Translations under genes and position numbers: made by a program
Shown: positions 1 through 64,000 of the stretch, one piece after another
Layout: the number at the start of each line of letters is the position of its first letter
How positions within the stretch are numbered: the first letter of the stretch is position 1
Notes under the pieces: model-generated
What the model was told of the DNA's origin: nothing
The model's database searches: none
What the model saw: only the letters and a program-made list of their open reading frames with translations
Origin: an uncultured Pseudomonadota bacterium
GTDB lineage: Bacteria > Pseudomonadota > Gammaproteobacteria > Burkholderiales > Rhodocyclaceae
NCBI GenBank assembly: GCA_903870055.1
Contig: CAIQBG010000007.1
Coordinates: 1-64,000 of the forward strand
DNA: 64,000 bases
Direction: 5' to 3'

Positions 1-978
1 GTCGTAGCAAACCTTACGCATCAGCTTGGCGCGTGGATCGAAGTTCTTGTAGACGCGGTGACCGAAGCCCATCAGCTTGAAGCTGTCGTTCTTGTCTTTG
101 GCGCGGGCAATGAACTCAGGAACGCGCGAGACGTCACCGATTTCTTCCAGCATATTCAGGCATGCTTCGTTGGCGCCACCGTGTGCAGGGCCCCACAGAC
201 AGGCGATACCGGCAGCCATGGTGGCAAACGGGTTAGCGCCCGACGAACCAGCCAGACGGACAGTCGAAGTCGATGCATTCTGCTCGTGATCAGCATGCAG
301 CGTGAAGATGATGTCCAGAGCGCGCACCAGCGTTGGGTTAGGCTTGTACTCTTCGCACGGGGTGCCGAACATCATTTGCATGAAGTTAGCGGTGTAATCC
401 AGATCATTACGTGGGTACATGAACGGCTGACCGATCGAGTACTTGTAAGTCATGGCCACAATCGTCGGCATCTTGGCGATGATGCGATTGAAGGCAACGC
501 TACGCACTTCTGGCTTCGAATAGTCTTCGCCATGGTGGTAGAAAGCCGACAGTGCTCCAACCACGCCAACCATAACGGCCATCGGGTGTGCGTCGCGGCG
601 GAAACCGTTGAAGAAACGTGTAATTTGATCATGAACCATGGTGTGGTTCTTGATGGTTTCTTCAAAGTTAACTTTTTGCTTGTTGTTTGGCAGTTCGCCG
701 TTCTTCAGCAGATAAGCGACTTCCAGGAAGTTGCACTGCTCGGCCAGTTGCTCGATCGGGAAGCCACGATACAGCAGCTCACCCTTGTCACCGTCGATGT
801 AGGTGACTTTCGACTGGCAGCTTGCCGTCGAGAGGAAACCCGAGTCATAGGTAAACAGACCGGTCTTGCCACCCAAGGAACGGATGTCAATAACATCGTT
901 ACCATGCGTACCGACCATAATCGGAAAATCAACGGCTTCCTGACCTGTAATCTGGAGTGTAGCTTTACGTTCGCTCAT
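1..978 (-). CDS. gltA: Citrate synthase (3' end cut by window edge)
   Basis: Citrate synthase condenses acetyl-CoA and oxaloacetate to citrate, the entry step of the TCA cycle. The reverse strand reads open for 326 codons from ATG at 978 to base 1. It opens [12 protein letters not shown] and later shows the family core: [13 protein letters not shown], the histidine of [11 protein letters not shown], the [10 protein letters not shown] loop and [14 protein letters not shown]. These fit the hexameric type II enzyme of about 430 residues, so roughly 100 C-terminal residues lie outside the window. It follows sdhE on the same strand after 117 bases, consistent with the sdh-gltA cluster, though that gap is long enough for its own promoter. 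Confidence 0.96.
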
Positions 979-1095
979 TTGAATCGTCCCAAAGAATGAG
1001 GTGATAGACAGTGACACGGGATGGTCGATACAGCTTGTAATTCGTTTTTGCCATAACATTGGCAGCATACCGCCAACGTAAACGGCGAGACTTAC
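979..1095 (-). other. sdhE-gltA intergenic region with short inverted repeat
   Basis: This 117-base spacer separates sdhE from gltA. It holds an imperfect dyad at 1059-1076 (TTGGC, 8 bases, GCCAA) with no following T run, so it does not look like an intrinsic terminator. It may be a regulatory site for gltA. No clear -35/-10 pair was recognised. Confidence 0.3.
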
Positions 1096-1338
1096 TCAGT
1101 GCTTACGGATGGCTGCAATGACCTCGATTTCAACAGGATCTTCTGCATCAACCTTGCCACTGATTAGCGCCCAGAGGTCATGGTCTTCCATGGCTACCAG
1201 GTCAATAAAGGTTTTTACCTGCGGTTCCGTCAGCTGATTAAAGCCGTTATCGAGAAAGCGGCCGAGCGTGATATCCAGCTCAAGCAGTGCGCGACGCGTA
1301 CAGTGCCAACGCAACTTATTGAGTTCATGGAGTTCCAT
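1096..1338 (-). CDS. sdhE: Succinate dehydrogenase FAD assembly factor SdhE
   Basis: SdhE (YgfY, Sdh5 family) is a small cytoplasmic protein that promotes covalent attachment of FAD to SdhA. The 80-residue length, the W-x-C-x-R-R start of helix 1 (LRWHCTRRALLELD), the central FLD segment and the DxDLWALI segment fit the family. It lies between sdhB and gltA, 32 bases after sdhB, as expected for the sdh operon. One oddity: the family's conserved RGxxE motif reads R-A-L-L-E here, because the codon is GCA rather than a glycine codon. The glycine is known to matter in E. coli SdhE. The family call is firm; full activity is not shown. Confidence 0.92.
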   Translation of the reverse strand: MELHELNKLRWHCTRRALLELDITLGRFLDNGFNQLTEPQVKTFIDLVAMEDHDLWALISGKVDAEDPVEIEVIAAIRKH

Positions 1339-1370
1339 ACTTGACCGCTTCCTTATTCGATAGATCGCGC

Positions 1371-2081
1371 TTAAACGGCGCGACGCACCATCATGTCTTT
1401 GATCTTGCCGATGGCCTTTGTCGGGTTCAAACCCTTAGGACAGACATCAACACAGTTCATGATGGTGTGGCAACGGAACAGGCGGTACGGATCGTCCAGG
1501 TTGTCTAGACGTTCGTTTGTTGCCTGATCGCGTGTATCGGCGATGAAGCGGTAAGCAGCCAGCAGGCCGGCCGGACCAACAAACTTGTCCGGATTCCACC
1601 AGAAAGACGGGCAAGAGGTCGAACAACAGGCGCACAGAATGCACTCGTACAGGCCGTTGAGTTCTTCACGATCTTCTGGCGACTGCAGACGCTCACGCTC
1701 AGGCGGCGGATCGTTATTGATCAGGTACGGCTTGATCGAGTGGTACTGCTTGAAGAACTGGGTCATATCGACGATCAGATCGCGAACGACTGGCAGACCA
1801 GGCAGTGGACGCAGTACGATTGGCTGCTTGAGGCTGTCAACATCGGTCAGGCAGGCCAGACCATTCTTACCGTTGATGTTCATGGCATCCGAGCCACAAA
1901 CACCTTCACGGCATGAACGGCGGAAGGAGATCAGATCATCCTTGGCTTTCAGCTTAACCAGGGCGTCTAGCAGCTTCTTGTCGCTAGGCTCCAGTTCAAC
2001 CGAAATGTCCTGCATGTATGGCGCATCGTCCTTATCCGGATCGTAGCGGTACACCTTGAAATGCACAGTACGCATAGTCAT
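1371..2081 (-). CDS. sdhB: Succinate dehydrogenase iron-sulfur subunit
   Basis: SdhB carries electrons from the SdhA flavin to ubiquinone through three Fe-S clusters on the inner face of the membrane. The 236 residues show the [2Fe-2S] motif (C57, C62, D65, C77 in SCREGVCGSD and GLAC). They also show the two clusters' cysteines in CILCACCSTSCP and in CHTIMNCVDVCPKGLNP. A strong GGAGG stands 8 bases before the ATG at 2081, which supports this start over the ATG two codons later. It follows sdhA by 16 bases in one operon. Confidence 0.97.
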   Translation of the reverse strand: MTMRTVHFKVYRYDPDKDDAPYMQDISVELEPSDKKLLDALVKLKAKDDLISFRRSCREGVCGSDAMNINGKNGLACLTDVDSLKQPIVLRPLPGLPVVRDLIVDMTQFFKQYHSIKPYLINNDPPPERERLQSPEDREELNGLYECILCACCSTSCPSFWWNPDKFVGPAGLLAAYRFIADTRDQATNERLDNLDDPYRLFRCHTIMNCVDVCPKGLNPTKAIGKIKDMMVRRAV

Positions 2082-2097
2082 GTTTCTATCCTCCGGA

Positions 2098-3882
2098 TTA
2101 GTAGGTACGTGTCTTCAACTCAACCGACGGGGCCGTCAGTGGAATCAGATTCACAGGCTTGTACTCGATGTGGTTATCACTACCGAACCACAGGGTGTGC
2201 TTGAGCCAATTTGGATCATCACGGCCGTTCGGATGTTCCGGCGTATCCGGTGCATCGTCACGCACGTGGGCGCCGCGCGATTCCTTACGGTTCTCGGCGG
2301 AGATCATGGTGGCCTTGGCCACTTCGATCAGGTTTTCCAGTTCAAGGGCTTCGACACGAGCGGTGTTAAACACCATCGATTTGTCCTTGATGCCAACCTT
2401 TTTGACGCGCTCGGCAACCTCAAGGATTTCCTTGACGCCCTGCTTCATGTCGTCGCCGAAACGGAACACGCCAGCGTTGAGCTGCATGATACGTTGCATG
2501 GCCGCACGTACATCAAACATGCTTTCGCCGTTTTCTTGCGTGTCGATGCGCTTCACGCGGGCCAGTGATGGCGCCGCTGCGTTATCAGGCAGCGGACGCA
2601 ATGGCAAGCCATTCTTGATCGCTTCAACGACAGACTCACCAGCCGACTTACCAAAGACCAGCAGATCTAGCAGCGAGTTGGTGCCCAGACGGTTGGCGCC
2701 GTGCACTGAGGCACAGGCACATTCGCCAGCAGCGTAAAAGCCCGTAACCGGAGTGCTTGGGTTGCCGTTTTGCGGCACAACCACTTCACCACGATAGTTC
2801 GTCGGGATACCACCCATCTGATAGTGACAGGTTGGCACAACCGGGATCGGGGTCTGGATCGGATCTACACCGGCGAATTCGATAGCGATTTCGCGGATGC
2901 CCGGCAGACGCTTCATGATGGTTTCAGGCGGGAGGTGGGTGATATCGAGCAGGACATAGTCCTTGTTAATACCGCAACCACGGCCTTCTTTGATTTCAGT
3001 GGCCATTGCACGCGAAACGATGTCACGCGAAGCCAGATCCTTCAGGTTCGGGGCATAACGTTCCATGAAACGTTCGCCATCGGCGTTACGGAGGATACCG
3101 CCCTCACCGCGCACACCTTCGGTAATCAGCACACCTGCGCCGGCAACACCGGTCGGGTGGAACTGCCAGAATTCCATGTCTTCCAGCGGGATACCGGCAC
3201 GAACGGCCATACCCAGACCGTCACCGGTATTAATGAAAGCATTGGTCGACGAAGCGTAGATACGACCCGCACCGCCGGTGGCGAAAATCACTGCCTTGGC
3301 GTGGAAGATCGATACTTCACCGGTTTCCATGTCGAGGGCGGTAACACCGATCACAGCACCCGAATCGTCACGGATCAGATCAAGCGCCATCCACTCCACG
3401 AAGAACTGGGTGTTGGCACGAACGTTACGCTGATACATGGCGTGCAGCATGGCATGACCGGTACGGTCAGCGGCAGCACAGGAGCGGTTAACCGGCTTTT
3501 CACCGAAGTTCTGCGAATGGCCGCCGAACGGACGCTGATAAATCTTGCCGTTGTCCAGACGGTCAAACGGCATACCGTAGTGTTCGAGTTCAACGACACA
3601 CTCGGTGGCTTTACGCACCATGAATTCGATGGCGTCTTGGTCACCCAGCCAATCCGAACCCTTAACGGTGTCGTACATGTGCCACATCCAGTGGTCTTCA
3701 TTCACGTTACCCAGCGGTGCAGCAACGCCACCCTGTGCAGCAACCGTATGTGAACGGGTCGGGAATACCTTGGTCAGCACAGCGGTCTTTAGACCAGCCT
3801 CGGCAACCTGGAGCGCAGCGCGCAAACCAGAACCACCAGCACCAACGATTACTACATCATATTTATGAACGGGGATGCTCAT
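2098..3882 (-). CDS. sdhA: Succinate dehydrogenase flavoprotein subunit
   Basis: SdhA oxidises succinate to fumarate using covalently bound FAD. The N-terminal Rossmann motif DVVIVGAGGSGLRAAL is followed by SHTVAAQGG, whose H45 matches the FAD-linking histidine. HRATAHG-type and catalytic segments are replaced in order by GHAMLHAMY, FHPTGVAGAG and the C-terminal HTLWF. An upstream in-frame ATG at 3915 would add 11 residues inside sdhD. The ATG at 3882 is preferred because GGAG lies 9 bases upstream and the product then starts MSIPVHKYDVV, as in relatives. The 594-residue length is normal. It begins 2 bases after the sdhD stop. Confidence 0.97.
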   Translation of the reverse strand: MSIPVHKYDVVIVGAGGSGLRAALQVAEAGLKTAVLTKVFPTRSHTVAAQGGVAAPLGNVNEDHWMWHMYDTVKGSDWLGDQDAIEFMVRKATECVVELEHYGMPFDRLDNGKIYQRPFGGHSQNFGEKPVNRSCAAADRTGHAMLHAMYQRNVRANTQFFVEWMALDLIRDDSGAVIGVTALDMETGEVSIFHAKAVIFATGGAGRIYASSTNAFINTGDGLGMAVRAGIPLEDMEFWQFHPTGVAGAGVLITEGVRGEGGILRNADGERFMERYAPNLKDLASRDIVSRAMATEIKEGRGCGINKDYVLLDITHLPPETIMKRLPGIREIAIEFAGVDPIQTPIPVVPTCHYQMGGIPTNYRGEVVVPQNGNPSTPVTGFYAAGECACASVHGANRLGTNSLLDLLVFGKSAGESVVEAIKNGLPLRPLPDNAAAPSLARVKRIDTQENGESMFDVRAAMQRIMQLNAGVFRFGDDMKQGVKEILEVAERVKKVGIKDKSMVFNTARVEALELENLIEVAKATMISAENRKESRGAHVRDDAPDTPEHPNGRDDPNWLKHTLWFGSDNHIEYKPVNLIPLTAPSVELKTRTY

Positions 3883-3884
3883 TT

Positions 3885-4235
3885 TTACAGGCTCCACAGA
3901 ATCTTGCTGGCCCAACCGGCATAACCGATCAGAACGGCGATAGTCAGGACATGCAGCGACAGGCGAATGCTGGTCGGCTTAACGTAGTCCATCCACAGGT
4001 CACGGATACCAATCCATGCGTGGTAGAAAAGGCTCAGGAAGAACAGGAAGGTCACAAACTTCATGAAGCCGTTGGCAAAAATAGCGCGCCAGGCATCGGC
4101 TGTACCCGGCTGAACAACCAGCACGGCAACCAAGAAGATGATGGTGTAGATGGCCATCAGCACGGCAGTTGCGCGCTGAGCAATCCAGGTAGTGAGGCCG
4201 TAGTGGGCCCCGACAACGTTACGTTTCATTACCAC
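3885..4235 (-). CDS. sdhD: Succinate dehydrogenase membrane anchor subunit SdhD
   Basis: SdhD, with SdhC, anchors the dehydrogenase in the inner membrane, binds heme b and forms the quinone site. The 116 residues contain three hydrophobic segments (about 18-40, 52-75 and 92-113). The motif HAWIGIRDLWMDYVKP supplies the expected heme histidine and the quinone-site Asp-Tyr pair. The start overlaps the end of sdhC by 7 bases, suggesting translational coupling. Confidence 0.94.
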   Translation of the reverse strand: MVMKRNVVGAHYGLTTWIAQRATAVLMAIYTIIFLVAVLVVQPGTADAWRAIFANGFMKFVTFLFFLSLFYHAWIGIRDLWMDYVKPTSIRLSLHVLTIAVLIGYAGWASKILWSL

Positions 4236-4621
4236 AGCAGAGTCCCCCCAATAACAGCGGTGAGCGTCAGGCTGACGATCAGAACCAGGCCGGCCGACTT
4301 ACGGGCAGACGGCAGATCAATGCCGATATGCCAGTCGAGCAGTAGAAAGCGGATGCCTGCGCAGAAGTGATGCAGATAAGCCCAGATCAAGCCCAGCAAA
4401 ACCAGCTTGCCAATCGGGTTTGCTACAACGGCCTGAACGCATTCAAAACCACCGTCACTCAGACTCCACTGGAACAGCGCCAGGATGAGCGGCAGACACA
4501 GAAATAGTCCGACGCCACTAAGGCGATGCAGGATGGAGACTTTGCCCGGCAGGGGCAAACGGATCGTTTTCAGGTCCAAATTCTTTGGACGCTGCTTCTT
4601 CTTGATGGCTAACTCTGTCAT
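4229..4621 (-). CDS. sdhC: Succinate dehydrogenase cytochrome b556 subunit SdhC
   Basis: SdhC is the first gene of the sdhCDAB operon and the larger heme-binding membrane anchor. The 130 residues contain RPKNLDLKTIRLPLPGKVSILHRLSGVG (described here by its key elements RPKNLDL, the HRLSG entry to helix 1) and the YLHHFCAGIRFLLLD heme-side motif, with three membrane helices. ATG at 4621 is chosen because AAGGA lies 7 bases upstream. An in-frame TTG six codons earlier has no such site. A TACAAT box at 4658-4663 fits a promoter for the operon. Confidence 0.94.
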   Translation of the reverse strand: MTELAIKKKQRPKNLDLKTIRLPLPGKVSILHRLSGVGLFLCLPLILALFQWSLSDGGFECVQAVVANPIGKLVLLGLIWAYLHHFCAGIRFLLLDWHIGIDLPSARKSAGLVLIVSLTLTAVIGGTLLW

Positions 4622-4657
4622 GTGTTTTCCTTCGATCAAGACTACCTAGAACTTGAG

Positions 4658-4663
4658 ATTGTA
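4658..4663 (-). promoter_or_regulatory. Candidate -10 box of the sdhCDAB operon
   Basis: On the minus strand TACAAT lies 37 bases before the sdhC start. An A-rich tract (4702-4725) sits farther upstream and could act as an UP element. No good -35 hexamer is visible, so an activator may be needed; the promoter is inferred. Confidence 0.4.
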
Positions 4664-4742
4664 GCCGAAGCCGGGAGCGATGGAATCCCCCCGGAGCCGG
4701 TTTTCTTAAGCTTTTTTTAATGGAATAGGCCGACGCTCAGAT

Positions 4743-4759
4743 TTGGTGCAGCGCACCAA
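4743..4759. promoter_or_regulatory. 17-bp perfect palindrome, candidate operator
   Basis: TTGGTGC-AGC-GCACCAA is a perfect dyad with 7-base arms. It lies 9 bases beyond the GntR stop codon and about 120 bases upstream of sdhC. Neither strand shows a T run after it, so a terminator role is unlikely. Size and symmetry fit a site for a dimeric GntR-type regulator. Confidence 0.45.
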
Positions 4760-4768
4760 TCCTGTGCT

Positions 4769-5515
4769 TCAACCCAACTCATTGAAATAGTGGTGATTTA
4801 CCGTGGAGTACAAACCGCGTCGCCATTCGGCGGCCCGATCACCGTAGGTGAAAGCAGTACGCTCGACACTTAATAGCGGGGTTCCCACGTCCAGATCGAG
4901 CAGTTGCGCTGCCATCGCGTCTGCTGCAACGGCCCGGATCTTCTCTTCGGCACGCACCATGCGCACGCCAAAGAGCGATTCAAAGAGTGTGTAGAGCGAG
5001 CGATCCGAGGTGCGCAGCTGCTCCAGGGTCAGATCCGGGAACAGATCTGCCGGCAGATAGATTTCATCAACCACCATGGGCTTAGCATCGAGGCGAAGAA
5101 TCCGGCGCAGCTGAATCACCGGATCGCCATAAGGAATTGAGAGCGCTTTGGCCACTTCCTGCCCAGCTCGCAGCGTCAGGCACTCCAGCGGCTCACTGCG
5201 TGAACGCGGCACACCGCCCTGGTCGGGCACCAGGCGCAGAAACCGGAAAAAAGCCCGTGGATCGGCATGGGTCGCTACAAAGGTGCCCTTCCCCTGGCGA
5301 CGCACCAGCAGGTTTTCGGCAGCTAATTCATCAATCGCACGGCGCACCGTGCCTTGGCTCACTTCGAATCGGGCGGCCAGATCCATTTCGCTAGGGATCA
5401 TTTCCCCGGGCTGCCATTCCTTGTCGGCGAGCGCTTGAACAATCAGGTCTTGTATCTGACGATAGAGTGGCCGAAACGCAGGTACTGAGGCCGGAACGGA
5501 TGTATATGAAGACAT
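4769..5515 (-). CDS. GntR-family (HutC/UTRA) transcriptional regulator
   Basis: The 248-residue product has an N-terminal winged helix (about 14-82), with PLYRQIQDLI, the recognition helix region SEMDLAARFEVSQGTVRRAIDEL and the wing RRQGKGTFV. A UTRA ligand-binding domain fills about 95-240. UTRA regulators usually sense a small metabolite and act as repressors. It lies between sdhC and the divergent mdh, so TCA-cycle genes are likely targets; this is inference from position. The 110-base spacer to mdh contains the mdh promoter, and a perfect palindrome follows its stop codon. The ligand is unknown. Confidence 0.9.
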   Translation of the reverse strand: MSSYTSVPASVPAFRPLYRQIQDLIVQALADKEWQPGEMIPSEMDLAARFEVSQGTVRRAIDELAAENLLVRRQGKGTFVATHADPRAFFRFLRLVPDQGGVPRSRSEPLECLTLRAGQEVAKALSIPYGDPVIQLRRILRLDAKPMVVDEIYLPADLFPDLTLEQLRTSDRSLYTLFESLFGVRMVRAEEKIRAVAADAMAAQLLDLDVGTPLLSVERTAFTYGDRAAEWRRGLYSTVNHHYFNELG

Positions 5516-5551
5516 GGGCGTATTTCAGCACAGTTTTGGTTGCTTTGCGCA

Positions 5552-5580
5552 TTGACAGCAACCCACCGCCCCTCTAACAT
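5552..5580 (+). promoter_or_regulatory. Sigma-70 promoter of mdh
   Basis: A consensus -35 TTGACA (5552-5557) is followed after 17 bases by TAACAT (5575-5580). The predicted transcript would start near 5587 with a leader of about 39 bases ending in a GAGGAG ribosome site before the mdh ATG. Confidence 0.7.
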
Positions 5581-5625
5581 CGAAAAGTTACACCTAAACT
5601 TCAAAAAATTTCGAGGAGTCTACTC

Positions 5626-6618
5626 ATGTCCAAAGCGCCTATGCGCGTCGCCATCACCGGCGCCGCTGGTCAGATCGGTTATAGCCTGCTGTTCCGTATT
5701 GCTTCCGGCGAAATGCTGGGCAAGGATCAGCCCGTCATTCTTCAACTGCTCGACCTGCCACAAGCCCAGAAGGCTGTTCAAGGCGTCATGATGGAGCTGG
5801 ATGACTGCGCCTTCCCGCTGCTGGCTGGCATGGTTGCTACCGATGACCCAAATGTTGCGTTCAAAGACGCCGACGTCTGCCTGCTGGTTGGCGCCCGTCC
5901 GCGCGGCCCAGGCATGGAACGTGCCGATCTACTGCAAGCCAACGGCGCTATCTTCACCGTTCAAGGTGAAGCCATTGCCAAGAATGCCAAAGAAGACGTC
6001 AAGGTTCTGGTCGTAGGCAACCCATGTAACACCAATGCCCTGATTGCTGGCGCTGCTGCCCGTAAGGTTGGCCGCACCAATCCAAACAACTACCACGGCA
6101 TGCTGCGTCTGGATCACAACCGCGCGCTGACCCAACTGGCCCAGAAGGCAAACCGTCCGGTTTCGTCTTTGCAGAAGCTGGTGGTCTGGGGTAACCACTC
6201 GCCATCGATGTACGCTGACTACCGCTTCTGTACCTCGAACGGTGACAGCGTCAAGAGCCTGATCAACGATGCAGCCTGGAACAACGATGTGTTCCTGCCA
6301 ACCGTCGGCAAGCGCGGCGCTGCCATTATTGATGCGCGCGGTCTGTCGTCGGCTGCTTCGGCTGCCAACGCTGCTATCGATCACATCCATGACTGGCACC
6401 TGGGTTCAGACCAATGGGTCACCATGGGCATTCCTGCACCAGCCGACAACGGCTACGGCATTCCGGAAGGCATCGTTTTCGGTTTCCCATGCGAGTGCAA
6501 GGGTGGCAAGTTCACTCTGATCAAGGGCCTGGAAGTCGATGAGTACTCGAAGGGCAAGATCGCTCTGACCCTGAAGGAACTGACCGACGAGAAGGAAGCT
6601 GTTGCTTCAATGCTGTAA
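5626..6618 (+). CDS. mdh: Malate dehydrogenase
   Basis: NAD-dependent malate dehydrogenase interconverts malate and oxaloacetate in the TCA cycle. The 330 residues start with the dinucleotide motif [15 protein letters not shown]. They contain the mobile loop [15 protein letters not shown], the substrate pair in RLDHNRA and the catalytic histidine in [10 protein letters not shown]. This is the cytosolic-like (type 2) branch common in betaproteobacteria. GAGGAG lies 8 bases upstream of the ATG, and a strong promoter and terminator make it a single transcription unit, divergent from the GntR gene. Confidence 0.97.
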
Positions 6619-6639
6619 TCAGATTTACTGATTGCACGG

Positions 6640-6674
6640 CAAAAGGGTCACGCTTGCGTGGCCCTTTTGCTTTA
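6640..6674 (+). terminator. Intrinsic terminator after mdh
   Basis: Two 13-base arms, CAAAAGGGTCACG and CGTGGCCCTTTTG, pair around a CTTG loop with one G-T wobble and run into a T-rich end. It should separate mdh from the lyase gene. Confidence 0.8.
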
Positions 6675-6729
6675 TCCTTGCAGACTACGCAATTCCCCGC
6701 CTTTACCTGATTTAGATGAGTCACCGATC

Positions 6730-7755
6730 ATGACGCAAGCCGCTACCAACCCCGCCCTGACACCTGACGACGTTTTGTTTCCCGGCGAGAAACCCTTTCC
6801 GATGTTACCGGCAGTAGACCACTACTGCGGTTCGGAAAAACTGATGAAAAAAGCGATGGCGATTCAAGCCGAGATCGCCGCAGAGTACGGCCCTCTGGCC
6901 ATGGATATCACCTGTGATTGCGAAGATGGCGCCGCAGCCGGTAACGAAAAGGCGCATGCCGAACTGTGCGTCGCCATGATCAACTCTAGTGACAACCAGT
7001 TTGGCCGTGTCGGCGCGCGCATTCATGACGTGACACACGATCACTGGAAAGACGATCTGGAAATTCTTGTGGGTGGCGCAGGCAATCGACTGCCATTCAT
7101 CACCTTGCCCAAACCACGTGGCATTGAAGACGTCCGCCTGTTTCTTAAAGAGCTGCGCGCTGTAGAACAACGTCACGGCATTGCTCGGCCCATCCCAGCG
7201 CACGTGCTCATCGAAACTCACGGTGCCCTAAATGAAGTGTGGGATATCGCTGCGCTTGACGGGATCGAATCGCTGGACTTCGGCCTGATGGATTTTGTTT
7301 CAGGTCACTTCGGCGCAATCCCCGGCAGCGCCATGAAGAGTCCCGGTCAGTTCGATCACCCACTCGTCCGTCGCGCCAAGCTGGAAATTTCCAGCGCTGC
7401 GCTCGGCCATGGCAAGGTCCCATCGCACAACGTAACAACGGAACTCTCCGATCTGGAATACATCCGTCGCGATGCCGATCGTGCGCGCCAAGAATTTGGC
7501 TATCTGCGCATGTGGAGTATTCACCCGGTGCAGATCCGCCCGATCCTTGATGCCATGAGCCCCGATTTCTCCGAAGTGCAAGACGCTGCCGAGATTGTGA
7601 GTGCGGCAGCCGATGCCGACTGGGGCCCGATCCGTCACAACGGCAAGTTGCAGGATCGCGCAGCCTACCGCTACTACTGGACGCTCCTCAAGCGTGCCCG
7701 TAGCACCGGGGTTCCCCTTCCTACTGGCATTGCCGAACGCTTTTTTACTGCTTGA
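6730..7755 (+). CDS. HpcH/HpaI aldolase / CitE-like CoA-ester lyase
   Basis: The 341-residue product belongs to the aldolase TIM-barrel family of citrate lyase beta subunits and malyl-CoA lyases, which cleave or form 3-hydroxyacyl-CoA esters with Mg. Visible elements are ITCDCEDGAAAGNE, LPKPRGIEDV, the metal-binding glutamate in HVLIETHGAL, SLDFGLMDFVSGHFG and SIHPVQIRPI near the C terminus. ATG at 6730 is preferred; an in-frame ATG at 6658 lies inside the mdh terminator. No citrate lyase alpha or gamma subunit is nearby, so it is probably a stand-alone enzyme. Position beside mdh suggests malyl-CoA-type chemistry, which is inference. Confidence 0.88.
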   Translation: MTQAATNPALTPDDVLFPGEKPFPMLPAVDHYCGSEKLMKKAMAIQAEIAAEYGPLAMDITCDCEDGAAAGNEKAHAELCVAMINSSDNQFGRVGARIHDVTHDHWKDDLEILVGGAGNRLPFITLPKPRGIEDVRLFLKELRAVEQRHGIARPIPAHVLIETHGALNEVWDIAALDGIESLDFGLMDFVSGHFGAIPGSAMKSPGQFDHPLVRRAKLEISSAALGHGKVPSHNVTTELSDLEYIRRDADRARQEFGYLRMWSIHPVQIRPILDAMSPDFSEVQDAAEIVSAAADADWGPIRHNGKLQDRAAYRYYWTLLKRARSTGVPLPTGIAERFFTA

Positions 7756-8630
7756 TGACTATGACGCAAGATACTGCCCCAGACCACGATATCGCCCTTA
7801 TTGAATTCAAGGGCACCACCCTGCCCGTATTGGCCATCACATTACGTAGCCTGGACCCCAAGGAATTGACCAGTGCTGGCAGCACCCTGTTTGGTGAAGG
7901 TGCCTTTTTTGATGGCGATCTGGCCGTGCTTGACCTGAGCCAACTCATTGCCTGGCCCGAGCAGATCGAATGGACGTTAATCGTTCAGTTACTCACCACG
8001 CATGGCCTACGTGTGCTCGGTGTCACGCGCGGTAATTCTGCGCTAACCGAATCAGCAGCTAATGCAGGCTTACCTGCGCTGGCTCTAAGCGCAGGTCGTT
8101 CAGTTAAACCGGCTCCAGTAGCCAAGAAAACTGCGGTTGCCGATCCGGAACTCGACAAGATTCCAGCCAGCCTGCGCAAAACGCCTGCGCCAGAAGCATC
8201 CCCAGCAGCACCTGCAGAAGCCGCCAAGGCTGAACCTGATGAAGCGCTATTGGACAATCCCGGCACGCTCATCATTGACCGCCCACTACGCTCTGGCCAA
8301 CAGGTTTACGCACGTGGCGGCGATCTGGTGATTCTAGCTGCCGTCAATCCAGGTGCCGAAGTAATTGCTGATGGCAATATTCATGTTTATGCCCCACTCC
8401 GCGGTCGCGCTCTGGCTGGCGCACGTGGTAACGCGCAGGCACGGATTCTAACGACTGTTTTTGCGGCCGAACTGGTGTCCATCGCCGGCATCTACCGTAC
8501 TTTTGAAGATGGTGTACCGGCCAAGCTGGCCAATCAGCCGGTTCAGGTACGTCTGGCACAGGAACCCGTGGTTTCTATCTCTACAGGGCAGAAATCACGC
8601 CTTGAAATCGATATTCTTCGCGTGGATTAA
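7755..8630 (+). CDS. minC: Septum site-determining protein MinC
   Basis: MinC inhibits FtsZ assembly away from midcell. The 291-residue protein has an N-terminal FtsZ-interacting domain (about 10-115) and an Ala/Pro/Glu-rich linker (about 120-175). The C-terminal beta-helix dimerisation and MinD-binding domain includes RSGQQVYARGGDLVIL, GAEVIADGNIHVYAPLRGRA and the AELVSIAGIY end. The ATG at 7755 shares one base with the lyase stop (TGATG), suggesting coupling. A second ATG at 7761 is an equally possible start. Confidence 0.95.
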   Translation: MTMTQDTAPDHDIALIEFKGTTLPVLAITLRSLDPKELTSAGSTLFGEGAFFDGDLAVLDLSQLIAWPEQIEWTLIVQLLTTHGLRVLGVTRGNSALTESAANAGLPALALSAGRSVKPAPVAKKTAVADPELDKIPASLRKTPAPEASPAAPAEAAKAEPDEALLDNPGTLIIDRPLRSGQQVYARGGDLVILAAVNPGAEVIADGNIHVYAPLRGRALAGARGNAQARILTTVFAAELVSIAGIYRTFEDGVPAKLANQPVQVRLAQEPVVSISTGQKSRLEIDILRVD

Positions 8631-8704
8631 GCCCCGGACACCCTAAGGGCGTGCCGAATCGGCTAAAATTAGCAAAATTCTACTATCTAGTTCCGGGAGC
8701 AGAT

Positions 8705-9517
8705 GTGACTCGTATTATTGTCGTAACTTCAGGTAAGGGCGGTGTCGGCAAAACCACGACCAGCGCCTCTTTCGCCAGTGGACTGGCTATGCGCGGCTTT
8801 AAAACCGCGGTTATCGACTTTGATGTGGGTCTACGCAACCTGGATCTGATCATGGGTTGTGAACGTCGCGTTGTTTACGATCTGGTTAACGTCATCTCGG
8901 GTGAAGCGACGCTGAATCAGGCGCTGATCAAAGATAAACATTGCGAAAACCTGTTCGTGCTGCCTGCATCGCAAACCCGTGATAAAGATGCACTGACTGA
9001 AGAAGGTGTCGAAAAGGTTCTGAAAGATCTGGAACACCTGGGCTTTGAATACGTCATTTGTGATTCGCCAGCCGGTATCGAGCGTGGTGCCGTTATGGCG
9101 CTCACCTTTGCCGACGAAGCCATTATCGTCACCAACCCGGAAGTCTCTTCCGTACGTGACTCGGATCGCATCCTGGGCATTCTGCAAGCGAAATCCAAGC
9201 GAGCGCAGGCTGGCGGCGAACCCGTTAAAGAACATCTGCTGGTGACCCGCTATTCACCCAAGCGTGTTGAAGACGGCGAAATGCTTTCATACAAAGACGT
9301 CCAGGAAATCCTGCGCGTGCCCATCATTGGCGTGATTCCGGAATCGGAGTCGGTGCTACATGCATCGAACCAAGGCACCCCGGCAATTCATATCGAACAA
9401 TCCGAAGTGGCTGAAGCCTACAAGGATGTCATCGCCCGTTTCCTAGGCGAAGATGCACCGCTGCGCTTTGTCTCGTACGAGAAGCCGGGTCTCTTCAAGC
9501 GTCTGTTCGGAGGCTAA
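8705..9517 (+). CDS. minD: Septum site-determining ATPase MinD
   Basis: MinD is a membrane-cycling ATPase that recruits MinC and is released by MinE. The 270 residues begin MTRIIVVTSGKGGVGKTT with the deviant Walker A at 11-17. FDVGLRNLDLIMGCERR and the switch DSPAGIERGA follow, and the amphipathic membrane-targeting tail ends GLFKRLFGG. The start is GTG at 8705, with GGGAG 6 bases upstream; an earlier ATG at 8651 would add 18 unrelated residues. It lies 74 bases after minC and 3 bases before minE. Confidence 0.97.
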   Translation: MTRIIVVTSGKGGVGKTTTSASFASGLAMRGFKTAVIDFDVGLRNLDLIMGCERRVVYDLVNVISGEATLNQALIKDKHCENLFVLPASQTRDKDALTEEGVEKVLKDLEHLGFEYVICDSPAGIERGAVMALTFADEAIIVTNPEVSSVRDSDRILGILQAKSKRAQAGGEPVKEHLLVTRYSPKRVEDGEMLSYKDVQEILRVPIIGVIPESESVLHASNQGTPAIHIEQSEVAEAYKDVIARFLGEDAPLRFVSYEKPGLFKRLFGG

Positions 9518-9520
9518 GCG

Positions 9521-9781
9521 ATGTCCCTGCTCTCCCTCATTTTTGGTTCCAAACCTAAAACGGCCAATATGGCCAAAGAACGACTGCAGCTGATCATTGC
9601 TCGTGAGCGCGTGGACGACGGCAAGCCTTCAGCCGACTTCCTACCTGCTATGCAGCAGGAACTCGTGGCAGTTATTTCCAAGTACGTACACGTCAACGCT
9701 GATGACATCAAAGTATCGATGGAAAAGAAAGGCAACTACGAAGTTCTTGAAGTTAACATCGTATTGCCCGAGCAGAACTAA
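9521..9781 (+). CDS. minE: Cell division topological specificity factor MinE
   Basis: MinE stimulates the MinD ATPase and drives pole-to-pole oscillation. The 86 residues show the membrane-binding N terminus (MSLLSLIFG), the anti-MinCD stretch [17 protein letters not shown] and a C-terminal topological domain ending in [17 protein letters not shown] precedes the ATG by 9 bases, within the end of minD. It is the last gene of minCDE and is followed by a strong hairpin. Confidence 0.96.
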
Positions 9782-9798
9782 AGCGTCGCTGTCGACTT

Positions 9799-9836
9799 AA
9801 AACAGAAAAGGATCCCTCGGGATCCTTTTCTGTTTT
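9799..9836. terminator. Bidirectional terminator between minE and the CBS gene
   Basis: A perfect 17-bp stem (AAAACAGAAAAGGATCC with its complement) closes on a CTCG loop. A-rich and T-rich flanks make it work in both directions for the convergent minE and CBS-domain genes. Confidence 0.88.
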
Positions 9837-9849
9837 GTACGATGGAGAT

Positions 9850-10284
9850 TTAAGCGAGTATCTCGGCAATATCATTGGCGATTTTTATTTCGCGTTCAAA
9901 GTCCTGCCACTCAAAGCCCAATGCATCTCGAGCAGACACCATGCCCACCGGTTTACCCTGCTCCAGAACAGGTACATGCCGAAAACCATGTTGATGCATC
10001 AGGTGCAAAGCATGTGAAAGCGGTTTGTGCGCCTCAAGGCCGACAACATCTCGCGTCATAACCTTATCCAGTAGCGTTGTTGTTACATCTAGTCCTGCCG
10101 CTACCACACGGTTCAAGAGATCACGTTCAGTAAAGATGCCTGCCAGCGCACCACCCGCCTCGACAAGGACTGATCCAACGCCCTGAGCTTTCATGGCCTG
10201 CGCTGCTTCGAACACGGTCATTTGCGGACTGCCGATGACCAAAGGACGCTGACTCACAATCGACTGTAAATTTCTGTTAGGCAT
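9850..10284 (-). CDS. CBS-domain pair protein
   Basis: The 144-residue soluble protein consists of two CBS motifs (about 8-65 and 72-130), with the typical GSVLVEAGGALAGIFTERD and RHVPVLEQGKPVGMVSARD strands. Stand-alone CBS pairs often bind adenine nucleotides and act as sensors, but no partner is evident here. It is transcribed alone, convergent with minE, with a shared terminator. The specific role is unknown. Confidence 0.87.
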   Translation of the reverse strand: MPNRNLQSIVSQRPLVIGSPQMTVFEAAQAMKAQGVGSVLVEAGGALAGIFTERDLLNRVVAAGLDVTTTLLDKVMTRDVVGLEAHKPLSHALHLMHQHGFRHVPVLEQGKPVGMVSARDALGFEWQDFEREIKIANDIAEILA

Positions 10285-10373
10285 TATTGAGCTTCCTAAA
10301 GGTTGGGGTTCGTCTATATTCCTCCGAAACGCCAGTCGATCAAGCTGCGATGCAGCACACCCACCCTATGGCA

Positions 10374-10943
10374 TCAGCGCCATGCGCCGCTGAGCACTTT
10401 CTCCGCCCAAAGCAACGCAGAAAGGGTTTTACCATCCGTCAGCTCCCCTTTGCGCACCGCTTGCATCGCCTCATCCAGACTCAATTCAATCAACTCGAGA
10501 AATTCACCTTCATCAAGATTATTCTGACCGAGGAATGTTAGTGCCTCAGCCAGGAATATTTCGATGCGCTCGTTAGCATAGCCAATCGTCGGATGCATGG
10601 TGCCCAGATGACGCCATTCAGCCGCAGCATAGCCAGTTTCTTCGCGGAGCTCACGCTTAGCCGTGAGTAATGGATCCTCATTCGGATCAATCTTGCCTGC
10701 AGGCAACTCCAGCATGACGCGACCTACGGGATATCGATACTGACGTTCAAATATGAGTTTTCCATCCGGCAGTACCGGGATGATAACGACGGCACCCGGA
10801 TGAGTAACGTACTCTCTTACCCCTTCACTCCCATCGGGAAGACGCACTCGATCTCGCCTCACATCCAGTAAACGGCCTTGCCAGATCTGTTCACTACTAA
10901 TGCAGCTTTCAATCAGATGATCATCATTGTTGAGCTTGTCCAT
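10374..10943 (-). CDS. NUDIX hydrolase, ADP-ribose pyrophosphatase type
   Basis: The 189-residue protein carries the NUDIX box G-x5-E-x7-REL-x-EE-x-G in GKIDPNEDPLL...RELREETGYA (about 95-118). It also has the upstream strand PDGSEGVREYVTHPGAVVIIPVL and FERQYRYPVGRVMLELPAG typical of ADP-ribose pyrophosphatases (NudF-like). ATG at 10943 has AAGGA about 7 bases upstream; the TTG seven codons earlier lies in the nuo terminator and is rejected. It follows nuoN, as in several betaproteobacteria, but a terminator separates them. Substrate is inferred from family. Confidence 0.88.
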   Translation of the reverse strand: MDKLNNDDHLIESCISSEQIWQGRLLDVRRDRVRLPDGSEGVREYVTHPGAVVIIPVLPDGKLIFERQYRYPVGRVMLELPAGKIDPNEDPLLTAKRELREETGYAAAEWRHLGTMHPTIGYANERIEIFLAEALTFLGQNNLDEGEFLELIELSLDEAMQAVRKGELTDGKTLSALLWAEKVLSGAWR

Positions 10944-10961
10944 ATTTTTTCCTTTACAAAG

Positions 10962-10990
10962 CAAAACGCCCCGACGAACGGGGCGTTTTG
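10962..10990 (-). terminator. Intrinsic terminator after nuoN
   Basis: A perfect 12-bp stem, CAAAACGCCCCG with CGGGGCGTTTTG, closes on ACGAA. It lies 16 bases beyond the nuoN stop and should end the nuo transcript; its distal end overlaps the leader of the NUDIX gene. Confidence 0.82.
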
Positions 10991-11006
10991 TTGATCCTGT
11001 TGTTGC

Positions 11007-12479
11007 TTACAGCGAACGTAGCAACGAGAAAGCACAGAGTGACATGATCGTTTGCGGGAACAAGCCGAAAAGTGCAATGGCCAGACCATTGATCGACAGC
11101 AGCACACGCATATCCATTGGGGCAACGATTGGGCTTTCGTCGATCGGCTCATCAAAGTACATCACCTTGACGATACGCAGATAGTAGAAAGCACCGATCA
11201 GCGACATTAGCACCGCATAGATCGCCAGACCAATTTGGCCCGATGCAACCACAGCCTGAAGGATGGAGAATTTGGCAAAGAAACCAATGAAGAACGGGAC
11301 GCCGGCCATGGAGAACATGATCATCATCATGACTGCGGCAAACCATGGGCTACGCTTATTCAGACCCTTGAAGTCATCAATACGATCCGCTTCAAAGCCA
11401 GCGCGCGACAGAAGAATAATTACACCGAAGGCTGCCACGCTCATCATGACGTAGGACACGACATAGAACATCGAGGAGCTGTAGGCGTTAAGCGCAAAAC
11501 GTGCATCACCACCGACTACGCCGACCACAATACCCAGTAGCACAAAACCCATGTGAGAAATGGTCGAGTAAGCCAGCATGCGCTTGATATTGGTTTGTGG
11601 AATAGCCGCCAGATTACCAATGGCTAGGGATAGCACAGCCAGAATCAGCAACATCCCCTGCCAATCCGGTGCCAGCAACAGCAAGCCCGAAACCAGAAGA
11701 CGCATCGTGATGGCAAAAGCGGCCAGCTTAGGTGCGCCACCAATCAGCATGGTGATCGCTGTAGGAGCGCCTTGATAGACATCCGGCACCCACATATGGA
11801 ACGGTACGACACCGAGCTTGAAGGCCAAACCGGAAACAATGAAGACCAGACCAAAAATCAGAATCGTCGGGTTCGAGGCATTGGCCACGAGTGCATCGGA
11901 GATTTCCGGGATGCTCAGGGTGCCGGTTGCACCGTAGATCATCGACATACCATAGAGCAACAGGCCCGATGCCAGCGCACCCAGCACAAAGTACTTCATG
12001 GCGGCTTCGGTAGAAGCCACACTGTCACGGTTCATAGCAACCAGTGCGTAGACCGACAGCGATAGGAGTTCGATACCCAGATAGATCGTCAGCAGGTGGT
12101 TGGCCGAAATCATGACCATCATGCCGAGGGTCGCAAACAGCATCAGCACATAGAACTCACCACGACGCAGGTCTGGGCGCTGCAGTATATAAGGACGCGC
12201 ATAGAAAAGGGTCACAATGGCCGTCAGATAGAGCACCAGTTTGAGCAGGTCGCCCATCAGGTCATCGACATACAGACCGTTAAACGCATAGACCACTTCA
12301 CCGGTGCTGGTGAATAGCGTCAGAATGGCTGCGCCAACCAATGTCAACATCGTCAGCACAAAGGTCGATGTATGGCTCGGATCCTTAACAAAAAGATCCA
12401 GAATCAGAATCAGACAGCCCATGGCCAGAACCAGAACTTCTGGGCTGGCTGTTATGAGATCAAGCACGTAGGGGTTCAT
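11007..12479 (-). CDS. nuoN: NADH-quinone oxidoreductase subunit N
   Basis: NuoN is one of three antiporter-like membrane subunits of complex I that translocate protons. The 490-residue protein is almost wholly hydrophobic with about 14 helices. It shows the [18 protein letters not shown] signature, the [17 protein letters not shown] lysine-bearing helix and YSTISHMGF. It is the last gene of nuoA-N, 14 bases after nuoM, and is followed by a terminator. Confidence 0.96.
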
Positions 12480-12493
12480 ATCGACTGGTTCCG

Positions 12494-13984
12494 TTACTGG
12501 AGTTTGCTGATTGCTACGTGACGCAGCAGGTCATTAACAGAGGTATGCATGATGTGCGTTACCGGTTCCGGGTAAAGACCCATTGCCATCACAAAGAAGG
12601 CCAGAATCAGAAGGATAGCGAGTTCACGCTTATTCACATCGGTCAGTTCTTCAACATGGTGATTGGTAATTGGCCCGAAAATCACGCGCTTGTACATCCA
12701 CAGCGTGTAGGCGGCACCCACGATCATGGTGGTTGCAGCAATCACAGCAACCCAGAAGTTAACTTCAATCGCGCCCATCAGCACCATGAACTCGCCAACG
12801 AAACCGGATGTTGCAGGCAAACCCGCATTGGCCATGGCAAAGAGCATCATGAATGCTGCATATATAGGCATACGGTAGACAATGCCACCGCAATCAGAAA
12901 TCAGATGCGAGTGCAGACGGTCGTAAATCACGCCAATACAGAAGAACATGGCACCGGCAACAAAGCCGTGCGAGATCATCTGAACAATGGCACCTTCAAC
13001 AGCCAGCGGCGTGAACAGGAAGAAACCCAGGGTCACAAAGCCCATGTGAGCGATGGATGAGTAAGCCACCAGACGTTTCATGTCGGCTTGTACCAGTGCC
13101 ACAAAACCGATGTACACCACAGCAATCAAGGACAAGGTGATCATCAACCACGACAGTTCGTGCGATGCATCAGGCAGAATCGGTAGAGAGAAACGCAGGA
13201 ATCCGTAGGCACCAAGCTTCAGCGCAATAGCGGCCAGAATGATGGAACCACCGGTTGGCGCTTCAGGGTGAGCATCAGGCAACCAGGTGTGTACTGGCCA
13301 CATCGGCACCTTAACGGCAAAGGCGATCAGGAATGCCATAAAGATGGCAATCTGCGGACCCATTGGAATAGGCATCTGATGCCAATCCAGAATAGAGAAG
13401 CTGCCACCCGAGTAGATAAACAGATACAACTGGGCAACCAGGAAAAGCAACGAACCGAACAGCGTGTACAGGAAGAACTTGATGGCTGCGTAAACACGGT
13501 TATGACCACCCCAGATACCGATAATCAGGTACATCGGGATCAGTGAGGCTTCGAAGAAGACGTAGAACAGAATACCGTCAAGCGCACAGAAGATGCCATT
13601 GAACAGACCCGACATAATCAGGAATGCCGCATTGTATTGGGCAACCTTGAACTTGATCACCTGCCAGCCGGCCAGCACAACGATCACCGTGATAAAGCTA
13701 TTCAGGATGATGAATGGCATCGAGATGCCATCAACGCCAAGGTGGTAGTTAATGTTGAAGCGTGGAATCCAAGGCGCCAGTTCAACAAACTGCATCACTG
13801 TCGAGGACGCGTCGAAGTTCGTGTACAGCGGGATAGTAATCAGGAGACCCGCCAGGGCACCGATCAGGGAAAGGATGCGCGAGAGCCCGGGATTGCTATC
13901 ACGACCGACTGCCAGAATAAGCAGGCCGGCCATGATGGGAATCCAGATAGCAAGCGATAGTAGCGGGTAACCAGACATAGTCAT
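12494..13984 (-). CDS. nuoM: NADH-quinone oxidoreductase subunit M
   Basis: NuoM is the middle antiporter-like proton-pumping subunit of complex I. The 496 residues have about 14 membrane helices. Conserved elements are the glutamate-bearing [14 protein letters not shown], the [21 protein letters not shown] motif and [12 protein letters not shown]. The start may be ATG 13984 or the ATG two codons later. It sits 46 bases after nuoL. Confidence 0.96.
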
Positions 13985-14030
13985 TTCCAGAAAATACAGA
14001 GGCAGCGCAATTGGAACCGGTTGATTGAAA

Positions 14031-16091
14031 TCAGGTTGTGAAGAACCACAGCGTTAGCAGGGCAAACACACCGATGATCATCGTAAAGGCGTACTGGTAC
14101 AGATAGCCTGTCTGGAAGTGACGGACAATGCCTGCCACTACACCGACCAGCTTCGCTGAACCATTAACAAAGAAACCGTCAATGATTGTTGCTTCACCGA
14201 AGCGATTCAGGAAGGCGCCGAGCTTGCGGGCACCCCCTGCAAATACCGCCATATTGAAAGCATCAAAGTAGTATTTGTTGTCCATCAGCTTGTAGATGCC
14301 GCTGAACTTCTTGGCCAGCGCATCAGGAATCGATGGCTTCACCATATAGAAGTAATACGTCACCACAATACCTGCCATCATCAGCCAGAACGGAACCGTC
14401 TGGATCGAATGGATTGCCATAGCCAGTGGACCGTGGAACTCTTCTTCCATATTGGCCATGACTGGCATGCCCTTATTAACAGCGATGACGCCATCAAAGA
14501 AGGATCCGTAAAGCATCGGATCAATAGCGAAGTAACCGATGATGACCGATGGAATAGCCAGCATGATCAGCGGGAAAGTGACAACCCATGGTGACTCGTG
14601 TGGCTTGTCACCTGGCTGCAGGCCATGGTGATGCTCTTCGTGTCCGTGGTCATCATGTCCATGCGCATCTTGTGCGTCATGAGCATGGTCGTCATGCGCA
14701 TGCGCTGCAGCAACGTGAGCAGCATCATTCCAGCGCTCAGGGCCGTGGAATACGATGAAGTATGACCGGAAGGTGTAATAGGTCGTTACGAATACACTGG
14801 CCGTAACGGCAAACAGTGCGTAACCCGAACCGGGGATGTTCGAGAAATGTACGGCTTCGATGATCGAATCTTTCGAGTAGAAACCCGAGAAAAATGGGAA
14901 AGCGATCAAAGAGAGCGAACCAATCAGTGTCGTAATCCAGGTGATTGGCATGTATTTCCACAGGCCGCCCATGTTACGGATGTCCTGATCGTGGTGCATG
15001 CCGATAATGACCGAACCCGCGCCGAGGAACAGCAATGCCTTGAAGAAAGCGTGCGTCATCAGATGGAAGATAGCGATCGGATATGCAGCCACACCCAGCG
15101 CCACAGTCATATAGCCAAGTTGCGACAGTGTTGAATAGGCCACGATACGCTTGATATCGTTCTGGATCATGCCCAGGAAGCCCATAAACAGTGCCGTTGT
15201 GGCGCCAATAATCAAGACAAACGACAGTGCAGTTGGCGACAGGTTAAACAGCGGCGAACAACGTGCCACCATAAAGATACCCGCAGTCACCATCGTCGCA
15301 GCGTGGATCAGTGCCGAAATTGGTGTCGGGCCTTCCATCGAGTCAGGCAGCCACACATGGAGAGGCACTTGAGCTGATTTACCCATCGCGCCGATGAACA
15401 GGCAGATACAGGTGACGGTCATCAGCGACCATTCGGCGGAACCTACCAGATTAATCGTTTTGTCAGCCAGCGATGGTGCAGCATCGAATACCGTTTTGTA
15501 GTCGAGCGTACCGAAATAGGCGAGAACCAGACCAATACCAAGGATAAAACCGAAGTCACCCACACGGTTGACCAGGAATGCCTTCAGGTTGGCAAAAATG
15601 GCCGTGTCACGGTTCATGTAGAAACCGATGAGCAGGTACGAAACCAGACCCACTGCTTCCCAGCCAAAGAACAGTTGCAGGAAGTTATTGCTCATCACCA
15701 GCATGAGCATCGAGAAGGTAAACAAGCTGATATACGAGAAGAAGCGGCGGAAACCGTCATCATCAGACATGTAACCGATGGTGTAGATGTGTACCAGCAA
15801 TGAGACTGATGTCACCACACACATCATCATCGCCGTTAGCGTATCAATCTGGAAGCCAACGCTAAAGGTGTAGTTGCCACTGGTCGCCCATGTGTACAGG
15901 TTGCCATAGAACGTATGGCCTGCCAGTACATCTTGCAAAACAAGGAGTGAAGCAACCAGAGATATGGCTACGCCGAGAATGGTCACCCCTGCTGAGAACC
16001 AGCGAGGAGCAACACGGCAAGTAAAGCCAGCCAAGGCAGCACCGACTAACGGTGCCAGGGGTACGGTGAGGTAAAGGGATTTCATGTCCAT
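14031..16091 (-). CDS. nuoL: NADH-quinone oxidoreductase subunit L
   Basis: NuoL is the distal antiporter-like subunit of complex I with the long lateral helix. The 686 residues include the FFGWEAVGLVSYLLIGFY helix, KSAQVPLHVWLPDSMEGPTP and YSTLSQLGYM. Between about residues 455 and 490 lies a His/Asp-rich cytoplasm- or periplasm-facing loop with about 13 histidines. It is absent from E. coli NuoL and makes the protein some 70 residues longer. AGGAA 7 bases upstream supports ATG 16091. Confidence 0.96.
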   Translation of the reverse strand: MDMKSLYLTVPLAPLVGAALAGFTCRVAPRWFSAGVTILGVAISLVASLLVLQDVLAGHTFYGNLYTWATSGNYTFSVGFQIDTLTAMMMCVVTSVSLLVHIYTIGYMSDDDGFRRFFSYISLFTFSMLMLVMSNNFLQLFFGWEAVGLVSYLLIGFYMNRDTAIFANLKAFLVNRVGDFGFILGIGLVLAYFGTLDYKTVFDAAPSLADKTINLVGSAEWSLMTVTCICLFIGAMGKSAQVPLHVWLPDSMEGPTPISALIHAATMVTAGIFMVARCSPLFNLSPTALSFVLIIGATTALFMGFLGMIQNDIKRIVAYSTLSQLGYMTVALGVAAYPIAIFHLMTHAFFKALLFLGAGSVIIGMHHDQDIRNMGGLWKYMPITWITTLIGSLSLIAFPFFSGFYSKDSIIEAVHFSNIPGSGYALFAVTASVFVTTYYTFRSYFIVFHGPERWNDAAHVAAAHAHDDHAHDAQDAHGHDDHGHEEHHHGLQPGDKPHESPWVVTFPLIMLAIPSVIIGYFAIDPMLYGSFFDGVIAVNKGMPVMANMEEEFHGPLAMAIHSIQTVPFWLMMAGIVVTYYFYMVKPSIPDALAKKFSGIYKLMDNKYYFDAFNMAVFAGGARKLGAFLNRFGEATIIDGFFVNGSAKLVGVVAGIVRHFQTGYLYQYAFTMIIGVFALLTLWFFTT

Positions 16092-16105
16092 GAGACGATT
16101 CCTGC

Positions 16106-16411
16106 TTAGCCCTTCATACGGTCGAGATCATCCACATGAATCGTGGACAGATTACGGAACAGAACAACCAGAATGGCCAGACCGATTGCCGATTCGGCAG
16201 CGGCCACAGCCAGAATAAAGAATACGAACACTTGGCCGTTCAGATCCTGTAGGAAATGAGAGAAGGCAATGAAGTTGGTATTCACGGCCAGCAGCATCAA
16301 TTCGATGGCCATCAGCAAAATGATCAGATTTTTCCGGTTGAGGAAAAGTCCGATCACGCTAATGCCGAAAAGCACAGCAGCCAGGACGAGGAAATGTGAG
16401 AGGGTCAGCAA
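16106..16411 (-). CDS. nuoK: NADH-quinone oxidoreductase subunit K
   Basis: NuoK is a small MrpC-like membrane subunit of complex I. Its 101 residues form three helices. The two buried glutamates needed for proton pumping are visible in [13 protein letters not shown] and [13 protein letters not shown]. It is 30 bases downstream of nuoJ and 14 bases upstream of nuoL. Confidence 0.96.
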
Positions 16412-16441
16412 GGCAGTCTCCGGTTCTAACTCGGTCTGGGG

Positions 16442-17095
16442 TTACTTGGCCGCACCATCACCGGCTTCCGATTCGGGAGCAGCGGTAACAGCGGGTTGTG
16501 GTTTAACAGCGTCCATTTTCACGACGCGCAGACGATCAGCCGCTTTAACAGCCACTTGATCGGCAATAACTTGCCGCTTGGTATCTTTACGACCGCGGTA
16601 GGTAAGAATGATGGCAGCAATAATGGCCACCAGCAGAATGGCTGCAGCAACCTGATCCGGATAGGTGTACTGCGTGTAGAGCAGCAGACCCAGATCCTTC
16701 GTATTGGACGAGTTGGCTAGCTCTGGTGGCAGCGGCGTATCGAGCACCTGGAAGTATTGACCACCCAGGACAATGCTCATTTCGAGAATCATCAGGATGC
16801 CAATCAGGGCACCTAAAGGCAGGTAGCTCCAGAAGCCCTGACGCAAACGATCAAAGTTGATGTCGAGCATCATCACGACGAACAGGAACAGCACCATCAC
16901 TGCACCCACGTAGACCAGAATCAGCACGATGGCCAGAAACTCGGCCTGAGCGAGCATCCAGACTGCGCCAGCTGTAAAGAAGCTGAGCACCAGGAACATG
17001 GCAGCATTAACAGGGTTACGCGATGTAATCACGCCCAGACTGGAACCAACCAGAATGGCCGACAGCACGTAAAAGAGGATCAGTTTGAATTCCAT
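16442..17095 (-). CDS. nuoJ: NADH-quinone oxidoreductase subunit J
   Basis: NuoJ is a membrane subunit of complex I with five helices in its first 165 residues. The signature includes SRNPVNAAMFLVLSFFTAGAV-like order (NPVNAAMFLVLSF) and LVYVGAVMVLFLFVVMM, the pi-bulge helix. The 217-residue protein ends in a charged tail (about 170-217) with Ala/Pro/Glu content. It begins 9 bases after nuoI. Confidence 0.95.
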   Translation of the reverse strand: MEFKLILFYVLSAILVGSSLGVITSRNPVNAAMFLVLSFFTAGAVWMLAQAEFLAIVLILVYVGAVMVLFLFVVMMLDINFDRLRQGFWSYLPLGALIGILMILEMSIVLGGQYFQVLDTPLPPELANSSNTKDLGLLLYTQYTYPDQVAAAILLVAIIAAIILTYRGRKDTKRQVIADQVAVKAADRLRVVKMDAVKPQPAVTAAPESEAGDGAAK

Positions 17096-17104
17096 CTGTA
17101 ATCC

Positions 17105-17614
17105 TTAGCGGTATGGGGCATCGCCAGCACGGTCGGCAGCGATCTGGGTTTCATAACGATCCCCATTCGCCAGCAGCATCGGCTTGGTGTAATACAAATC
17201 ACCACGCGCTTCACCGTGGTACTCGAAGACGCGGGTTTCGACAATGGCATCAACCGGGCAGGCTTCTTCGCAGAAGCCACAGAAAATGCACTTGGTCAGG
17301 TCGATGTCGTAGCGTGTCGTACGGCGGCTACCGTCATCACGCTGATCTGACTCAATGGTAATCGCCATCGCCGGGCAAATTGCTTCACACAGTTTACAGG
17401 CGATACAACGTTCTTCCCCATTTGGGTAACGGCGCAGCGCATGCAGACCACGGAAGCGACGGCTTTGCGGTGTTTTTTCTTCCGGATACTGAACAGTGAT
17501 TTTCGGCTGGAAAAAATACCAACCAGTCACACTCAGACCTTTGCAGAGCTCTTTCAGGAACAGGCTGTTAACAACCTGTTTGCTCTTGGTGACGAATTCG
17601 CTAATGGCACCCAT
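17105..17614 (-). CDS. nuoI: NADH-quinone oxidoreductase subunit I
   Basis: NuoI is the 2x[4Fe-4S] ferredoxin-like subunit of the complex I connecting arm. The 169 residues show [12 protein letters not shown] (C70, C73, C76, C80) and [12 protein letters not shown] (C109, C112, C115, C119). [18 protein letters not shown] just before the first motif is typical. It is 4 bases downstream of nuoH. Confidence 0.97.
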
Positions 17615-17618
17615 GATC

Positions 17619-18668
17619 TTAGTTCCAGATATTCAGCGGAGAAATCAACCAGACACCTGTCACGACCAACCAGATGATCGTCAGGGGAATGAACACTTTC
17701 CAGCCCAGACGCATGATCTGGTCATAACGGTAACGCGGGAATGTTGCGCGGAACCACAGGAAGCAGAAGAGCAGTGCCGATGCCTTGACGGCAAGCCAGA
17801 AGAAACCGTCTGGCAGGAAACCCACCGGCGACAGCCAACCACCCAGGAACATGATGGCTGTCAGGATGCTGATCAGGATCATGTTGGCGTATTCAGCCAG
17901 GAAGAACAGGGCAAATGCAAAGCCCGAGTAATCCACGTGGAAGCCAGCGACGATTTCCGATTCACCTTCTGCCACGTCAAACGGAGCACGGTTGGTTTCG
18001 GCCACCCCGGAGATGAAGTAAACGAGGAACATCGGGAAAAGGGGTAGCCAGTTCCAGGACAGGATGCCTACACCGAAATCTGCAAACAGACCCTTACCCT
18101 GCCCGTTAACGATATCCGACAGGTTCAAGCTCTGCGAAACCATCAGCACGCACACCAAGGCAAAGCCCATGGCGATTTCGTAGGAAACCATCTGAGCCGC
18201 ACAACGCATCGCACCCAGGAAAGCGTACTTGGAGTTAGAGGACCAACCGGCGAGGATCACACCGTAAATACCGACCGAGGATAGCGCCAGCACAAACAGC
18301 AGGCCAGCATCGATATCGGCTAATACAAGGCCATCGGCAAACGGGATAACTGCCCAGGCCACGAGCGCTGGTGCAATCGACAGCACTGGTGCCAGGATAA
18401 ACAAGCCCTTGCTGGCAACAGTTGGCACGATGCTTTCTTTGAGCAGCAGCTTCACGCCATCGGCGATCGGTTGCAGCAGACCCCATGGACCAACGCGGTT
18501 CGGGCCGATACGGATCTGCATGTAGCCAATGACTTTACGTTCGAAGTACGTCAGATAGGCAACAGCCAGAAGCAGCGGTGCAACGATGGCCACAATCTTG
18601 AGAACCGACCAGATCAATGGCCAGGCCGCCCCAAACAGATTTTGACCCACTTGAATCATGGCATCCAT
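17619..18668 (-). CDS. nuoH: NADH-quinone oxidoreductase subunit H
   Basis: NuoH lines the quinone chamber of complex I. The 349 residues have about eight helices, with [35 protein letters not shown] and [13 protein letters not shown] loops that are among the most conserved in the complex. ATG 18668 shares one base with the nuoG stop (TGATG) and has GGAG 8 bases upstream. An in-frame GTG three codons earlier is less likely. Confidence 0.96.
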
Positions 18669-21028
18669 CAGACACACTCCACGATGATCATGTCATTCAA
18701 ACCACCGATGGTCGCCGTTGACGGGTGTGCCGCCGCAATGCGTACACATCCATCAGGCACGGTGTTATCCAGAACCGCATTCAGCGTTGCCGAGCCTTCA
18801 CTACCCTTTACACGAACGCTACGGCCATCGGCTGCACCGATATTCGTCAACGTTGCCGCATTCATGCGGGCGGTTGGTGCCTGTGCATCACGCGTCTTCT
18901 GCAACGAAGGTGAACGACGCACCAGCGCATCAGCAAAATAAATCGGCACATCGGTAATACGCTGCAGACCGGCGCCGGTCTGTGTCGTAACACTGGTAGC
19001 TGTTACCGGCAATACACGCGCTAACGAACCCGCAGGCAAAGTATTATCCGAACCCAGAATCTCGTTACGAACTTCTTCGCTGCTCTGGTAGTCAAAGCGC
19101 TCAACGTTCAGCAGATTGCCCAACACACGTAGGAGCTTCCAACCCGGACGCGATTGACCAGCCGGACGCACAACGCCGACGAAGGACTGCGCAACACCTT
19201 CGCCATTAACGAAGGTACCCGAAGTTTCGGTAAACGGCGACAGCGGCAGCAACACATCGGCGTAGGCCAGTGCATCAGCATCCTTGAATGTCGCAAACTG
19301 AACGACCATATCAGCAGCATTCAGTGCACGCAGCGCTTGAGCCGGATTAGCAACATCAAGCGAAGGTTCGCAACCGAACAACACATAAGCCTTGCGGGGT
19401 TCTGTAAACAGACGGGCCGCGTCACGACCACCCTGCTGCGGCGCTGCCTTGGCGATGTAACCACCCACCGAGTTGGCGGCTTCACCCACCGTACCAGCTG
19501 AAGCGCCGGTAATGGTAGCCAGCTCACCAGCAAGCTGTTCGAGCAACGAGTAATCCGGATGTTGAACAGCCACATTACCCAATACGATAGCGCGCGGGCC
19601 GCTTTCCAGCTGGCCATCACCAATCAGGGCGGTAGCAATCTTACGTTCCAGCTCACCGGCATTACCCAGCGCAGCTAGCGCTGAAGCCGGTACACCCTTA
19701 ATTTCTGCGGCAGCACGAACTACGCCTGCCAATGCAGCCACCAATTGGCCTGGTGGTGTGTAAATCATGCCGGCATGCTTGATCAGCGAATCGTCGCTCG
19801 TCACGTTAACCGAGAAAACAGCAGCACCCTTACGGGCAGCATGGCGCAGGCGCTGCGCAACCAGCGGTGCATCCTTACGCAGGAAACCACCGACGATCAG
19901 TGCTGCATCCGCATTGCTCAGGTCTGCCAGTGGCAGACCCAGCCAGGGGGCTGCACCCGGACGTTGTGCATCGGCACGGAAATCCTGCTGACGCAAACGG
20001 AAATCAATATTGTCCGAACCCAATTCACGTGTAATACGGCCAGCCAGATACATTTCTTCCAGCGTGGCATGCGGGCTTACTACCGTGGCGATCTGATCCC
20101 CACCGGCATCTTTGGCAATGCTACGCAGACCGTGCGCGACATAATCAAGCGCTACATTCCACTCAACTTCCTGCCACTGGCCGCCCTGCTTCAGCATCGG
20201 CTTCAGAAGACGCTCGGTGCTATTCAGTGATTCGTAGGAGAAACGATCCTTATCGGAAATCCAGCATTCGTTAACGTTTTCGTTATCGAACGGCAGTACA
20301 CGCTTAACCACATCACCCTTAACCTGAACCGTCACGTTGGCACCGGTCGCATCATGCGGCGATACCGACTTACGGCGTTGCAGCTCCCAGGTGCGCGCCG
20401 AATAACGGAACGGCTTGGAGGTCAGCGCACCTACGGGGCAAATATCAATCATATTGCCGGACAATTCGGAATCCACCGTCTTGCCAACAAAGGTCGTAAT
20501 TTCGGAATGCACATTACGGTTGATCATGCCCAGTTCCATCACGCCGGCCACTTCCTGACCGAAACGCACGCAACGCGTGCAATGGATGCAGCGGCTCATC
20601 TCTTCCATCGAAATGAGGGGACCAACGTTCTTGTGGAATACAACGTGCTTTTCTTCGGTGTAGCGCGAACCGCTCTGACCATAACCGACCGCCAGATCCT
20701 GCAATTGGCATTCGCCGCCCTGATCACAGATCGGACAATCCAGCGGATGATTAATCAGCAGAAACTCCATCACACCCTTCTGGGCAGTGACGGCCATTTC
20801 GGAGTGCGTAAACACTTTCATGCCATTGGTGACAGGTGTGGCACAAGCCGGCAGCGGCTTCGGTGCTTTTTCTACCTGAACCAGACACATCCGGCAGTTG
20901 GCAGCGATCGACAGCTTCTTGTGATAACAGAAGTGCGGAATGTAGATGCCCAGCTGGCTGGCAGCATCCATCACGGTAGAACCGTCAGCTACCTGTGCCT
21001 TTTTGCCGTCGATTTCAATTTCTAGCAT
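18668..21028 (-). CDS. nuoG: NADH-quinone oxidoreductase subunit G
   Basis: NuoG is the large Fe-S subunit of the peripheral arm. The 786 residues begin with a [2Fe-2S] ferredoxin domain ([19 protein letters not shown]...PACATPV). The H/C-rich [14 protein letters not shown] follows, then [16 protein letters not shown] and the [10 protein letters not shown] segment. The rest is a molybdopterin-oxidoreductase fold that lacks cofactor activity in complex I. The C-terminal third is divergent, as usual for betaproteobacteria. It lies 45 bases after nuoF. Confidence 0.95.
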
Positions 21029-21073
21029 GTGCGACTCGCGAAATCAGATCTATGAATGAAGCGGGACGCCCTA

Positions 21074-22408
21074 TCAGGCGGCGTTCGGATGTCTGTGGAA
21101 CGTACTACCGGAGCGTTGAACATCTTTCGGCACCAGACATGTCTTGTGCTGAATGTGATGTTCGAACTCCGAGCGGAAATGCTTGAGGAAGCTCATGACC
21201 GGGAACGCAGCTGCGTCACCCAGTGCACAAATTGTGCGACCACAAATGTTGCTGCAGATAGACAGGAGCATATCCAGGTCTTCCGGCTTGCCCTCACCCG
21301 TCTCGATACGATGCACGATCTGGTAGAGCCAGTTAGTGCCTTCGCGGCAAGGCGTACATTGACCGCATGATTCTTCATGGTAGAAGAATGACAAGCGATC
21401 AAGCACGTCTACCATACAGACAGTTTCGTCCATCACAATGACCGCGCCAGAGCCCAGCATGGAGCCGGCTTTGGAGATGGAATCATAATCCATCGTACAT
21501 TGCATCATGATGTCGCCAGGTAATACTGGCGAAGACGAGCCGCCCGGAATCACGGCTTTGAGCTTGCGGCCGCCACGAACGCCACCGGCCATTTCCAACA
21601 ATGTGGAAAACGGCGTACCCAGCGGAATTTCGTAGTTACCCGGACGCTCAACGTGACCCGAAATCGAGAACAATTTCGTGCCGCCGTTGTTTTCTTTACC
21701 GGCGTTCAGGAAGTTCTCGGCACCCAAACGGATAATGAACGGGACCGAAGCAAAAGTTTCTGTGTTGTTTACGGTTGTCGGACGACCGTAAAGACCAAAC
21801 GAAGCAGGGAAAGGCGGCTTAAACCGTGGCTGACCCTTCTTACCTTCAATCGAATCAAGCAGCGCAGTTTCTTCACCGCAGATGTACGCACCATAACCAT
21901 GGTGGGCGAACAGCTCGAATGAGTGCTCGCTACCCAGAATTTTCTGGCCAAGGAAACCGGCCGCACGTGCTTCAGCCAATGCGGCCTCAAAACGCTCGTA
22001 CAGTTCGTACACTTCACCGTGAATATAGTTGTAACCACGCGTGGCACCCATTGCGTAGGCGCCAATAATCATACCTTCGATCACCGAATGCGGATCATAA
22101 CGCATGATGTCACGGTCTTTGAATGTGCCCGGCTCGCCTTCATCGGTGTTACACACGATGTATTTAGCGCCCGGCATGGTGCGGGGCATGAAGCTCCACT
22201 TCAGACCAGTCGGAAAGCCTGCACCGCCACGGCCGCGCAGTACTGATTTCTTTACTTCAGCAATCACGCCTTCAGGCGGGATATTTTCCGAAAGAATCTT
22301 TTTGAGCGCTTCGTAACCGCCACGTTTCACATAGGCGTCGATACCCCAACCGGCATCACCTTGCCAGTCAGCGGTCATAATCGGATTGATGGAACCGAGG
22401 ATAGCCAT
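21074..22408 (-). CDS. nuoF: NADH-quinone oxidoreductase subunit F
   Basis: NuoF binds NADH and FMN and passes electrons to the Fe-S chain. The 444 residues contain the FMN/NADH loop [35 protein letters not shown] and the N3 cluster motif [16 protein letters not shown] with its later cysteine in [15 protein letters not shown]. The start ATG shares one base with the nuoE stop (TAATG). Confidence 0.97.
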
Positions 22409-22881
22409 TACTTCAGTTCCTCCAGCAGTTGGTCCAGCTTATCAGGCGTCAGAAAACTCTTCATGCTGTGGTTATTGACCAAAGCGACTGGCGCATCGCC
22501 ACACGCACCCTGGCATTCGCTTTCAACCAGCGTAAACCGGCCGTCAGCCGTTGTTTCACCCAATTTAATGCCCAAACGCTCAGCCAGATAGGCTGCGGCA
22601 TCACGACCGCCCGATAAAGCGCATGGAATGCAGGTGCAAACGGCCAGCTTGTACTTCCCAATCGGTTTCAGGTTGTACATGTTGTAGAAGGTTGCCACTT
22701 CTTCGGCGGCAATCGCTGGCATTTCCAGATAGGCCGCCACGAAGGCGATCGTATCTTTATCCAGCCAGCCCTTCTCAACCTGCGCCAGTGTCAGACAAGC
22801 CATAATGGCCGACTGTTTCTGTTCAGCCGGGTATTTGGCCACTTCGCGATCAAAGCGCGCGAGGGTTTCCTGAGTCAGCAT
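22408..22881 (-). CDS. nuoE: NADH-quinone oxidoreductase subunit E
   Basis: NuoE carries the N1a [2Fe-2S] cluster beside NuoF. The 157-residue thioredoxin-like protein has the four ligands in [13 protein letters not shown] (C-x4-C) and [18 protein letters not shown] (C-x3-C). Its start overlaps the nuoD stop by one base (TGATG) and its stop overlaps nuoF, so the three genes are translationally linked. Confidence 0.96.
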
Positions 22882-24134
22882 CAGCGGTCAACCTCACCAA
22901 AAACGATATCCTGGGTCCCGATAATCGTGACCACGTCTGCAATCATATGACCGCGCGACATTTCTTCCAGCGCCGAGAGGTGTGCAAAACCTGGCGCACG
23001 AATCTTCATGCGATACGGTTTGTTGGCACCATCGGATGCCAAGTAGATACCGAACTCACCCTTTGGATGCTCTATCGCTGCATAGCACTCATGTTCCGGC
23101 ACGTGAATGCCCTCTGTGAAGTGCTTGAAGTGGTGAATCAGTTCTTCCATATTCGACTTCATGGCTTCACGCGGCGGCGGCGCCACTTTATAGTCATTAG
23201 TCATTACCGGACCCGGATTAGCACGTAGCCAGGTAATACATTGTTTGATAATGCGGTTCGATTGAGCCATTTCTTCCATACGCACCAGATAGCGGTCGTA
23301 CGAGTCGCCATTGGTACCCACGGGAATGTCGAAATCCATACGGTCATAGACTTCATACGGCTGCTTTTTACGCAGATCCCAGGCAATGCCCGAACCGCGC
23401 AGCATCGGACCAGTGAAGCCCATGTTCAGAGCACGCTCAGGGGAAACGATACCCACATCGACCAGACGTTGTTTCCAGATCCGGTTGTCTGTCAGCAGGG
23501 TGTGATATTCACCCAGATATTTCGGGAATCGATTCGTGAAGTCTTCAAGGAAGTCGAGTAATGATCCCTGACGGTTTTCATTTAGCTCGGCAACGCGCTT
23601 GGCATCTTTCCAGCGCGACACTTCATACTTTGGCATCACGTCCGGCAGGTCTCGATACACACCGCCCGGACGGATATAGGCAGCATGCAGACGGGCGCCC
23701 GACACTGACTCATAAACATCCATCAGATCTTCACGATCACGGAAGGTATAGAGCGCCATCGTCATGGCACCGACGTCCAGACCGTGACAGCCAATCCACA
23801 GCAGGTGGTTCAGCAAACGGGTCACTTCATCGAACATCACACGGATGTACTGTGCGCGCTCCGGCACTTCCACACCCAGCAACTTTTCGATGGCCATACA
23901 GTAGGCGTGCTCGTTACACATCGTCGACACGTAGTCCAGACGATCCATATAAGGCACCGACTGCACCCAGGTGCGGGTTTCAGCCAACTTTTCAGTCGCG
24001 CGGTGCAGCAGACCGATATGCGGGTCGGCACGTTCGACAGTTTCACCATCCAGCTCCAGCACCAGACGCAGCACACCGTGTGCCGAAGGGTGCTGCGGGC
24101 CGAAGTTTAATGTGTAGTTACGAATCTCTGACAT
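22881..24134 (-). CDS. nuoD: NADH-quinone oxidoreductase subunit D
   Basis: NuoD is the 49-kDa homologue that forms the quinone site with NuoB. The 417 residues begin [25 protein letters not shown], an almost invariant stretch (key part [13 protein letters not shown]). [24 protein letters not shown] and the C-terminal [13 protein letters not shown] are also present. It lies 54 bases after nuoC. Confidence 0.97.
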
Positions 24135-24188
24135 GCTGGGATCCTGGATGTCCGGTTGTCCGTACTGATCTTTAAAAGTGAACCGCGG

Positions 24189-24791
24189 TTAAACCGCAGG
24201 TTCGCCGTAAGTTGATTCACGCACGATACGCGGGGTGTTCTCGCGTGGTTCGATGGTGACCGGTTGGTAGATGACGCGCTTTTGCTCTTCGTCGTAACGC
24301 ATTTCGACATAGCCCGACACCGGGAAGTCCTTGCGGAACGGATAACCGACAAAACCGTAATCGGTAAGAATACGACGCAAATCCGGGTGATTGACGAACA
24401 GAATGCCGTACAGATCAAAAGCTTCGCGCTCAAACCAGTTAGCGGCTGTCCACACATCGACCAGCGAATCCAGCACCGGCATCTGGTCATCCGGCGCATA
24501 AATGCGCAGACGAACACGCTGATTCAATTCAACGGAAAGCAGATGCACGATGGCGGCAAAACGCTGCGGATGCGATTCCTGGCCACCGTAAGCCGAGTAA
24601 TCCATGCCGCAGAGGTCGATCAGCTGATCGAATTTGAGGCCGGCGGTGTCGCGCAGCTTCAGGGCAGCCGCATGATAATCAGTCGAGGCAACATCAATAG
24701 TGACTTCGCCCAGATCCTGCTTCAGACGCACAATGCTGCTGCCCAGAACTTGCTGCAGTAGATCGGCGAGTGCTTGCGTGTTTAGAGTCAT
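24189..24791 (-). CDS. nuoC: NADH-quinone oxidoreductase subunit C
   Basis: NuoC is the 30-kDa subunit of the peripheral arm. The 200 residues include [33 protein letters not shown]-like strands and the signature [29 protein letters not shown] (core [10 protein letters not shown]). The C-terminal [13 protein letters not shown] motif reads [13 protein letters not shown]. It is separate from nuoD, not fused as in E. coli. Confidence 0.96.
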
Positions 24792-24817
24792 GATCGTGAA
24801 ATTTCCTGAACCTGGCT

Positions 24818-25297
24818 TCAGCGGGCAATCGTGCTGGTACGGCGAATCTTGTTCTGCAACTGAATCAGGCCATAGAGCAGCGCTTCAGCAGTCGGCGGGC
24901 AGCCCGGGACATAAATATCAACCGGAACAATGCGGTCGCAACCACGTACGACCGAGTAGGAATAATGGTAGTAACCACCACCGTTAGCACATGAGCCCAT
25001 TGAGACTACCCAGCGCGGCTCGGCCATCTGGTCGTATACCTTACGCAGCGCCGGTGCCATTTTGTTGGTCAGTGTGCCAGCCACAATCATCAGATCAGAC
25101 TGACGCGGGCTAGGACGGAACACCATACCAAAACGGTCAAGGTCGTAACGCGATGTGCCGGCGTGAATCATTTCCACAGCACAGCAAGCCAGACCAAAAG
25201 TCATTGGCCACAGCGAGCCGGTACGGCAGTAATTAATGAGTTTGTCGGCTGTTGTGGTAACAAAGCCTTCGTTAAGGACGCCCTGGATCTTCGACAT
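24818..25297 (-). CDS. nuoB: NADH-quinone oxidoreductase subunit B
   Basis: NuoB holds the terminal N2 [4Fe-4S] cluster that reduces ubiquinone. The 159 residues show the adjacent cysteine pair in [29 protein letters not shown] and [16 protein letters not shown] (here DIYVPGCPP). It lies 26 bases upstream of nuoC and 3 bases after nuoA. Confidence 0.97.
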
Positions 25298-25300
25298 CGC

Positions 25301-25657
25301 TTACTCCCACTCAAGGGCGCCCTTGCGCCACTCGTAGATGAAGCCAACCACCAGGATGCCCAGAAACACCATCATGGTAACAAAACCGGCCATGCCGATC
25401 TCTTTGATCACCACTGCCCACGGGAACAGGAAGGCGATTTCCAGATCGAAAAGAATAAACAGGATGGCGATCAGATAGTAGCGAACATCAAACTTCATCC
25501 GCGCATCTTCGAAAGCTTCAAATCCGCACTCGTACGCGGAGAGCTTTTCAATATCAGGGTTGTTCGGTGCAAGCACGTGATTCAGCAGTCGGCCCAGAAC
25601 GCCAACGGCGATGCCTACTGCAATGAACACCAAAATCGGAAAGTAATTTTCGAGCAT
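25301..25657 (-). CDS. nuoA: NADH-quinone oxidoreductase subunit A
   Basis: NuoA is the first gene of the 14-gene nuo operon and a three-helix membrane subunit. The 118 residues include [36 protein letters not shown], of which ECGFE and FDVRYYL are diagnostic. ATG 25657 is chosen because AGGTGG lies just upstream and the product then starts MLENYFPI. The upstream ATG at 25726 would add 23 residues with no family match. Confidence 0.96.
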
Positions 25658-25730
25658 CAAGCCACCTAAAGTTTGCCAAATGACGCACAACAATTTAAAC
25701 CAACAACCGACCAGGGCGAACATCATGTCC

Positions 25731-25815
25731 TGGTGCCGACGGCGAGACTCGAACTCGCACAGCTTACGCCACTACCCCCTCAAGATAGCGTGTCTACCAA
25801 TTTCACCACGTCGGC
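25731..25815 (-). tRNA. tRNA-Leu (anticodon GAG)
   Basis: The minus strand folds as a class II tRNA of 85 bases including an encoded CCA. The acceptor GCCGACG pairs with CGTCGGC. The D arm is GTGAAATTGGTAGAC. The anticodon stem CTATC/GGTAG encloses loop TTGAGGG with anticodon GAG. A long variable arm follows, and the T arm GCGAG-TTCGAGT-CTCGC completes it. The class II arm and GAG anticodon give leucine (CUC/CUU). It lies between secG and nuoA, a conserved placement. Confidence 0.96.
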
Positions 25816-25849
25816 ATTCCTGTTCGGTTTGTTACTTAAAAACAGCAAC

Positions 25850-26224
25850 TTACCGAGGTACGTTTTTGGCCTTCGACGCACCCTCCGGAGCGGCATTTTT
25901 GCCTTCCGTCGGAACACTCGCAGCACCAGCACTAACGGGTGTGGATTCTACATTGGTTTGCATCACACTTCCAGCACTTTTCGAACCGGAAGACTGAAAA
26001 TTAGCGAGCAGCAGCGCGCTAATGAAGAACACCGTCGCTAGAACAGCCGTCGAGCGCGACAGGAAATTGGCTGAACCCGTTGCACCGAACAAGCTGCCGG
26101 AAGCGCCGCTACCAAAGGCTGCGCCCATGTCTGCACCTTTACCATGCTGCATCAGCACCAAACCAATCACACCCAGTGCAGAAGCAATGTTCACGACCAA
26201 AACGACTACATAAAGAATATCCAT
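25850..26224 (-). CDS. secG: Protein-export membrane protein SecG
   Basis: SecG assists SecYE in protein translocation across the inner membrane. The 124 residues have two membrane helices (about 2-24 and 55-75) joined by the conserved loop VLMQHGKGADMGAAFGSGASGSLFG (core LMQHGKGADMG). A Ser/Ala/Pro-rich tail of about 45 residues follows, as in betaproteobacteria. ATG 26224 is chosen since the longer frame to 26332 runs back toward tpiA with no homology. Confidence 0.95.
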   Translation of the reverse strand: MDILYVVVLVVNIASALGVIGLVLMQHGKGADMGAAFGSGASGSLFGATGSANFLSRSTAVLATVFFISALLLANFQSSGSKSAGSVMQTNVESTPVSAGAASVPTEGKNAAPEGASKAKNVPR

Positions 26225-26261
26225 CTGATTGCCTACGTCTCTTTCTTGAAAAATCCGGTTG

Positions 26262-27032
26262 TTACACCATGCGGTTTGCCGCAGCGGTGCAGATTGTACT
26301 GAAATCCTGAGCATCCAGGGCGGCGCCACCAATCAGACCGCCATCGACATCAGGTAAAGCAAACAACAATTCAGCATTGCTGCCCTTGACGCTACCGCCG
26401 TAAAGAATTCGGGTTTGAACCAGTCCGGCCGCATCCAGACGTTTCCGGATATGCGCATGAACTGCCTGAACACCCTCTGGCGTGGGCGTTTTGCCCGTGC
26501 CGATTGCCCAAACAGGTTCGTAGGCAATGACCACTGTGGTGCCTTCATCCGCCACACCGGCCAGCGCCAAAAGAACCGGTGCTAGCTGACGATCAATGAC
26601 AGCCAGCGTTTGTCCAGTAGCCTCTTCGTCAGCCGATTCACCAACACAGATGATAGGCATCAGGCCGCTATCGAGCACGGCAACCGCCTGACGCGCTACG
26701 GCATCATCGGTTTCAGCGCAATATTGGCGACGCTCGGAGTGGCCAACAATCACATAAGTGCAACCCAGCTCCTTGAGCATCGGCGCGCTGACCTGACCGG
26801 TATAGGCACCGGCACGATGTTCGCTCACGGTCTGGGCGCCCCAGACAATCGGTGTATTGGCGAGCAATGCGCCAACCTGGGCAATATAGGGAAACGGCGG
26901 ACAAACGCCGATCTCGGGCAAGCGCTTCTGGACAAGCCCGCGCAGCAAATTTTCCAGCAACGACTGGTTGGCGCCAAAAGCACCATTCATCTTCCAGTTG
27001 CCCACCACCAGCGGCGTTCTGACTATCGTCAT
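26262..27032 (-). CDS. tpiA: Triose-phosphate isomerase
   Basis: TpiA interconverts dihydroxyacetone phosphate and glyceraldehyde 3-phosphate in glycolysis. The 256-residue TIM barrel shows the catalytic lysine in VVGNWKMNGA, histidine in VIVGHSERRQ and glutamate in AYEPVWAIGTGKTPTPE. The phosphate loop is in YGGSVKGSNA and GGLIGGAALD. ATG 27032, with AGGATC upstream, gives the family N terminus. It lies 37 bases before secG. Confidence 0.97.
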   Translation of the reverse strand: MTIVRTPLVVGNWKMNGAFGANQSLLENLLRGLVQKRLPEIGVCPPFPYIAQVGALLANTPIVWGAQTVSEHRAGAYTGQVSAPMLKELGCTYVIVGHSERRQYCAETDDAVARQAVAVLDSGLMPIICVGESADEEATGQTLAVIDRQLAPVLLALAGVADEGTTVVIAYEPVWAIGTGKTPTPEGVQAVHAHIRKRLDAAGLVQTRILYGGSVKGSNAELLFALPDVDGGLIGGAALDAQDFSTICTAAANRMV

Positions 27033-27055
27033 CACTGATCCTATTTGCGCTATAC

Positions 27056-27088
27056 GAGAAAAAGGCGCTCTACCCACCGGAGAGCGCC
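27056..27088 (-). terminator. Intrinsic terminator after glmM
   Basis: On the minus strand GGCGCTCT pairs with AGAGCGCC around a 9-base loop and is followed by TTTTTC. It lies about 48 bases beyond the glmM stop and just before the tpiA leader. Confidence 0.72.
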
Positions 27089-27135
27089 CGTTTATAGGCC
27101 TAGATTCTATTTTCTTGCGGCCTTCCGGTCAATGC

Positions 27136-28494
27136 TCAGAGGGCTGACCGCACCACTGCGGCAATCGACTCGGCCTCACTGCGAGACAAAGCACCGTCTT
27201 CTGCTTCCACCATGACACGCAATACCGGTTCGGTACCAGATGGTCTCAGCAATACCCTACCCCGTTTACCAAGGCGTGCCGAGCTTGCTTCCACCGCAGC
27301 AGTGACTGCCTCGTGGTTCTGCCAGTTGAAGCCGGGTTTAACCGGAACATTAATCATGCATTGGGGAAATAACTTTAACCCGCCCAGCAGCGCATCCAGT
27401 TTTCCGCCAGAGCGCTTGAGCGCCACCAGTACCTGCAGCGCCGAAACAAGGCCATCGCCCGTCGTATGACGATCCAGCGCCAGAATATGGCCGGAATTTT
27501 CGCCACCGTACAACCAACCTTCTGCGGCTAGCAGTTCCATGACGTAGCGGTCACCCACCTTTGCGCGCTTGAAAGGCACCTGCCGTTCAGCCAGCGCCTG
27601 CTCCAGCGCCATATTAGTCATTAGCGTACCAACCACCCCGGCCACCGGGCCATCCAGCAAGCGCTCCTGAACAATCGCATAAAGAATCTGGTCACCATCG
27701 TAGGCGGTCCCGTTTGCGTCCACCATCACCAGGCGATCGGCATCTCCATCGAGCGCGATCCCCAGATCTGCACCCGTAGCCTCAATGGTCGAGGCCAGAA
27801 GCTCCGGATGCAAGGCACCCACACCCTCATTGATGTTTAATCCATCGGGTGCATTGCCGATGGCAACGACTTCAGCTCCCAACTCGTGTAAAACCTCTGC
27901 GGCGATGTGGTAGGCGGCACCATGGGCACAATCAACCACGATCTTTAAATTACGCAGATCAAAACTGGCTGGCACGGTGCTTTTACAGAACTCGATATAA
28001 CGGCCAGCGGCATCATCAATACGACGCGCCCGCCCCAGATCTTTAGGCTCAACGGTCTGCATGGGCTTGCCATCCATGGCGTCAATGGCTGCCTCAATAG
28101 CGTGTTCCACATCATCCGGAAGCTTCTTGCCATCTGCCGAAAAAAACTTGATGCCGTTATCTTCAAAGGGATTATGTGATGCCGAAATGACAACGCCAGC
28201 CTGCAGGCGCAACGCACGCGTGAGATAAGCAATCCCCGGCGTAGGCAATGGACCAGTTAGAAAGACGTCGACGCCGGCCGCAGAAAAACCGGCTTCCAGC
28301 GCAGCTTCCAGCATATAACCGGAATTGCGCGTGTCTTTGCCAATCAGCACTCCTGGGCGATGCGAACCCGCTGCATTGCGATTCGCCAACACTTTTCCAG
28401 CGGCATAACCCAGACGCAACACGAAGTCTGGGGTAATGGGATATTGACCTACCCGTCCACGCACACCATCTGTACCAAAATATTTACGACTCAT
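27136..28494 (-). CDS. glmM: Phosphoglucosamine mutase
   Basis: GlmM converts glucosamine 6-phosphate to glucosamine 1-phosphate for UDP-GlcNAc, the precursor of peptidoglycan and LPS. The 452 residues begin [14 protein letters not shown]. They hold the phosphoserine loop [15 protein letters not shown] (S about 103), the metal loop ALDGDADRL and the phosphate-binding [14 protein letters not shown] near the end. Its start shares one base with the folP stop (TAATG), giving a folP-glmM pair as is common. Confidence 0.97.
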
Positions 28495-29357
28495 TACCGC
28501 TCCAAATCTAGCTGTGGGCCGAGAGCCCGGGAAACTTTTAGTGCATCAACCGTCTGCGCGACATCATGCACACGCACAATGGCCGCGCCATACTGGGCAG
28601 CCAGCAAGGCCGCTGCAACACTGCCTGCGCAGCGATCTTCCACCGGCTTATCTGTGGCCTGGCCGATCATCGCTTTGCGCGACACACCCACCAGCACAGG
28701 AAAACCCAGTGCTGCCAATTGAGGCAATGCACGAAACAAGGTCTGATTATGCTCAAAGGTCTTGCCAAAGCCAAATCCCGGATCAAGGATCAATCGGTTG
28801 CGGTCTATACCCGCCGCCTCTGCCTTAGCAATCGCCCGTTGCAAAAACGACTCGACTTCAGACGCCACATCCTGGTAAACCGGTGCACGCTGCATGGTTC
28901 CGGGTTCTCTCTGCATGTGCATCAGGCAGACTGAAACTGCCGGATGCGCCGACAGGACCTTAGCTGAATCCGCATCACCCAAGGCGGAGATATCGTTAAT
29001 CAGCCCTGCCCCCAAACGAATCGCTTCAACCATGACGCTGGCTTTATACGTATCTACCGATACCGGAATGCCTTCGGCTAAAAGCCTTTCCAGCAGTGGC
29101 ACCAATCGATTCAATTCTTCTTCGGCACTGACGACTTGCGCCCCTGGCCGGGTCGACTCGGCACCAATGTCCACTAAATCAGCCCCCGCAGCCATCATGG
29201 CAACCACCTGGGCAAAGGCAGCATCCACATTAAGACCCAGACCATCTCTGGAGAAAGAATCCGGGGTGACATTCACAATACCCATCACCAGCGGCTTGCC
29301 GGTAGACCAAGCCAAACGATAGGCGCCACAGGGAATGATGTTTTCGGGCATGGGCAT
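28494..29357 (-). CDS. folP: Dihydropteroate synthase
   Basis: FolP joins p-aminobenzoate to dihydropterin pyrophosphate in folate synthesis and is the sulfonamide target. The 287-residue barrel shows [48 protein letters not shown] and [11 protein letters not shown]. The first ATG at 29357 or the one two codons later could start it. It follows ftsH after a terminator, the usual gammaproteobacterial and betaproteobacterial order. Confidence 0.96.
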
Positions 29358-29365
29358 ATATTAAA

Positions 29366-29402
29366 CAAAAAGGCCGACCCGAATCAGCGATCGGGTCGGC
29401 CT
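29366..29402 (-). terminator. Intrinsic terminator after ftsH
   Basis: A perfect 12-bp stem, AGGCCGACCCGA with TCGGGTCGGCCT, has an 8-base loop. On the minus strand it is followed by TTTTTGTTT. It lies 27 bases past the ftsH stop and separates it from folP. Confidence 0.85.
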
Positions 29403-29428
29403 GAATCACTCAACGCACCAACAGGGCA

Positions 29429-31318
29429 TTAGGCCGTAGCTGGTGCGCCATTAGAAGCTTCTGTCGCTGGCGCTGAAGGTGGCTGGTTAGAACCACCACT
29501 CGGCGGTTGCGGCGGACGCGGGGCATTACCCGCCATGATGTCATTGATCTGATCGGCATCAATGGTTTCCCACTCCAGCAACGCCTGTGTCATGGCTTCC
29601 ACCTTGTCACGATTCGCATCAAGCAGGCTCTTGGCCAGTGCATATTGCTCATCGATGATGCGACGGATTTCAGCATCAACCTTCTGCATCGTCGCTTCCG
29701 ACATGGCTTTGTGGGTTGTTACCGAACGGCCGAGGAATACTTCACCCTCGTTCTCGCCATAAACCATAGGACCCAGATCCGACATACCGTAGCGGGTAAC
29801 CATGTCACGCGCCATCGATGTGGCACGTTCGAAATCATTCGAAGCGCCAGTGGTCATCTGATGCATGAACAGCTCTTCAGCAACACGTCCGCCAAACAAC
29901 ACGGCGATACGATCCATCAGATAGCCACGATCATAAGCGTAGCGATCCTGTTCTGGCAGCTGCATGGTCACACCCAGCGCACGTCCGCGCGGAATGATGG
30001 TGACTTTGTGTACTGGATCCGACTTTGGCAATAGCTTGGCGACAACAGCGTGACCCGACTCGTGATACGCCGTATTACGCTTCTCGTCCTCGCTCATGAC
30101 CATGCTGCGGCGCTCGGCGCCCATCATGATTTTGTCCTTGGCCTTTTCGAAATCTTCCATGTCGACCAGACGCTTGTTCTGACGTGCCGCAAACAAGGCT
30201 GCTTCATTCACCAGGTTGGCTAGATCGGCACCCGAAAAGCCTGGTGTACCGCGAGCCAGAATATCGGCCTTAATGTCCGGTGCCACCGGCACCTTGCGCA
30301 TGTGGACCTTGATGATTTCTTCACGGCCGCGAATATCCGGCAGCGGGACGACGACCTGACGGTCAAAACGGCCCGGGCGCAGCAATGCTGGATCTAGAAT
30401 ATCCGGACGGTTAGTCGCCGCAATAACGATCACGCCCTGGCTGCCTTCGAAACCATCCATTTCAACCAGCATCTGGTTAAGGGTTTGTTCACGTTCATCG
30501 TTACCACCGCCCAGACCAGCACCGCGATGACGGCCAACGGCATCGATTTCGTCGATAAAGATGATGCAAGGCGATTGCTTCTTAGCCTGCTCGAACATAT
30601 CGCGGACACGGGCAGCACCCACGCCGACAAACATTTCAACGAAATCCGAACCGGAGATCGAGAAGAATGGCACTTTAGCTTCGCCGGCAATGGCCTTGGC
30701 CAGCAGTGTCTTACCAGTACCCGGGCTACCCACCATCAGCACGCCGCGCGGAATACGGCCACCCAATTTCTGGAATTTTGTCGGATCCTTGAGGAAATCG
30801 ACGATCTCCTGCACTTCTTCCTTGGCTTCGTCGCAACCGGCCACATCGGCAAATGTCACCGTGTTCTGAGCCTGGTCCGTTATCCGGGCTTTGCTCTTAC
30901 CAAACGAGAATGGGCTATTGCCTTTGCCGCCACCGCCTTGCATCTGGCGCATGAAGAAAATCCTCACACCAATTAACAGCAGCATCGGGAACCAGCTGAC
31001 GAAGATGTTCATCAGCATCGATGGCTCTTCTTCCGGCTTGGCTTCAATCTTTACGCCACTCTTGAGGAGGTCTGAAACCAGCCATAGATCTGGCGGCGCA
31101 TAGGAAGTGATCTTCTTGCCGTCGGCGGTCGTCGCTTTCAGCGTGCGGCCCTCCATGACAACTTTGCTGATCTTCCCATCCTTCACCTCTTCGATGAATT
31201 GGGAATACTCAACAGAATTCTGGGTGCTCTGCTTGTTATTGAACTGGTTGAACACCGTCATTAGTACCAGACCAATGACGACCCAGATCGCAACATTTCG
31301 AAACAGATTGTTATTCAC
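29429..31318 (-). CDS. ftsH: ATP-dependent zinc metalloprotease FtsH
   Basis: FtsH is a membrane-anchored hexameric AAA protease that degrades LpxC, sigma-32 and faulty membrane proteins. The 629 residues have two N-terminal membrane helices (about 7-24 and 103-122), Walker [18 protein letters not shown], Walker [16 protein letters not shown] and the zinc motif [11 protein letters not shown] Pro/Ser/Ala-rich tail ends it. The start is GTG at 31318, giving MNNNLFRN. It follows rlmE on the same strand by 68 bases. Confidence 0.97.
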
Positions 31319-31386
31319 GATGGCTTTCTGCCTTAATCAAACTGGTTGCTTATTCTACCCGAGCCTGCATCGGCTCACTACTCACT

Positions 31387-32007
31387 CTACTTCAAACCCT
31401 GCCCTAACAGATACAACTCGCTACTACGGCCTCGAGAAGCTTCTGGTTTACGCGTAACAACCTTGCGGAACACTTGGCGCATAGCGACTACGTACTCAGC
31501 AAAACCTGAACCCTGAAACACTTTAACCAGGAAAGACCCCTGCGGTTGCAAGTGATTCGCGGCAAAGTCTAGCGCAAGCTCCGCCAGTTGGATGGATCTC
31601 GCCTGATCAGACAAAGGAATACCCGACATATTGGGGGCCATATCGGAAAGCACAAGGTCTACTTTCGCCCCATGCAACATTTCCTCTACCTGTTTGAGCA
31701 CGCTTTCTTCGTGAAAGTCACCTTGCAGAAACTCAACACCGGACAACATTGGCTCCAAAGGCAGCAAATCCAGCCCAATCACCCGGCCGGTCGTGCCTAG
31801 GCGTTTACGGGCAACCTGCGACCAGCCGCCAGGCGTACAGCCCAAGTCGACCACAATAGCGCCTTTCCGGATCAGCTTATCCTTATCGTCGACTTCCATC
31901 AGCTTGAAAGCTGCGCGCGAACGCCAACCCTCGGCCTTGGCGCGTTGCACCCAGGGGTCATTGACGTGCTCTCTCATCCACGCCCTGCTGGTCTTAGTTC
32001 TTGCCAT
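31387..32007 (-). CDS. rlmE: 23S rRNA 2'-O-ribose U2552 methyltransferase
   Basis: RlmE (FtsJ, RrmJ) methylates U2552 in the A loop of 23S rRNA late in 50S assembly and is heat-induced in E. coli. The 206 residues show [13 protein letters not shown] with the catalytic lysine, the SAM loop [25 protein letters not shown] with the catalytic aspartate and [10 protein letters not shown]. It lies upstream of ftsH and divergent from yhbY, the classical arrangement. Confidence 0.96.
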
Positions 32008-32046
32008 AAATTGCTATCTCTCGATTGAGTTCGCTGTTCTATTCGC

Positions 32047-32067
32047 GGCTGGCGTACAATGCCAGCC
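32047..32067. promoter_or_regulatory. Inverted repeat enclosing a -10 box before yhbY
   Basis: Perfect 7-base arms GGCTGGC and GCCAGCC flank GTACAAT, whose TACAAT (32055-32060) is a good -10 hexamer about 41 bases upstream of yhbY. The layout suggests a promoter overlapped by an operator, or a start-site hairpin; no terminator run follows. Confidence 0.45.
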
Positions 32068-32101
32068 TTGCATTATCCGTATTTACTGCTTTGAGTTCAC
32101 C

Positions 32102-32518
32102 ATGACCCTAGATCGTATCGCCCAATTGATTGCCGAAGAAACTGCCGCAGCCCCCGTTCCCGGTGAGCTGGCTATCAGCACTGCCGAACGCCGTGCGCTC
32201 AAGGCAGAGGCTCACAGCCTCAATCCCGTGGTGACCATCGCCGATAACGGTCTGTCTGAAACCGTGCTCAAGGAAATCAGTCATTCACTGAACCGTCACG
32301 GACTCATCAAAATCCGTGTGGTTAGCGATGAGCGTGAAACCCGTGAAGGCTATCTGGCCGAGATCTGTAACACGCTGAACGCTGCCGCCATTCAACACAT
32401 CGGCAAGTTGCTGGTGGTTTGGCGCCCGAAAGTTGAAATTAAAGTCGACAAATCTGGTAAAGCAACAGGCCGACGCAAAGCGCCTCGTCAGCTCAAGCGC
32501 AACTTCCAGAACAGCTAA
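32102..32518 (+). CDS. yhbY: YhbY/CRM-domain RNA-binding protein
   Basis: YhbY family proteins carry a CRM domain and associate with pre-50S ribosomes. The 138-residue product has the CRM core at about 29-110: TAERRALKAEAHSLNPVV, the turn ADNGLSETVLKEI, the HGLIKIRV strand and IGKLLVVWRP. A 27-residue acidic N-terminal leader and a basic tail (KATGRRKAPRQLKR) exceed the roughly 97-residue E. coli form. An open frame runs farther upstream through rlmE, but ATG 32102 is the sensible start. The ribosome site is weak. Confidence 0.9.
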   Translation: MTLDRIAQLIAEETAAAPVPGELAISTAERRALKAEAHSLNPVVTIADNGLSETVLKEISHSLNRHGLIKIRVVSDERETREGYLAEICNTLNAAAIQHIGKLLVVWRPKVEIKVDKSGKATGRRKAPRQLKRNFQNS

Positions 32519-32548
32519 ACGGGTCTCGCTGCACCCGATTAGCCACAG

Positions 32549-33025
32549 TTATAGATACCGTACGTCGATCATCTCGTATTCGCGCTGACCACCCGGAGTC
32601 TGCACCTGCACCACATCACCGGCAAATTTGCCAATGAGCGCACGTGCCAGCGGTGATGCAAACGATACCTTGCCCTGCTTGATATCAGCTTCGTCTTCAC
32701 CGACGATCTGATAGGTCACGCTTTGGCCGGAATCGCCATCTTCCAGGTCCACTGTCGAACCAAACACACAGCGACCGTCAGCATCCATGCTGGAAGGATC
32801 AATAATCTGCGCGTGGCTAAGTTTACCTTCGACTTCCTGAATACGGCCTTCGATAAAGCCCTGCTTTTCTTTAGCGGCATCATATTCGGCATTTTCCGAA
32901 AGATCGCCGTGCGCCCGCGCTTCGGCAATGGCTTCAATCACCGATGGTCGTTCAATGGTTTTGAGACGATGCAGCTCCTCTTGGAGCATAGCTGCACCTG
33001 TCACCGTTAATGGAATCTTATTCAT
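32549..33025 (-). CDS. greA: Transcription elongation factor GreA
   Basis: GreA enters the RNA polymerase secondary channel and stimulates cleavage of backtracked transcripts. The 158 residues form an N-terminal coiled coil with the acidic tip region [18 protein letters not shown] (catalytic D and E). The C-terminal FKBP-like domain includes [25 protein letters not shown]. It follows carB by 18 bases in the frequent carAB-greA order. Confidence 0.97.
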
Positions 33026-33043
33026 GGCAGTCGAAAAATAAAA

Positions 33044-36000
33044 TTAGTTCAGCTGCGCATGCAGTGACTGGATGGAATAAACCTTCAGCGCATCGCCAGA
33101 CAGAATACCGGCCACAGCAGCTTCAGCGCCCCAAATCGTCGTGAACATTGTCACGCGCGCCATCAGGCCCGAAGTACGAATCGAACGGGAGTCATTGATC
33201 GCATGACGCTTCTCTTCCACGGTATTGATGATCAGCGCAATCTCGTTGTTCTTGATGGCATCGACAACATGCGGACGACCTTCGGTCACTTTATTCACAC
33301 GTTGCACAGGCACACCTGCCTCTTCAATAGCCTTGGCCGTGCCACGCGTCGCAATCAGCTGATAACCCGCCAAATGGAGCTGGCGAGCCATTTCCACAGC
33401 CTTGGCCTTATCGCTGTCTTTGACCGATAGGAATACCTTGCCACTCTTAGGCAGAATAACGCTACTGGCCATCTGCGCCTTAACAAAAGCTTCCGGGAAG
33501 GTTTTACCCACACCCATCACTTCACCCGTGGACTTCATTTCCGGTCCGAGAATCGTATCAACACCCGGGAACTTGGCGAACGGGAAGACGGCTTCCTTCA
33601 CCGAGTAATACGGCGGCACGACTTCTTTGGTGACACCTTGGGAGGCCAGTGACTGTCCAGCCATACAACGTGCTGCAATCTTGGCCAGTTGCAGGCCTGT
33701 CGCCTTGGAAACGAACGGCACGGTACGCGAAGCACGTGGGTTTACTTCCAACACATAAACCTCATCGTCCTTGATAGCGAACTGAACGTTCATGAGGCCG
33801 CAGACGTTCAACGCTTTGGCCATGGCCTTGGTCTGACGACGCAGCTCTTCCTGAATGGCTTTGCCCAAAGAGTATGGCGGCAGCGAACAAGCCGAGTCGC
33901 CCGAGTGAACGCCTGCCTGTTCGATATGTTCCATCACACCACCGATGATGACTTCCGTACCATCGGATAGCGCATCCACATCAACTTCACAGGCATCGTT
34001 GAGGAAGCGATCTAGCAGGACCGGTGAATCGTTCGAGACCTTGACGGCCTCGCGCATGTAGCGTTCCAGATCTTTCTGCTCGTGTACGATTTCCATGGCA
34101 CGGCCACCCAATACATAGGATGGGCGAACGACCAGGGGATAGCCGATTTCTTCGGCCATACGCAGGGCTTCTTCTTCTGTACGAGCCGTGCGGTTCGGCG
34201 GCTGCTTCAGCCCCAGTTCGTGCAACAGTTTCTGGAAGCGTTCACGGTCTTCGGCGGCATCAATCATGTCTGGCGAAGTGCCGATAATCGGTACGCCATT
34301 GGCCTCTAGTGCCAGCGCCAGCTTCAGCGGTGTCTGACCACCATATTGCACGATCACACCAACCGGCTTTTCAATGGCGACAATTTCCAGCACATCTTCT
34401 AGCGTCAGTGGTTCGAAATATAGACGATCCGAAGTGTCATAGTCGGTTGATACGGTTTCCGGATTACAGTTGACCATAATGGTCTCGTAACCGTCTTCAC
34501 GCATCGCCATAGCAGCATGCACACAGCAGTAATCAAATTCGATGCCCTGACCAATTCGGTTCGGGCCGCCACCCAGCACCATGATCTTTTTCTTATCGGT
34601 GGGGTTGGCTTCGCACTCGTCTTCATAGGTCGAGTACATATAGGCGGTGTTGGTGGCGAATTCTGCAGCACAGGTATCCACGCGCTTATAGACAGGACGC
34701 ACACCCAACGCATGACGGCGCTCGCGCACAGCCTGCTCGGAAGTTTTAGTCAGATAAGCCAAACGGCGATCGGAGAAGCCCTTGCGCTTGAGGAAGCGCA
34801 ATTCTTCCGCAGTGATGCTATCAAAAGCGCGTTGCTCGACGGTGAGCTCCAGATCAACGATTTCCTTGATCTGAACCAGGAACCACGGATCAATCTTGGT
34901 CAGCTCAAACACGCGTTCAACGGTCATGCCGACACCAAAGGCATCCGCCACGTACCACAGGCGATCTGGCGTGGCATTGGCCAGCTGCTCGTCAATGGTC
35001 TCGGGATCAACCGTCTTCAGGTTGAAGCCATCAACGCCCACTTCCAGACCGCGCAGCGCTTTCTGCAACGACTCCTGGAAAGTACGACCAATGGCCATCA
35101 CCTCACCCACCGACTTCATCTGGGTGGTCAGGCGGTTATCCGCCATCGGGAATTTTTCAAACGCAAAACGCGGCACCTTGGTGACCACGTAGTCGATCGA
35201 TGGTTCGAACGAAGCCGGCGTTTTGCCGCCGGTGATTTCGTTGGCCAGCTCGTCCAGCGTGTAGCCCACGGCCAATTTGGCGGCAACCTTAGCGATCGGG
35301 AAGCCCGTTGCTTTGGAGGCCAGTGCGGATGAACGTGACACACGCGGATTCATTTCAATCACGACCATGCGGCCGTCATCCGGATTGATCGAGAACTGAA
35401 CGTTTGAACCACCCGTATCCACACCGATCTCGCGCAACACAGCGATCGATGCATCGCGCAGGATTTGATATTCCTTATCCGTCAGCGTCTGCGATGGCGC
35501 AACCGTAATCGAGTCGCCGGTATGCACACCCATTGGATCTAGGTTTTCAATCGAACAGACGATGATGCAGTTGTCCTTGCGGTCACGCACCACTTCCATT
35601 TCATATTCTTTCCAACCCAGCAGCGACTCTTCAATCAGCAGCTCGCTGGTCGGTGATGCTTCCAGGCCGCGCTTACAAATGGTTTCAAACTCTTCCATGT
35701 TGTAAGCGATGCCACCCCCCGTACCACCCAGGGTGAATGACGGACGAATAATCGTTGGAAAACCGATGCCGGCCTGAACCTGATACGCCTCTTCCATGGA
35801 ATGAGCGATCGCCGAACGGGCAGAACCCAGGCCGATCTTGTTCATCGCCTGTTTGAATTTTTCGCGATCTTCCGCCTTATCGATGGCCTCACGCGAGGCG
35901 CCAATGAGTTCGACACCGAACTTTTCCAGCACGCCATGAGCCGCCAGATCGAGCGCACAATTCAATGCAGTCTGACCGCCCATCGTTGGCAGCAGCGCAT

Positions 36001-36250
36001 CCGGGCGTTCTGTCTCGATAATGCGGGCAACAACTTGCCAGGTGATTGGCTCGATGTAGGTGACATCTGCCATCTCCGGGTCGGTCATGATGGTGGCCGG
36101 GTTGGAGTTCACCAGAATGACTTTGTAACCCTCTTCACGCAAAGCCTTACAGGCCTGGGCGCCGGAGTAATCGAATTCGCAGGCCTGGCCGATAACAATC
36201 GGGCCAGCGCCAATGATAAGGATGCTTTTAAGGTCTGTACGCTTGGGCAT
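33044..36250 (-). CDS. carB: Carbamoyl-phosphate synthase large subunit
   Basis: CarB makes carbamoyl phosphate from bicarbonate, ammonia from CarA and two ATP, for arginine and pyrimidines. The 1068 residues contain two homologous ATP-grasp halves (about 1-400 and 550-935) with [17 protein letters not shown] and [15 protein letters not shown]. Each half has a [12 protein letters not shown] loop. An MGS-like allosteric domain (about 937-1068) follows. It starts 15 bases after carA with a weak ribosome site. Confidence 0.98.
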
Positions 36251-36265
36251 GAGGGCTACTTTTTA

Positions 36266-37474
36266 TTATTTTGCAGAGTGCTGATGCATCAGATCGATGA
36301 ATCGGTCAAAGAGATAACTCACGTCGTGCGGACCGGGGCTGGCTTCCGGGTGACCCTGGAAGGAGAAAGCCGGCGCGTCGGTCAACGCAATGCCTTGCAG
36401 CGTGCCGTCAAACAGCGACACATGCGTCACGCGCACATTGGCGGGCAGCGTATCGACATCGGCAGCAAAGCCATGATTCTGGCTCGTGATAAGCACCTGA
36501 CCGGTATCGACGTCTTTAACCGGATGGTTAGCGCCATGGTGACCGAACTTCATCTTGGCAGTCTTGGCACCGGCAGCAAGTGCCAGCAACTGGTGACCCA
36601 GGCAGATACCATAAACCGGTTTTTTTACAGCGAGAAATTCGCGAATTGCAGTGATGGCGTAATCGCAAGGCTCAGGATCTCCTGGGCCATTCGACAGGAA
36701 AACACCGTCCGGGTTCATAGCCAACACTTCAGCCGCCGTTGTCTGTGCCGGCACCACGGTGACATCACAGCCACGTTCGGCCAGCATGCGCAGGATGTTG
36801 CGCTTCACACCAAAATCGTAGGCCACCACTTTAAAACGCGGCGTTGGGCCCGTAACATAACCCTTGAGGGTCCATTCACCTTGCGTCCAGGCGTAAGGCT
36901 TGTCGACGGTTACTTCCTTGGCCAGATCCATGCCGGCCAGACCCGGGAAGGCCTTAGCTTCAGCCAGCGCAGCTGCGTCATCGAGTGTTTCGCCCGCAGC
37001 GGCAGCAACGATGCAACCAGCCTGCGCACCCTTTTCACGCAGAATACGGGTGAGCTTGCGGGTATCGATACCCGCAATGGCCACAATGCCATGTTTAACC
37101 AGATACGACGATAGATCACTCTGCGAACGCCAGTTCGAAGCGACTTCCGGCAGATCACGAATGACCAGACCGGCGGCGTAATTGGCGCCCGACTCGAAGT
37201 CTTCGTCGTTACAACCCGTGTTACCGATATGCGGGTAAGTCAGCGTAACGATCTGACGACAGTACGAAGGATCGGTGAGGATCTCCTGGTAACCCGTCAG
37301 GGCAGTATTGAAAACAACTTCCCCAGAGGTTTTACCGGTAGCACCGATAGACTCACCACGGAAAACCGTGCCATCGGCCAGCACCAGCAAAGCGGCTGGG
37401 CGGGTTGAGCACAGGGGGCGGCTGCCAGCGGCAGCGGACGAAATAGACGAGGCGGATGACTCAGGGTAGGACAC
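36266..37474 (-). CDS. carA: Carbamoyl-phosphate synthase small (glutaminase) subunit
   Basis: CarA releases ammonia from glutamine for CarB. The class I amidotransferase domain carries [15 protein letters not shown] (catalytic Cys), [14 protein letters not shown] and the histidine-glutamate pair in GHPEASPGP. The family core begins at [17 protein letters not shown]. No ATG lies close to that point. GTG at 37474 has GGAG 5 bases upstream and gives 402 residues with a Ser-rich leader of about 28. The ATG at 37513 (415 residues) has a poorer ribosome site. Either way the N terminus is longer than usual. Confidence 0.93.
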
Positions 37475-37584
37475 AGCGACTCCGGGTAGCAGATATGCAA
37501 AGCGGGAGCCCATGACAACCGCCCGTAGGTGGTCTGACTGGTACTCCCGCTTGAGTCCTGCAGAGGCAGGATTTAAGCGACCGG

Positions 37585-37605
37585 ATTATAGCGGAAAGTA
37601 CCGCT
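37585..37605 (-). promoter_or_regulatory. Candidate carAB promoter with adjacent dyad
   Basis: On the minus strand a consensus -10 TATAAT (37590-37585) directly abuts AGCGG-TACTTT-CCGCT (37605-37590). No good -35 is seen (TAGCGC at 17 bases). The dyad could be a weak dapB-side terminator or an operator over the promoter; regulation by arginine or pyrimidines is only inference. Confidence 0.4.
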
Positions 37606-37629
37606 TTGCGCTAGCCCTCAGCGCAGCCT

Positions 37630-39026
<1,397 letters not shown>

Positions 39027-39089
39027 GAGAAGAACGGCTCGGTGTAAAAGACGCTATGATATCCGAAGTTATAGATCAGGAATCCCTTT

Positions 39090-39530
39090 ATGCCCACGCC
39101 GAAAGACCTGCAGCAATCCGGCCTCAAAGCAACGATGCCGCGGATGAAAATCCTCGAGATTTTTGAAAATCGTCGAGACGAGCATCTGACGGCCGATGAT
39201 GTATACCGGATTCTGGTAACCAGCGGTCTGGATATCGGCTTGGCGACGGTTTACCGCGCCCTCACCCAGTTCGAACAGGCCGGCTTACTGCAGAAACAGA
39301 ATTTTGAATCGGGCAAAGCGGTGTTCGAATTAAATCGGGGCGAGCATCATGACCATCTGGTCTGCCTGCAATGCGATCGAGTCGTGGAGTTCTGCGACCC
39401 GGAAATCGAGAAAAAGCAGTCCGAAATTGCAGCAAAGCTAGGTTTCAAAATCCAGGCGCATGATCTGTGTCTCTACGCAGAATGCGTCGATGCAGCCTGC
39501 CCACACCGACCTTCCAAGAAAACCCTCTGA
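39090..39530 (+). CDS. fur: Ferric uptake regulator Fur
   Basis: Fur is an Fe(II)-dependent repressor of iron-uptake genes. The 146 residues have the winged helix (KATMPRMKILEIFE, the recognition part IGLATVYRALTQFEQAGL) and the metal and dimerisation domain with GEHHDHLVCLQC and CVDAACPH. AGGAA lies 7 bases before the ATG. It is divergent from bamE and convergent with recN, 18 bases away with no terminator between. Confidence 0.97.
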   Translation: MPTPKDLQQSGLKATMPRMKILEIFENRRDEHLTADDVYRILVTSGLDIGLATVYRALTQFEQAGLLQKQNFESGKAVFELNRGEHHDHLVCLQCDRVVEFCDPEIEKKQSEIAAKLGFKIQAHDLCLYAECVDAACPHRPSKKTL

Positions 39531-39548
39531 AACGCGCAACGCTCGGCA

Positions 39549-41219
39549 TTAGCCAAGCTGCAGCATTTCGGCAGCATGGGCTCGTGTGCGCGCCGTGATT
39601 TCAACGCCACCCAGCATGCGGGCAATCTCTTCAATACGGGCGGCATCATCCAGAACCTGCACGCGGCTCTGAAATAGCCCGTCCGCTTTCTCTTTGCTGA
39701 CCTGCCACTGCCAGGACGCGCGCGCCGCAACCTGCGCCAGATGTGTCACACAAAGCACCTGTCGGTGTTCACCCAGCTTGGCAAGCAGGCGGCCTACCAC
39801 TTCGGCGACACCACCGCCAATCCCGACATCAACCTCATCAAAGATTAACGTAGGCACAGCGCTACAGGCGCTAGTCACCACCTGGATCGCTAGACTGATA
39901 CGGGAAAGCTCGCCCCCTGAAACGACTTTGGACAACGGGCGCCAGTCATCACCGGCCAACCCGCTAATCTGTAATTCGATCCGCTCGTTACCATGGGCGC
40001 TACCGTCGCCATCCAGCGCTTGTAAAGCGATACGGCATTGCCCGCCACCCAGCGCCAGCTCCTGCATCGCATCGCTAACGCCTTTGGATAGGGCCTTAGC
40101 TGCCTTGGTGCGCCCTTTGGTCAGGCGTGCAGCCGCATCCACATAGGCAGCAGCCGTAGCCTTAACGCGTGCTTCAAGCGCTGCCACGTCCGTTGCATCT
40201 GCCAATTGCTCGGCTTCAGCCACCATATCCCGATACAAGAACGGTAATGCGGCTGGTTCAACCAGATGTTTACGTGCCAATTCAAGCATGCCCGCCATGC
40301 GGCGTTCGATCTCAGCCAAGCGGACTGGGTCCACCTCAAAACGATCCAGGTGGCGGCGCAATAAAGTCAGTGCTTCGGAAAGCTCATTGCTGGCAGCCGC
40401 CAACAAATCTGTTGGCTCCTGCAGACGACTATCAAGCCCGGCCCCTTCCTGCAACCGGTGCTGCAATCGGCCAAGAATCGTCATCATGGGTTCGTCACCC
40501 TCGCCGAGCACATCGACTGCGCTCTGCGTCAGTTCTATCAGGCTGGAGGCATGCGCCAGGCGCGACTGCTCCTCCCCCATAGCCTGCCAACCCCAATCAG
40601 GCTGATCGTTAGCCAACTCAGACAAAGACTTAATCTGCCAGGCCAGCGTTTGACGGCGCGCTTCAATGTCACCGGAACGTTTGCCTGCGTCTAGCAGTGC
40701 CTGCCGGGCTGCCGCCCACTCACGCCATGCGGTAGCGACTGAGCGTGCCTGTGTTTGCAATTGTCCGAAGTCATCCACCAGTTGCCGCTGGGCCTCCGCC
40801 CGCAACAAGGACTGGTGGGCATGTTGTCCGTGGATATCAAGCAACCATTCACCGGCGGTACGCACCTGCTGCAACGTCACTGGCACACCATTAATCAAGG
40901 CACGCGAACGCCCCCCCGCATCCAGCACACGGCGAATCAGTACACCCTCACCCGCTTCCAACGGAATGGCTTGCTCGGCAAACCAGGCAACAAAGGCAGG
41001 ATCAACCGAGGCATCAAACTCGGCGGTCACTTCAGCACGCGATGCGCCTGAACGAATGAGCCCAGCTTCTGCACGTTCACCCAATACAAAAGCCAGCGCA
41101 TCAATCAGTAATGATTTACCAGCACCCGTTTCTCCGGTGAGCGCACCAAACCCCGGCTGAAAATCCAGCGCCAGTTCATGCACCAGCACAAAATCTCGAA
41201 TGACCAGACGGCAAAGCAT
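39549..41219 (-). CDS. recN: DNA repair protein RecN
   Basis: RecN is an SMC-like ATPase acting in double-strand break repair. The 556 residues have the N-terminal GALTGETGAGKSLLIDAL Walker A, a central coiled-coil region (about 150-370) and the C-terminal ABC signature VVSGGELSRISLAIQ. Walker B follows as PTLIFDEVDVGIGG, then VLCVTHLAQVAA. It starts 3 bases after nadK, forming a nadK-recN pair. No LexA box was recognised. Confidence 0.96.
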   Translation of the reverse strand: MLCRLVIRDFVLVHELALDFQPGFGALTGETGAGKSLLIDALAFVLGERAEAGLIRSGASRAEVTAEFDASVDPAFVAWFAEQAIPLEAGEGVLIRRVLDAGGRSRALINGVPVTLQQVRTAGEWLLDIHGQHAHQSLLRAEAQRQLVDDFGQLQTQARSVATAWREWAAARQALLDAGKRSGDIEARRQTLAWQIKSLSELANDQPDWGWQAMGEEQSRLAHASSLIELTQSAVDVLGEGDEPMMTILGRLQHRLQEGAGLDSRLQEPTDLLAAASNELSEALTLLRRHLDRFEVDPVRLAEIERRMAGMLELARKHLVEPAALPFLYRDMVAEAEQLADATDVAALEARVKATAAAYVDAAARLTKGRTKAAKALSKGVSDAMQELALGGGQCRIALQALDGDGSAHGNERIELQISGLAGDDWRPLSKVVSGGELSRISLAIQVVTSACSAVPTLIFDEVDVGIGGGVAEVVGRLLAKLGEHRQVLCVTHLAQVAARASWQWQVSKEKADGLFQSRVQVLDDAARIEEIARMLGGVEITARTRAHAAEMLQLG

Positions 41220-41222
41220 TGC

Positions 41223-42182
41223 TCAGTCCGGCTTACGACAAGGCGTATTGACTACAAGCCCAGGGCGAATACTCGGACCTTCGCTCCAGTGCAATTTCTG
41301 ACGCAACATAGCGAAATAACTATAGGCCGGTGGATGCAATAGCTTGATCCGGTGCGGTGATTTTTTAAGACGTACCCCATCACCCGGCATCAGATCCACC
41401 GTTTCCTGCCCATCAAAGTGGGCGCGCGCATTAGCACCCTGCACCAGACGCACCTCAATGCATGCCGTGTCTGGCAGCGTAATCGGACGGTTAGACAAGG
41501 CGTGCGGACACAGCGGCACCAGCGCAATTCCACCGAGCTTGGGGTGCAAAATCGGGCCATTGGCCGAGAGCGCATAGGCTGTCGAGCCGGTTGGCGTACA
41601 AATAATCAGGCCATCAGCACGCGCGCTGTAAATAAATTCGTCATCAACCCGTAGCTCGAATTCAATCATCCGGCCGGTAGCCCCTTTGTCGATCACCACA
41701 TCATTAAAAGCCAGATTGGCCAGAGGCTGCCATTGCGCCGATGCGCCACCAAAGACCACTTCGGTATCCAGCAACAGGCGATCTTCCGGGGTGAATTTAC
41801 CTTCCATGAGCAGCGTCATGGCTTCCAGCATGCCGGAACGGGCAATATCTGTCATGAAACCCAGGCGACCCTGGTTGATACCCACCAAAGGAATATTAAA
41901 ACGCGCGAGCTGTCGCGCAGCGTGGAGCAACGTGCCATCGCCACCAACGACAATCGCTAAATCCACTGAACTGCCGATACCTGCAAAGTCGGCACATTCG
42001 GCCGAACTCAGCGCAGTGCTACCCTGTAGCTGACCAACTTCAATAGCGGTTTCCGTCTCAACCAGAACGCTTACGCCGCGTGACTGGAAAAACCCGGATA
42101 GAGCCACAATCGAATCCGCAACCTCAGGACTCTCCTGGCGACCAATCAGTGCTACCGTTTTTAACGGCAATGGGTACGACAT
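41223..42182 (-). CDS. nadK: NAD kinase
   Basis: NadK phosphorylates NAD to NADP. The 319 residues show the diagnostic VVGGDGTLLHAAR, the NQGRLGFMTD loop, CTPTGSTAYALSANGPI and the LCPHALSNRPI segment. ATG 42182, with GGAG about 8 bases upstream, is preferred to the TTG just before it. It is divergent from hrcA and lies directly upstream of recN. Confidence 0.97.
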   Translation of the reverse strand: MSYPLPLKTVALIGRQESPEVADSIVALSGFFQSRGVSVLVETETAIEVGQLQGSTALSSAECADFAGIGSSVDLAIVVGGDGTLLHAARQLARFNIPLVGINQGRLGFMTDIARSGMLEAMTLLMEGKFTPEDRLLLDTEVVFGGASAQWQPLANLAFNDVVIDKGATGRMIEFELRVDDEFIYSARADGLIICTPTGSTAYALSANGPILHPKLGGIALVPLCPHALSNRPITLPDTACIEVRLVQGANARAHFDGQETVDLMPGDGVRLKKSPHRIKLLHPPAYSYFAMLRQKLHWSEGPSIRPGLVVNTPCRKPD

Positions 42183-42324
42183 CAATCCGACTCCGCAAAC
42201 AGGCCCGGGAAGGCACTTACACCTGGGTATTCATATCATGAGAGCACGACAGACCAGAACTGCTTTTGTCATATCGGCGATAGAACCCGATTAAACCACA
42301 GAATAATTTTGTAGAATCTATTCC
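42183..42324. other. nadK-hrcA divergent intergenic region
   Basis: This 142-base spacer has no gene. TAGAAT at 42312-42317 could be the hrcA -10 box, only 7 bases before the ATG. No CIRCE sequence (TTAGCACTC dyad) and no clear nadK promoter were seen. Confidence 0.5.
42312..42317 (+). promoter_or_regulatory. Candidate -10 box of hrcA, implying a leaderless transcript
   Basis: TAGAAT ends 7 bases before the hrcA ATG, so transcription would begin at about the start codon. No Shine-Dalgarno sequence is visible, which fits a leaderless message; the -35 is weak. Confidence 0.35.
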
Positions 42325-43422
42325 ATGCCCTCCAAAACTGCCGCCGGATTCATTTCTACCTCCCAGAAACTGACGTCTACGCCCACACCGCTAGATGATC
42401 GCGCCTGCGTGCTCCTCAAGACTCTCGTTGAAAATTACATCGCCGATGGCGCGCCAGTGGGCTCGCGCGTGCTTTCCCGCGCATCCGGGCTGGATCTTTC
42501 AGCAGCAACAGTCCGCAATGTCATGGCAGATCTTGAAGGTCTCGGTTTTATCGCCAGCCCACATACATCGGCTGGCCGTATTCCTACCCCCCGTGGCTAC
42601 CGCTTTTTCGTGGACTCCCTGCTCACCATGCAACCGCTGGAGCAGATGGATCACGCCCGCATCCTGGCCGAACTGGCCGGCGCAAAAGCCCAGCCCGGAC
42701 AAATCATTAACCATGCCTCCCGCCTACTCTCTGACCTGACGCGCTTTGCCGGCATTGTGATTGCGCCACGCCACGCCAGCAACCGAATTAGGCAGATTGA
42801 ATTCATCGCCTTATCGGAAAAACGCGTGCTCCTGGTTCTGGTCACCAGCGATGGCAACGTCCAGAATCGCATTCTTTCTACCGACCGCGCTTATACCAGC
42901 GCCGAATTGATCGAAGCGGCCAATACGCTCAATCAGAATTTTGTCGGTCTGGAGCTGCATCAGATGCGCACCCGCGTTCATGAAGAACTGGTACGTATTC
43001 GTAGCGATCTGCAATCCCTCATGGCTGCAGCACTCACCGCCAGCGGTGAGGCGCTCATGCCCAAAGAATCTGAAACCGTCATTTCAGGCGAAAAAAATCT
43101 GCTGGACGTGGATGATCTCAGCTCCAATATGCGGCGTTTACGCGAACTTTTTGATCTCTTTGAACAGCGTACGGCACTCGTCCGCTTGCTGGACCTATCG
43201 CAGCGCGCGGAAGGCGTCCGCCTCTACATCGGACAGGAATCAGGCATTGCCACACTGGATGAATGCAGTGTCGTTACCGCGCCTTATCAGGTAGAAGGTC
43301 AGGTTGTCGGCTCAGTTGGCGTTATTGGTCCAACGCGAATGGCTTATGATCGGGTCATCCCCATTGTCGACATTACTGCCCGACTGCTCTCCAGTGCTCT
43401 GACTGAACAGGCTCAGGGCTAA
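42325..43422 (+). CDS. hrcA: Heat-inducible transcription repressor HrcA
   Basis: HrcA represses heat-shock genes by binding CIRCE elements, with GroE keeping it active. The 365 residues contain the winged helix (about 24-100) with ETLVENYIADGAPVGSRVLS-like order (key part YIADGAPVGSRVL), SAATVRNVMADLEGLGF and HTSAGRIPTPRGYRFFVD. A GAF-like domain follows, with IGQESGIATLDECSVV. About 22 residues precede the usual family N terminus, and no internal ATG offers an alternative. It lies upstream of hemH. Confidence 0.95.
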   Translation: MPSKTAAGFISTSQKLTSTPTPLDDRACVLLKTLVENYIADGAPVGSRVLSRASGLDLSAATVRNVMADLEGLGFIASPHTSAGRIPTPRGYRFFVDSLLTMQPLEQMDHARILAELAGAKAQPGQIINHASRLLSDLTRFAGIVIAPRHASNRIRQIEFIALSEKRVLLVLVTSDGNVQNRILSTDRAYTSAELIEAANTLNQNFVGLELHQMRTRVHEELVRIRSDLQSLMAAALTASGEALMPKESETVISGEKNLLDVDDLSSNMRRLRELFDLFEQRTALVRLLDLSQRAEGVRLYIGQESGIATLDECSVVTAPYQVEGQVVGSVGVIGPTRMAYDRVIPIVDITARLLSSALTEQAQG

Positions 43423-43452
43423 GTACTTTCAACCCCTCATTTTAGGCACCCC

Positions 43453-44565
43453 ATGAATAAAACTGCTCCGGCATGGCGCCATGGCACCCCCCCCAGAACC
43501 GCTGTGGTTCTGGTTAACCTCGGGACGCCCGACGCCCCCACACCCGATGCGGTGCGCCGCTACCTGGCCGAGTTTCTAGGCGATCCCCGGGTTATTGAAA
43601 TCCCCCGCGCCCTCTGGATGCTGATCTTGCACGGCATCATCCTGCGTGTCCGCCCGAAAAAATCAGCCGCTAAATACGCTACCGTTTGGGAAGACGCCGG
43701 TTCGCCGCTGATGGTGCACACGAAGGCGCAGACCAGCGCACTGGAACAGTCCCTGCGGCAACGCGGTCATAACCTGATCGTTACCTGGGCAATGCGCTAC
43801 GCTGGCCATGGTTCGAACAGTATTCCCGCCGTGCTGGAACGTTTACGTAGCGAGAACGCCACGCGCATTCTTGTCTTGCCGATGTACCCACAATATTCGG
43901 CCAGCACCACTGCCACGGTCATCGATGAAGCGCTTAATTGGGTCACCGGATTGCGCAATCAGCCAGAATTGCGTTATGCGCGCAATTTCGCCGACGATGG
44001 TGGGTATATCAATGCAATTGCCAACCAAGTACATTCTCATTGGCAACAGAATCCAACGCCCGCCCTACCGGAGGCCAGCTACCGTTTGGTCATGAGCTTT
44101 CATGGTCTGCCCGAACGCAACCTCAAGCTCGGCGACCCCTACTTCTGCGAATGCCACAAGACCGCGCGCCTGGTCGCCGAGGCACTCAATCTGCCGCCCG
44201 AAAGCGTCGTGACGACTTTTCAATCGCGCTTTGGCAAGGCGAAATGGCTACAACCCTATACCGAACCGACGCTCATTGACTTGGCCAAACAAGGCGTCAA
44301 GCGTGTGGATGTGCTCTGCCCGGGCTTTGTGGCGGACTGCCTCGAAACCCTCGAAGAGATCAACATGGAAGTCCGCGCCGCCTACCTCACAGCCGGCGGC
44401 GAGCATTTCCAATATTTGCCCTGCCTGAACGAAGACCCCAGCTGGATTTCGGCACTGGCTGACCTGACAGAACGCCACTTAGCGGGCTGGCCCATCAGCC
44501 CGGCCGATCAGCAGGCGCTGGAACAACAGCAAGCAAGGGCAAAAGGGCTCGGCGCTCTTGAATAA
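43453..44565 (+). CDS. hemH: Ferrochelatase
   Basis: HemH inserts Fe(II) into protoporphyrin IX, the last step of heme synthesis. The 370 residues begin with VVLVNLGTPDAPTPDAVRRYL. They hold the catalytic histidine in VMSFHGLPERNLKLGDPY and the glutamate-bearing VDVLCPGFVADCLETLEEI. CECHKT is present, but it is not enough to claim an Fe-S cluster. It lies between hrcA and grpE; the grpE promoter -35 overlaps its last codons. Confidence 0.97.
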   Translation: MNKTAPAWRHGTPPRTAVVLVNLGTPDAPTPDAVRRYLAEFLGDPRVIEIPRALWMLILHGIILRVRPKKSAAKYATVWEDAGSPLMVHTKAQTSALEQSLRQRGHNLIVTWAMRYAGHGSNSIPAVLERLRSENATRILVLPMYPQYSASTTATVIDEALNWVTGLRNQPELRYARNFADDGGYINAIANQVHSHWQQNPTPALPEASYRLVMSFHGLPERNLKLGDPYFCECHKTARLVAEALNLPPESVVTTFQSRFGKAKWLQPYTEPTLIDLAKQGVKRVDVLCPGFVADCLETLEEINMEVRAAYLTAGGEHFQYLPCLNEDPSWISALADLTERHLAGWPISPADQQALEQQQARAKGLGALE

Positions 44566-44584
44566 GCCTAAAGCAGCCCCATAT
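44557..44584 (+). promoter_or_regulatory. Sigma-32 (heat-shock) promoter of grpE
   Basis: CTTGAA (44557-44562), a 14-base spacer and CCCCATAT (44577-44584) match the sigma-32 consensus closely. The -35 lies in the hemH stop region, and transcription would start about 35 bases before grpE. Confidence 0.82.
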
Positions 44585-44625
44585 GCGGCCTAACTGTCGC
44601 CATTAATCAACGGATTAACCACCTC

Positions 44626-45174
44626 ATGACCCAACAAACACCAGAAAACGACATCATCAACCCCATCACCGAAGAAAACCTGACGGATGCCGCACCTGCG
44701 TGTGAAGCCGCGCAAGACGATACGCCGGAAGGGCTTCTGGCTGCTGCCGAAGCCAAAATTGCCGAACTGCAAGACGCCTTCCTTCGCGCCAAAGCCGATG
44801 GAGAAAACATGCGGCGCCGAGCGGCCGAAGACGTCACCAAGGCGCACAAATTTGCCGTAGAAAAATTTGCCCGCGAAATGATCGCTGTTTGCGATAGTCT
44901 TGATGCCGCTCTCACCGATACGGCTGCCGATGCAGCAACACTGCGTTCCGGCGTGGAATTGACTCAGAAACAATTACTCAGCGCCTTTGAACGCTCAGGC
45001 ATGAAGGTAGAGAACCCCGCTGCTGGTGAAAAATTTGACCCGAACCAGCACCAAGCGATTGCCATGGTTGATGCCGAGCAAGAGGCCAATACCGTGGTCA
45101 ACGTACTGCAAAAAGGCTACCAGCTCTCCGATCGCGTGCTACGCCCGGCGATGGTAACGGTAGCCAAAGGCTAA
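44626..45174 (+). CDS. grpE: Nucleotide exchange factor GrpE
   Basis: GrpE releases ADP from DnaK. The 182 residues have an acidic disordered N terminus (1-40), a long coiled coil (about 40-95, [23 protein letters not shown]) and a C-terminal beta wing with [15 protein letters not shown] and the final [22 protein letters not shown] sigma-32 promoter precedes it and dnaK follows by 132 bases. Confidence 0.97.
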
Positions 45175-45191
45175 ATTAACCCTAAAGAGGG

Positions 45192-45219
45192 GTTGAATAC
45201 CTGCTTTTCAGCCTCATAT
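45192..45219 (+). promoter_or_regulatory. Sigma-32-like promoter of dnaK
   Basis: GTTGAA (45192-45197), a 14-base spacer and CCTCATAT (45212-45219) match the heat-shock consensus with one change in each element. It would give dnaK its own start about 80 bases upstream of the ATG. Confidence 0.65.
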
Positions 45220-45306
45220 AGCCTCTCATGACCGGCGAACGGTGATCTAAACAGCATCGTTTTGCCCAACCAATTAACGACATTGCAAAAACAAGGATAA
45301 GAATCC

Positions 45307-47229
45307 ATGGGAAAAATCATCGGTATTGACCTCGGCACCACCAACTCGTGCGTTTCCGTTATGGAAAACGGCACACCGAAGGTTATTGAAAACGCAGAAG
45401 GCGCACGCACCACCCCGTCGATCATTGCTTACACGAACGACGGTGAGATTCTCGTCGGTGCACCGGCCAAGCGCCAGGCCGTGACCAACCCGAGAAATAC
45501 GCTTTACGCCATCAAGCGTCTGATCGGTCGTCGCTTCGAAGACAAAGAAGTACAAAAAGACATCAGCCTCATGCCATTCAAGATTGCCAAGGCAGACAAT
45601 GGCGACGCTTGGGTAGAAGTGCTGGACAAGAAGATGGCACCGCAACAGGTGTCCGCAGAAGTGCTGCGCAAGATGAAAAAAGCCGCAGAAGACTACCTCG
45701 GTGAAGAAGTCACCGAAGCTGTCATTACGGTGCCTGCTTACTTCAACGACAGCCAGCGTCAGGCTACCAAAGATGCCGGCCGTATCGCCGGTCTGGACGT
45801 TAAGCGCATCATCAACGAACCAACCGCTGCCGCCCTCGCCTTCGGCTTGGACAAAAAAGAAGGCGATCGCAAGATTGCCGTATTCGACCTGGGTGGCGGC
45901 ACCTTCGATATCTCGATCATCGACATCTCGGAAATTGACGGCGAACATCAGTTTGAAGTGCTGTCGACCAACGGCGATACCTTCCTGGGCGGCGAAGACT
46001 TTGACCAGCGTCTGATTGACTATATTGTCACCGAGTTCAAGAAAGAATCCGGCGCAGATCTGAAGAATGACGTGCTGGCTCTGCAGCGCCTGAAAGAAGC
46101 CGCTGAAAAAGCCAAGATCGAACTGTCGTCGGCACAACAGACCGAAATCAATCTGCCGTACATCACGGCCGATGCCAGCGGTCCGAAACACCTGACCATG
46201 AAGATCACCCGCGCCAAGTTTGAAAGCCTGGTCGATGATCTGATCGAGCGCACCATTGCCCCTTGCGTTACCGCCATGAAAGATGCCGGTTGTTCAGCCA
46301 GCGACATCAGCGATGTCATCCTGGTTGGCGGTATGTCGCGCATGCCAAAGGTTCAGGACAAGGTTAAAGACGTGTTCGGCAAAGAACCGCGCAAAGACGT
46401 TAACCCGGATGAAGCTGTTGCCGTAGGCGCGGCTGTTCAGGGCGGCGTACTGCAAGGCGACGTGAAGGATGTGCTACTGCTTGACGTGTCCCCACTCACC
46501 CTGGGTATTGAAACCCTGGGCGGCGTGATGACCAAGCTCATCGCAAAGAACACCACCATCCCCACCAAGGCCAGCCAAGTCTTCTCGACGGCTGATGACA
46601 ATCAGTCGGCTGTAACCATCCACGTGCTGCAAGGCGAACGCGAAATGGCCAACGGCAACAAGAGCCTGGGTCAGTTCAACCTGGAAGGCATTCCATCGGC
46701 CCCACGTGGCACACCGCAGATCGAAGTGACCTTTGACATCGACTCTAACGGCATCCTGCACGTTTCAGCCAAGGACAAGCAATCCGGCAAAGAAAACAAA
46801 ATCACCATCAAGGCCAACACCGGCCTGTCTGAAGAAGAAATCCAGCGCATGGTTAAGGATGCTGAAGCCAATGCGGCAGAAGATCACAAAGCCCGCGAAC
46901 TGGCTGATGCCCGTAACGGCGGTGATGCTGCGGTTCACAACGTTCGCAAGATGCTGAACGAACTGGGCGACAAGGTTCCGGCTGACGAAAAGGCCAAGAT
47001 CGAAGCCGCTGCCAAGGAAGTGGAAGACGCTGTCCGCGGCACCGACAAAGCCGAGATCGAGAAAAAGGCTGAAGCACTCATGCAAGCCTCACAAGCCCTG
47101 GCCCAACTGGCCGGTGGCGAAGCTGAAGCTGCACCAGGTGCTACCGCGGGTGGCAATGCCGATGCCGGCAAGCAACCAGACGGTGATGTGGTGGATGCTG
47201 AATTCACCGAAGTGAAAGACAAGAAGTAA
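45307..47229 (+). CDS. dnaK: Chaperone DnaK (Hsp70)
   Basis: DnaK folds and disaggregates proteins with DnaJ and GrpE. The 640 residues have the nucleotide-binding domain ([40 protein letters not shown]). The hydrophobic linker [14 protein letters not shown] leads to the substrate domain and a lid. The tail is Ala/Gly-rich and ends [11 protein letters not shown]. Preceded by AAGGATAAGAATCC and a sigma-32-like promoter, followed by two hairpins before dnaJ. Confidence 0.98.
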
Positions 47230-47230
47230 C

Positions 47231-47278
47231 TCCGGATCACCGATCCGGCGGGGGCAAGGGTAACCTTGCCCCCTTTTG
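47231..47278 (+). terminator. Tandem hairpins between dnaK and dnaJ
   Basis: A 7-bp hairpin (CCGGATC-ACC-GATCCGG) is followed by a 10-bp GC stem (GGGGGCAAGG-GTAA-CCTTGCCCCC, 47250-47273) and TTTT. This looks like a terminator or attenuator that lowers dnaJ relative to dnaK. Confidence 0.72.
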
Positions 47279-47316
47279 CATTTTCAAAATTTGATTCGAA
47301 CTGAAGCTGAACAGCC

Positions 47317-48465
47317 ATGTCCAAACGCGATTACTACGAAATTCTGGGTGTTAACAAGGGTGCCTCCGACGATGAGCTTAAAAAAGCCTATCGCCGCCTG
47401 GCCATGAAATTCCACCCGGACCGTAACCCCGACGACAAATCCGCCGAGGCACAGTTCAAAGAAGTCAAAGAAGCCTACGAAATACTCACCGACGGCAATA
47501 AACGTGCGGCCTATGACCAATATGGCCACGCTGGTGTCGACCCTTCTATGGGGCATGGTGGTTTTGGCGGCGGCGGTGCTGGTGGCTTCGACTTCGGCAA
47601 CATCTTCGAAGAGATTTTCCGAGGCGGCGGCGGTGGTGGATTTGGTGGTGGCGGTGGTCGTGGCGGCCGCAGCCAAGTGTATCGTGGCGCTGATCTGCGC
47701 TACGACCTAGACATTAGTCTAGAAGAAGCTGCCAAAGGCTCACAAACCCGTATCCGCATTCCTACCGAAACTAACTGTGGCACCTGTAAAGGCTCCGGCG
47801 CGAAAGCGGGCACCCATGCGACGACCTGTGGCACCTGCAAGGGGAGCGGCCAGGTCCGCATGCAACAGGGCTTCTTCTCGGTACAGCAGAGCTGCCCGCA
47901 CTGCCATGGCTCCGGCAAGGTCATCGAAGATCCTTGTAACGACTGTCATGGCCGCGGCCGCAAACGTGAAAACAAAACACTGGAAATCAAAATCCCAGCC
48001 GGCGTTAACGAAGGTGATCGCATCCGTCTATCGGGTGAAGGTGAAGCCGGTGTTAACGGCGGCCCCTCGGGTGATCTGTATGTGCAGATCAGCCTGCGCC
48101 AACACGAACTCTTTACCCGTGATGGTGATGACCTGCATTGCGAGATCCCCATCCCCATGACGACTGCCGCATTGGGTGGTGATATCGATGTGCCGACGCT
48201 CGATGGCACTGCCAGCCTGCGCATCCCTGACGAAACCCAAACAGGCAAGATTTTCCGTCTGCGCGGCAAAGGCATTACAGGCATGCGTAGCGGCGTAGCC
48301 GGTAACCTTTATGTCCACGTTGCTGTTGAAACCCCGGTCAACCTGAGCAGCGATCAGAAGGAACTACTCCGCCAGTTCCAGGAAAGCCTAGGCGAACGAC
48401 CAGACCACCACTCGCCCAAAGAAGGCGGCTGGCAACAGAAGCTGAGGAATTTCTTTAGCAGCTAA
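47317..48465 (+). CDS. dnaJ: Chaperone DnaJ (Hsp40)
   Basis: DnaJ delivers substrates to DnaK and stimulates its ATPase. The 382 residues have a J domain with HPD at 33-35 and a long G/F region (about 75-125, very Gly-rich). The zinc domain has four CxxCxGxG repeats (CGTCKGSG twice, [16 protein letters not shown]), and the C-terminal substrate domains follow. No strong promoter was seen in the 87-base gap, so read-through from dnaK is likely. Confidence 0.98.
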
Positions 48466-48487
48466 TCGTTCCTGAGCGTCTAAAGCA

Positions 48488-48516
48488 AAAGAGCCACCTT
48501 CCGGTGGCTCTTTCAT
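48488..48516. terminator. Terminator between dnaJ and the MFS gene
   Basis: An 11-bp perfect stem, AAAGAGCCACC with GGTGGCTCTTT, closes on TTCC. It serves dnaJ and, with its A-rich side, probably also the convergent MFS gene. Confidence 0.85.
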
Positions 48517-48567
48517 TGATGGATCTTTTGCGCTGACCGGTTAAATCAATGGACGATATCCATCAAA

Positions 48568-49794
48568 TCAGTCTCGAATAGCGACCCGCCCAACCCACAA
48601 CGCCGCCATCACATTAAAGATAGCGGCAACCAGCCCAACCCAACCGTAGCCACTAATCACGCCATCGGGTGTCTGTGTAATAAATACCCCACCAACCATA
48701 CTGGCCAGACCCATCGCTAATGACTGCACAGTGGCATTGAGCGATAAGAATGCACCACGCTGTTGCGGTTTAACGGCGGCACCCACAATGGCCAGTAAGG
48801 GCACCATGCGGCCAGATACCAGAATAAAGAATAGCGTGGTGATGAGCAGCCATGACACCAGGCTCACTGCACCGATATTAGTAACGAGCAACACGGGCAC
48901 ACAGGCACCTATTGCAACGACACGAAACAATAAGATCTTGCCGAAACGATCTGCCAGCGTCCCAATGAGACGTGCAGTGATGAAGGTTGCTGCGCCCCCC
49001 AGAAAATAAATCAACGGAATCTGATCACCCGCGATGCCCACATTGGCGATGGCATACAAAGTAATGTAGGGAATTACCGTAAAGCCGCCAAAGATAACGA
49101 GGCCAGTCAGCAGCATTGCCTTCATGTGATTGGGTTCAATAGCTACCGCAATCATTTGCCGGATCGCCCGCCCTTCTTCCCGCGCGTTCAGGTGCCCATG
49201 AAACTCTGGTAGCGCCTTATAGCCAAACCAGATGAGTGCGGAACTCAGCAATGCAATAAATAGAAATGGTGCCTGCCAACCCATGGCATCTGCCATGAGT
49301 AGCGATAACGGCACACCGGCAATGCTGGATACCGAAAACGCGGTGGCCACATAACCGGTTGCTTTTGCACGACGTTCAAAGGGAATGGCATCGGCCACGA
49401 TCGTATGCACCATGGCGCCCATCATGCCCCCGAAGATGCCGGCCAGACCGCGGGCAAGTAACAAGGTGATAAACCCGGGCGAGAGCGCACAGAGCAAGGT
49501 GGCAACAGCAAAGGCTAAAAAGATCGCCAGCAGAAATCGCTTGCGTTCGAAGCGATCCACGATGGGTGCCATCATCAGCCCAGCCACGGCCGCACTAAAG
49601 CTATAACTGGCGACCAGCAAGGCAAATTCATGCGTAGAGATACCTAGAGCGCTGATTAAGAACGGCCCCAGCGGCATCATGATCATGAAATCCAGCACAT
49701 GGCAGAACTGGATACCTGCGAGTATGAGCAACATGGCGCGTTCGTTACGCGCCAGCACTGCTTGCGGTATTACCCGCTGATGATCATCAGGCAC
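48568..49794 (-). CDS. MFS transporter (AraJ/YdhP-like efflux type)
   Basis: The product is a 12-helix major facilitator protein of about 408 residues. The first helix reads [15 protein letters not shown]. The loop 2-3 motif region is [14 protein letters not shown], with a second half starting near [18 protein letters not shown]. These resemble the sugar/drug efflux branch (AraJ/YdhP). The substrate is unknown. GTG at 49794 is the likely start, overlapping the end of cysS by 8 bases; ATG at 49734 is possible. Longer frames run inside cysS and are rejected. Confidence 0.83.
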
Positions 49795-51175
49795 GACGCC
49801 AGATCGTCCCCTGTGGCGTATCTTCCAGCACCACACCTGCTTCGAGCAGTTCATTACGAACACGATCAGACGTTGCAAAATCTTTGGCTTTGCGGGCAGC
49901 TAGACGTTCCTGAATACGGGCTTCGATCTGCTCTGGCGACAGGCCTTCGGCATCGGCACCGGTAGAACGCTGAAGGAATGCTTCCGGAGCGCGCTGTAGC
50001 AACCCAAGTACGCCTGCCAACGCTTTGAGTTGTCCAGCCAGCTTGGTGCATTGATCCCGATTGACAGCCTGCACCAGTTCAAACAATACGGCCATGGCTT
50101 CCGGCGTATTGAAGTCGTCATTCATGGCAGCTGCAAACTTCTGGCCATACGGGTTATTCCAGTCCACGGCCACATCTTCGGCTGGCACATTACGTAATGC
50201 CGTGTACAAACGCTCCAATGCGTTAGCAGCATCATCCAGATGTGCTGTCGCGTAGTTCAGTGGGCTACGGTACTGGGCACGCAGAATAAAGAAGCGGATG
50301 ATTTCCGGGTCATAGACCTTGAGCACATCACGGATGGTGAAGAAGTTACCCAGTGACTTGGACATCTTTTCTTCAATGCCGTCTTTCTCGACACGGATAA
50401 AACCGTTGTGCATCCAGACATTGGCAAAAGTACCGCCATGCGCGCCTTCGGATTGGGCGATTTCATTTTCATGATGCGGGAACTGCAAATCAGCACCACC
50501 ACCATGGATATCAAAGTGGTCCCCCAGCAAGGCGCTGCTCATGGCCGAACATTCAATATGCCAACCCGGGCGTCCATCGCCCCAGGGTGATGGCCAGGCC
50601 GGCTCACCAGCTTTAGCATGCTTCCACAGCACAAAATCCAAAGGGTCTTCTTTGGCACTGGCCACGGCAACACGCTCGCCCGCCCGCAGATCGTCGAGTG
50701 ATTTACCCGATAATTTGCCGTAACCGGGGAACTTGCGCACAGCGAAGTTCACATCGCCATCACCACCCTGATAGGCCAAACCTTTGCCTTCTAGCGTACC
50801 AATCAGATCGAGCATTTCCTGTACATATTCGGTAGCGCGCGGCTCTTTGGTTGGACGCAACACACCCAGTGCATCGCTGTCTTCGTGCATAGCCGCGATG
50901 TAGCGGTCGGTTAGCTGCTGAATGCTTTCGCCACGCTCATTAGCGCGGGCAATAATTTTGTCATCAATATCGGTGATGTTACGTACGTACTCCACCTGGT
51001 AACCCTGAGCCATCAGCCAGCGGTACACCATATCGAACACCACCATTACGCGGGCATGGCCCAGGTGACAGAAGTCGTAAACGGTCATGCCACAGACGTA
51101 CATGCGCACCTGCCCCGGATGAATCGGTTTTAACGGGGTTTTTTCACGGGCGAGGGTGTTATAGATCGAGAGCAT
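49787..51175 (-). CDS. cysS: Cysteinyl-tRNA synthetase
   Basis: CysS charges tRNA-Cys. The 462-residue class I enzyme shows the zinc cysteine and HIGH box in [18 protein letters not shown] (HLGH at 37-40), [10 protein letters not shown], the [10 protein letters not shown] zinc segment and [10 protein letters not shown]. It is divergent from ppiB with a 122-base spacer, and its end overlaps the MFS gene. Confidence 0.98.
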
Positions 51176-51297
51176 GACAGACTGAAGTAATCGAGAAAAT
51201 ACGGATAAAATGCGTCTTTGAATATAGCACGAGTCTAGGCAAACCCCCAGGCAACCCCATCGTGCAACCCCAGCGCAATTTACAGGAGAGATAATCC

Positions 51298-51795
51298 ATG
51301 CAAACAGTCATTCTGAACACCAATTTCGGTGCCATCACGGTAGAACTCGATAGCGAGCACGCCCCGGTTTCCGTTGCCAACTTTCTGTCCTATGCTAAGG
51401 ACGGCACGTACAACAACACGATTTTTCACCGTGTGATCAATGGCTTCATGATTCAGGGTGGCGGTTTTGAGCCTGGCATGAAGCAAAAACCCACCAAGGC
51501 ACCGATCAAAAACGAAGCCAACAATGGCCTGAAGAATACGACTGGCACTCTCGCCATGGCCCGCACCAGCGACCCGCACTCGGCTACCGATCAGTTCTTT
51601 ATCAACATAGCTGACAATGATTTCCTCAACTTCAAGAGCGAAACAACCCAAGGTTGGGGCTATGCCGTCTTTGGCAAAGTGACCGATGGTATGGATGTTG
51701 TAAACAAGATCAAGGCCGTAAAAACCGGTACCAGCGGCTTCCATCAGGATGTGCCTAAAGAAGACGTGATCATCCAATCGGTAACGATTAAATGA
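51298..51795 (+). CDS. ppiB: Peptidyl-prolyl cis-trans isomerase B (cyclophilin)
   Basis: A cytoplasmic cyclophilin of 165 residues with no signal peptide. Active-site elements are [35 protein letters not shown] and [21 protein letters not shown] lies 10 bases upstream of the ATG. Its stop overlaps lpxH (ATGA), a pairing seen in other proteobacteria. Confidence 0.96.
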
Positions 51796-52514
51796 TTTTC
51801 TTTGCGTCCGATGTACATCTGTCATCGGACACCCCGGCGATTACGGCACGCTTCCTGAGTTTTCTGGAACGTGCCCGCCGGGAAGCCCGGTCGGTTTATT
51901 TGCTGGGCGACATTTTCGAATCATGGGTGGGCGATGAAGACCTGGGTCTCAAAGCCTATCAACCCGTATTCCACGCACTCAAGGAAACGGTTCAAGCAGG
52001 CGTTGCGGTTTACTTCATGGCCGGCAACCGGGACTTCATGGTCAGCGACCATGTGCTGGCCGAATTGGGCTTGATCCGGCTGGAAGACCCTTACATCCTT
52101 TCGACCACCACTTGGCAATTTGTCTTGTCGCATGGTGATCTTTATTGCACGGGTGATGTGTCGTACCAGAAGTTTCGTACCCGGGTGCGCGAACCGCAAA
52201 CACAGGCACGCTTTCTACGCCTGCCCTACTGGTTACGACGCAGCATCGCCACCTGGCTGCGCTGGCGTAGCAAGGGCCGTCGTTACGATGCCCAGACCCA
52301 AATGATGACGGACGTCAACGAAGGCACGGTAGAAGATGAAGCCCGGCGCTTTGGTTATGCCACGTTGATTCATGGCCACACGCACCGCCCAGCCAAGCAC
52401 GATCTGATCGTCGACGGCATCCATGTCGAACGCTGGGTTATGGCCGATTGGTCCGCTGATCGTGGCGAATATCTGACCTGGAATGACACAGAATTGTCAC
52501 GCCAAAGCATCTAA
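51792..52514 (+). CDS. lpxH: UDP-2,3-diacylglucosamine diphosphatase LpxH
   Basis: LpxH cleaves UDP-diacylglucosamine to lipid X in lipid A synthesis at the inner membrane. The 240-residue calcineurin-like enzyme shows the metal motifs SDVHLSSD (D7, H9), GDIFESW (D40), [15 protein letters not shown] and [10 protein letters not shown]. It is coupled to ppiB by a 4-base overlap and followed by a separate promoter. Confidence 0.96.
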
Positions 52515-52538
52515 AATACCCCTTTCTTGAAAGCGGAC

Positions 52539-52567
52539 TTGATTTTCAGCTTTTCAGCTACTATATA
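52539..52567 (+). promoter_or_regulatory. Sigma-70 promoter of the BI-1/YccA gene
   Basis: TTGATT (52539-52544) and TATATA (52562-52567) are separated by 17 bases. The start would fall about 30 bases before the ATG, which has AAGGAA 9 bases upstream. Confidence 0.65.
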
Positions 52568-52604
52568 CGCACTACGTGACTGTTTTCCTGAAGGAATCTG
52601 ATCC

Positions 52605-53300
52605 ATGAATATTCGCTCTACTCCGTCTTTTGGCGGCATCACCATTAATGCCAGTCGCAACCAGGTGCTACGTAACACCTATTGGATGCTGGCGCTTTCG
52701 CTCATTCCTACTGTTATCGGTGCCGTAGTCGGTTTAAGCTCAGGCGTACCGATGCTCATGGCGGGCAGCCCGATCATGGGTATGCTGGTCTTCTTTGGCA
52801 TCGCCTTCGGCTTGATGTGGGCGATTCAACGTAACCGTAATAGCGGTGTTGGCGTGCTGTTGCTGTTGGCCTTTACCTTCTTTATGGGCGTGATGCTGTC
52901 GCAGATTCTGAGCGTGGCGCTGGGCATGACTAACGGCGGGCAGCTCATTGCCATGGCCGGCAGCGCTACGGCAGCCATCTTCTTTTCGCTAGCCATTTAC
53001 ACCAGCGTCAGCAAGCGCGACTTCAGCTTTATGGGCAACTTCCTGTTTGCCGGCCTGATTCTGCTGATTATTGCCTCGATAGCGAATATTTTTCTGGCCA
53101 TTCCGGCCATGGCAATCGCCATCTCGGCCATTGGCGCCCTGCTTTTCACGGGTTACCTGCTGTTTGACCTGAGCCGTATCGTTAACGGTGGTGAAACCAA
53201 CTACATCACAGCAACCCTGGCGGTGTATCTGGACATTTACAATCTGTTCGTCAGCCTGCTTAACCTGCTAATGATCTTTAACGGCAACGATCGCGACTAA
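52605..53300 (+). CDS. Bax inhibitor-1 / YccA family membrane protein
   Basis: The 231-residue protein has seven hydrophobic segments and the family features NQVLRNTYWMLALSLIPT near the N terminus, FIGYLLFDLSRIVNGGETNYI-like text (here TGYLLFDLSRIVNGG) and a final YLDIYNLFVSLLNLL helix. E. coli YccA modulates FtsH, and ftsH is present elsewhere in the window; that link is inference. It is a single unit between a promoter and a terminator. Confidence 0.92.
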   Translation: MNIRSTPSFGGITINASRNQVLRNTYWMLALSLIPTVIGAVVGLSSGVPMLMAGSPIMGMLVFFGIAFGLMWAIQRNRNSGVGVLLLLAFTFFMGVMLSQILSVALGMTNGGQLIAMAGSATAAIFFSLAIYTSVSKRDFSFMGNFLFAGLILLIIASIANIFLAIPAMAIAISAIGALLFTGYLLFDLSRIVNGGETNYITATLAVYLDIYNLFVSLLNLLMIFNGNDRD

Positions 53301-53321
53301 GCATTTCGCCATTCATCTGCC

Positions 53322-53347
53322 AAAAAGAGCCCCGGGGGCTCTTTTTT
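53322..53347 (+). terminator. Terminator after the BI-1/YccA gene
   Basis: AAAAAGAGCCC pairs with GGGCTCTTTTT around a three-base loop and ends in a T run, 21 bases past the stop codon. Confidence 0.85.
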
Positions 53348-53469
53348 ATTGTTTATTTTCAACCAGTTAAAAAATTGTTGTGAATTCTGTCAACGCTTAT
53401 TCCTGACCCTGCGTTATTTGCCCTACGCGGTCTGCAATCTGGGCCGATTAACCAACAGAGGTTCATCAA

Positions 53470-53760
53470 ATGGGCAAGAAAGCTTCAACAGAATTGGTCG
53501 TGCGCCAGCTGGAGCACTCGCTGCACATGACGTCCAAAGAAATCGAAGGCCTGGGTCGCAATTCCGCCGTTTGCGACTACGATCTGGGTCTGCTGGATCA
53601 AACCAGCCTTAAGAAGTGTCTGGCCGACTCCCTCAAGCTCTTCATCGAGGAAATCGCCCGCTTCAAGACCAAGAATGGTGCCGCTTACAAGCTGGCCCGT
53701 CAGATCTTCTCTAATGCCTACCTGAACAGCGCCGAGATGATCGTTAAGGTTGCTGCTTAA
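53470..53760 (+). CDS. Orphan 96-residue protein of unknown function
   Basis: I do not recognise this family. The protein is soluble and helix-prone, with a basic start (MGKKASTELVVRQLEHSL) and a YDLGLLDQ-SLKKCLADSLKLFIEEIARF central segment. The end is short and hydrophobic (EMIVKVAA). There is no signal peptide, membrane span or known motif. AGAGG lies 9 bases before the ATG, codon use looks like its neighbours, and terminators on both sides show it is an independent unit. The reading frame is likely real; the function is unknown. Confidence 0.75.
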   Translation: MGKKASTELVVRQLEHSLHMTSKEIEGLGRNSAVCDYDLGLLDQTSLKKCLADSLKLFIEEIARFKTKNGAAYKLARQIFSNAYLNSAEMIVKVAA

Positions 53761-53785
53761 AGATTAGTCTGCCGTTTCCGGATAC

Positions 53786-53817
53786 AAAAACGCCCGAGCA
53801 ACCCTCGGGCGTTTTTT
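53786..53817. terminator. Terminator between the orphan gene and rlmD
   Basis: A perfect 13-bp stem (AAAAACGCCCGAG with CTCGGGCGTTTTT) closes on CAACC and serves the two convergent genes. Confidence 0.88.
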
Positions 53818-53836
53818 ATGGGTGAGACGATGATGT

Positions 53837-55174
53837 TTAGCGTCGCCGGAACATCGCAATCGATTCCACGTGCGCGGTATGCGGGAACATATTGGCAATG
53901 CCAGCCCCCAGCATCTCGTAACCTTTGGTGTTCACCAGAATATCGGCGTCTCGTGCCAAGGTGGCCGGATTGCAGGACACATAAACAATGGTATGCGGCG
54001 CATTGCCACGCGGCGCATCAGCGTCCGGCAATGCCTGAACCAGCGCCTGAGCGCCATCACGCGGCGGATCGATCAGCATACGATCCAATTTACCCAGTCG
54101 TTCCATAATCGGCTGGCAATCCAGAAACAGATTCGCTGCAAAAAAGCTGGTGTTGTTACCTAAGTTATTAAAGGCAGCATTTTCTGCCGCACGCTGCACC
54201 AGCGCCTCACTGCCTTCGACACCTACGACGGTGGCGCCGCTGTAGGCAATGGGTAACGTGAAGTTACCCAAACCACAGAACATATCTGCGATACGCTCCC
54301 CGGGCTGAGCATCGAGTAGGCGCATGGCTTTAGTCACCAAGGCATGATTAATCGCCGGATTGACCTGAGTAAATTCAGTCGGTGCAAACTTGAGGGTCAG
54401 GCCGTAATTGGGGATCCGGTATTCAAGCAGCGGCGAATCTTGTGGCAGGAGTGGCGCAACCGTAGCCGGGCCACCTGACTGCAGAAACCAACGAACCTTA
54501 TGCGCTTGGCCGAATTGAGTCAGTTGCTTCATGTCGTCATCCGTTAACGGATCAAAATGACGCAATAGAAATACCGTATCAAGCTCGCCGGGTTGCGCTG
54601 GATTTTCGCCTACAGCCACTTCGATCTGCGGCATACGGTCAGGCGCTGACATGCCTGCAAACAGGGCCCGTAAAGGCACGAGTAGATCAGATACGTGTTG
54701 CGGCATGATGCTGCACGATGTCATGTCGGCAATATAGCTACTACGGCGCTCGTGAAAGCCAACCAGCACACCACCCTTTTTAGGCACCAGGCGGACTGAC
54801 AGACGGGCACGGAATCGGTAGTGCCAGGCCGGACCGGCTATCGGGGAATAAATTGATGAAGGACGGACGTTACCGATGTGACGCAGATTGTCTTCTAATA
54901 CACGCTGTTTAGCAGCGATCTGCAAGGAAGGATCGGCATGCTGGAGGGAGCAGCCACCGCACACACCAAAGTGCGGGCAACGTGGTTCAACCCGTGTTGA
55001 AGCGGCACGATGAACTTCGGTAACACGCGCCTGCTCAAAACTGGGCTTACGACGATAACTGAGCCAGCTCACCAGCTCACCGGGCAAAGCGCCCTCGACA
55101 AAAATCGTTTTGCCGCCATCTCTGGCGATCCCCTGACCGGCATGGTCCAAAGATTCAATAGTTCCAACTGGCAT
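53837..55174 (-). CDS. rlmD: 23S rRNA (uracil-1939-C5) methyltransferase RlmD
   Basis: RlmD (RumA) makes m5U1939 in 23S rRNA. The 445 residues start with a TRAM domain (about 1-60). The [4Fe-4S] cysteines follow in RCPHFGVCGGCSLQH and MTSCSIM. The SAM fold shows ADMFCGLGNFTLPIA and DPPRDGAQ, and the catalytic cysteine lies in IVYVSCNPATLARD. It is a single gene convergent with the orphan protein. Confidence 0.95.
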   Translation of the reverse strand: MPVGTIESLDHAGQGIARDGGKTIFVEGALPGELVSWLSYRRKPSFEQARVTEVHRAASTRVEPRCPHFGVCGGCSLQHADPSLQIAAKQRVLEDNLRHIGNVRPSSIYSPIAGPAWHYRFRARLSVRLVPKKGGVLVGFHERRSSYIADMTSCSIMPQHVSDLLVPLRALFAGMSAPDRMPQIEVAVGENPAQPGELDTVFLLRHFDPLTDDDMKQLTQFGQAHKVRWFLQSGGPATVAPLLPQDSPLLEYRIPNYGLTLKFAPTEFTQVNPAINHALVTKAMRLLDAQPGERIADMFCGLGNFTLPIAYSGATVVGVEGSEALVQRAAENAAFNNLGNNTSFFAANLFLDCQPIMERLGKLDRMLIDPPRDGAQALVQALPDADAPRGNAPHTIVYVSCNPATLARDADILVNTKGYEMLGAGIANMFPHTAHVESIAMFRRR

Positions 55175-55380
55175 AAGTTTTGGGCGCTATCCCGCGCATG
55201 AAAAGTAACGATAACAAGGCCAGAATTGTACTTGATGCCCCTGCCTGAATTGATGGTTTTCTCCCCCTGTTACCAAAGGGCAAACTGTGTATAATTTACT
55301 CAGACTGCTTGTGTAGTCATGTCTTGTCCGGGTCTTTCCGGGTGAGATATTCTTCAACGACCTTTATCTAAGGGAAGAAA
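55175..55380. other. Intergenic region upstream of the Ala/Pro lipoprotein
   Basis: This 206-base spacer between divergent genes holds a TATAAT (55290-55295) about 85 bases before the lipoprotein ATG. No good -35 is seen. A direct repeat TCCGGGT lies at 55327 and 55337 in the leader. Nothing else was recognised. Confidence 0.4.
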
Positions 55381-55587
55381 ATGAAACAATCACTTCTGGT
55401 TGCTGCTCTGATCGCTCTTGCTGTTTCTGCTTGTGGCAAAAAAGAAGCCCCGGCTGCTCCTGCTGCCCCGGCTGCTGCCCCAGCTCCTGCTGCTGCCGCT
55501 CCTGCTGCTCCAGCTGCTGCTCCAGCTGCTGCTCCAGCTGCTGCTCCTGCAGCCGCTCCTGCTGCTCCAGCACCAGCTGCCAAGTAA
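55381..55587 (+). CDS. Short Ala/Pro-repeat lipoprotein
   Basis: The 68-residue product has a short signal (MKQSLLVAALIALAVSAC) with lipobox VSAC at C18. The mature part (51 residues) starts CGKKEAP and is then only Ala and Pro in PAAA or PAA units, with a final lysine. It is probably lipid-anchored and extended, like a spacer or envelope peptide. AAGGGA precedes the ATG and a UUCG-capped terminator follows, so it is likely an abundant small transcript. Its function is unknown. Confidence 0.8.
   Translation: MKQSLLVAALIALAVSACGKKEAPAAPAAPAAAPAPAAAAPAAPAAAPAAAPAAAPAAAPAAPAPAAK
55510..55545 (+). repeat. Three exact 12-base tandem repeats in the lipoprotein gene
   Basis: CCAGCTGCTGCT is repeated three times without change, encoding Pro-Ala-Ala-Ala units. 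Near-identical GCTGCTCC units surround it. Such repeats can change copy number by slippage while keeping the frame. Confidence 0.85.
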
Positions 55588-55605
55588 TCGCTTTTGCGAT
55601 CTTGG

Positions 55606-55652
55606 AACCGCTTCGGCGGTTGCGAAAACCGGCCTTCGGGCCGGTTTTTTTA
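55606..55652 (+). terminator. Two UUCG-capped hairpins ending the lipoprotein transcript
   Basis: AACCGC-TTCG-GCGGTT (55606-55621) is followed by AAAACCGGCC-TTCG-GGCCGGTTTT (55625-55648) and more Ts. The second is a strong terminator; its end reaches the stop region of the convergent MBL gene. Confidence 0.85.
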
Positions 55653-56450
55653 TGCCTGTGCCGGTTGGATCGTTAACCAGTCAAAACCATCCTGCTGCGT
55701 CGCCAGATAAAAACAGGCCGGCACATCACCAAGCGCTTCACGCACGGCCTGCAGCACAAGCTCAGGACTATTGTTCGATTGAGATAAGTGGGCAGCCACG
55801 ACATGCTGCAAGCGGTCTAGATTCAAGCCTGCCAGAAAGCCGGCCGCATCCCGATTACAGAGGTGTCCGTAGCGCCCTGCAATGCGTTGTTTGAGGCTAT
55901 CCGGATACGATGATTTGGCCAGCAGTTCCGGATCGTGGTTAAACTCGAGTACCAGACCATCACAGTCTTGCAAGGACCGTTCGACATGGGCAGTAAGCAT
56001 TCCTAGGTCAGTTAATACACCAAGGCTGAGATCACCTAAGGCAATAACGTACTGAACCGGCTCGCGCGCATCATGTGGCACCGGGAATGGGCGAATCTCA
56101 ACGCTACCCAATTCGAAGGCTTCGTGGCTATCAATAAGGCGTAGGGTAACGCCGTTGGAAGCCTCGGCAGATCGGGTATGCAACGCTGCATGCGTACCAC
56201 GGGTCAAATAGACTGTAGCGCCTGTCTTACGGGCCAGCGCCATGACGCCACCAATATGATCGCCATGCTCATGCGTAACAAGGATGGCATCCAGGCCACT
56301 GGGATCAACCCCACGGGCTTCGATGCGCGCCAGGGCGTGACGCATGGGTAGACCGCAATCGATCATGAGGCGGGTGCCGCGTGGGCCTCCCGCCTCGATC
56401 AGTAATGCATTTCCCTCGCTACCACTACCGAGAGAGGTGAACCGAATCAC
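55650..56450 (-). CDS. MBL-fold metallohydrolase (YycJ/WalJ-like)
   Basis: The 266-residue cytoplasmic protein has the metallo-beta-lactamase motif THEHGDHIGG (about 59-68), then PVPHDAREPVQY, LTDLG and a late AAHLSQSNNSPE. The start FTSLGSGSEGNALLIE is typical of the YycJ group of phosphodiesterase/nuclease-like enzymes. The start is GTG at 56450, overlapping the bamC stop by 4 bases (GTGA). Operon with dapA and bamC is clear from spacing; substrate is unknown. Confidence 0.88.
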   Translation of the reverse strand: MIRFTSLGSGSEGNALLIEAGGPRGTRLMIDCGLPMRHALARIEARGVDPSGLDAILVTHEHGDHIGGVMALARKTGATVYLTRGTHAALHTRSAEASNGVTLRLIDSHEAFELGSVEIRPFPVPHDAREPVQYVIALGDLSLGVLTDLGMLTAHVERSLQDCDGLVLEFNHDPELLAKSSYPDSLKQRIAGRYGHLCNRDAAGFLAGLNLDRLQHVVAAHLSQSNNSPELVLQAVREALGDVPACFYLATQQDGFDWLTIQPAQA

Positions 56451-57622
56451 CGCAATTGCTGGAGGAGCAGATCCAGAATCTGACGGGCAATTGGCGATAC
56501 ATCTGCCTGGTTACCTGCTGCCAGCACGATCACGTTGGTCGGACCTCCAGGTTGCTGCTCACGGACGCTAATACGGTACTGAACCTTCGTGGGTACCTTA
56601 TCGTCTTTGCTACGCCAGAAGGCCAGGCTAGCCCAGAACCCACCACTACTCTTCTCCTGGACTGACTTATCGTCAGAATCTACATAGCGAACGTAGTACA
56701 GGCCGCTGGCGCGTTCACGGTCTTCCACAGTAAAGCCCACACGATCCAGAGCCAGGCCAATACGACGCCAGCTACGATCAAAGTTGTCATCAACGACGAG
56801 CATTGCGCCACCATCTGGCGCGGTGCCCATCTTTGCCTTATCCACCGACACCGATTTGCCACCATCAATTTCTTTAGCCAGCTTCTTGGCTTCGACTTCG
56901 TCGACACCATCAAACTTGAACATCAGACGACGCAGCATTTCTGCTTCCAAGGTCGGATCGGCGTCACGTGGTTGCCAACGAGTCTCACTCTTGCCTTCGG
57001 TGACATACACTTCCACCATGCCGCGGTGGCTGATGAAAATATCGGTGGTGCCCGGCTTGGTGCCCTTTTCAAGTCGCGTGCGATATTTGTCGCGCTCTGC
57101 GGTCGAATAAAGCGTTCCCAACACCTTACCCAAGAAACCCTGCATGGCGCCACCCGGGACTGAGGCACGATTTTCAGCCCAGTCCGTTTCCATCACGCCG
57201 GTTTGCGGATTTTCACTCTTAAGGATGAAACCGTTTTCCTGCCAGAATGCCTTGGTAACATTCCAGGCCTTATCTTCCGGCACAGTCACTACGAGCCAGC
57301 GGTGGTTACCCTGACGCTCAATTTTTGCAACGCCGCGGGCGCCTTCCGGCAATACTGTTTCATCAGAATTTTGACGCTTTGCAACCTTATCCTTGGCATT
57401 GATCTGCGAGAAAACTGCCGTACCCGTTGTGGCCACATTCGGTGCCGCATACTGGCCACCATTGGATGGGCGCGTCAGGTCTGGCGGAATATCCAGTGGC
57501 GGTGCCTTTGCAGCGGTGCCGTAGTCGATCTTCTTCGACTCAGGCAAATAAGAACAGCCAGCAATCAGCGCGGCCAATACAACGGCCGTTACTTGTAACG
57601 CACTACGGGTCATTAACTTCAT
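56447..57622 (-). CDS. bamC: Outer membrane assembly lipoprotein BamC
   Basis: BamC (NlpB) is a BAM complex lipoprotein. The signal ends in lipobox LIAGC (C23) followed by SYLPESKKIDYGTAAKAPPLDIPPDL, whose IDY...LDIPPDL pattern is the BamC BamD-binding N terminus. Two helix-grip domains fill about 100-215 and 260-385. The 391 residues are slightly longer than in E. coli. It follows dapA by 4 bases, the usual linkage. Confidence 0.93.
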   Translation of the reverse strand: MKLMTRSALQVTAVVLAALIAGCSYLPESKKIDYGTAAKAPPLDIPPDLTRPSNGGQYAAPNVATTGTAVFSQINAKDKVAKRQNSDETVLPEGARGVAKIERQGNHRWLVVTVPEDKAWNVTKAFWQENGFILKSENPQTGVMETDWAENRASVPGGAMQGFLGKVLGTLYSTAERDKYRTRLEKGTKPGTTDIFISHRGMVEVYVTEGKSETRWQPRDADPTLEAEMLRRLMFKFDGVDEVEAKKLAKEIDGGKSVSVDKAKMGTAPDGGAMLVVDDNFDRSWRRIGLALDRVGFTVEDRERASGLYYVRYVDSDDKSVQEKSSGGFWASLAFWRSKDDKVPTKVQYRISVREQQPGGPTNVIVLAAGNQADVSPIARQILDLLLQQLR

Positions 57623-57626
57623 CAGA

Positions 57627-58499
57627 TCAGAGTCCTGCCTGCTTCATGGCGGCACGCACACGTTCGTGGAATGCCGGTGCCAGTTGCGTTAGAGGTAAAC
57701 GTTGGCCGTGAGACATCAGGCCCATTTCAGCGACCGCCCATTTAACCGGGATCGGATTCGCTTCACAAAATAGGTGACGGTGCAGACCAATCAGCGGACG
57801 GTTAATACGTAAGGCTTCTACCGCATTGCCGGCGGCCGCAGCTGCGCACATATCGTGCATGGCACGTGGTGCCACATTGGCCGTTACCGAGATGTTGCCG
57901 TGATAGCCCATCAGGATGGTTGCCATGCAAGTCATATCATCGCCGGAATACAGCGCAAAATCCTTAGGTGCGCGTTCAATCAGATCCCACGCGCGATCCA
58001 GATTACCTGTCGCATCTTTTACGCCGATAATGCCAGGCACCTGCGCCAGACGCAGGATGGTATCGTTGCTCATATCGGCAACCGTACGGCCCGGTACGTT
58101 ATATAGAATCAACGGCAGCGCCACCGCTTCCGCAATACTACGATAATGCTGGTAGAGGCCTTCCTGCGTCGGCTTATTGTAATAAGGCACAACCGAGAGT
58201 GCCGCATCGGCACCCGCATCCTTGGCGCGCTGGGTGAGATAAATGGCTTCCTTGGTGGAATTGGCACCTGTGCCCGCGATAATTGGAATCCGACCTGCCG
58301 AATGGGCGACTGCAATTTCAATCAACTGGCAGTGCTCATCCACATCAACCGTCGGCGACTCGCCCGTTGTACCAACGACAACGATGGCATCCGTCTTTTC
58401 ACGAATATGGAAATCGACCAGGTTGCGAAACGCTTCCAGATCCAGCGAACCATCCGCGTGCATAGGGGTAACAATGGCAACAATCGAACCGGTGATCAT
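57627..58499 (-). CDS. dapA: 4-hydroxy-tetrahydrodipicolinate synthase
   Basis: DapA condenses pyruvate and aspartate semialdehyde, the first step of diaminopimelate and lysine synthesis. The 290-residue barrel shows [22 protein letters not shown], the YNVPGRT tyrosine and the Schiff-base lysine in [17 protein letters not shown] lies 11 bases upstream of the ATG. It heads the dapA-bamC-MBL operon; 111 bases upstream separate it from the deacetylase gene. Confidence 0.97.
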
Positions 58500-58610
58500 C
58501 AGGGAACCATCCTTGAAAATGGCAAAACTAAGACGTTAAACAGATAGCTGGAAACTGGGCACGCTGAAAAGCTGCCAATTTCCATGAAAACTACCCTATT
58601 CTAGCCGAAT

Positions 58611-59534
58611 TCAGATTTCAGCGAGTGCCCTTAGGTGGGCAGCCACACTTCGGGCCAAAGCCGACATGACATAGCCCCCTTCCAGCATCGAAACGATCCG
58701 GCCGTTTGCATGCCGTACCGCCACATCCCGCAGCTGCGCAGTGACCCAGGCATAGTCTTTCTCGAAGAGCTTCATGCCGCCCATATCGTCTTCATAATGG
58801 GCATCAAAACCAGCAGATATAAAAATTAGCTGGGGTTTGAACTCTTCCAGCCGCGGAATCCAGGATTCCAATACGGCAGCCTGTAGCTCTTCCCCGCCGG
58901 AACCACCAGGCAGCGGCACATTGACCATATTCGAGGCGGGCTTGTCGATGCCCGAATACGGGTAAAACGGATGCTGAAAAATACTGCACATGAGGATCCG
59001 CTCATCGCCAGCACAGATATTCTCGGTGCCATTGCCATGGTGCACGTCAAAATCGATAATCGCCACGCGCTCAAGCTTATGATGGGTCAGCGCGTGCTGT
59101 GCTGCGATGGCAATATTATTGAAGAAACAGAAACCCATCGGGGTTTCGCGTTCGCAATGGTGGCCGGGTGGGCGGATGGCACAAAATGCATTCTCAGCCT
59201 TGCCTTCCATCAGCATATCTACTGCGAGAATACCGGCACCAGCAGAGCGTAAGGCCGCCTGCCAGGTATGCGGGTTCATGGCAGTATCCGGATCCAGATG
59301 CGCAATACCAAAACTTGGTGCGGTGTCTTTGATTTTCTTGACGTGAGACGCCGGATGCACAAGCATCAGCTGCTCTAACGTTGCCAGGGGCGCATCGTAA
59401 TGGGTGAAATACATATCGATGCCCTGAGCGATCAGGTGATCATTAATCGCCGTCAGGCGTCCGGGCGCTTCCGGATGCAAATCGCCCATGTCATGCTTCA
59501 GGCAATCTGGATGTGTAATAAATGCGGTACTCAT
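58611..59534 (-). CDS. Histone deacetylase-like amidohydrolase
   Basis: The 307-residue protein belongs to the arginase/deacetylase fold of HDAC-like amidohydrolases, which use zinc to hydrolyse acetylamide bonds (acetylpolyamines or acetyllysine). It shows HPDCLKHDMGDLHPEAPGRL-type start (key parts HPDC, HPEAPGRL), RPPGHHCERETPMGFC with the catalytic histidines, DFDVHHGNGTE and SAGFDAHYEDDMGG. ATG 59534 is preferred over 59585. The physiological substrate cannot be read from sequence. Confidence 0.9.
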   Translation of the reverse strand: MSTAFITHPDCLKHDMGDLHPEAPGRLTAINDHLIAQGIDMYFTHYDAPLATLEQLMLVHPASHVKKIKDTAPSFGIAHLDPDTAMNPHTWQAALRSAGAGILAVDMLMEGKAENAFCAIRPPGHHCERETPMGFCFFNNIAIAAQHALTHHKLERVAIIDFDVHHGNGTENICAGDERILMCSIFQHPFYPYSGIDKPASNMVNVPLPGGSGGEELQAAVLESWIPRLEEFKPQLIFISAGFDAHYEDDMGGMKLFEKDYAWVTAQLRDVAVRHANGRIVSMLEGGYVMSALARSVAAHLRALAEI

Positions 59535-59697
59535 AAACCTGCCCCTCCCCCTCGGCACAACTACGCCGTGCCCATGCTGTCGCATGGGATCTGATTATTT
59601 GTAATGATTATCTGCCCATTCCGGCAAGGCTTCAAGGGCATGGGACGAACCCGCTCAAATGTGAAAAAATGCGGGTAACTCAACTGATTGCTCTCTC

Positions 59698-60804
59698 ATG
59701 ACACTGTATCGCCAGCGCCCGTTGCATTTCGCCCGTTCAATTTGCCTGATGGTAGTCTGGCTGTTAGCCTGCGGGATGGCACTGCCACTGGAGGCCCAGG
59801 CTAAAACCAAGACCAAAAAACAGGTCGCTGAAGCGCAGCAGTCTCAGATGTCCGGCAACCCGGACGTCCAGCAATTTATCGCTGGCATGCAGGAGCGGCA
59901 TGGCTTTGACGCCAACGCACTGACTTTGTTATTCGACCAGCAGCGCCCGGACAATCGGGTCATCAAGATTATGGCGCCCGCCCCGGCGCAACTCACGCCC
60001 AACTGGACCGCCTATCGCAGCCGCTTTGTGAATGCGCGCCGCATTAACCGTGGCGTTGATTTCTGGAACGCTTACGCAGACCCATTACTCAAGGCCGAAA
60101 AACAATTCGGGGTGCCCGCCGAGATCATTGTTGCCATTATTGGTGTAGAAACCGAGTATGGCCGCAATATGGGTAGCTTCAGCGTACTTAATGCATTGGC
60201 CACAATCGGCTTCTATGGTGAACGTCGACGTGATTTTTTCCAGAGTGAACTGGAACAATATCTCCTGCTCGCCCGTGAAAACCAACTGGATCTCGCCAAT
60301 ACCAAAGGTTCATTTGCAGGCGCCATGGGCATTCCACAATTCATGCCCAGCAGCCAGCGCCGTTGGGGGGTGGATTTTGATGCTGATGGCCGTATTGATT
60401 TACGACAAAGCCCCATTGACGCCATCGGTAGCGTTGGCAACTTTCTAAAAGCTCACGGTTGGATTACCGACCAAATTGCCGTCATACCCACCACAGCACC
60501 CAATCCGCTGCCTGCCGCTTTTGAGAAAGTTGACATAAAACCCGGCATCGCGCTAGAGACTTATCAAGAGGCTGGCTTCGCTTTTCGCAGCAACCTACGA
60601 TATGACACGCCTGCCACACTGGTCAGCCTGTCAACGCCGAACCAACCAACGGCCTACTGGCTGGGTTTACAGAACTACTATGTAATTACACGCTACAACC
60701 GCTCTGCGGCATACGCCATGTCGGTCATTGATCTAGCTGCGGCTATCCGTGAAGCGCGTGGCACACAAGGCAACACGCCCTTCGCCAGCAATCTCTCAGA
60801 GTAA
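59698..60804 (+). CDS. mltB: Membrane-bound lytic murein transglycosylase B
   Basis: MltB cleaves peptidoglycan to 1,6-anhydromuramic products. The 368 residues have an N-terminal export signal with hydrophobic stretch [16 protein letters not shown] and an AxA-like site at about 35. The catalytic domain has E151 in [33 protein letters not shown] and [13 protein letters not shown] at about 22-25 could be a poor lipobox, so membrane anchoring is uncertain. It converges on rpoS with a 9-base overlap. No clear ribosome site was seen. Confidence 0.92.
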
Positions 60805-61848
60805 AGAATCCGGGGTCAGCCTACGGCCCCGGACAATGCCCTGTAACCGAACCAGCGCTTCTGACTGAATCTGCCGTACGCGTTCACGCGTTAACTGTAA
60901 ATCGGCGGCAATGGCCTCTAGCGTTTCCGGTTCGCCCCCGCGCAAGCCATAACGTCGTTCAATCACTTGTCGCTGGCGCTCGGGCAGCATATCGACCCAG
61001 GCGAGCAGCAGCGTCACCGACTCTGAGCTAGCCAGTGATTCATGCGGATCATCACCTTGCTCATCCGGCATCATTTCACCCAGCGTATGGGTCGAACCAC
61101 TTTCAGCGGGCTGATCCAGAGAGCGTGTCTGCTCACCACGTTGTAACAGGGTTTTTATTTCATCGCTTGGCCGACCAATCAGTACAGCCAGCTCTTGAAG
61201 GCTAGGCTCCCTGGCGTGCTTGGCAGCAAATTGCCGGCGGTGTCGGTAAATGGCGTTGATCTCACGGACCAGGTGCACGGGCAGTCGCACCAATCGCCCT
61301 TGATTAATGATCGCCCGCTCTACTGACTGCCGAATCCACCAAGACGCATACGTTGAAAATCGAAAACCACGTTCCGGGTCAAATTTATCCAGCGCATGCA
61401 TCAGACCGAGATTGCCTTCTTCGATCAAATCCAGTAACGGCAAACCACGGTTCATGTAATGACGTGCAATAGATACGACCAGACGCAGGTTGCGCTCAAC
61501 CATTTCCTGCCGAGCTGCAAAATCCCCTTGCTTAACCCGACGCGCCATCTCCAATTCTTCTGTCGCTGTCAGTAATGCTCGCGCGCCTATTTCATTAAGA
61601 TAGGTCTGGGTCACATCTGCTGCAAAGCGATCTGACCCTACTGCACTGTTTTCATCAATGGCATCGGTTGCTAGAGGCAACTGCTCGAGCACTGCCGCCA
61701 TAGACTCCAGATCATCGTCGGCCGGCTCTTCCAGAAATGGCGTGAGCGTCAGCCCATCTGCCGTCTGAAATTTTATGCTCTCGTCATCAGACTCTGCCGC
61801 ATCACCGGAACGCTCATCATGTAAGTGACGTTCCGGTGTGTGCGGCAT
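60796..61848 (-). CDS. rpoS: RNA polymerase sigma factor RpoS
   Basis: RpoS is the stationary-phase and general stress sigma factor. The 350 residues have region 1.2-2 (about 80-190) with [19 protein letters not shown]-like start, [34 protein letters not shown] and [17 protein letters not shown]. Regions 3 and 4 end in [15 protein letters not shown], the -35 helix-turn-helix. It follows nlpD by 3 bases, so a promoter inside nlpD is likely, as in E. coli. The first 80 residues are acidic and longer than in E. coli. Confidence 0.96.
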
Positions 61849-61851
61849 TTT

Positions 61852-62673
61852 TTATGTACCGCGCTGCTGATTGAGGAATTTCATCGGATCCACCGGCTTA
61901 CCCTGACGCCGCACCTCAAAGTGCAGCATCGCCGTATCCGCATCACTATCGCCCATATCGGCAATGCGTTGACCACGCTTCACCGCTTCGCCTTCCTTGA
62001 CGAGGATCTTACTGTTATGAGCATAAGCCGTGAGATAGTTACCCTCGTGTTTGATAATCACAAGGTTGCCGTATCCACGCAAACCCGAGCCTGCGTAGAC
62101 GACCTTGCCTGCGGCCGCAGCGTCTACGGGTTCGCCCATCTTACCGGCGATGTTGATGCCTTTGTTTGACGACTCATTAAAGCCTGCAATCACCTTGCCT
62201 TTGGCAGGCCACGCAAACTTAACGCCATCAACCATAGCCGCATTAGTTGCTGCAGCCGTACTCGGCATCTCTTCAACCGGCTTCTTGCTGACTGGCACAG
62301 GCTTGTCGTTATCTGCAGACTTATCGTTTGATTTAGTGTTGCTTGCTGTTGCAACAGGCGGTGCCTTCTTGACACCCTTGGATGCAGCGCGTCTCACGCA
62401 GAGCGTTCGATCCAACTGAATGATATTCGGATTCGCCAACTGATTCATTGCAGCGATATCACGATAGTCCGCCCCCGCATCGAGCGCGACACCAATCAGC
62501 GTATCGCCCTTACGCACAGTCCATGTTTGCGTACAGTCTTTCGGCAGCGGCGGATAAGGCGATGCAGATGATTTACCATCATCTACCGGCGCTTTCGATA
62601 ACGAGGTACAGCCAGCCAGCATCGCGACTAGCAGCAGATTAACCAACCCGATTTTTTTTACAGACTGCGTCAT
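61852..62673 (-). CDS. nlpD: NlpD-like LysM/M23 lipoprotein, amidase activator
   Basis: NlpD is an envelope lipoprotein that activates the amidase AmiC at the septum. The lipobox is MLAGC (C22). LysM (about 47-93) includes WTVRKGDTLIGVALDAG. A Lys/Pro/Ala linker follows, and the LytM domain (about 155-268) has FAWPAKGKVIAGF, AYAHNSKILVKEGE and LHFEVRRQGKPVDP. The catalytic HxxxD is replaced by NKGIN and the HxH by MLH. The domain is therefore probably inactive, as in E. coli NlpD. It overlaps pcm by 4 bases. Confidence 0.93.
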   Translation of the reverse strand: MTQSVKKIGLVNLLLVAMLAGCTSLSKAPVDDGKSSASPYPPLPKDCTQTWTVRKGDTLIGVALDAGADYRDIAAMNQLANPNIIQLDRTLCVRRAASKGVKKAPPVATASNTKSNDKSADNDKPVPVSKKPVEEMPSTAAATNAAMVDGVKFAWPAKGKVIAGFNESSNKGINIAGKMGEPVDAAAAGKVVYAGSGLRGYGNLVIIKHEGNYLTAYAHNSKILVKEGEAVKRGQRIADMGDSDADTAMLHFEVRRQGKPVDPMKFLNQQRGT

Positions 62674-63341
62674 TCAACACCCGGCAACATAGGGACAAAT
62701 TTGACTGGCTCCATCAACTGCTCGTTCCAGCCTGTCTCTGTTCTTTCAATAACCAACATCCGTTGTATAGCTGCATCTGATGACGCGCCAAACGGCAGAA
62801 CCATTCTGCCACCAACTGTCATTTGCTGTAAGAGGGCTTCCGGTACTTTAGGTGCTGCCGCTGCAAGAATGATCGAATCAAACGGCGCTACCTCGGGAAT
62901 TCCCAGATAACCATCGCCATGCTTGAGACGTACATTGAAGCACTTGATCGCCCGCAGATTCAATTTGGCGCGTTCAATCAGGCCAGCCAATCGTTCAATG
63001 GAATAGACGTCTTTGGTTAGCCCTGCCAATACCGAAGCCTGATAACCGCAACCCGTGCCGATTTCAAGCGTCTTGCCGAGAGGACGCTCGCCTGCCCTTA
63101 AACATTCGATCATGCGGGCAACAATGAAGGGCTGAGAAATAGTCTGCCCTAAGCCCAACGGCAACGCCGTATCTTCGTAGGCTCTGTGTGCAAAGGCTTC
63201 ATCTACAAAAAGATGGCGTTCCACTTTGTTAATAGCGGCCAATACACCTTTATCTTTAATCCCCTGCTGTTGCAGGCGTTCGATCATACGAGCCCGTGTG
63301 CGGGCTGACGTCATACCCTGCCCGAGTGCTGCACGACTCAT
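62670..63341 (-). CDS. pcm: Protein-L-isoaspartate O-methyltransferase
   Basis: Pcm methylates isoaspartyl residues to start repair of aged proteins. The 223 residues show the SAM motif LEIGTGCGYQASVLAGL, VERHLFVDEAFAHRAYEDTALPLGLGQTISQP (core YED-ALP-G-GQTISQP) and IILAAAAPKVPEALLQQM. It lies between surE and nlpD-rpoS, the conserved proteobacterial stationary-phase cluster. Confidence 0.96.
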   Translation of the reverse strand: MSRAALGQGMTSARTRARMIERLQQQGIKDKGVLAAINKVERHLFVDEAFAHRAYEDTALPLGLGQTISQPFIVARMIECLRAGERPLGKTLEIGTGCGYQASVLAGLTKDVYSIERLAGLIERAKLNLRAIKCFNVRLKHGDGYLGIPEVAPFDSIILAAAAPKVPEALLQQMTVGGRMVLPFGASSDAAIQRMLVIERTETGWNEQLMEPVKFVPMLPGVE

Positions 63342-63344
63342 AAC

Positions 63345-64000
63345 CTAACCCAGCCAGCCACGAACCGCATCTAACTGATCGGTATGCGTCAGATCAAGGC
63401 GTAATGGCGTGATAGAAACGTAGCCTGCTTCAACGGCATGAAAATCCGTGCCAGGTCCGGCATCCTGTGCCGCGCCTGCTGGGCCGACCCAATAAACCGT
63501 TTCACCGCGAGGATTCACGGCACGAACTACCGGTTCTGCTTTATGGCGTTTTCCCAGCCGCGTGACGCACATACCAGCCAATTGATCAAACGGTACGTCC
63601 GGTACATTAACGTTCAGCAACACCGGTTGCCCGATAGGACGTGCCATCAGTTTTTCAGCAAGCAGCCGAGCAACCCGACTCGCCGTATCAAAATGACGGC
63701 CTTCCTTACCCACTAGTGACACTGCCAGCGCAGGAACGCCCAGCAGGTAGCCTTCAGTCGCTGCCGCGACAGTCCCTGAATAAACCGTGTCGTCCCCCAT
63801 ATTGGCCCCGTGATTAATGCCTGAAACCACAAGATCCGGCAAAGTCTCGATCAAACCGGTGACGGCCAGGTGAACACAATCCGTGGGGGTGCCATTAACA
63901 AAACGGAAGCCGTTAGGCGCGGTACGCAATGTTAGTGGACGGTCCAGCGTCAGCGAATTACTCGCGCCGCTACGATCACGTTCTGGCGCTACAACCTCTA
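63345..64000 (-). CDS. surE: 5'/3'-nucleotidase SurE (5' end cut by window edge)
   Basis: SurE is a metal-dependent nucleoside monophosphate phosphatase induced in stationary phase. The frame is open to the window end, so the N terminus (the DD metal motif) lies outside. Visible parts are [21 protein letters not shown], the metal asparagine region [24 protein letters not shown] and the C-terminal [14 protein letters not shown]. It heads the surE-pcm-nlpD-rpoS run, 3 bases before pcm. Confidence 0.95.

Follow-up and report, generated by a model that had tools for sequence, protein, structure and literature searches.

A UTRA-type GntR gene lies between the divergent succinate dehydrogenase and malate dehydrogenase genes of this bacterium, and a perfect palindrome lies just past its stop codon. 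This arrangement raises the question of what the regulator binds, which genes it controls, and whether the palindrome is its operator, as the first-pass annotation had proposed. We addressed this question in the window, by which we mean the whole 64,000-nucleotide stretch of DNA that was analysed, and in related genomes. The annotation described both elements correctly: the gene occupies 4769-5515 on the minus strand, and the dyad lies at 4743-4759, beside the gntR stop codon on the sdhC side, with no T run after it. The start of the window falls within gltA, and the order of transcription on the minus strand is gntR, sdhC, sdhD, sdhA, sdhB, sdhE, gltA, with gntR in tandem with sdhC and mdh divergent from gntR on the plus strand. 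The features to which we refer below are these:

4229 to 4621, minus strand: sdhC, first gene of sdhCDAB-sdhE-gltA, with gltA reaching the window start.
4658 to 4685, minus strand: likely sdhC promoter, TTCCAT (4680-4685), 16 bp, TACAAT (4658-4663), from an alignment of five genomes of the genus.
4727 to 4775, minus strand: imperfect hairpin of 20 pairs that begins at the gntR stop-codon region and has the dyad as its tip (-26.1 kcal/mol, z -3.85).
4743 to 4759, no strand: dyad TTGGTGC-AGC-GCACCAA, a perfect fit to the PhaR 17-mer consensus and not the SdhR operator.
4769 to 5515, minus strand: gntR/UTRA gene, probable SdhR orthologue, 248 aa (PF00392 and PF07702), whose orthologues adjoin mdh and sdhC in relatives.
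5522 to 5527, minus strand: -10-like TGAAAT, 6 nt upstream of the ATG of gntR (predicted leaderless gntR mRNA).
5528 to 5551, no strand: position at which other genera have the SdhR operator, flanked by the promoters of gntR and mdh; the operator is absent here and in four of four congeners.
5552 to 5580, plus strand: mdh promoter, TTGACA-17-TAACAT, from a promoter scan.
5626 to 6618, plus strand: mdh, malate dehydrogenase (NF003916, 5.5e-157).

The hexamers of the likely sdhC promoter were picked by eye and were not reported by the promoter scan; a conserved A tract precedes them, in what is the conserved block of the gntR-sdhC spacer in the genus. We noted in addition that gntR looks leaderless (5513-5527), and that a loose -10-like pattern fits 24 of 30 loci, a count that stands without a control set. 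The gene after mdh (6730-7755) resembles the HpcH/HpaI aldolase family weakly (7.6e-6) and RipC at a score far under the NCBIfam cut-off (4.4e-9); possibly it encodes an uncharacterised acyl-CoA lyase adjoining mdh.

To which group of regulators does the gntR product belong? The protein carries a GntR winged helix (PF00392, 3.1e-21) and a UTRA domain (PF07702, 5.8e-34), both above cut-off. The closest solved chain is PDB 3cnv, a putative GntR-family regulator (162-residue chain; E 8.9e-43), although the match (residues 90-247) spans only the part C-terminal to the DNA-binding domain. A search for orthologues in 61 relatives gave matches in 56 genomes at E<=0.001 and in 52 at E<1e-30. For the neighbourhood, we compared 110 loci, 30 from the genomes of relatives and 80 more, ranging from Rhodocyclaceae to Burkholderia, Comamonas and Bordetella; two duplicates were dropped (L108 is identical to L016, and L129 to L031), leaving 108 distinct loci on which the operator and PhaR-like counts were redone. 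Divergent mdh flanks gntR in 104 of these 108 loci, and in 101 sdhC follows at a distance of no more than 400 bp.

In other genera of the family, the palindrome ATGTCTTATATAAGACAT is visible by eye in the spacer between gntR and mdh. We found it there with at most three mismatches in 96 of the 108 distinct loci, and with at most two in 88. The 12 loci with more than three mismatches comprise five of the window's own genus (8 to 9 mismatches), five with 4 or 5 mismatches, and two short spacers that are cut near contig ends (L014 and L161). The same palindrome was sought downstream of gntR, towards sdhC, and this candidate placement was rejected: it occurs in none of the 106 readable distinct loci, even when 5 mismatches are allowed.

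The palindrome is also enriched genome-wide, with 89 sites at three or fewer mismatches in the 61 relatives, compared to 10 for the reversed pattern; across 300 genomes of the order, 128 have a site at two or fewer mismatches, and the table of matches holds three for the reversed pattern. Moreover, the site tracks the gene: it is present in 47 of the 52 genomes with an orthologue and in 2 of the 9 without (Fisher p=5.5e-5), where the line for an orthologue (E<1e-30) was drawn after the data had been seen and both sites in the orthologue-free genomes are at three mismatches. The five orthologue-bearing genomes that show no operator site include G001.

A full-text literature search found the operator letters in PMC4494728 (Suvorova 2015), a passage of which assigns the motif TCTTATGTCTTATATAAGACATAAGA to the HutC-subfamily regulator SdhR, citing Suvorova 2012. 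The window's gene is likewise of the HutC subfamily (GntR plus UTRA), and the motif as given in that passage contains the operator core ATGTCTTATATAAGACAT; since core and published motif agree, the gene belongs to this predicted and named group. We conclude that, judged by its protein and its neighbours, the gene is an SdhR orthologue, and we make no claim of autoregulation; the association with the sdh operon and mdh is a trait that we saw in the relatives and did not take from the SdhR literature. As the regulator has already been predicted and named in that passage, it is not new. A search for a named regulator of the gntR-sdh-mdh cluster returned passages of PMC5343134, PMC2864759 and PMC9765439, and none is named in these. 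The window's genus differs from the published SdhR in two respects: it lacks the gntR-mdh copy, and its copy at aceA has one decayed arm.

The first of these differences is uniform across the genus. All five genomes, with 8 to 9 mismatches to ATGTCTTATATAAGACAT, are missing the gntR-mdh operator, and we saw by eye no replacement SdhR operator in their gntR-mdh spacers. The DNA-recognition stretch of the regulator (VSQGTVR[KR]AIDE) is conserved in 14 aligned sequences and is the same in the window's genus as in other genera; thus, the missing copy can be accounted for without a shift in specificity. Most simply, the gntR-mdh copy would have been lost in this genus, and with it autoregulation and control of mdh through that copy would be gone.

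We asked which genes adjoin the operator elsewhere, using 40 stretches around listed ATGTCTTATATAAGACAT sites together with loci from the site search, with genes placed by tblastn. In the window's own genome, the sole site at three or fewer mismatches lies on another contig (G000:C24:85256-85273), upstream of aceA (NF011645, 6.3e-225). It departs from the 18-base core at two positions, which fall within a single arm; the congeners' sites at aceA show 2 to 3 mismatches. Four of the five genomes of the genus have this aceA operator (the window's own, G002, G003 and G004), and we saw no operator site in G001, which is 87% complete. Overall, the operator is upstream of aceA in at least 26 loci from 26 genomes, including these four of the genus.

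In relatives, the operator is beside acnB in at least seven loci (L075, L076, L079, L088, L091, L097 and L100), three of which (L075, L076 and L097) share it between divergent acnA and acnB, and an isocitrate-dehydrogenase-family gene adjoins it in at least one (L066). The sites at acnB (seven), acnA and the icd-family gene (one) suggest a regulon around the isocitrate node. Some matches that have no sensible target may be chance, for example that of L072 (G035:C5), an SdhR-like site with two mismatches upstream of a gene for a methyl-accepting chemotaxis protein. We also noted in L084 (1423-1920) an RraA-like gene (PF03737) directly 5' of aceA and after a gene named ClpB-like by eye.

The geometry of the aceA promoters was read in 8 of the 26, with start positions inferred from the promoter hexamers. 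In seven of the eight, the centre of the operator is near -45, so that it abuts the -35 box; in the eighth (L071), the operator is about one helical turn nearer and lies over the -35 region. The four aceA promoters of the genus (L059, L060, L061 and L062) all have, in addition, a second palindrome that resembles TTGTTGC-N4-GCAACAA and overlaps the -35 box; it adjoins the SdhR operator, 18-35 bases past the operator start.

These results fit a circuit that we consider probable: SdhR would bind ATGTCTTATATAAGACAT, the genus would have lost the copy between gntR and mdh, the site at aceA would be its remaining operator, and the dyad beside gntR would stand outside the circuit. The regulator would act as a UTRA-type dimer on the palindrome, which in related Betaproteobacteria has a copy in the gntR-mdh spacer and further copies in front of aceA, acnB (with divergent acnA in some) or icd. 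This placement points to local control by SdhR of the section of the TCA and glyoxylate cycle between malate and isocitrate. The single operator that we recognise in the window's genome is in front of aceA (isocitrate lyase), with its centre near -45, against the inferred -35 box. Since this genus lacks the gntR-mdh copy but has the aceA copy, SdhR in this bacterium most likely controls the glyoxylate shunt rather than itself or mdh.

In the most likely mode of action, aceA would be repressed until a small anionic metabolite on the UTRA domain frees SdhR. Repression is the simplest reading, and the position of the operator over the -35 region in L071 suits it; activation is possible, as a position near -45 would suit an activator too. 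The sign of the regulation and the ligand, an anionic TCA-cycle metabolite, are what we infer, and the motif, its targets and the missing gntR-mdh copy come from the sequence. The earlier view is thus supported in part: a GntR regulator of the UTRA type that acts on genes of central carbon metabolism fits the data, and relatives do carry symmetric operators close to mdh and to aconitase genes. The choice of the dyad as operator is not supported.

If the operator of SdhR lies elsewhere, what is the dyad? The sequence TTGGTGCAGCGCACCAA at 4743-4759 lies nine bases past the gntR stop codon and about 120 bases before the likely sdhC start. It is the sole exact match to TTGGTGCNNNGCACCAA in the 2.05-Mb genome. 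As a mere palindrome, it is ordinary: the window holds eight perfect palindromes of its geometry (arms of 7 bp around a 3-bp spacer), and from 3 to 14 for each spacer length from 0 to 10, and the dyad pattern with at most three mismatches occurs 6 times, compared to 4.5 expected.

By the refuting condition set out with the first-pass annotation, conservation of the dyad near the same gene, the dyad fails in the genus: in the four congeners, no stretch between gntR and sdhC matches it with fewer than 3 to 5 mismatches. The pattern does reappear ahead of sdhC in a handful of distant relatives, exactly in L147 (Undibacterium) and with one mismatch in L149, L168 and L174. Of the 61 genomes, 4 have the exact pattern, each in a single copy, and none of these is a congener. 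In the alignment of the five genomes of the genus, the columns of the dyad are poorly conserved, and the A tract and the block GGGGG.TTCCA ... TACAAT are conserved. With no counterpart in the congeners, and with the operator elsewhere, the dyad is neither the SdhR operator nor an element of the genus.

One reading, to which we give slightly less than an even chance, is that the dyad has no function and is a palindrome that arose by chance or is drifting, in sequence under little constraint past the gntR stop codon. The ordinary number of palindromes of this geometry argues for it, as do the poorly conserved dyad columns next to the conserved sdhC promoter block. Against it, a perfect PhaR consensus is expected in the 144-bp spacer with a chance of about 3.5e-4 (calculated by hand, post hoc, from the density in the genome), and sdhC is a gene upstream of which PhaR-like sites recur.

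In a second reading, PhaR would bind the dyad in front of sdhC and tie expression of succinate dehydrogenase to the PHB store. We hold this reading tentatively, as a real possibility that is clearly less likely than not; a lineage-specific PhaR site would be the most likely functional role of the dyad, if it has any. A passage of PMC12849132 gives the 17-bp PhaR palindrome deduced for Ralstonia eutropha as YTKNTGCRNYGCANMAR, to which the dyad has no mismatches, a fit that does set it apart from an ordinary palindrome. The dyad likewise fits the TGC-N3-GCA core that is reported for Herbaspirillum seropedicae PhbF in an excerpt of PMC3206438. It differs from these PhaR/PhbF/AniA systems in lacking the terminal GCAA of the full PhbF motif, as that excerpt gives it, and in its atypical position and conservation. 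Furthermore, Sinorhizobium meliloti PhaR shifts its own sdhC promoter, a shift entered as weak in the relevant part of PMC12542648.

The genome itself encodes phaR (G000:C37) and has five perfect matches to YTKNTGCRNYGCANMAR in 2.05 Mb, compared to two for the reversed pattern. One of the five is the dyad, one is about 100 bp upstream of a phasin gene, two are within coding frames, and one is near a typA-like gene. Three of the four phasin genes of this genome have an upstream PhaR site, one perfect and two with one mismatch, and these last two genes look like near-duplicates of each other. Across the 61 genomes, the PhaR consensus occurs 278 times, compared to 41 for the reversed pattern. As an observation apart, the palindrome near the typA-like gene, CTGCTGCGCCGCAGCAG (G000:C15:31850-31866; L230), fits the PhaR consensus perfectly and lies about 50 bases upstream of that gene, which was named by eye.

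PhaR-like sites also recur at sdhC. Of 100 distinct loci, 16 have a site with at most one mismatch in the sdhC upstream region, compared to 0.1 on average for 60 permuted palindromes; in control stretches, such sites are found in 2 of 104 gntR-mdh spacers and, within the longer coding stretches of gntR, in 5 of 104. Since the loci are related, the counts cannot be taken as independent. By group, split by locus order and sequence titles, the sites are in one of five loci of the window's genus, in 12 of 39 loci outside the Rhodocyclaceae, and in only 3 of 56 distinct loci of other Rhodocyclaceae, a rarity that speaks against a PhaR role here. So does the lack of a counterpart of the dyad in the four congeners, three of which bear PhaR and whose best matches to the consensus have two mismatches. 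Relative to sdhC, moreover, the dyad is placed at about -135, well ahead of the likely promoter, compared to -19 to -90 in most other loci, and PhaR was picked as the candidate after the dyad had been seen.

A third reading, in which the dyad would form the tip of an RNA hairpin and the hairpin would terminate or protect the gntR mRNA, we consider unlikely. The 20-pair hairpin does span the gntR stop codon, with the energy and z value listed above, but no T run follows it, and the corresponding congener hairpins have z values of -2.1, -1.3, 0.8 and -0.4. We rejected an intrinsic terminator, for which the hairpin is present, the T run is absent and the terminator scan reports no site, and we likewise rejected a conserved hairpin after gntR, as the strength of the fold is not kept in congeners. 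Finally, the proposal that the GntR regulator uses the dyad as its operator was not borne out and is very improbable: although the dyad adjoins gntR, has a suitable symmetry and resembles palindromes found ahead of sdhC in a few remote relatives, conservation speaks strongly against it, with its exact pattern so rare and a different, family-wide operator, ATGTCTTATATAAGACAT, that sits between gntR and mdh and at aceA, acnB and icd and fits the regulator.

The PhaR reading of the dyad touches the SdhR circuit at aceA as well. A PhaR-like TGC-N3-GCA at the aceA -35 box is found in 12 of 26 loci in all, other genera included, and 6 of the 26 are within one mismatch of the PhaR consensus, compared to a mean of 0.04 for permuted palindromes; the -35 hexamer TTGCTG by itself raises this count. 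These sites raise the idea, speculative and in our judgment rather doubtful, that in Betaproteobacteria SdhR and the PHB-granule sensor PhaR meet on aceA and sdhC, with the polymer store gating both and SdhR in the window's genus reduced to a dedicated switch of aceA. In a literature search on PhaR with the glyoxylate shunt or succinate dehydrogenase, no title among the matches listed concerned that link, and we do not claim novelty for it.

The assignment of the operator is thus corrected: the site relevant to this regulator is the one at aceA, not the dyad beside gntR. The genus would offer a clean case of a local regulator that is without the autoregulatory operator of its relatives and has kept a remote target. 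If SdhR and PhaR do converge, the window's dyad would be one of the recurrent PhaR-like sites at sdhC, and the PHB store would gate the glyoxylate shunt and succinate dehydrogenase alongside the metabolite signal of SdhR. The possible PhaR link would in this way join carbon storage to sdh and aceA.
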